Below, piece by piece: positions 1 through 24,248 of a stretch of 24,248 bases of DNA. The translations under genes were made by a program, and so were the position numbers. The stretch's first letter is position 1; each line of letters begins with the position of its first letter. The DNA is from a virus, in IMG/VR virus record IMGVR_UViG_3300030111_000016, positions 1-24,248 of that record; one strand, given 5' to 3'. A model generated the notes under the pieces. The model saw only the letters and a list, made by a program, of their open reading frames with translations, was not told where the DNA came from and made no database searches.

Positions 1-67
1 TCCCCGGTCGCGCCAGCGCGGGTAATTCGAACCCCTTTTTGACGCTAGTTAGAGGTTGAAAATTTGA
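1..67. other. Leader upstream of terminase genes
   Basis: No gene is visible in this short stretch. Bases 20-40 can form a weak 4-bp hairpin (GGGT/ACCC around an AATTCGA loop) followed by CTTTTT, which would make at best a poor + strand terminator for whatever lies to the left. An AGAGG at 51-55 may serve as the ribosome site for the first gene. Nothing marks it as a phage end, cos site or promoter. Confidence 0.3.
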
Positions 68-547
68 GTGGTCAGCGGTCTGACAAAGTTAATGGGGCAA
101 CGCGAATACGCGAGACATCGGAATGTCCGCTTGAGCGCCGTTCAACGTGCGGTCGCTTCGGGGCGGATCACAATCGAGAAAAACGGCAAGATAGATCCCA
201 TCAAGGCCGACGAGCAGTGGAAGGCGCTCACGATCGCGACGAAGGCGCGGACAAAAACGGCGGTCGCGGGTGCCAGCGAGTTCATGAAAGCGCGGACGCG
301 CCGCGAGATCGCGGCGGCCGACGCTCAGGAAATGGAGACGCGGCGTCGCAAGGGCGAGCTCGTCGACGCCGAGACGGTCAGGAAGGACGCCTTTGAAATG
401 GCGCGTGCAACGCGCAACTCGATCCTTGGCACCGCTGATCGCATTGCCGCCCTGGTCGCAGCGGAACAGAATCCGGCGCGATGCCATGAGATTATCACCG
501 CCGAACTGAAGAACGCCCTCGATGCCCTCGCCAGCGCTACAACCTAA
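68..547 (+). CDS. Terminase small subunit (Nu1-like)
   Basis: Predicted DNA-recognition subunit of the packaging motor. It would bind the packaging site and hand DNA to the large subunit encoded next. The N-terminus (LMGQREYARHRNVRLSAVQ, about residues 8-26) reads as the helix-turn-helix of Nu1-like small terminases, followed by a charged, mostly helical region (50-110) and a helical C-terminus, as expected for an oligomerising packaging protein. Its length (159 aa) suits the family. The start is uncertain: GTG at 68 has AGAGG 12 bases upstream, whereas ATG at 92 (GQREYARH) begins right at the conserved part but has no ribosome site. It overlaps the terL start by 26 bases, typical of coupled terS-terL. 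The assignment rests on the HTH motif and position, as small terminases are poorly conserved. Confidence 0.75.
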   Translation: MVSGLTKLMGQREYARHRNVRLSAVQRAVASGRITIEKNGKIDPIKADEQWKALTIATKARTKTAVAGASEFMKARTRREIAAADAQEMETRRRKGELVDAETVRKDAFEMARATRNSILGTADRIAALVAAEQNPARCHEIITAELKNALDALASATT

Positions 548-2447
548 ATCGCCTTATCGCGAGGCGTTCCGGGCGGGGCTTCGGCCTGATCAGGATTTGC
601 AAGTCTCGGAATGGTCTGACACACACCGGATGCTTTCGGCAAAGGCTGCGGCCGAGCCGGGACCGTGGCGAACGAGCCGAACGCCATACCTTCGCGAAAT
701 CATGGACTGCATGTCGAACCTGTCGCCTGTGGAGGAGGCGGCGTTCATGAAGGGCGCGCAGGTTGGCGGGACCGAGGCGATTCAGAACGCCATAGGCTAT
801 TTCGTCGACCAGTCGCCCGGGCCGATGATGATTGTGCAGCCGACCGTGGATCTCGCCAAGCGTTACAGCCGTCAGCGGCTCGAACCTTTGTTCACGGATA
901 CGCCATGCCTGCGGCGCAAGGTTGCCAGCCAGAAGTCCCGGAACAGTACGAACACGGTCCTCTCGAAAGAGTTTGAGGGCGGCGTGCTGATCATCACCGG
1001 CGCGAATAGCGCGGTCGGTCTGCGTTCGATGCCAGCGCGCTACCTGCTGCTCGATGAAATCGATGGGTATCCTGTTAGCATCGACGACGAAGGTGACCCG
1101 ATCGATCTCGCGGAGGCCCGGCAGCGCACATATGCCCGGCGCAAGCGCCTCAAGGTGTCGACCCCGACGAACAAGGCGACCAGCCGAATCCTTTCGGCGT
1201 TCATGGCCGGCGACCAACGCTATTATCACGTCCCGTGCCCGCATTGTGGCCACATGCAAAAGCTCGCTTTCGCACAATTGAAATGGAAGCAGTACGGCCT
1301 GGCTGCGCGCGATGCCGTCTATGAGTGTATCTCGTGCGAGGAAGTGATCGAAAATCATCACAAGACGCAGATGCTCGAGCGGGGCCGGTGGGTCCCAGAA
1401 AATCCGGATGCCGACCCGCGCCGGCGCTCGTACCATCTCTCGTCGCTTTATTCGCCCGTGGGCTGGTTTTCATGGGGTGAAGTCGCGGAAATGTGGGAGC
1501 GCGCCCAAGGCGACACCGAAAAGCTGCGCGTGTTTGTCAATACCGTGCTCGGTGAATGCTGGGAGGATCGCGGCGATGCACCCGATTGGCAGCGTCTGTT
1601 CGATCGCCGCGAATCCTATGCGATCGGAACCGCGCCGGCCGGTGTGGTCATGATAACCGCCGGCGTCGACGTGCAGAAAGATCGGCTCGTTTACGAGGTC
1701 ATCGGCTGGGGCAAGGGTAAACAGAGCTGGTCGATCGACGCCGGCGTGCTGCCAGGTGACACCGCTGAAAAAGGAGTGTGGTCCGATCTCGATAAAATCC
1801 TCGATCGGTCGTTCATGCACGAAAGCGGCATCGATATGAGGATCGCCTCGCTTGCGGTCGACTCCGGTTACAACACCCAGCACGTCTATTCATGGGCACG
1901 GCTGCACACGATGCCGCGCGTGATCGCAGTGAAGGGTGTCTCAACGTCTTCGATTCTGATCGGTGCGCCCTCGAAAGTTGATCTGACGATCAGCGGCCGG
2001 CGCATGGAGCGCGGTTATAAAATCTGGCCGGTCGGGATCAACCTTGCGAAAAGCGAATTCTATGGGTTTTTGCGGCTTGAGCGCCCGACCAGCGGCGACG
2101 CCGCGGACTTTCCGGCGGGCTATTGCCACTTCCCGCAATATGGCGAGGATATCTTCAAGCAGTTTACGGCCGAACAGCTTGTCACGCGGCGGAAGCGAAA
2201 TGGATTTGTGCAGTTTGAATGGGAGCTCATCCCGGGCCGCGAAAATCACTGGCTCGATTGCCGCGTCTATGCACGCGCGGCGGCTGCGCTGGCCGGGCTC
2301 GATCGGATGAGTGATCTCGATTTTGACAGGGTTCACGCACCGCGCAATGTCAAGCCGGACCCGGAGCCCTTTCGCGTCGGCGCCGAGGTCCAACAAAGAA
2401 CCGGAAAGCGGCGCAAGAATGCCGACTGGCTCAAGCGGAGACGATGA
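522..2447 (+). CDS. terL: Terminase large subunit (GpA family)
   Basis: ATP-driven DNA translocase and endonuclease that packages DNA into the prohead through the portal. At 641 aa it has the usual size of lambda gpA-type terminases. A Walker A-like loop sits at residues 77-84 (KGAQVGGT) and Walker B at 174-179 (YLLLDE). A Cys4 zinc-ribbon-like insert follows (C239/C242 and C269/C272). The RNase H-like nuclease domain shows acidic residues in GVDV (D383), LAVDSG (D447) and HWLDC (D579). The basic tail (KRRKNADWLKRRR) is common in this family. ATG 522 lies inside terS, and the TGA overlaps the next start (ATGATG at 2444), so the packaging genes are translationally coupled. GpA-type enzymes are found with both cos and other packaging modes, so the DNA-end type is not determined. 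Confidence 0.97.
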   Translation: MPSPALQPKSPYREAFRAGLRPDQDLQVSEWSDTHRMLSAKAAAEPGPWRTSRTPYLREIMDCMSNLSPVEEAAFMKGAQVGGTEAIQNAIGYFVDQSPGPMMIVQPTVDLAKRYSRQRLEPLFTDTPCLRRKVASQKSRNSTNTVLSKEFEGGVLIITGANSAVGLRSMPARYLLLDEIDGYPVSIDDEGDPIDLAEARQRTYARRKRLKVSTPTNKATSRILSAFMAGDQRYYHVPCPHCGHMQKLAFAQLKWKQYGLAARDAVYECISCEEVIENHHKTQMLERGRWVPENPDADPRRRSYHLSSLYSPVGWFSWGEVAEMWERAQGDTEKLRVFVNTVLGECWEDRGDAPDWQRLFDRRESYAIGTAPAGVVMITAGVDVQKDRLVYEVIGWGKGKQSWSIDAGVLPGDTAEKGVWSDLDKILDRSFMHESGIDMRIASLAVDSGYNTQHVYSWARLHTMPRVIAVKGVSTSSILIGAPSKVDLTISGRRMERGYKIWPVGINLAKSEFYGFLRLERPTSGDAADFPAGYCHFPQYGEDIFKQFTAEQLVTRRKRNGFVQFEWELIPGRENHWLDCRVYARAAAALAGLDRMSDLDFDRVHAPRNVKPDPEPFRVGAEVQQRTGKRRKNADWLKRRR

Positions 2448-2650
2448 TGGCGACGTGGACGCAAAACGATATCGACAAGCTGAAGGCCAGTATTGCGACT
2501 GGTGTGCTCGAGGTTGAGTTCAACGGGCGCCGCACGAAGTTTCAAAGCCTCATGGCGATGCGCAGCCTGCTCGCCGAGATGATCGCCGACGTGAACGCGG
2601 CGGCCGGCGCATCGAACTACAAGCTCGCCGCCGTGCGCAAGGGGGTCTGA
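2444..2650 (+). CDS. gpW-like head-tail joining protein
   Basis: Small (68 aa) protein matching the gpW family. In lambda, gpW sits under the portal of a filled head and is needed for stable DNA retention and tail attachment. The order of features is that of gpW: an N-terminal helix (NDIDKLKASIATG), a short beta-hairpin (VLEVEFNGRRTKFQS) and a second helix (MAMRSLLAEMIADVNAA). ATGs at 2444 and 2447 are both possible; the first overlaps the terL stop. Its TGA shares one base with the portal ATG at 2650. The place between terminase large subunit and portal is the lambda position for gene W, which supports the call. Confidence 0.9.
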   Translation: MMATWTQNDIDKLKASIATGVLEVEFNGRRTKFQSLMAMRSLLAEMIADVNAAAGASNYKLAAVRKGV

Positions 2651-4131
2651 TGAACCTGCTCGATTCCATCATCATGCAGATCTCGCCGACCCGGGGTCTT
2701 ACTCGGGTGCGCGCGCGCATGGCCTCGCAGCTTTTCTCCCGGCACTTCGAAGCCGCCGAACAAAGCCGCCGCACGCAGCACTGGCGCCGGCCGTCGACTG
2801 ATGCAAATTCTGCAAATCTGATTGCGATCCACCATTTGCGAAACCTGGCTCGCGACCTCGTGCGCAACGATGGCTGGGCGCGAAACGGACTCGGCATCGT
2901 CGCCAATAGTGCGGTGGGCTGGGGGATCGTACCCGTACTCAAGGATGATCGATTTGCAAAAGTGTGGGCCGAGTGGGTCCGACAGTGTGACGCCGACGGG
3001 CGCCATTCGTTCTACAGCATGCAGCGCCTGGTGATGAAGGCGATGGCGCAGGACGGCGAGGTGTTGATCCGGAGGCGTGCGCGCCGCGTCGCTGACGGTT
3101 TGCCGCTCCCCCTGCAGCTCGAAGTGATCGAGGCCGATTTTCTGGACCACAACAAAACCGAAGCCGCCCGCGTCGACGGCAATAAAATCATTCAGGGAGT
3201 GGAATTCGACAAGATTGGGCGACGGGTCGCATATCACCTTTTCGTCAGTCATCCCGGCGATTCGCGCGGCGATTGGGGTCGGTCACAGGAGACGCGGCGC
3301 ATCCCGGCCGACGAAATCATCCACCTCTACCGTGTTGACCGTCCCGGCCAAATTCGGGGTGTATCATGGTTTGCGCCGGCGATCCTGACGCTGAAGGATT
3401 TCGACGAATACGCCGACGCCACACTGATGAAACAAAAAATCGCCGCGTGTTTTGCCGCCTTCGTGACCGATACCCAGGGCGCCTCCGGGCATTTGGGGGA
3501 AAAGGACGACGATGACCCGCTCTCGGACACGCTCGAGCCCGGCATGCTGGTCACTTTGCCGCCCGGCAAGGACGTTGAGTTCGGAACACCTCCCGCGACG
3601 ACCGATCACGAGTCGTTTTCGCGGTCTCAGTTGCGGAAAATCGCGGCCGGCCTTGGCATTACCTACGAATCCCTCACCGGCGATTACTCAAACGTCAATT
3701 ATTCGTCCGGGCGCCTCGGTCGACTGACGTTCGCGTCAAATATCCTTGAATGGCAGTACGATCTTCTCATTCCGCACTTCTGCGAGCGGGTATGGTCATG
3801 GGTGCAGGATGCGGCTGTGGCGGTTGGATCCGTTTCCGCGGCGATGGCAACCGACTGGACGCCACCGCCGCTTCCGATGGTCGACCCGGACAAGGACACG
3901 AAGGCCAGCATGGCGGCGGTCCGCGCCGGTCTCATGACCCCGTCGGAAATGGTTCGCGCGCAGGGTTATGATCCGCGCGTGTTCTGGAATCAGTACTCAG
4001 CCGACCTCAAAACCCTTGATAAGCTGGGCATCGTTCTCGACAGCGATCCCCGCCAGCGCACCCAAAGCGGGCAGGCGCAATCTGTCGCCGCCCCCCCTTC
4101 AGATCCCCCGGCGAAACGAAGCGTGGAATAA
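2650..4131 (+). CDS. Portal protein (lambda family)
   Basis: Dodecameric portal at the unique capsid vertex, serving as the DNA entry channel and the docking site of terminase and head-tail connectors. The 493-aa sequence has the expected pattern of lambda-type portals: an arginine-rich N-terminus, HHLRNLARDLVRNDGWARNG (residues 58-77), a GEVLIRRRAR segment, IEADFLD, the stem/crown segment IPADEIIHLYRVDRPGQIRG, and the late signature LGITYESLTGDYSNVNYSS. The C-terminal about 25 residues are proline/serine-rich and probably disordered. It starts on the TGATG overlap with the gpW gene and ends just before an A-run and a 50-base spacer leading to the protease/capsid gene. I see no internal protease fusion of the lambda B/C kind; the protease is fused to the capsid gene instead. 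Confidence 0.96.
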   Translation: MNLLDSIIMQISPTRGLTRVRARMASQLFSRHFEAAEQSRRTQHWRRPSTDANSANLIAIHHLRNLARDLVRNDGWARNGLGIVANSAVGWGIVPVLKDDRFAKVWAEWVRQCDADGRHSFYSMQRLVMKAMAQDGEVLIRRRARRVADGLPLPLQLEVIEADFLDHNKTEAARVDGNKIIQGVEFDKIGRRVAYHLFVSHPGDSRGDWGRSQETRRIPADEIIHLYRVDRPGQIRGVSWFAPAILTLKDFDEYADATLMKQKIAACFAAFVTDTQGASGHLGEKDDDDPLSDTLEPGMLVTLPPGKDVEFGTPPATTDHESFSRSQLRKIAAGLGITYESLTGDYSNVNYSSGRLGRLTFASNILEWQYDLLIPHFCERVWSWVQDAAVAVGSVSAAMATDWTPPPLPMVDPDKDTKASMAAVRAGLMTPSEMVRAQGYDPRVFWNQYSADLKTLDKLGIVLDSDPRQRTQSGQAQSVAAPPSDPPAKRSVE

Positions 4132-4181
4132 AAAAATCTTGGCGATTATCGCCCCTCGTCGCGTCTGGCAGATTTTGGGGC

Positions 4182-6239
4182 ATGACGAAGCGAACCGCAC
4201 ATCGCAGGGAAGTCGAGACGGACACGCGGGAGGTAACTCCCCTCGCGTTCCGGGCAGAGTTCGATCGACGCTCGATTAACGAGGAAAGCCGGACCGTCGA
4301 GCTGGTCTGGTCGACCGGCGCGCGCGTCCTGCGCCGCAGCTGGATCGACGGTCCCTTCATGGAGGAGCTGTCGCTCGACCCGAAGCACGTCCGTCTGGGG
4401 CGGCTCAACGGTGGTGCACCGCTGCTTGACACGCACAACGACTATACGACCGAGGCCGTGCTCGGCGTTGTCGAAATCGCGCGCGTCGACGGCAAGTCCG
4501 GGACCGCGACGGTGCGCTTCGCGCGCGCCGAGGACAGCGAGGAAGCCGACAAGGTTTTCCGCAAGGTCAAGGACGGGATCCTGCGCAACACCTCCGTCGG
4601 CTACCGTGTCTACAAATTCGAGAAGACAGAGGGTGCCGACGGCAAGGTCCCCGTCATGCGCGCCATCGATTGGGAGCCCTTCGAGATCTCCGTCGTCCCC
4701 GTCGGCGCGGACGACGGTGCCGGGTTCCGAAGCGAAAACACCGAGCGAAACGACTGCGAAATTGTGACCCGAGCTGGGCAAATGGAGAACGATATGGCCA
4801 CGAAAAAGAGCACCGCGGCACCGGAAATTGTCGACCCGGAAAGCACCGAGGAGGTGGCTGTGGTGCCTCCGGCGGCGACGGTCGCGACCGGCTCAGATGA
4901 CGAAGTTCGCAAGGCTGCAGTCGCCGCCGAGCGCACCCGAGGTGCGGGGATCCGCAAAAGTGTCCGTGCCCTGAAGCTGGACGAAAAGCTCGCCGACGAA
5001 CTCATTGCGTCGGACCTCTCGCTGGATCAAGCGCGCGCCCGCATCATCGACGCGGCGGCCGAAAAAGGTGGCGAAGTGGAAATCGACAATAAGGTTCGGG
5101 TCGACGTCAAGACCGACGAATTCGACAAGTATATTCGCGGTGCGAGCGATTGGTTGATCGTCAAGGCCGGTCTTGGCGATCTGGTGCGAACCTATCAGAA
5201 GGACGTCAAGTTGGAGCCTGGCGAGTTTCGCGGGCTCACCTTGTTCGACCTCGCGCGCGAAAGTCTGGAGCGCGCCGGCGTCAAAACGCGCGGCCGCGAC
5301 AAGATGTGGATTGTCGGTGAGGCACTGATTCGCGCGAATGGCATGACGCAGGGGACCGCTGATTTTCCCGTGCTGCTCGAGAACACGATGCACAAGACGC
5401 TCCAGGCGTCTTATATGACCCAGGCAGACACGTGGTCGGCGTGGTGTGGTCGCGGTTCGGTGTCGGATTTCCGCGCCCACAACCGCTATCGGATGGGTTC
5501 GTTCTCGCGCCTCGACAAGGTCGCGGAAAACGGAGAATTTCGGAACAAGTCGATTCCCGATACCGAGAAGGCGTCGGTCCTGATCGACACCTACGGCAAT
5601 ATCATCAACCTTTCGCGCCAGGCGATCATCAATGACGACATGGACGCGTTTTCTCGCCTCGCGCGCATGATTGGACGTGCCGCAAAACTGTCGATCGAAA
5701 TGGACGTCTACGCTCTCTTGTTGCTGAACGGTGGGCTCGGTCCGACGCAAGCCGATTCTCAGCCATTGTTCCATTCAAACCGCGGAAATGTTGGCACCGC
5801 CGCCGCAATCTCGGCGGCCTCGGTTGACGCGGACGCCGCGCTGATGTCGCGCCAGATGGATCCCAGCGGGAACGAGTATCTCGATCTCCAGCCTTCCGTG
5901 CTGCTCGTGGCTCGTGAATTGAAGGGTACAGCCAACACGATCAACGAGGCACAGTACGACCCGGACACGGCCAATAAGCTGCAGAAGCCAAACCAGTCGC
6001 GCGGCCTCTATAGCCGCGTCGTCGCGACTCCGCGCCTCAGCGGGACGCGCCGTTACGCCTTCGCCGACCCGACGGTGGCGCCCGTGATCGAGGTGTCGTT
6101 CCTCGATGGCAACGACACGCCGTTCCTCGATACGCAGGACGGGTGGCGCACGGACGGTGTCGAGATGAAAGTTCGTCTCGACTATGGCGTCGGTGACGTC
6201 GATTACCGCGGCGCGACGACCAACGCGGGGACCCCGTAA
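4182..6239 (+). CDS. Prohead protease / major capsid protein fusion
   Basis: A single 685-aa ORF joins three parts. Residues 20-185 match HK97-type prohead serine proteases, with H85 in LLDTHND, S138 in NTSVGYRV and the strand motif WEPFEISVVPVGAD. Residues 205-300 are highly charged and helical, like a scaffold or delta domain. Residues about 305-685 form the major capsid protein with an HK97-fold pattern close to Mu gpT (LSRQAIINDDMDAFSRL, then IEVSFLDGND and the C-terminal strand VEMKVRLDYGVGDVDYRG). The protease presumably cuts itself and the scaffold from the capsid during maturation. The ATG at 4182 has GGGG only one base upstream, a poor ribosome site, whereas an internal ATG at 4794 has good spacing. 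Such fusions are known in phages, mostly from proteobacteria; the division of product here is inferred. Confidence 0.93.
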   Translation: MTKRTAHRREVETDTREVTPLAFRAEFDRRSINEESRTVELVWSTGARVLRRSWIDGPFMEELSLDPKHVRLGRLNGGAPLLDTHNDYTTEAVLGVVEIARVDGKSGTATVRFARAEDSEEADKVFRKVKDGILRNTSVGYRVYKFEKTEGADGKVPVMRAIDWEPFEISVVPVGADDGAGFRSENTERNDCEIVTRAGQMENDMATKKSTAAPEIVDPESTEEVAVVPPAATVATGSDDEVRKAAVAAERTRGAGIRKSVRALKLDEKLADELIASDLSLDQARARIIDAAAEKGGEVEIDNKVRVDVKTDEFDKYIRGASDWLIVKAGLGDLVRTYQKDVKLEPGEFRGLTLFDLARESLERAGVKTRGRDKMWIVGEALIRANGMTQGTADFPVLLENTMHKTLQASYMTQADTWSAWCGRGSVSDFRAHNRYRMGSFSRLDKVAENGEFRNKSIPDTEKASVLIDTYGNIINLSRQAIINDDMDAFSRLARMIGRAAKLSIEMDVYALLLLNGGLGPTQADSQPLFHSNRGNVGTAAAISAASVDADAALMSRQMDPSGNEYLDLQPSVLLVARELKGTANTINEAQYDPDTANKLQKPNQSRGLYSRVVATPRLSGTRRYAFADPTVAPVIEVSFLDGNDTPFLDTQDGWRTDGVEMKVRLDYGVGDVDYRGATTNAGTP
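4784..4796 (+). promoter_or_regulatory. Candidate internal ribosome site and start for scaffold-capsid product
   Basis: Within the fusion gene, GGAGA (4784-4788) is followed five bases later by an in-frame ATG at 4794 (M205), and another ATG at 4782 overlaps the GGAG. The site lies exactly at the junction between the protease domain and the charged scaffold-like region. Translation from here would give a 481-residue scaffold-capsid protein without protease. Lambda makes its Nu3 scaffold from such an internal start within gene C. The signal is stronger than that of the annotated start at 4182. The use of this start is inferred. Confidence 0.45.
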
Positions 6240-6281
6240 ACGTAGAGCTGAGCGCCGCTTCCACGAACCGGAGAGAGCAAA

Positions 6282-6779
6282 ATGGCAGGAAATTACAAAC
6301 AACCGGGCAGCGTCCTGGACCTTACGGCACCGACCGATGGTGTCGTGTCCGGTAGCGGCTATCTGATCGGCGGCCTCTTCGTGGTCGCACTCGGCAGCGC
6401 GGACGAGGGTGATCCGTTCCGCGGTCAACGCGACGGCGTGTGGGTGCTGCCCAAGACCTCAGCGCAGGCGTGGACCGAGGGGCAGAAAATCTATTGGGAC
6501 GACACCGGTGCGGAGTGCACCACCGTCGCGACCGCGGGTCAGCTGATCGGCGTTGCTGCCGCGGCGGCCGCAAACCCGACCGCGACTGGCGAAGTCCTTC
6601 TCAACGGCGTCGCGCCAACCGCGCTCGAGGGCGCACAGGCTGCCATCGCTGATTTCGCGGCTCTCACGGATTCGCCCGCGACCGCCGACGCGCTCCGCGA
6701 TGACCTCGTTGCGACGTGGCTGCCGAAACTGAACACGCTGCTCGCGGAGCTGCGTATCGCCGGGATCATCGCGCCTTAA
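6282..6779 (+). CDS. Head decoration protein (DUF2190 family)
   Basis: Predicted capsid cement/decoration protein that binds the outside of the expanded head, as members of this family do next to HK97-fold capsid genes. The 165-aa sequence opens with the family pattern: GNYKQPGSVLDLTAPTDGVVSG, then GYLIGGLFVVALG and the dense beta region GVWVLPKTSAQAWTEGQKIYWDD, followed by an Ala-rich stretch (IGVAAAAAANPTATG) and LNGVAP. The last about 50 residues (from EGAQAAIADFAALTD) form a predicted helical tail reminiscent of other phage head proteins and not part of the usual core. GGAGAG at 6270-6275 gives a strong ribosome site six bases before the ATG. It is followed directly by an intrinsic terminator, so it closes the head transcription unit. 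Confidence 0.88.
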   Translation: MAGNYKQPGSVLDLTAPTDGVVSGSGYLIGGLFVVALGSADEGDPFRGQRDGVWVLPKTSAQAWTEGQKIYWDDTGAECTTVATAGQLIGVAAAAAANPTATGEVLLNGVAPTALEGAQAAIADFAALTDSPATADALRDDLVATWLPKLNTLLAELRIAGIIAP

Positions 6780-6802
6780 GCCTGAGCCCGGTTCGAAAAA
6801 TC

Positions 6803-6837
6803 AGGCGGGCCGCTCCGGAGGGCGCGCCCGCCTTTTT
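6803..6837 (+). terminator. Intrinsic terminator between head and tail genes
   Basis: A perfect 8-bp GC-rich stem (AGGCGGGC at 6803-6810 with GCCCGCCT at 6826-6833) with inner pairs CGC/GCG closes a short loop. It is followed at once by a T-run (TTTTT at 6833-6837). It sits 23 bases after the stop of the decoration gene and only 14 bases before the next start, leaving little room for a new promoter. It therefore most likely acts as an attenuator that lowers tail gene transcription relative to capsid genes, or is read through by a phage antiterminated polymerase. Confidence 0.85.
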
Positions 6838-6851
6838 GCTAGGGGATTGAA

Positions 6852-7184
6852 ATGACGACGTGGGACGAGGCACTTCTGATTTCGGACCGAACAGTGCAGG
6901 CTGTGTTCGGCGAGGTTGCGGAGTATCGCTCGGCGCTCGATGTCAGCACGCCTCTGCCGCATGCCATCTTCTCGAACGAGTATTCTTCGATCGACGGCGG
7001 TGAGGCCAATGTCCCGACCTCCCTTCCAGCGCTGTGGGTGCGCCTTGAAGACCTGCCCATCGATCCGGTTGAGGACGACGGAGAAGTCACGGCCGCGGGG
7101 TTTATCTTCCGCATCGTCGATGTAAAGCCAGATGGTGAGGGCGGTGCCTGGCTTGTTCTTCAGAAAATCGGTCCCGCGTCATGA
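6852..7184 (+). CDS. Head-tail joining protein (lambda FII-like)
   Basis: Predicted connector protein that builds the platform on the head to which the completed tail attaches. At 110 aa it has the size of the FII/attachment family. Three features recall FII: the sequence begins with a short helix (WDEALLISDRTVQAVFGEV), runs through a beta-rich middle (SALPALWVRLEDLP-like strand, with the acidic IDPVEDDGEV loop) and ends with the strand pair FIFRIVDVKPDGEGGAWLVLQKI. The start is ATG 6852 with AGGGG at 6841-6845. The ATGA at 7181 couples it to the next gene. Gene position (between decoration protein and U-like protein) agrees with lambda order D/E-FI-FII-Z-U. The assignment of family is good, the exact structural place is inferred. 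Confidence 0.75.
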   Translation: MTTWDEALLISDRTVQAVFGEVAEYRSALDVSTPLPHAIFSNEYSSIDGGEANVPTSLPALWVRLEDLPIDPVEDDGEVTAAGFIFRIVDVKPDGEGGAWLVLQKIGPAS

Positions 7185-7759
7185 CGCACCCACGCCAGCA
7201 GATTCGCACAGCGATCCGCGACGCTTTGGTCGGAAAAACGAATTCGGGCGCGAAAGTCTATCGATCGCGGACGAGCCTCCACCGTGCTCGCGATCTGCCG
7301 CTGACGTCGGTCTACACGCTGAACGAAGTGCTCGTCGAGGACAGCCTCAAGACCTCGCCACGCCGCTACACGCGCCTTCTTTCGGTGATGGTTGGTTCCA
7401 TTGTGTCCGGTCGGACCGATGACACGGTCGCCGGCGCCGGCGAAGACGATGACGACGTCCTCGATGATCGTATGGACGCACTGGCCGAACAGATTGAGGC
7501 GGCCGTTCTTCTCGACGAGACGTTCGGCGGGCTGGTTGGCGATTGCTGGCTGTCGTCGACAGAAATGTCCTTCGAGCAGGACGCTGAACGCACGATCGGG
7601 ATGCTCGCGATGACGTTCACGGTGCGATACGAGACCGAGGTCCCGATTGTCTCCGACGCGCTCGATGATTTTGAAACTGCCGACATTCGAACGAGCCTCA
7701 ATGGTGAGCAAGCCGAGGCCGACCAATCGCACGACGTTGTCACTCTGCCCACGGACTAG
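7181..7759 (+). CDS. Tail terminator / minor tail protein U-like
   Basis: Predicted protein at the head-proximal end of the tail that caps the finished tube and sheath. The N-terminus (THPRQQIRTAIRDALVGKTNSGAKVYRSR) is typical of the gpU-like tail completion family, in which a helix is followed by an extended strand, and the centre contains DDRMDALAEQIEAAVLLD and a C-terminal strand (ERTIGMLAMTFTVRYETE). The last about 30 residues, acidic and polar, are probably flexible. The start overlaps the preceding stop by four bases (ATGA), giving translational coupling. A contractile tail needs such a terminator between neck and sheath, and no other candidate is present here, so context supports the call. 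Confidence 0.72.
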   Translation: MTHPRQQIRTAIRDALVGKTNSGAKVYRSRTSLHRARDLPLTSVYTLNEVLVEDSLKTSPRRYTRLLSVMVGSIVSGRTDDTVAGAGEDDDDVLDDRMDALAEQIEAAVLLDETFGGLVGDCWLSSTEMSFEQDAERTIGMLAMTFTVRYETEVPIVSDALDDFETADIRTSLNGEQAEADQSHDVVTLPTD

Positions 7760-7770
7760 GAGACCCGGCC

Positions 7771-9240
7771 ATGAGCATCAGTTTTAATTCCATCCCCAGC
7801 GGGCTGTTGGTGCCCTTCGTGGCGGTCGAGTTCGACGCTTCGCGGGCTCAGCAGGGTCCTGCCTTGCTTCGCTACCGCGCGCTGCTCATTGGTCAAAAAA
7901 CCGATGCGGGAACCGGTGAGGGCGATGAACTATATCGGATTTCGAGTGAGTCCGATGTGATCGACCTCGCCGGCCGCGGTTCTTTGGCACATCGCATGGC
8001 GCGCTCCTGGTTTCGTAACGATGGCCAGATTACCGAAACCTGGCTCGCGCTCCTGGAAGACAGCGTCTCTGGCGACGCTGCGGCGGGATCCATCGCTGTG
8101 ACAGGTCCGGCCACCGCCAGTGGGATCATCGCTCTCTACATCGGCGGCGAGCGCATCGAGATCGCCGTGACGTCCGGCGACGCGGCCACCGCCATCGCCG
8201 CCGCGATCAACGCGGCAATCAACGCGAATACGAATCTGCCTGTCACGGCGACGGTCGACACGGCGGCCGTGACAATCACCGCCCGCAACGCCGGCCTGTA
8301 TGGCAATGAGATCGATCTGCGCGTCAACTACAACGATGGCGAGAAGACGCCGGCGGGCGTCGGCCTGACCGTGACCGCGATGGCCAACGGCGCCGCAAAC
8401 CCATCTCTCACTAATGTCATCACGGCCATGGGCGATACGTGGTTCCACATCATCGCGAATCCGTATCGCGATGCGACGAGCCTCACCGCGCTCGAGACCG
8501 AGCTCTCGTCGCGCAACGGTCCCCTGCGGATGATTGATGGGTATGCGTTCTGCGGCATCAACGATACCCAGAACAACCTGATTTCATTCGGCACTGGCCG
8601 CAATTCGCAATTCACGCTCCCCGTTGGCCAGCGTGGAAGCCCGACACCACCCTATGAGACCGCGGCGGCCGTTGCCGCGAAGGTCGCGGCGTATGGCTCG
8701 ATTGATCCGGGGCGGCCGTTTACGAGTCTGCCGCTTGTCGGTGTGCTGCCGCCTCAGCAGAGCGCCAGATTGACCCTCGCAGAGCGAAATATCCTGATCG
8801 CCAACGGAATTGGAACGCTTCGGTACAGCGCTGACGGCGGCATGGAAATTGAGCGGCTTGTCACAACCTACAAGCTCAACTCAGCAGGCAGCGCCGACAC
8901 TGCCTACCGTGATGCAAACACGCTTTTGACGCTGATGTATCTGCGCTACTCGTTCCGAGTGCAGATCGCCGCGAAATACCCGCGCCATAAGCTGGCGGAC
9001 GACGGATCACGCGCCAGCGCCGGTCAAGCATTGATGACTCCGTCGGTCGGGAAGGCCGAGGCGATCGGCTGGTTTCGCGATATGGAGCGCCTGGTGCTCG
9101 TTGAGAATTTCGAGACATTCAAGGCCAACCTGATCGTGGTGCGAAACGATCAGGACCCGAACCGGCTTGATTTCTTGCTGCCCCCCGATCTCATCAACCA
9201 GCTGCTCGTCGTCGCAGCACAGATCCAGTTCCGGCTCTAG
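7771..9240 (+). CDS. Tail sheath protein (Mu gpL-like)
   Basis: Main contractile sheath subunit, which wraps the tail tube and drives it into the cell on contraction. The 489-aa sequence begins with the family N-terminus (SISFNSIPSGLLVPFVAVEFD) characteristic of Mu-type sheaths. A beta-rich insertion domain follows at about residues 110-215 (SIAVTGPATASGIIALYIGG through AATAIAAAINAAINAN). The C-terminal part carries the conserved sheath core (IPV-like LLPPDLINQLLVVAAQIQF) with the segment RYSFRVQIAAKYPRHKLADDG. AGGAGA at 7758-7763 sets the ATG at 7771. Presence of a sheath proves the particle is a myovirus despite the lambda-like head genes. The tube gene follows 28 bases downstream, as in Mu. 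Confidence 0.96.
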   Translation: MSISFNSIPSGLLVPFVAVEFDASRAQQGPALLRYRALLIGQKTDAGTGEGDELYRISSESDVIDLAGRGSLAHRMARSWFRNDGQITETWLALLEDSVSGDAAAGSIAVTGPATASGIIALYIGGERIEIAVTSGDAATAIAAAINAAINANTNLPVTATVDTAAVTITARNAGLYGNEIDLRVNYNDGEKTPAGVGLTVTAMANGAANPSLTNVITAMGDTWFHIIANPYRDATSLTALETELSSRNGPLRMIDGYAFCGINDTQNNLISFGTGRNSQFTLPVGQRGSPTPPYETAAAVAAKVAAYGSIDPGRPFTSLPLVGVLPPQQSARLTLAERNILIANGIGTLRYSADGGMEIERLVTTYKLNSAGSADTAYRDANTLLTLMYLRYSFRVQIAAKYPRHKLADDGSRASAGQALMTPSVGKAEAIGWFRDMERLVLVENFETFKANLIVVRNDQDPNRLDFLLPPDLINQLLVVAAQIQFRL

Positions 9241-9268
9241 TCCGGCCTGACGCAAAAGGAGACCGCCG

Positions 9269-9631
9269 ATGCCACAGATTCGTGGTGGGATTATTCAGCT
9301 GCAGATCAACGGCGAGGTGTATGACGCCAAGGGGAATTTTACCTACAATCTCGGCCGCGCGAAGCGTGACGCGATTGTCGGGGCGGACCGTGTTCACGGC
9401 TACAAGGAGATGCCGCAGGTGGCTTTCCTTGAGGGGGAAATCACGGACCGCGGCGGGCTTGACCTGTCGGCGCTCGTGACAACGACCGACGCGACCCTCA
9501 CGATGCGGTTGCCCAACGGCAAGACGTTCACGCTGCGAAACGCGTGGTTTGCATCGGAGGGAACTGGCAACACCGAGGAGGGCAACATTGCGGTGCGCTT
9601 CGAGGCCGAGATTGGCGAGGAGGTCGCGTGA
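9269..9631 (+). CDS. Tail tube protein (Mu gpM-like)
   Basis: Subunit of the hexameric rings forming the inner tube that conducts DNA into the host. The 120-aa sequence has the family layout: N-terminal GIIQLQINGEVYDAKGNFTY, the central GYKEMPQVAFLEGEITDRGG and a C-terminal two-strand unit (ATLTMRLPNGKTFTLRNAW and GNIAVRFEAEIGEEV). This all-beta fold is shared by contractile tube proteins. AGGAGA at 9257-9262 places the start. The stop TGA overlaps the next ATG (TGATG at 9629-9633), and the next ribosome site GAGGAGG lies inside this gene. Position directly after the sheath is the universal order in myophages. Confidence 0.94.
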   Translation: MPQIRGGIIQLQINGEVYDAKGNFTYNLGRAKRDAIVGADRVHGYKEMPQVAFLEGEITDRGGLDLSALVTTTDATLTMRLPNGKTFTLRNAWFASEGTGNTEEGNIAVRFEAEIGEEVA

Positions 9632-9918
9632 TGGCAGACGAGGAAAAGCGCACCGTATTGCCGTTGAGCTTCCCTGTCGTGTTTGGCAGCGAGGAAATCA
9701 AAGAACTGCGAATTCGCCCTGCCACGGCTGGCGACATGGACGATATGTCGGCCGACCTCAAACTTGGTGATTTTCGCCGCTTGCTCGGGCGGCTGTCCGG
9801 GCAAAACGAAGGGGTGACTTCAAAACTGCATCCGTCAGATTTCTTCGCCGCAGTGGAGATTCTCAACAGTTTTTTGCAAATTGGCCCGACAACTGGCGCG
9901 AAGCCTTCTGGATCGTAG
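9631..9918 (+). CDS. Tail assembly chaperone, short form (Mu gp41 / P2 E-like)
   Basis: Zero-frame product of 95 aa that would chaperone tape measure and tube assembly but is not in the finished virion. The sequence (N-terminal ADEEKRTVLPLSFPVVFGSE, then ELRIRPATAGDMDDMSADL and FFAAVEILNSFLQ) fits the gp41/E-type chaperone family (phage tail assembly E/41/14-like). The ATG at 9631 has a very strong GAGGAGG at 9617-9623 and overlaps the tube stop. It lies between tube and tape measure, where such chaperones always lie. Near its end is a slippery heptamer that would give a second, longer product. An earlier in-frame ATG exists at 9544 but lies inside the tube gene with no ribosome site. Confidence 0.9.
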   Translation: MADEEKRTVLPLSFPVVFGSEEIKELRIRPATAGDMDDMSADLKLGDFRRLLGRLSGQNEGVTSKLHPSDFFAAVEILNSFLQIGPTTGAKPSGS

Positions 9919-10019
9919 CAACCCACTACGGGTTCAGCGCAGCTGAGCTTTGGGCGATGGGTGCCGACGAGCTGGAGTTCTGGTATCGTGGTGTGGAGTT
10001 TGTGAACCGTGCCCGCTAA
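9631..10019 (+). CDS. Tail assembly chaperone, -1 frameshift form (join 9631..9876, 9876..10019)
   Basis: Slippage of one base back at 9870-9876 takes ribosomes past the zero-frame stop at 9916 into an open -1 frame that runs to TAA at 10017-10019. The first 82 residues are shared with the short form; 47 new ones begin ANWPDNWREAFWIVATHY, then FSAAELWAMGADELEFWYRG and VEFVNRAR. The motif AAELWxMxxDELxFWxRG is exactly the style of the T domain (GT, E+E') that binds tape measure in lambda and P2. The extension has no start codon of its own, is out of any normal ORF, and fills the otherwise empty 90 bases before the tape measure gene, whose GTG it overlaps by 11 bases. The total length is 129 aa. 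Frameshifting is inferred from the heptamer, the open frame and family precedent. Confidence 0.85.
9870..9876 (+). promoter_or_regulatory. Programmed -1 frameshift site T TTT TTG
   Basis: In the chaperone frame the codons are AGT TTT TTG, so the heptamer TTTTTTG lies in the X XXY YYZ phase needed for simultaneous tRNA slippage. The same heptamer is the known frameshift site of P2 gene E. It lies 40 bases upstream of the zero-frame stop codon. I see no strong downstream hairpin. Confidence 0.85.
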
Positions 10020-11514
10020 TTATCCGCTTCACGTCGTCCTGACCGCGATCGACCGGGTCAGCGGTCCTCTGCGCCGCATCAACGCGACCGTCTCTCGGCT
10101 CAATTCACCTTTCGTGCGCGTGAACAACGCGATGCGCTCGCTGGCCAACGACGCCGGCGTTCCGCGCCTGGCGCGTTCGTTCGGCAATGTGGGTTCCGCG
10201 GTTCAGGGTGTGCAGCGCGAGGTGTCCTCACTCGCGGGGACGTTCGCCAAGGTCGCGATCGCGGGCGGTGGCGCGGCGTACCTGTTCAAGCGCCAGTTCA
10301 TCGACACGGCCGACCAGTTCGAGCGGCTGAAGTTCAGCCTCGAGGCCATCGAAGGCAGCGCGGAGGCCGGCGCCAAGAGCATGGCGTTCCTCAAGAAAAT
10401 GACGGTTGAAACTCCGTTCGAGATGAATGACCTCGCACAGGCGTTCCGAACGATGCGCGGCTTCGGCATGGATCCGACAAACGGCTCGCTGAAATCGATC
10501 GTTGAGCAGGTCGCGAAGATCGGCGGCACCGGCGAGCAGCTGCAGGGTATCGTGCTCCAGCTCGGACAGGCGTTCGGTAAAACGAAATTGCAGGCGCAGG
10601 ACGTCCGGCCGCTGATCGAACGCGGCGTGCCTGTTTGGGCGATTTTGCAGCGCGCGGCCGAGCGCATGGGGAAGAAAATACCCATCAAGCAGCTGCAGGA
10701 AATGTCGGAGTCCGGCAAATTGGGGCTCAGCGCGATCAATGCCCTGATCGAACAAATGGGCATCGAGAGTGCGGGCTCGAGCGCGCGGATGATGAAAAGC
10801 TGGACCGGGCTTATGTCGAATATCTCGGATCAGTGGACGTTCTTCAAGCTCAGGGTCATGGACAGCGGCCCGTTTGACCTCCTGAAAGGCAAGCTGCAGG
10901 GGATCCTCGACACGATCCAGGCGATGAAGGAGGACGGCAGCCTCGATCGCATCGCCGAGCTGTGGGGCAAGCGCATCGTCGAAGGACTGCGCACAGCGTG
11001 GCGGATCACGCAAGAACTCTATCGCGGGTTCCGCGATGCGTGGCGCGTGCTCGGTCCCATTGTGGTGGCGTTCGGAGTGCTGGTTGAAAAAATGGGGGGT
11101 GCCGAGACCGTCGCGAAGGCCCTTGTGGGGCTCATGGGCGTTAAGCTTGTCGCGTCGGTGATCAAGCTTGGTGGGGCTCTTCTCTCCGTCAACGCGGCTC
11201 TTGTCGGCACACCGCTGGGCCTGCTTCTGCTCGGCGGCGCCGCCGCGGTCGGCGGCTTGATCTGGGCAGTGTCGTCCCTCAAAAAAGATCGCCAGATCGG
11301 GAGCGGGCGCGGTGCCCACGGCGAACGCCGGTCATTCAACATTCCGCAGTCATCCCTTCTTGGGCCGCCTGGAGGCGGACACGGGTCCCGGGGATCGCTC
11401 GACGTCAATGTCCGCGTCAGCGGCCCTGCCGGGACCGAGGTGCGCACCGGTGGGCGCGGTGTGCGCACGCGCGTGCATCGGCGCGGCGGCGTTATGCCGG
11501 AAAGCGCCAGATGA
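10009..11514 (+). CDS. Tape measure protein
   Basis: Protein that sets tail length and is ejected ahead of the DNA. The 501-aa sequence starts with YPLHVVLTAIDRVSGPLRRI, a common tape measure opening, and holds the conserved domain at about residues 95-290: FIDTADQFERLKFSLEAIEG, VETPFEMNDLAQAFRTMRGFG, LGQAFGKTKLQAQDVRPLIE and RMMKSWTGLMSNISDQWTFF. Two Gly/Ala/Leu-rich hydrophobic stretches (about 80-93 and 401-417) may insert in the host membrane. The Gly/Arg-rich C-terminus is probably disordered. The start GTG at 10009 overlaps the frameshifted chaperone stop, with GGAG at 9995-9998. It is short for a tape measure; by the usual about 0.15 nm per residue, the tail would be near 75 nm, which is inference. 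Confidence 0.93.
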   Translation: MPANYPLHVVLTAIDRVSGPLRRINATVSRLNSPFVRVNNAMRSLANDAGVPRLARSFGNVGSAVQGVQREVSSLAGTFAKVAIAGGGAAYLFKRQFIDTADQFERLKFSLEAIEGSAEAGAKSMAFLKKMTVETPFEMNDLAQAFRTMRGFGMDPTNGSLKSIVEQVAKIGGTGEQLQGIVLQLGQAFGKTKLQAQDVRPLIERGVPVWAILQRAAERMGKKIPIKQLQEMSESGKLGLSAINALIEQMGIESAGSSARMMKSWTGLMSNISDQWTFFKLRVMDSGPFDLLKGKLQGILDTIQAMKEDGSLDRIAELWGKRIVEGLRTAWRITQELYRGFRDAWRVLGPIVVAFGVLVEKMGGAETVAKALVGLMGVKLVASVIKLGGALLSVNAALVGTPLGLLLLGGAAAVGGLIWAVSSLKKDRQIGSGRGAHGERRSFNIPQSSLLGPPGGGHGSRGSLDVNVRVSGPAGTEVRTGGRGVRTRVHRRGGVMPESAR

Positions 11515-12707
11515 CCTGGCGCGACCAGCTCAGACCTGCGACGTTCCGCGGCACGCCGTTCTTCGTGCAGTCGCACGAGGCGACAGGCGGCCGTAAAATC
11601 GTTCCGCATGAATACCCTCTCAGGGACGAGGCTTACGTTGAGGACCTGGGGCGCAAGGGTCGCCGGTTCACCGTCAACGGCTATGTGCTTGGCACCGACT
11701 ACTTCGCGGCGCGCGATGCACTTGTCACCGCGCTCGAGAAGCCCGGCACCGGCGCCCTCGTTCATCCCTATATCGGCGAGAAGCAGGTCGCCGTCGGTGA
11801 TTACAGCTACAGCGAAGAGGTCGACGAGGGTGGCGTCGCACGCTTCTCGATGGTGTTTACCGAGAGTGCAGCCGCCGCATTTGAACCGCGCGCGAAGCTC
11901 GATGCGCCCAGTGCGGTTCTGCGCAGCGCCAATGGCGCCATATCGACTATCAAGGACGGATTTTCGACCATTTACCGGGTGGCATCCCAGCCGCAATTTG
12001 CACTCGACAGCCTGTCTTCGCTGCTCGGAGAACATGGTGCGTTCATTCGCGACACGCTCTCACCAATCCTGAGCACCTCGTCGGCCGCCGCCGGGCTCAT
12101 CCAGGACGCGACGGACCTTGTGGCGAACGCGGGCAGCATTTCACGCGATCCGGCGACACTGGTGCTCAGGGTTTTGGGAATGTTCGAGAGCGTCAGGGGC
12201 TTGATTGACGACGACGATGCGATGGCGGCTTACGTAAAAATCGCTCGGTTCGAACCGGCGACACCGGCGCCCGCTCCGCTGACGGAAATCCGTGCCCAGG
12301 AGAGCGGAAATCAGGATGCCCTGACATCCACCGTGCGGCAACTGGCCATCATCGAGGCCGCCCGGCTCGCGCCCACCGGTACCTACGATAGCTACGAGGC
12401 CGCACTTTCGATGCGCACCGCCATCACCGATGTCCTCGACGTCGAATCCGAAACGGCGCCCGACGAGACGTTCGAGGCGTTGCGGGATCTTCGCGCTCAG
12501 GTCGTCAAGGCCGTTCCGGCCGAGGACAACGATCTCGCACACCTGATCACGCTTACGCCGACCATTACCGTTCCCGCGCTGGTGCTGGCTTATAATTTCT
12601 ACGAGGATTCGTCCCGCGAAGCTGACATTGTCAGCCGCAATGGAATCCGCCATCCGGGGTTTGTGCCAGGCGGTGTTCCGCTCGAGGTGCTGAGCCGTGA
12701 CACCTGA
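11511..12707 (+). CDS. DNA circularisation N-terminal domain protein (Mu gpN-like)
   Basis: Baseplate/tail protein at the distal end of the tube in Mu-like phages. The family name (DNA circularisation) is historical; Mu N is a tail protein. The first about 120 residues carry the family pattern WRDQLRPATFRGTPFFVQSH, then GRKIVPHEYPLRDEAYVEDLGRKGR (residues 27-51), FTVNGYVLGTDY and HPYIGEKQVAVGDYSYSEEV. The remaining part is helical and variable between phages. Its ATG overlaps the tape measure stop (ATGA at 11511) and its end overlaps the hub gene by 11 bases. The order tape measure, N, P, 45 is exactly that of Mu, which strengthens the call. Confidence 0.92.
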   Translation: MTWRDQLRPATFRGTPFFVQSHEATGGRKIVPHEYPLRDEAYVEDLGRKGRRFTVNGYVLGTDYFAARDALVTALEKPGTGALVHPYIGEKQVAVGDYSYSEEVDEGGVARFSMVFTESAAAAFEPRAKLDAPSAVLRSANGAISTIKDGFSTIYRVASQPQFALDSLSSLLGEHGAFIRDTLSPILSTSSAAAGLIQDATDLVANAGSISRDPATLVLRVLGMFESVRGLIDDDDAMAAYVKIARFEPATPAPAPLTEIRAQESGNQDALTSTVRQLAIIEAARLAPTGTYDSYEAALSMRTAITDVLDVESETAPDETFEALRDLRAQVVKAVPAEDNDLAHLITLTPTITVPALVLAYNFYEDSSREADIVSRNGIRHPGFVPGGVPLEVLSRDT

Positions 12708-13767
12708 CGTCGAGCTGAAAGTAAACGGGCGCGTCTTCAGCGGGTGGCAGAGTGTCTCGATCGAGCGCAGCATCGATTCGCTCGCAGGCGGGTTCTCGCT
12801 TGCTGTGTCGGACCGGTGGAATGGACAGGAGAAGCCGTGGCAAATCGTCGAGGGCGATGAGTGCACGCTCTCTGCAAACGGACAGATCGTCATCACCGGA
12901 TACGTGGACCAGAGGTCGATTTCCTACGGTTCCGAGGAGCATACGCTCGAGGTTTCAGGGCGCGACAAGGCCGCCGACCTCGTCGACTGTTCGGCGATCC
13001 TGGACACCTGGGAATTTGCCGCGCAGCGCGTCGACAAAATCGTAAGTGCGGTCGCCGCGCCGTTCGGGATATCCGTCAAGACCGCTCCAGGCTTCGCTGT
13101 GCCATCTGCGCGTGAAAAATTTGCCGTCAACCACGGCGAGACTGTCTACGAGGTGATTGAGCGTGCGTGCCGTCTTGGCGGCGTCCTGACCATGTCCGAC
13201 GGGCGAGGTGGCCTTATCGTGACGCGCACCCCGGCCGGCCGCGCGACCACCGCCCTCGTGGAGGGAAAAAATATAAAATCGGCATCCGGGTCCTATGACA
13301 CCGCCGAACGCTTTGCACGCTATGTGGTTGCCGCGCAGTCGGCCGGCACGGATTCAGCGTTCGGCGCCGATGTGGCGCAGGTCCAGGCAGTGGCGCGCGA
13401 CGCCAATGTGCGCGCCGCGCGCGCGCTGCTTATTCGAGGTGAAGGCAATATGACGCTCGGGCAGGCGCAGGAGCGCGCAAACTGGGAGGCGACGGTCCGC
13501 GCGGCGCGCGCCGGCACCGCGTCGGTAGTCGTTCAGGGGTGGACGCAGGAAAGTGGTGCTTTGTGGCCGCTCAATGTGCTCGTTCCGGTCCGCTCGCCAT
13601 TCCTCGGTATCGACAGCGATATGCTGATCTCTGGTACCCACATCACCCTCGACGATGCGGGCGGATCGATTACAGAGATTACGCTCGCGCGCCCGGATGC
13701 GTTCACTCCTGAGCCGTTTATCCCGAAAGGCAGCGATCCGCAGTCGGTTGGAGATATTTTTGGATGA
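12697..13767 (+). CDS. Baseplate hub protein (Mu gp44/P-like)
   Basis: Trimeric hub of the baseplate that connects the tube to the central spike, related to gp27 of T4, P2 gpD and the VgrG base. The 356-aa sequence opens with VELKVNGRVFSGWQSVSIER, a strand-rich start typical of gp44, then shows LSANGQIVITGYVDQRSISY and LEVSGRDKAADLVDCSA (a hallmark of this family). Further signatures are ETVYEVIERACRLGGVLTMS and LNVLVPVRSPFLGIDSDMLI near the end. GTG 12697 overlaps the gpN stop by 11 bases, and ATGA at 13764 links it to the spike gene. Length and order match Mu gp44. Confidence 0.93.
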   Translation: MTPDVELKVNGRVFSGWQSVSIERSIDSLAGGFSLAVSDRWNGQEKPWQIVEGDECTLSANGQIVITGYVDQRSISYGSEEHTLEVSGRDKAADLVDCSAILDTWEFAAQRVDKIVSAVAAPFGISVKTAPGFAVPSAREKFAVNHGETVYEVIERACRLGGVLTMSDGRGGLIVTRTPAGRATTALVEGKNIKSASGSYDTAERFARYVVAAQSAGTDSAFGADVAQVQAVARDANVRAARALLIRGEGNMTLGQAQERANWEATVRAARAGTASVVVQGWTQESGALWPLNVLVPVRSPFLGIDSDMLISGTHITLDDAGGSITEITLARPDAFTPEPFIPKGSDPQSVGDIFG

Positions 13768-14294
13768 GCCTCTCCGATCCCGTTCGTGCTCTGCGGCACC
13801 TCATCGTCAATATTGTAAGCCGCGCCGTCGTCAGGCTGGTGAATGACGACGCGAAGATGCAGCTTCTGCAGGTCGAGATTCTCAAAGGTGAGGTGCGTGA
13901 CCGCGCCGAGCGCTTTCAAAATTACGGCTTCACATCGGTTCCGCTCGCCGGCGCAGAGGCGGTGGTCGTCTTTCCAGGAGGTCAGCGCGAACATCCTCTC
14001 GTGATCGCGGTCGACGACCGACGATATCGCCTGAAAGCGCTGGAGGCGGGTGAGGTGGCTCTTTACACCGACCAAGGCGATTATGTGCACCTTAAGCGAA
14101 ATGGCAACATCGCGATTAAGGCGAGCACTGAGGTCGTTCTGGACGTTCCACTGGTCACGATGACCGGCGATTTGACGGTCAATGGAACGGTGACCGGCGC
14201 GGTTGATGTTATTGCCGACGGAATATCCGGCAAGGGCCACGTGCACAGCGGCGTCCAGGGTGGCCCGAGCAACACCGGCGCGCCGGTCCCATAG
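13764..14294 (+). CDS. Baseplate spike protein (Mu gp45-like)
   Basis: Membrane-piercing central spike, expected as a trimer on the hub. The 176-aa sequence has an OB-like N-terminal domain (residues 30-90, including LLQVEILKGEVRDRAERFQ and VVVFPGGQREHPLVIAVDD), then a beta-helical shaft (GDYVHLKRNGNIAIKA, VTMTGDLTVNGTVTGAVD). It ends with KGHVHSGVQGGPSNTGAPVP. The HxH pair H159/H161 matches the iron-binding tip of Mu gp45 and P2 gpV, where three chains bind one Fe ion at the needle point. The start overlaps the gp44 stop (ATGA). Spacer and ribosome site (AGGAGA) to the next gene are normal. Confidence 0.93.
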   Translation: MSLSDPVRALRHLIVNIVSRAVVRLVNDDAKMQLLQVEILKGEVRDRAERFQNYGFTSVPLAGAEAVVVFPGGQREHPLVIAVDDRRYRLKALEAGEVALYTDQGDYVHLKRNGNIAIKASTEVVLDVPLVTMTGDLTVNGTVTGAVDVIADGISGKGHVHSGVQGGPSNTGAPVP

Positions 14295-14302
14295 GAGAGT
14301 CG

Positions 14303-14887
14303 ATGACTGATATTGCCTGCTTCTGGAACGGGACAAGCGGCGACCTGTCGGTCCTCAACAACGATCTGCAGACCGATGATGGATTGCGCTCGGAAGTCGT
14401 GCGCGCCTTATTTTCCGACGCGCGGGCCTCTTCTGCGGACCGCCTTCCCGACGGCCAGACGGGTCGCCGCGGGTGGTGGGGCGATGATTTCAACGACGTG
14501 CCGCAGGACAAATATGGATCCAAGCTGTGGTTGCTCGAGCGTGAAAAGCAGACCGAGGAAACGCGCGGCCGCGCTGTCGCCTATGCCGCCGAGGCGCTCG
14601 AACATCTCATTGAGGATGGGGTAACCGACCGCATCGACGTTGAAGCCGAATGGATCGATCGCGGCGTGCTCGCGTTCGCAGTCGATATCTACCGACCCAA
14701 GACGGACATCGTCGAATATCGATTTAACCTGACATGGGCGGCAGAGGACGCGCGTTTTGCGGCGGCAACTACAGTGCGCGGCGTCGTCGATCACATCGAG
14801 CCTGAGAGCTATTCGGTCGTGACCGACGAGGGCGACACAATCGTGACCGACGAAGGCGACACGATTATTTTTGGAGATCCGAGCTGA
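14303..14887 (+). CDS. Mu gp46-like baseplate protein
   Basis: Baseplate wedge component of Mu-like tails, related to T4 gp25. The 194-aa sequence carries the family opening TDIACFWNGTSGDLSVLNND, then GLRSEVVRALFSDARA, the aromatic-rich GRRGWWGDDFNDVPQDKYGS, and LWLLEREKQTEETRGRAVAY. The C-terminus has an extra tail of about 25 residues made largely of two near-identical VTDEGDTI units that ordinary family members lack as far as I know. The start is ATG 14303 with AGGAGA at 14293-14298. The TGA overlaps the next ATG by one base (TGATG at 14885). In Mu the next gene is gp47; here a fibre and an inverted gene intervene. Confidence 0.93.
   Translation: MTDIACFWNGTSGDLSVLNNDLQTDDGLRSEVVRALFSDARASSADRLPDGQTGRRGWWGDDFNDVPQDKYGSKLWLLEREKQTEETRGRAVAYAAEALEHLIEDGVTDRIDVEAEWIDRGVLAFAVDIYRPKTDIVEYRFNLTWAAEDARFAAATTVRGVVDHIEPESYSVVTDEGDTIVTDEGDTIIFGDPS
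14819..14866 (+). repeat. Two 24-base tandem repeats in gp46-like gene
   Basis: GTGACCGACGAGGGCGACAC with four further bases at 14819-14842 is repeated with three substitutions at 14843-14866. The copies encode VTDEGDTI twice at the C-terminus of the gp46-like protein. Confidence 0.9.
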
Positions 14888-17610
14888 TGGCGAATAAGCG
14901 AGTCAAGGACCTGACGCTCGATACGGACCTTGATGGGACCGAGAGCGTATTGCTCGATTCATCGATTGGCACCCGCCGCGTTGCACTCTCATCTCTGATC
15001 GCCGCGGCCAAGGGGGCGCCCGGATCGAAGGGCATTGTGAGCGACACTGCGCCCGACAATGCCCAGGGCGCGAACGGCGACTGGTGGTGGCGCTCATCCG
15101 GCGAGTTTTACATCAAAGAAACCGGCGCCTATGTCTATAAGTTCAAGGTCCTTCTGGCGACGACGGCACCCGATGTGCCTCCACCGGAAGAAATCGACGA
15201 GAGCGACGACGGCACGGTCGTCCCTGATGACGCAGAGTTCATTGTGACGGCATCCGGCGACGATTTCCGTCTTGGTGCTCCGGTCACTGACGATTTCCGC
15301 GTCGTGGTAAATGGCACATCGATTCCATTTCCGTTTGTGGCCGCGAAACTCGAATATTTCCAATCGAACAGTTCCGCGCAGCGTGACGTCTATGCCCTGA
15401 CCAGCGCTGGAGCCTGGTACATTTGGACCGGACTTGGGACAGGATCTGGAGGGCTCGGATTTACACCAACGACCGATCCACATCCTGTCGACGAGGTTGA
15501 ACGCGACCCGACGATCCCAGTCGCCATATTGCCGTCTGGTGCGAAGGTCTATCGCTTCGCGACAGAGCACGCCGCCGCCATGGATCCCTACGTTATCGCG
15601 TCATTCAACGCGTCGAACCCCAATCACGACTACATCAAGGGGCTGGATCAGGTCCTGGCGGAGCTGGGCAAGACGGCCGATGATATTGTGCTGTCGACCC
15701 CGGGCACTCCGGCCGCCCGACTCACGGTCACCGGGACTGACTTTCAGATTGATTTCACGGCCGTGACGCTGACCGACGCCGTCGTCACGCCGTCCAAGGT
15801 CTACGATAAATTCGGCTCGTCGGTCACGGCGAATGCACCGACTTACAGCCTCACCGTCGACATTCCGTCCGGCTACACAAACACTTTGCTTGAGGTTGCG
15901 ATCAGCCTCAAGGATACCGAGAACGTCGTGGCAGATCTGTCCGGTGTCACGTTCGATGGCGTCGAGATGACGCGCATCGTGGCGGCGGATCAGGCCGTCT
16001 ATTCCACCCGGGACCGAACCTCCCGCTGGGTTGCGGTCGCGCCGGCAAGTGGCACCAAGGTCATCGTTGCGACGCCGAATTATGTCAGCGGCGCCAAGAA
16101 GGTGAAGTCAGCGTCGATTTCCGCAGTCATGTTCAAGGACGTGAATCAAGCGGCACCGGTCGGCGCGAATGTCGGACTTCAGGGTGTGCTGACAAACGCC
16201 ATCAATATTCCGATCACCACGCTGCACGTGAATTCGCTGCTCGACGCCCTGGTGATGATTTATTCGCAGAACACGAATCCCGTCACGCCTGGGAACGCCT
16301 CGCCTTTCGCCGATCAGGACGTCGGAAATTTTGACAATCAGCTCGGGCATGGCGTCTGGCGGGCGACCAAGGCCGCCCCGACGGCCGGCGCCACCACGGT
16401 GACCGGGACGATGCAAAACGGATCCGATTCGATCAATGCATCACTACTCGAAATTCGCGGCCTTGGAACGAGCAACACGTTCGATGTGGGTCCTTATGCC
16501 AGCACGAACGCCGGTAATGGTGGCCCCGACATCGCGACCGATGCTGTGCCGGCCGACTGGCCGGTCCCCGATGGCACCGGCCTCGATTCTGGGGGCGACC
16601 CGGATCCCGCGCCGACGCCGTCAACGTTCTGGGCCGGCGTCCTCGAATCCCATGGGTTCAATTCCGATCTGAGCCGCTCGTGGAACGACGCCGAGCTTGC
16701 GGGGTTTCGCGCTCATGCGTCCTCGATGCGCATGTTCGGTTTCGCGCGCCCGGCGCCCTATTCGACCTTCGCAACCGACACGCAGAATATCGATCTCATC
16801 GAGCGCGCGATGGCGAAGGGCTTCCGTGTGATGTATTGCCCGTTCACCTCGACGCCGATCGCGCCAAACACGCCGCTCGCGTCGTTCCCATCGGCAGCGA
16901 ACACGTCGCTCGTCAATTCGATGGGCGCGCGGCTCGCCGAGATTTCGGCTATCGCGTTGTCGCGCGCGTGGTCAACCGATCTTTTTGTGCTTGAGATGTT
17001 TAACGAAGCACTCAGCAGCCTGGGTCAGGCAAACCTGAAGACCGTGATGCAAATCTGGGTGGGGCTCATTCGTGCACAGCACCCGGATCTGTGGCTCGGC
17101 GCGATGGGCAACGGGCGCGAGGGCACCAATGGGTATGAGCCGTATTACAAGGGATGGTTGCGCACCGGGCCGTTGACCGATCCGCGCATGGGCGAGCACA
17201 GAATTGCTTATGGCCATCACCAGTATGACCCGTTCGCCTTCACGCATCAGGGGACCTCCACCGACGGCTCGCGGCCGACCGGCATCCATTATCCGACGTC
17301 CGGGTTTGGGCTGACGCAAATCCGCGCGCAGTATCAGGAATTCCGGGCGTGGGCGAACGCGCAGGCAGTGCAGATCTATTGTGGCGAGACCGGCGCCGCA
17401 CGGTTCGCACCCAGCCTTGCGGAGCGGCTGCAGTACGCCGCTGACGTGTTTCAGGCCGCGCGCGAGAGCGTGATCCCGCAATGGCTATGGTGCGACGACA
17501 CCTCCAACTCAGGACTCGGAAACGCCCATTTCTCGATCATGCAGGGCAGCGCGGGCGCGGCGGTTTTCACGCCAGAATGGGCAGCGAAGCTTGGAGAGCC
17601 CGGAACCTAA
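14887..17610 (+). CDS. Tail fibre/spike with C-terminal GH5-like glycoside hydrolase domain
   Basis: A 907-aa modular protein, probably a receptor-binding fibre with depolymerase activity. Residues 1-60 (VKDLTLDTDLDGTESVLLDS, KGAPGSKG) are typical of tail fibre anchors. About 305-525 is an Ig/beta-sandwich-like domain (SGVTFDGVEMTRI, RWVAVAPASGTKVIV). A Pro/Gly/Asp-rich linker at 550-578 leads to a TIM-barrel-like enzyme domain (about 578-907). This shows GH5-like catalytic features: NEA with E707 as acid/base (VLEMFNEA), the H778-Y780 pair in HHQYDPFAFTHQG, E834 as nucleophile in IYCGETGA, and a late Trp (PQWLWCDD). These suit a clan GH-A retaining beta-glycanase; substrate cannot be read. 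TGATG couples it to gp46. Its stop overlaps the convergent minus gene by four bases. A lysogenic-conversion enzyme is less likely because of the fibre N-terminus. Confidence 0.85.
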   Translation: MANKRVKDLTLDTDLDGTESVLLDSSIGTRRVALSSLIAAAKGAPGSKGIVSDTAPDNAQGANGDWWWRSSGEFYIKETGAYVYKFKVLLATTAPDVPPPEEIDESDDGTVVPDDAEFIVTASGDDFRLGAPVTDDFRVVVNGTSIPFPFVAAKLEYFQSNSSAQRDVYALTSAGAWYIWTGLGTGSGGLGFTPTTDPHPVDEVERDPTIPVAILPSGAKVYRFATEHAAAMDPYVIASFNASNPNHDYIKGLDQVLAELGKTADDIVLSTPGTPAARLTVTGTDFQIDFTAVTLTDAVVTPSKVYDKFGSSVTANAPTYSLTVDIPSGYTNTLLEVAISLKDTENVVADLSGVTFDGVEMTRIVAADQAVYSTRDRTSRWVAVAPASGTKVIVATPNYVSGAKKVKSASISAVMFKDVNQAAPVGANVGLQGVLTNAINIPITTLHVNSLLDALVMIYSQNTNPVTPGNASPFADQDVGNFDNQLGHGVWRATKAAPTAGATTVTGTMQNGSDSINASLLEIRGLGTSNTFDVGPYASTNAGNGGPDIATDAVPADWPVPDGTGLDSGGDPDPAPTPSTFWAGVLESHGFNSDLSRSWNDAELAGFRAHASSMRMFGFARPAPYSTFATDTQNIDLIERAMAKGFRVMYCPFTSTPIAPNTPLASFPSAANTSLVNSMGARLAEISAIALSRAWSTDLFVLEMFNEALSSLGQANLKTVMQIWVGLIRAQHPDLWLGAMGNGREGTNGYEPYYKGWLRTGPLTDPRMGEHRIAYGHHQYDPFAFTHQGTSTDGSRPTGIHYPTSGFGLTQIRAQYQEFRAWANAQAVQIYCGETGAARFAPSLAERLQYAADVFQAARESVIPQWLWCDDTSNSGLGNAHFSIMQGSAGAAVFTPEWAAKLGEPGT

Positions 17611-18308
17611 CGCGCGGTCGCGAGAGCGAGATCCATGGCCCTGGTGAATTCGCGTGCGTAAGTCTGAGACTGGACGCGCGCGGCGACCTCGAAGAATGCA
17701 AACCGGCTCTGGTATGCCGGAGCGCGTGTGAAGATGAACATCATCTTCAGGTTTCTGCTGGTGCCGGGCTGAAAAATGCCGCGCACCCGACCGATCGTTC
17801 CGACAAAGAATTTCCCGGAGCCCTTGCTGTTTTGAGACGCGTCTCGCGAAGACCCGAGGTCTGAAAGGATCCGCTGATAAAGCCCGCGCCGCACGTTGCC
17901 GTAGCTGTCCTTCGGTGCGCCGCGCGCGGGGATCGCGTACTCGTCCCGTCCCAGCACGCCACCATGTCTCAACGCGCCCTCAAATCGCTTGTTGCTGCGG
18001 CTTCCACCACGCACCTGCGGGAGAAGGTATTTCGCGGCTGGCGTTCCCTTGGGTGCAAAGTCCTTGAACCAGACCTCGGCATATTGACGCTGCTTTGTCG
18101 CCGGTCGCAGCATCAGCGAATTCAGCGTGAAGGGTGTCGGCCGGTCGAAGACGCGGCGCATTTCGGAGATTTCCGCATTCTTGATGACCTGTCCGGTGCG
18201 CGTGAGTGCGACGGCGATCGCAAACGGCAGCTGTCTTTGTGTCAGCCTGTCAAGGGCCGTCGTCAGTTCACGACTATCCCATTCGATCCGGACTCCTGCG
18301 CCGTTCAT
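17607..18308 (-). CDS. Conserved phage protein of unknown function, inverted in the late operon
   Basis: The only credible minus-strand gene in the window, 233 aa, ATG at 18308 with GGGGA seven bases upstream. It is real rather than a shadow: the + strand frames opposite it give low-complexity, Arg-rich sequences, while this frame has a balanced composition. Visible blocks are VDRPTPFTLNSLMLRPA-like (residues about 54-70), KYLLPQVRGGSR, YAIPARGAPKDSYGNVRRGL and a C-terminal helix FEVAARVQSQTYAREFTRAMDLALATAR (split here as FFEVAARVQ and TRAMDLALATAR). From memory these resemble small virion-associated or tail-completion-like proteins of proteobacterial phages, but I cannot name a family. It converges on the hydrolase fibre (four-base CTAA overlap) with no terminator between. 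It diverges from gp47, so it needs its own promoter. Confidence 0.75.
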   Translation of the reverse strand: MNGAGVRIEWDSRELTTALDRLTQRQLPFAIAVALTRTGQVIKNAEISEMRRVFDRPTPFTLNSLMLRPATKQRQYAEVWFKDFAPKGTPAAKYLLPQVRGGSRSNKRFEGALRHGGVLGRDEYAIPARGAPKDSYGNVRRGLYQRILSDLGSSRDASQNSKGSGKFFVGTIGRVRGIFQPGTSRNLKMMFIFTRAPAYQSRFAFFEVAARVQSQTYAREFTRAMDLALATAR

Positions 18309-18378
18309 TCCATCGTCCCCGGCGATTACGCGGGCCGTGCCCGGTTTATATGGTTGAGACCATCAGGGAGAGCATCTG
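18309..18378. promoter_or_regulatory. Divergent spacer with AT-rich patch, candidate promoter region
   Basis: This 70-base gap is the only divergent intergenic region in the window. It must hold at least a promoter for the minus-strand gene. An AT-rich patch (GGTTTATATGG at 18343-18353) stands out in GC-rich surroundings. Read on the minus strand it contains TATAAA (18350-18345), a fair -10 box, about 37 bases from the ATG. I see no convincing -35 box. GGGAG at 18366-18370 is the ribosome site for the gp47 GTG on the + strand. Confidence 0.3.
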
Positions 18379-19434
18379 GTGGCATTTCAACGACCCACTT
18401 TAGCGCAAATCGTCGAACGCGTGCAGCAGGACTTCGTGTCTCGCCTGGCGCTCGCCGGCGCGGTCCTGCGCCGCTCCGCGCTCTATGTGTTCGCGCGCGT
18501 GCTCGCCGGCGCAACCCATGGCCTCTACGGGTACATTCAGTGGGTGTCCAGGCAGCTTTTCCCAGATCAGGCCGACGGCGAGTATCTCGTCCGCCACGCA
18601 TCGCTCTATGGGCTGACCCGACTCGCGGCAACATTCGCGACAGGAAATATAACGATCACCGGCACCGACACTGCGGTGATCCCCGCCGGCTCTGTCGTGC
18701 AGCGCGCCGACGAGCTGCAATATGAAACGACCGAGGAAGTGACGATTTCGTCCGGCACGGCGACCGCGGCCGTGATCGCCCGCACCGCTGGCGATGACGG
18801 AAACGCAGATGTTGGCACCGCGCTTAATTTCATTTCGCCGATCGCCGGGGTCAACCCCGGTGCCGAGGTTGCGGCAGGTGGTATCGTCGACGGAGAAGAT
18901 CCCGAGACGGACGATCGCCTTCGGGAGCGTTTGCTTCTGCGCACGCGCAAGCCGCCGCTCGGGGGCGCAGATCATGATTACGAGCGCTGGGCGAGAGAGA
19001 TTGCAGGAGTCACGCGCGTGTGGGTCTACCCGCTCGAGGACGGTCCCGGCACGGTAGGTGTTCGCTTCGTGGTGGACGACGACCCCGACAGCATCATCCC
19101 CGACAGTGGCAAGGTGGCCGAGGTTCAGGCGCTGATCGACTATTATAAACCCGTCACCGCGACCGTCACGGTTTCCGCGCCTGTCGAGGTCGCGCTCGAT
19201 TTTGAGATTGCGCCGGCACCGGACACGACGGCTGTACGCGCGGCGATCGAGGCGCAGTTACGCGATCTGATTCGCCGCGAGGCCGAGCCGGGCGGGACGA
19301 TCCTGCTTTCTCATATCCGGGAGGCAATCTCGCTGGCGACCGGCGAAAATGACTATGTCATGTCGGCTCCGGCGGCCGACGTCGAGAACGATCCGGGCGA
19401 CATTTCCACATTCGGTGAAATCACGTGGACCTGA
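18379..19434 (+). CDS. Baseplate J protein (Mu gp47-like)
   Basis: Wedge component of the baseplate of contractile tails, related to P2 gpJ and T4 gp6. The 351-aa sequence contains the family series: FQRPTLAQIVERVQQDFVSR at the N-terminus, LFPDQADGEYLVRHASLYGL (a hallmark of baseplate J proteins), GTDTAVIPAGSVVQRADELQ, then DRLRERLLLRTRKPPLGGAD and DYERWAREIAGVTRVWVYPL. The C-terminal ends with the usual beta pair (VENDPGDISTFGEITW). Start is GTG 18379 with GGGAG eight bases ahead. In Mu it follows gp46 directly; here it stands 3.5 kb downstream, after the fibre and the minus-strand gene. Confidence 0.95.
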   Translation: MAFQRPTLAQIVERVQQDFVSRLALAGAVLRRSALYVFARVLAGATHGLYGYIQWVSRQLFPDQADGEYLVRHASLYGLTRLAATFATGNITITGTDTAVIPAGSVVQRADELQYETTEEVTISSGTATAAVIARTAGDDGNADVGTALNFISPIAGVNPGAEVAAGGIVDGEDPETDDRLRERLLLRTRKPPLGGADHDYERWAREIAGVTRVWVYPLEDGPGTVGVRFVVDDDPDSIIPDSGKVAEVQALIDYYKPVTATVTVSAPVEVALDFEIAPAPDTTAVRAAIEAQLRDLIRREAEPGGTILLSHIREAISLATGENDYVMSAPAADVENDPGDISTFGEITWT

Positions 19435-19437
19435 CAG

Positions 19438-20139
19438 ATGGCATATGACTTTCCCGACAGCGGCGACAATCGTATTTCAATTTCCAGCGGGATTGCGTCC
19501 GCGCTTCCGCTAACCTTTTCGTGGTGGGTACAACTCAAGAACCACACCGACGGAAAAAGTCACGGCGGCGTGTGCCTTGCTCGGGTCGGCGCCGGATTTG
19601 GCGATTATTATTTCGGATTTGTGTCAAGCGCGGGTGTGGTCACGGCTGTCGCCGCCGCAGGAGGCTCGTCGAGCGCGGCGACAGCCGGCACAATTTCGGA
19701 CGAGAACCCGCATCACTGCCTGACCGAATTTGCAACGACGACCAGCCGGACGGCGGCGTTGGACGGATCGGCCGGCTCACCGGAGACAACCTCGCGCGTT
19801 CCCACCATGACATCTCTTCAAACGAGTGTCGGATGCTTCTTCGGATCGGCAGGGGCCGTGTTCAACGGCCAAAACCACGTTATTTGGGGCGTCGGCGTTT
19901 GGAACACGACGCTATCCTCGCCCGAAAAGGTGGCACTCGCTGCCGGCGAGAGCCCGCTCAAAATCGCCCGCGCGAATTTGATCTGGGCGCCCGATCTCAT
20001 CTCCACACCGTGGGACCCGATCACCGCCGCAAATCTCACTGTATCCGGTGCGGGGCTCGCCGCGACCCCCTCTGGCCTTCGCCTGCCGCGCGTTCGCGGT
20101 GGTCTCATTCGTCCGGGCGGCATTCGTCTGGCCGCATAG
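19438..20139 (+). CDS. LamG/concanavalin-like domain protein, probable virion adhesin
   Basis: A 233-aa protein with the pattern of a single LamG/ConA-like jelly roll: early strands SGIASALPLTFSWWVQLKNH, middle strands GDYYFGFVSSAGVVTAVAAA, the HCLTEFATTTSRTAALDGSAG step, and the signature end VIWGVGVWNTTLSSPEKVAL with the following helix AAGESPLKI. Such folds bind sugars or proteins. Its C-terminus (LPRVRGGLIRPGGIRLAA) is a basic, glycine-rich tail that may anchor it. No signal peptide is present, so export is not expected and a virion role is likely. It starts four bases after the gp47 stop, with no clear ribosome site of its own, so translational reinitiation is plausible. It sits between gp47 and gp48, where Mu has no gene. 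Its function is inferred from fold and place. Confidence 0.7.
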   Translation: MAYDFPDSGDNRISISSGIASALPLTFSWWVQLKNHTDGKSHGGVCLARVGAGFGDYYFGFVSSAGVVTAVAAAGGSSSAATAGTISDENPHHCLTEFATTTSRTAALDGSAGSPETTSRVPTMTSLQTSVGCFFGSAGAVFNGQNHVIWGVGVWNTTLSSPEKVALAAGESPLKIARANLIWAPDLISTPWDPITAANLTVSGAGLAATPSGLRLPRVRGGLIRPGGIRLAA

Positions 20140-20151
20140 GAGTAACCGATC

Positions 20152-20913
20152 ATGAAATATCTCGGCGATATCGTCCCAGGTCAGGTGCTGCGCTTCCTGT
20201 GGGAGACGGCCGGACTTTCCGGTCAGTCGATCACGCGTGCCACCGACGGCACGATTTCCGTCTACAAGGACAACGGCGCCACCCAGACGACAACGGGTGT
20301 GTCAGGCACCGAGGACTTCGACAGCCTTACCGGCATTCATTCCTGCGCCATCGACACCAGTGCCGACGGCACGTTTTATTCTGCCGGTTCTGATTTTGCG
20401 GTGGTCCTTTCCGGCGCCGTGATCGATGGACAGACCGTCAACGCCGTGCTCGCGCATTTCTCGATTGCCAACCGCTCCGCGCTGCGGCCGACCACTGCCG
20501 GCCGCACACTCGACGTGTCGGCCACAGGCGAGGCGGGCATTGACCTGGCGAATGTCGGATCTCCGACGACCGCCCTCAATCTTTCCGGCACAACCATCAA
20601 GGAGGTGACCGACGCGGCGGCGCGCGAGGTCACGATCGCCGGATATCTCGACACTGAGATTGCGTCCATCAAGGCCATTACCGACACGCTCGTGCTTGCA
20701 GATATCGCCGACGCCGTCCTCGACGAGGCCGTTGAGGGTTCCGTGACCTTGCGTGAATCGGTACGCCTTGCGAACGCCGCGCTCGGTGGCAAGGCATCGG
20801 GGCTTGACGGCACCAGTCCTGTATATCGCGATCTCGCTGACACCAAGGACAGACTTTCCGCGACGGTGGATTCGGACGGCAACCGCACGGCTGTAACGCG
20901 GGACCTGACGTGA
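20152..20913 (+). CDS. Phage tail appendage protein (fibre-like), function not defined
   Basis: A 253-aa protein I recognise only as typical of phage tail regions. Residues 1-110 are beta-rich (MKYLGDIVPGQVLRFLWETA, ISVYKDNGATQTTTGVSG, FYSAGSDFAVVLSGAVIDGQ), similar to N-terminal domains of phage structural proteins that carry accessory fibres. Residues 165-250 hold the helical repeat style ADIADAVLDEAVEGSVTLRE and VRLANAALGGKASG, a sequence style recurring in phage fibre and neck proteins. No catalytic motif, signal peptide or membrane segment is seen. AGGAG at 20138-20142 gives a good ribosome site. The stop lies one base before the gp48 ATG region (TGAC ATG). It may form an adapter linking the LamG protein or fibres to the baseplate, which is a guess from order alone. 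Confidence 0.65.
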   Translation: MKYLGDIVPGQVLRFLWETAGLSGQSITRATDGTISVYKDNGATQTTTGVSGTEDFDSLTGIHSCAIDTSADGTFYSAGSDFAVVLSGAVIDGQTVNAVLAHFSIANRSALRPTTAGRTLDVSATGEAGIDLANVGSPTTALNLSGTTIKEVTDAAAREVTIAGYLDTEIASIKAITDTLVLADIADAVLDEAVEGSVTLRESVRLANAALGGKASGLDGTSPVYRDLADTKDRLSATVDSDGNRTAVTRDLT

Positions 20914-20914
20914 C

Positions 20915-20971
20915 ATGTTTGGGCATCACTATTTTGGCGTTCGCTATTTTGGCGCCGGGTATTTCGGTCCG
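20915..20971 (+). repeat. 15-base YFG-encoding repeats at the start of gp48-like gene
   Basis: TATTTTGGC units recur with a 15-base period (20929, 20944, and TATTTCGGT at 20959), encoding HHYFG, VRYFG and AGYFG after an initial MFG. Confidence 0.8.
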
Positions 20972-21568
20972 GCCGGCGTGCCGTCGGTGCTGCCTGATCC
21001 CCTCCCACCCCCCAAGCTCGCGCCGCCGCCGCTTTCAGATCTGGGGTTTTCCTATCTGCGCCAGCTGTTCACTCTGCTACCGACAGGCGCCGCGTGGCCG
21101 CGTGAACCCGGGACGTGGCTTTACCGGGTCCTGCAGGCGGTTTCCGAGGAATTGGCGCGCGTTCACGGTCGCGCCGAGGACCTTTTGCGCGAAATGGATC
21201 CGCGCTCGACGATTGAACTCATTGCGGAGTGGGAGGCGATGGTTGGCCTTCCGGATCCCTGCATCACCGCACCCCAAACGCTGCAAGCGCGACGCGACGC
21301 AGTCGTCGCCCAACTCACCAGCGAGAACGGCCAGAATGAAGCGTTCTATGTCGCGCTCGCCGCCCGTCTCGGCTACGAGATCACGATCACCTACCCGGCG
21401 CTGCACACCTGGCGCGTCAACGCTCCCGAGCAATCGATTCGCCTCTTTCGCGCCGGGCGGTCGGTGGCTGGGGACCGCGTGCGCGAATGGGGAAATGACG
21501 TCCTGGAGTGCGCGATCTCTCACCGCAAGCCGTCGCACACCGTCCTCGAATTTGCCTATGGGAGCTGA
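20915..21568 (+). CDS. Mu gp48-like tail protein (YmfQ/DUF2313)
   Basis: Baseplate protein linking wedge proteins to fibres; in Mu-like phages gp48 follows gp47 and precedes the fibre gene. The core (residues 45-217) matches: LRQLFTLLPTGAAWPREPGT, LLREMDPRSTIELIAEWEAM, VGLPDPC, ARRDAVVAQLTSENGQNEAF and a C-terminal ISHRKPSHTVLEFAYGS. In front is an extra segment of about 40 residues (four FG units in MFGHHYFGVRYFGAGYFGP, then a Pro-rich linker PSVLPDPLPPPKLAPPP). Small YFG-repeat proteins occur on their own in some alphaproteobacterial phages, so this may be a fusion. It begins one base after the previous stop without a clear ribosome site. An alternative start at internal ATGs would cut into the core, so the long form is preferred. 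Confidence 0.9.
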   Translation: MFGHHYFGVRYFGAGYFGPAGVPSVLPDPLPPPKLAPPPLSDLGFSYLRQLFTLLPTGAAWPREPGTWLYRVLQAVSEELARVHGRAEDLLREMDPRSTIELIAEWEAMVGLPDPCITAPQTLQARRDAVVAQLTSENGQNEAFYVALAARLGYEITITYPALHTWRVNAPEQSIRLFRAGRSVAGDRVREWGNDVLECAISHRKPSHTVLEFAYGS

Positions 21569-21573
21569 CCGCT

Positions 21574-22806
21574 ATGCATAAGATCGATGGCTCTGGGAAT
21601 GTGAGCGGCCTGTTTACCGAGGGTAATCCAGCCACCGCGCAGCTGGCGACGGCCGTCACGGCCGACTGGCTGAATGCGGTGCAGACCGAGGTGGTGAACG
21701 TGATCGCCGCGGCGGGCCTCGTGCTCAACAAGGCGGACAACACGCAGTTGCGCCAGGCGCTGACCATTCTCAGTCAGGGCCGGCTGAACACTCCGTTCAA
21801 GCCGCGCGCGTCGTCGCCGGCGAATATGCGCATCATTCTCGGTGCCGGCTTCGTGTTTCGGCCTCCGACGCTCTCGCCGATCGGAGAGCAGACGACGCCC
21901 GTGTTCATCGCGCCTGGATCGAATGCACGTATTGACCGCGTGGTCGTCGACATCGCGACCGGAATTCTCGAGGTTGTCGCCGGCGCGGCGTCGGCCTCAC
22001 CATCTCCGCCTGACATCCCGACCGGCAAGCTCCCCATCGCGCAGGTGGTTTTGATCGCCGGGCAGACCAGCATCCTCACCACCGACATTGTTGACGAGCG
22101 CGCGATCTGGGCGCTCGGGCTGGGCCAGGCAGCGTTTGCCAATCTCAACGGAAATGTGGTGATGGTGAATAACAGCCTCGTTGCCAAGGGCGCGATTCCC
22201 ATCGGTGGAGAGATCAGTTATCCATGCGCCGCGCTGCCGGACCCGCTGGACGGCGAAGGCACGTTCCAGTGGTCCGAAGGTGCGGCGCTTTTGCGCTCGG
22301 TCTATCCCGTTTGCTTCTCGCGCATGGGAGTGGTGCACGGCGCCGGGACGACCACGGAGCAGGCTGAGTCGAATTTGTATTTCTGCCTGCCCGATCGGCG
22401 CGGGTATGTCATGCGCGGAGTCGACTTCGAAGCTGGGCGAGATCCAGACAAATCTTCCCGTGAGCAGCAGGCGCCGGGTGGAAACACCGGCAATCTTGTC
22501 GGCTCGGTGCAGGGCGATAGCATGCGCCGGCATCAGCACGAATCCCCGTTCATGGGGACCGATGGTGGGTTTGGCATATTCGGCGCGCGATTCACCGCAT
22601 GGCCTTACGGCTACTCCGGGCGGACAAGGACCGGCAACCGTGTCGGCGACAATGGTGCGTCCGGCCAGTCGCGACAGACGCTGCTCACCAGTCCGCAAAC
22701 GGCAGCGGACGGCACCCTCGACAACCGCGGCGAATTGAACGCCGCGGGCGCCGGCGAGACGCGCATGAAAAACCAATACACGCGCTTTGCGGTGCGTGTT
22801 CTATAG
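21574..22806 (+). CDS. Tail fibre with collar domain
   Basis: Receptor-binding or short tail fibre. The 410-aa product starts with HKIDGSGNVSGLFTEGNPAT and VTADWLNAVQTEVVNVIAAA, a very common N-terminus of fibres that attach to Mu/P2-type baseplates. A beta middle part (IDRVVVDIATGILEVVAGAA) follows, and the C-terminal half is a tail-collar-like domain: ALLRSVYPVCFSRMG, FCLPDRRGYVMRGVD and MRRHQHESPFM. The HxH there is the usual metal-site-like element in collar-type fibre tips. The end (NQYTRFAVRVL) is a typical trimeric terminus. ATG 21574 with GGGAG at 21560-21564 is chosen; an earlier in-frame ATG at 21508 lies inside gp48 and gives an unrelated 22-residue lead. It is the second fibre in the window, distinct from the hydrolase fibre, and no chaperone gene follows it. 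Confidence 0.92.
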   Translation: MHKIDGSGNVSGLFTEGNPATAQLATAVTADWLNAVQTEVVNVIAAAGLVLNKADNTQLRQALTILSQGRLNTPFKPRASSPANMRIILGAGFVFRPPTLSPIGEQTTPVFIAPGSNARIDRVVVDIATGILEVVAGAASASPSPPDIPTGKLPIAQVVLIAGQTSILTTDIVDERAIWALGLGQAAFANLNGNVVMVNNSLVAKGAIPIGGEISYPCAALPDPLDGEGTFQWSEGAALLRSVYPVCFSRMGVVHGAGTTTEQAESNLYFCLPDRRGYVMRGVDFEAGRDPDKSSREQQAPGGNTGNLVGSVQGDSMRRHQHESPFMGTDGGFGIFGARFTAWPYGYSGRTRTGNRVGDNGASGQSRQTLLTSPQTAADGTLDNRGELNAAGAGETRMKNQYTRFAVRVL

Positions 22807-22817
22807 GAGGGATCACG

Positions 22818-23204
22818 ATGGAGTTCGACAAAAGGTCTCTCGCCCGTCTCGCGCAGGTTCATCCCGACTTGCGCCGCGTCATCTTCGAGGCCGCGCACGC
22901 GCCGCCCCTGACGTTCAAGATCACGTCCGGCCTGCGCACCCTCGCCGAGCAGCGAGAGCTCGTCCAGAGCGGCGCCTCGACGACGATGAACTCGCGCCAC
23001 CTCACCGGACACGCGGTCGACGTCGCGATCCTCATCGGCTCCGAGGTCGATTGGACATTCGCGAATTACCGCATCCTGGCGGACCATATCAAGGCGACCG
23101 CGCGCGCGATCTCGCTCCCGATCGAATGGGGCGGCGACTGGAAACGCCCGGTCGACGGGCCTCATTTTCAATTGCCGTGGGGCATTTATCCGGTGACCAC
23201 ATGA
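22818..23204 (+). CDS. Endolysin, M15-type L-Ala-D-Glu / D-Ala carboxypeptidase family
   Basis: Predicted zinc peptidase that cuts peptide cross-links of peptidoglycan at the end of infection. The 128-aa protein has the compact M15 core: VHPDLRRVIFEAA, then KITSGLRTLAEQRELVQSGAS, the zinc motif SRHLTGHAVDVAI (ligands H61 and D68), the catalytic region IEWGGDW (E103/D107) and the third ligand in DGPHFQLPWG (H115). No signal peptide, SAR anchor or cell-wall-binding module is seen, so export should depend on a holin. AGGAGG at 22805-22810 gives one of the strongest ribosome sites in the window and fixes ATG 22818; the longer in-frame lead starting at 22599 is Arg-rich shadow sequence. The stop overlaps the candidate holin ATG (ATGA). 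This cassette order, fibre then lysis, is common. Confidence 0.93.
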   Translation: MEFDKRSLARLAQVHPDLRRVIFEAAHAPPLTFKITSGLRTLAEQRELVQSGASTTMNSRHLTGHAVDVAILIGSEVDWTFANYRILADHIKATARAISLPIEWGGDWKRPVDGPHFQLPWGIYPVTT

Positions 23205-23512
23205 CGGCCTACGCACAGCTCACCGACGTTCCGAGGTGGTCGCCCTGGCGACGCAACGTCGCGATGAGCGTGCTCGCGCTCGGGTTTTGGATGGTGCTGC
23301 GCTCTGGAAATCCACACCTCTCAGAGAGTGTCGCGCTCGAGAGCATGCGGTCTGGCGTCGAGCTTGTGACGCTGACCACGGGCCTCCTCATGGGCGCGGC
23401 GAGCGGCGAACGCATTGCGACGTGGGTGGCACAAATCAGATCAGCGAGGCAGAAAAATGTGGGTGGCAATTTGGACGGCGGCGCGCCGCCTCCTCAAGGC
23501 GGCGGTGAATAA
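23201..23512 (+). CDS. Candidate holin (two membrane segments)
   Basis: A 103-aa protein with two hydrophobic stretches, residues about 19-34 (NVAMSVLALGFWMVLR) and 52-68 (GVELVTLTTGLLMGAAS), flanked by positively charged residues (WRRN; RSARQK) and a flexible Gly/Pro-rich tail. Its place between endolysin and spanin, its size and the two segments fit a class II-like holin, which would open the inner membrane and release the endolysin. I do not recognise a family, so the function rests on context. It begins on ATGA with the endolysin stop, and the i-spanin gene starts inside its last 56 bases, in another frame, with its own GAGG ribosome site. An alternative is a small membrane-bound lysis accessory; no other holin candidate is seen in the cassette. 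Confidence 0.6.
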   Translation: MTAYAQLTDVPRWSPWRRNVAMSVLALGFWMVLRSGNPHLSESVALESMRSGVELVTLTTGLLMGAASGERIATWVAQIRSARQKNVGGNLDGGAPPPQGGGE

Positions 23513-23888
23513 TGTCTGGATCATGGGAGCGATCGGGGCTTGTGTGGTTATCGCTCTTGCTTATGGCATCGGCTTCAGCAAGGCGCGCGGCGCTGCTCGT
23601 CTGGACGCCGAGCGCGCCCGCGCGCAGGCGGCCGAGCAACGGCTCAAGAAATCCGAGGACGATCTGGCCTACGCGCGCCGCCAGATCGAGGATCTGCACC
23701 GCGAGACCGAGAGTGTCCGCGCCGAAACGCGCACCATCGTGGCGGCCTTCCCCGCGCTCGTTAAAGACAATCGCGCTTGTGACGCTGGTGTTGACGTGCT
23801 GCGCCTGCTCGACCAGGCCGGTGGTGTTCTCCCCGTGCCACCCGGACGCGGCGCTCATGGCGCCGCCGCCACCGCTCCAGTGCCTTAG
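23457..23888 (+). CDS. i-spanin (Rz-like)
   Basis: Inner-membrane spanin subunit, which with the lipoprotein subunit fuses inner and outer membranes in the last step of lysis. The 143-aa protein has an N-terminal membrane segment (residues about 19-40, NVWIMGAIGACVVIALAYGI), then a long charged coiled coil (about 43-95, DAERARAQAAEQRLKKSEDD and RRQIEDLHRETESVRAETRT). A single Cys at 108 could allow cross-linking of dimers. The last 20 residues (GGVLPVPPGRGAHGA) are Gly/Pro/Ala-rich. ATG 23457 has GAGG at 23446-23449. It overlaps the candidate holin by 56 bases and encloses the o-spanin reading frame in +1, as in the Rz/Rz1 pair. Confidence 0.8.
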   Translation: MWVAIWTAARRLLKAAVNNVWIMGAIGACVVIALAYGIGFSKARGAARLDAERARAQAAEQRLKKSEDDLAYARRQIEDLHRETESVRAETRTIVAAFPALVKDNRACDAGVDVLRLLDQAGGVLPVPPGRGAHGAAATAPVP

Positions 23889-24012
23889 CTGTAGCGGACC
23901 GAAAAGCCAGACCCGGCAATACGCGGCGTGGGCTGAGGATCGCGAGCAGTACCGCGTTCAGGCGATCCGATTTGAAAAGCTGACCGATTTCATCGACGAA
24001 AGGTGCAAATGA
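23713..24012 (+). CDS. o-spanin (Rz1-like lipoprotein), nested in +1 frame of i-spanin gene
   Basis: In the +1 frame relative to the i-spanin, a lipoprotein signal appears: basic n-region (SAPKRAPSWRPSPRSLK), a hydrophobic run TIALVTLVLTCCAC and a probable lipid-bearing Cys at residue 32 (or 30). The mature part (STRPVVFSPCHPDAALMAPP) is Pro- and Cys-containing like other Rz1-type proteins, followed by a charged helix ending ERCK. Signal, overlap and place fit an outer-membrane o-spanin. The start is uncertain: GTG 23713 gives a 99-aa precursor and is the first start ahead of a proper n-region; the ribosome site (GAGACCGAG) is weak. An ATG at 23857 would give only a 51-aa protein without a signal and is less likely. 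The 3' part extends 124 bases beyond the i-spanin stop. Its TGA overlaps the ATG of the next gene. Confidence 0.65.
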   Translation: MSAPKRAPSWRPSPRSLKTIALVTLVLTCCACSTRPVVFSPCHPDAALMAPPPPLQCLSCSGPKSQTRQYAAWAEDREQYRVQAIRFEKLTDFIDERCK

Positions 24013-24248
24013 TGGCGACCTACGAAGAAGCCCTTGGCAACATGGGCCGCGCGGCCGACAGCGAGCTGGGCGCAATGGCGACGACGCTCGAATCCACCAA
24101 GGCCGACAATGTGAGCCTCAAGGCGGCGCTCGACGCGGCGTTGGACCGGATCAAGGAATTGCAGGCGACGGTCGACGCGCTTCGCGCGCAGATCCCGCCG
24201 GCGCCGATTCCCGATCCCGTGCCTGAGCCGCCGCTGATTTCGCCCGAC
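24009..24248 (+). CDS. Partial coiled-coil, proline-rich protein (runs off the window)
   Basis: Open from ATG 24009 (or ATG 24012, in frame check: 24009, MMATYEEALGNMGR) to the window end with no stop, so only the first 80 codons are seen. AAAGG at 23999-24003 is a plausible ribosome site, and the start overlaps the o-spanin TGA. Residues about 4-60 form a heptad-like helix rich in Ala, Leu, Glu and Lys (TTLESTKADNVSLKAALDAA, LDRIKELQATVDALRAQI), which suggests an oligomerising coiled coil. It is followed by a Pro-rich linker (PPAPIPDPVPEPPLISPD). The layout suggests an N-terminal stalk leading to a C-terminal domain not in the window; I cannot say which. A virion stalk, moron product or lysis accessory are all possible. 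Confidence 0.75.
   Translation, partial: MMATYEEALGNMGRAADSELGAMATTLESTKADNVSLKAALDAALDRIKELQATVDALRAQIPPAPIPDPVPEPPLISPD

Follow-up and report, generated by a model that had tools for sequence, protein, structure and literature searches.

Genes in which a prohead protease is fused to the major capsid protein (MCP) raise a puzzle of stoichiometry, as a single product would place a protease on each of the hundreds of subunits of the shell. One such gene lies at positions 4182-6239 of the window, by which we mean the whole stretch of viral DNA analysed, 24,248 nucleotides long. We propose, from its sequence and that of its relatives, that it is a nested two-product capsid gene, a reading to which we assign a probability of about 0.88. 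The initial annotation of this DNA had already suggested a prohead protease-MCP fusion of 685 residues, accompanied by a shorter product of 481 residues.

4182-6239, + strand: protease, scaffold and MCP fusion ORF (long product), 685 residues; NF045541, 637.5 bits; phrog_4523, E 2.7e-189

The fusion itself is confirmed. The ORF is present, belongs to the NCBIfam family NF045541 ('prohead protease/major capsid protein fusion protein'; cut-off 525 bits, residues 32-683 matched), and its PHROG match, phrog_4523, is described as 'major head and protease protein'. The architecture of the family, an HK97-fold capsid C-terminus joined to an S78-type protease N-terminus, is that of the window protein, the capsid part being matched by profile and by fold and the protease part by profile; the Peptidase_S78 match, at residues 92-181, is weak (21.9 bits versus a cut-off of 21). 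The protein falls outside the ClpP-like prohead protease/MCP fusion family, NF045540, reaching 417 bits versus a cut-off of 475. As the alignment of this ClpP-type model to the window protein begins at residue 205, the candidate internal start, the border of homology coincides with that start.

The neighbours of the gene form an ordinary myovirus head-tail module, in the order terminase small and large subunits, head-tail adaptor, portal, fusion gene, head decoration, head closure, tail terminator, sheath, tube, tape measure and baseplate. Within the tail/baseplate region, the ORFs at 14887-17610, 17964-18725, 19438-20139, 20152-20913 and 22787-24012 are without any PHROG match, one PHROG-less ORF among these genes being 907 residues long. 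The fused layout is already known, from NF045541 and PHROG 4523; fusions have also been described in MD8-like Pseudomonas phages, where the gene is tripartite (PMC8508860), and in small actinophages, among them those of cluster EE (PMC7302621). What is new is the internal start.

An AlphaFold model, built from a 35-sequence alignment (mean pLDDT 82), divides the protein, together with the domain matches, as follows.

4263-4730, + strand: protease domain, residues 28-183; mostly high confidence in AlphaFold
4731-4889, + strand: linker, residues 184-236, holding the internal start; pLDDT mostly under 50
4896-5066, + strand: helical scaffold region, residues 239-295; AlphaFold model
5316-6224, + strand: HK97-fold MCP core, residues 379-681; Phage_capsid_4, E 3.5e-48

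H85, S138 and E168 of the protease part are invariant in alignments of relatives, and Foldseek matches of the fusion protein are HK97-fold shells, namely HK97, encapsulins, D3 and other capsids. The candidate start, M205 (ATG 4794), sits in the disordered linker, between protease domain and scaffold helices, which agrees with its earlier placement at the protease/scaffold junction.

The start signals of the gene were ranked by adding the energy of the Shine-Dalgarno (SD) duplex with the anti-SD to that needed to open the mRNA, over 38 in-frame ATG, GTG and TTG codons. Plain matching of SD letters was abandoned, because it gave many chance matches in these GC-rich genes, and was replaced by duplex energies and, among relatives, by a choice of methionines blind to the SD.

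4177-4180, + strand: GGGG, one base before ATG 4182, too close for a normal SD; SD -2.6
4782-4784, + strand: alternative in-frame ATG (M201), less likely; weak SD of -3.1, sum 5.2, third of 38
4784-4788, + strand: internal Shine-Dalgarno GGAGA, five bases 5' of ATG 4794; duplex -6.4 kcal/mol
4794-6239, + strand: predicted nested scaffold-MCP from ATG 4794 (M205), 481 residues; conserved internal start
4849-4865, + strand: AGGAGGTG (4849-4856) with GTG 4863; SD-like, -13.1; opening 24.8

ATG 4794, from which 481 codons run to 6236, ranks first, with an opening energy of 6.7 and a sum of 0.3, while the full-length ATG 4182 ranks fourth (opening 10.0 kcal/mol, sum 7.4), about 7 kcal/mol behind. 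The SD at 4794 is similar to that of the next gene, encoding the decoration protein (6282: -6.6). The contrast drawn in the initial annotation, between a poorly spaced GGGG before 4182 and a better placed GGAGA before 4794, is thus borne out by the energies.

Relatives were gathered from viral contigs, genomes, phages and plasmids, including hosts of related prophages, and yielded 119 fused ORFs of the S78 type and 120 of the ClpP type; after clustering at 70% identity, a complete junction was available in 66 S78 and 55 ClpP fusions. The methionine considered was the first after the protease domain, picked without regard to the SD. In S78 fusions (n = 66), 83% of these methionines have an SD of -5 or better, versus 9.6% of 690 other methionines (p 5e-26); the corresponding figures in ClpP fusions (n = 53) are 70% versus 8% of 1029 (p 2e-12). 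An in-frame ATG whose SD is -5.5 or better lies no more than 60 codons from the protease end in 59 of 66 S78 and 44 of 55 ClpP genes, while in the other two frames of the same stretch SD-ATGs occur in just 6 and 2 S78 genes and in 2 and 0 ClpP genes (Fisher tests, 7e-16 and 7e-11). Clustering at 50% leaves an in-frame ATG or GTG with SD in 48 of 51 S78 and 19 of 24 ClpP fusions.

The constraint acts on the RNA, as the SD occurs in each of the three codon phases (3' ends in 17/20/18 S78 and 11/13/13 ClpP cases) and its observed energies beat those of synonymous shuffles (p 2e-7 and 1e-4, respectively). The junction methionine is usually followed by P, T, A or S, as at true N-termini, and the M205 column is nearly invariant, in at least 90% of the 35 aligned sequences, within an otherwise gappy linker. 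Opening energies of junction starts are about 7.6 versus 15 kcal/mol, a difference partly due to selection, the linker methionine with the best SD having been used. Loss of ATG and SD among homologues, which the initial annotation had named as evidence against two products, was not the pattern among the 66 and 55 non-redundant fusions, and their conserved SD-ATG supports its proposal; of the GGAG-ATG that it named for comparison, the ATG preceded by an SD of some form is conserved, but not the exact GGAG. A recognisable internal SD-start is absent in fusions L021, L151, L278, L297, L051 and L047, and weak in L179.

A distant third set, the actinophage fusions, carries a junction SD-ATG in GMA5 (-10.3), Decurro (-5.8), Root (-5.6) and RRH1 (-5.7), and a weaker one in Whytu (-3.9); none was found by the scan in SallySpecial. 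In RRH1, GMA5 and SallySpecial (L307:4439-6424, L308:768-2729, L309:1153-3060) the protease-capsid protein is preceded by a fused segment, hydrophobic and holin-like, some 80 residues long, and SallySpecial has an SD-ATG (M134) between this segment and the protease. In phage Eeyore (H38), what first looked like a nested annotation is an antisense ORF. In the literature searched, no account mentions an internal start within protease-capsid fusions, although earlier publication outside that coverage is possible.

In two viruses the gene is naturally split: in Dulem virus 34 (L081) and MT835543 (L119), protease and scaffold-MCP share one frame, with a single TGA between them that overlaps the SD of the scaffold-MCP start (TGAGGAGG...ATG). 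As the in-frame TGA ends the protease, the capsid protein must start at the junction ATG, unless the stop is read through. Both belong to one clade and are therefore counted as one event; a further candidate split, L296, was not counted, because its junction contains unknown bases and its ORFs overlap.

Proteases also appear to have been exchanged upstream of the junction. In a tree of 125 MCP sequences (a quick LG+G4 search), 12 changes are required to place the S78 and ClpP labels, and well supported branches force at least 9-10 of these; the MCP closest to that of the window by identity (65%, L007) is joined to a ClpP protease. The junction start may be what enables this exchange. We consider it somewhat probable that fusions of the S78, ClpP and actinophage lineages generally follow an as yet unannotated rule, a nested start where protease meets scaffold, and that a self-contained scaffold-MCP unit with a ribosome site of its own allows unrelated upstream proteases to be exchanged repeatedly. 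A third kind of N-terminal module, with an 'EHSARL' motif and no Pfam protease match, forms one protein with the same MCP in L052:1687-4467, and is encoded separately from the MCP in L067 (299-1159 and 1249-2949).

These data can be set against other accounts of the locus. If only the full-length fusion were made, the protease would be present once per shell subunit and would cleave itself off, the conserved methionine being a structural or cleavage motif; the ORF is indeed continuous in nearly all relatives, and databases annotate a single product. A protein motif, however, would hardly account for an SD kept in every codon phase, above synonymous shuffles and in an alignment-poor linker, nor for its association with in-frame ATGs only and with a start-like following residue, and the split phages would need stop readthrough to make capsid from a fusion. 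We regard this account as very unlikely. No more probable is a nested start that is real but placed elsewhere, at ATG 4782, just 12 nucleotides upstream of 4794, or at GTG 4863, behind AGGAGGTG, a motif absent from the initial annotation that pairs very strongly with the anti-SD. The SD of 4782 is weak, and the conserved column is M205; GTG 4863 was rejected, as it lies in strongly folded RNA and has no counterpart in relatives, and with AGGAGGTG it is probably a coding by-product.

Least probable, if by little, is a short product translated from a separate transcript, starting inside the protease region and having 4794 as its first start, by analogy with herpesvirus UL26/UL26.5. Identical proteins would result, and the internal SD would be needed either way; late phage head genes, however, are normally expressed as one operon.

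According to the preferred two-product reading, initiation at ATG 4182 would yield protease-scaffold-MCP, and independent initiation at ATG 4794, via the GGAGA of the linker, a scaffold-MCP corresponding to the gp5 protein of HK97, delta domain included. Long and short forms would co-assemble through their common scaffold and MCP; the protease would thereby enter the prohead at a sub-stoichiometric level, and would then cut the scaffold and itself off the shell. The short product is probably the more abundant: the initiation signals of the window point that way, as do copy numbers in relatives whose genes are unfused, HK97 having 415 MCP and about 60 protease and D3 having 540 and about 90 (PMC12749128). 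Among 18 genes with annotated starts, window included, the median SD is -4.2 for the full-length and -6.6 for the internal start, the internal value used for the window being that of the rejected GTG 4863. The product ratio need not be extreme: in Rhodobacter phages, Paenibacillus Pd_22F, Gifsy-2 and a Paracoccus prophage, the SD of the full-length start roughly equals or exceeds that of the internal start in strength. A conserved nested start, giving two products from one gene, would resolve the stoichiometry puzzle and imply that the family annotation is incomplete in the records examined.

The single-gene layout of the window is shared by MD8 gp5 (PMC8508860), Gifsy-2 (L118) and cluster EE actinophages (PMC7302621); the available portions of the MD8 and actinophage accounts do not mention an internal start. 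In Gifsy-2 the SD scan identifies one, at MPQSI (-8.8).

A close precedent is lambda, whose C and Nu3 are nested in-frame genes (Shaw and Murialdo 1980, cited in PMC8508860). As in the window gene, protease and scaffold share one frame, and an in-frame start with an SD after the protease domain gives, or in the window gene would give, a protease-free product. In lambda, however, the MCP has its own gene (E) and the nested product is scaffold only, whereas the window frame runs on through the MCP; of the fused layout combined with the lambda trick, as initially annotated, the internal SD start is shared with lambda, while the nested product differs from Nu3 in including the MCP. The identical SD scan of lambda gene C (L305:919-2238) finds one strong internal ATG, at codon 309 (-9.7), the annotated Nu3 start, codon 239, having an SD of only -2.7. 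The reference annotation of nu3 may thus be too long; purified Nu3 is probably about as short as the product starting at codon 309.

HK97 resembles the window at the level of products: its genes 4 (protease) and 5 (delta domain-MCP) match the two predicted here, with an HK97-fold capsid in both, but they are separate genes and the protease is not fused to the MCP. The nested start would tie the lambda strategy to that of HK97, mark the point where proteases can be swapped, and extend the lambda trick to a whole class of fused protease-capsid genes.
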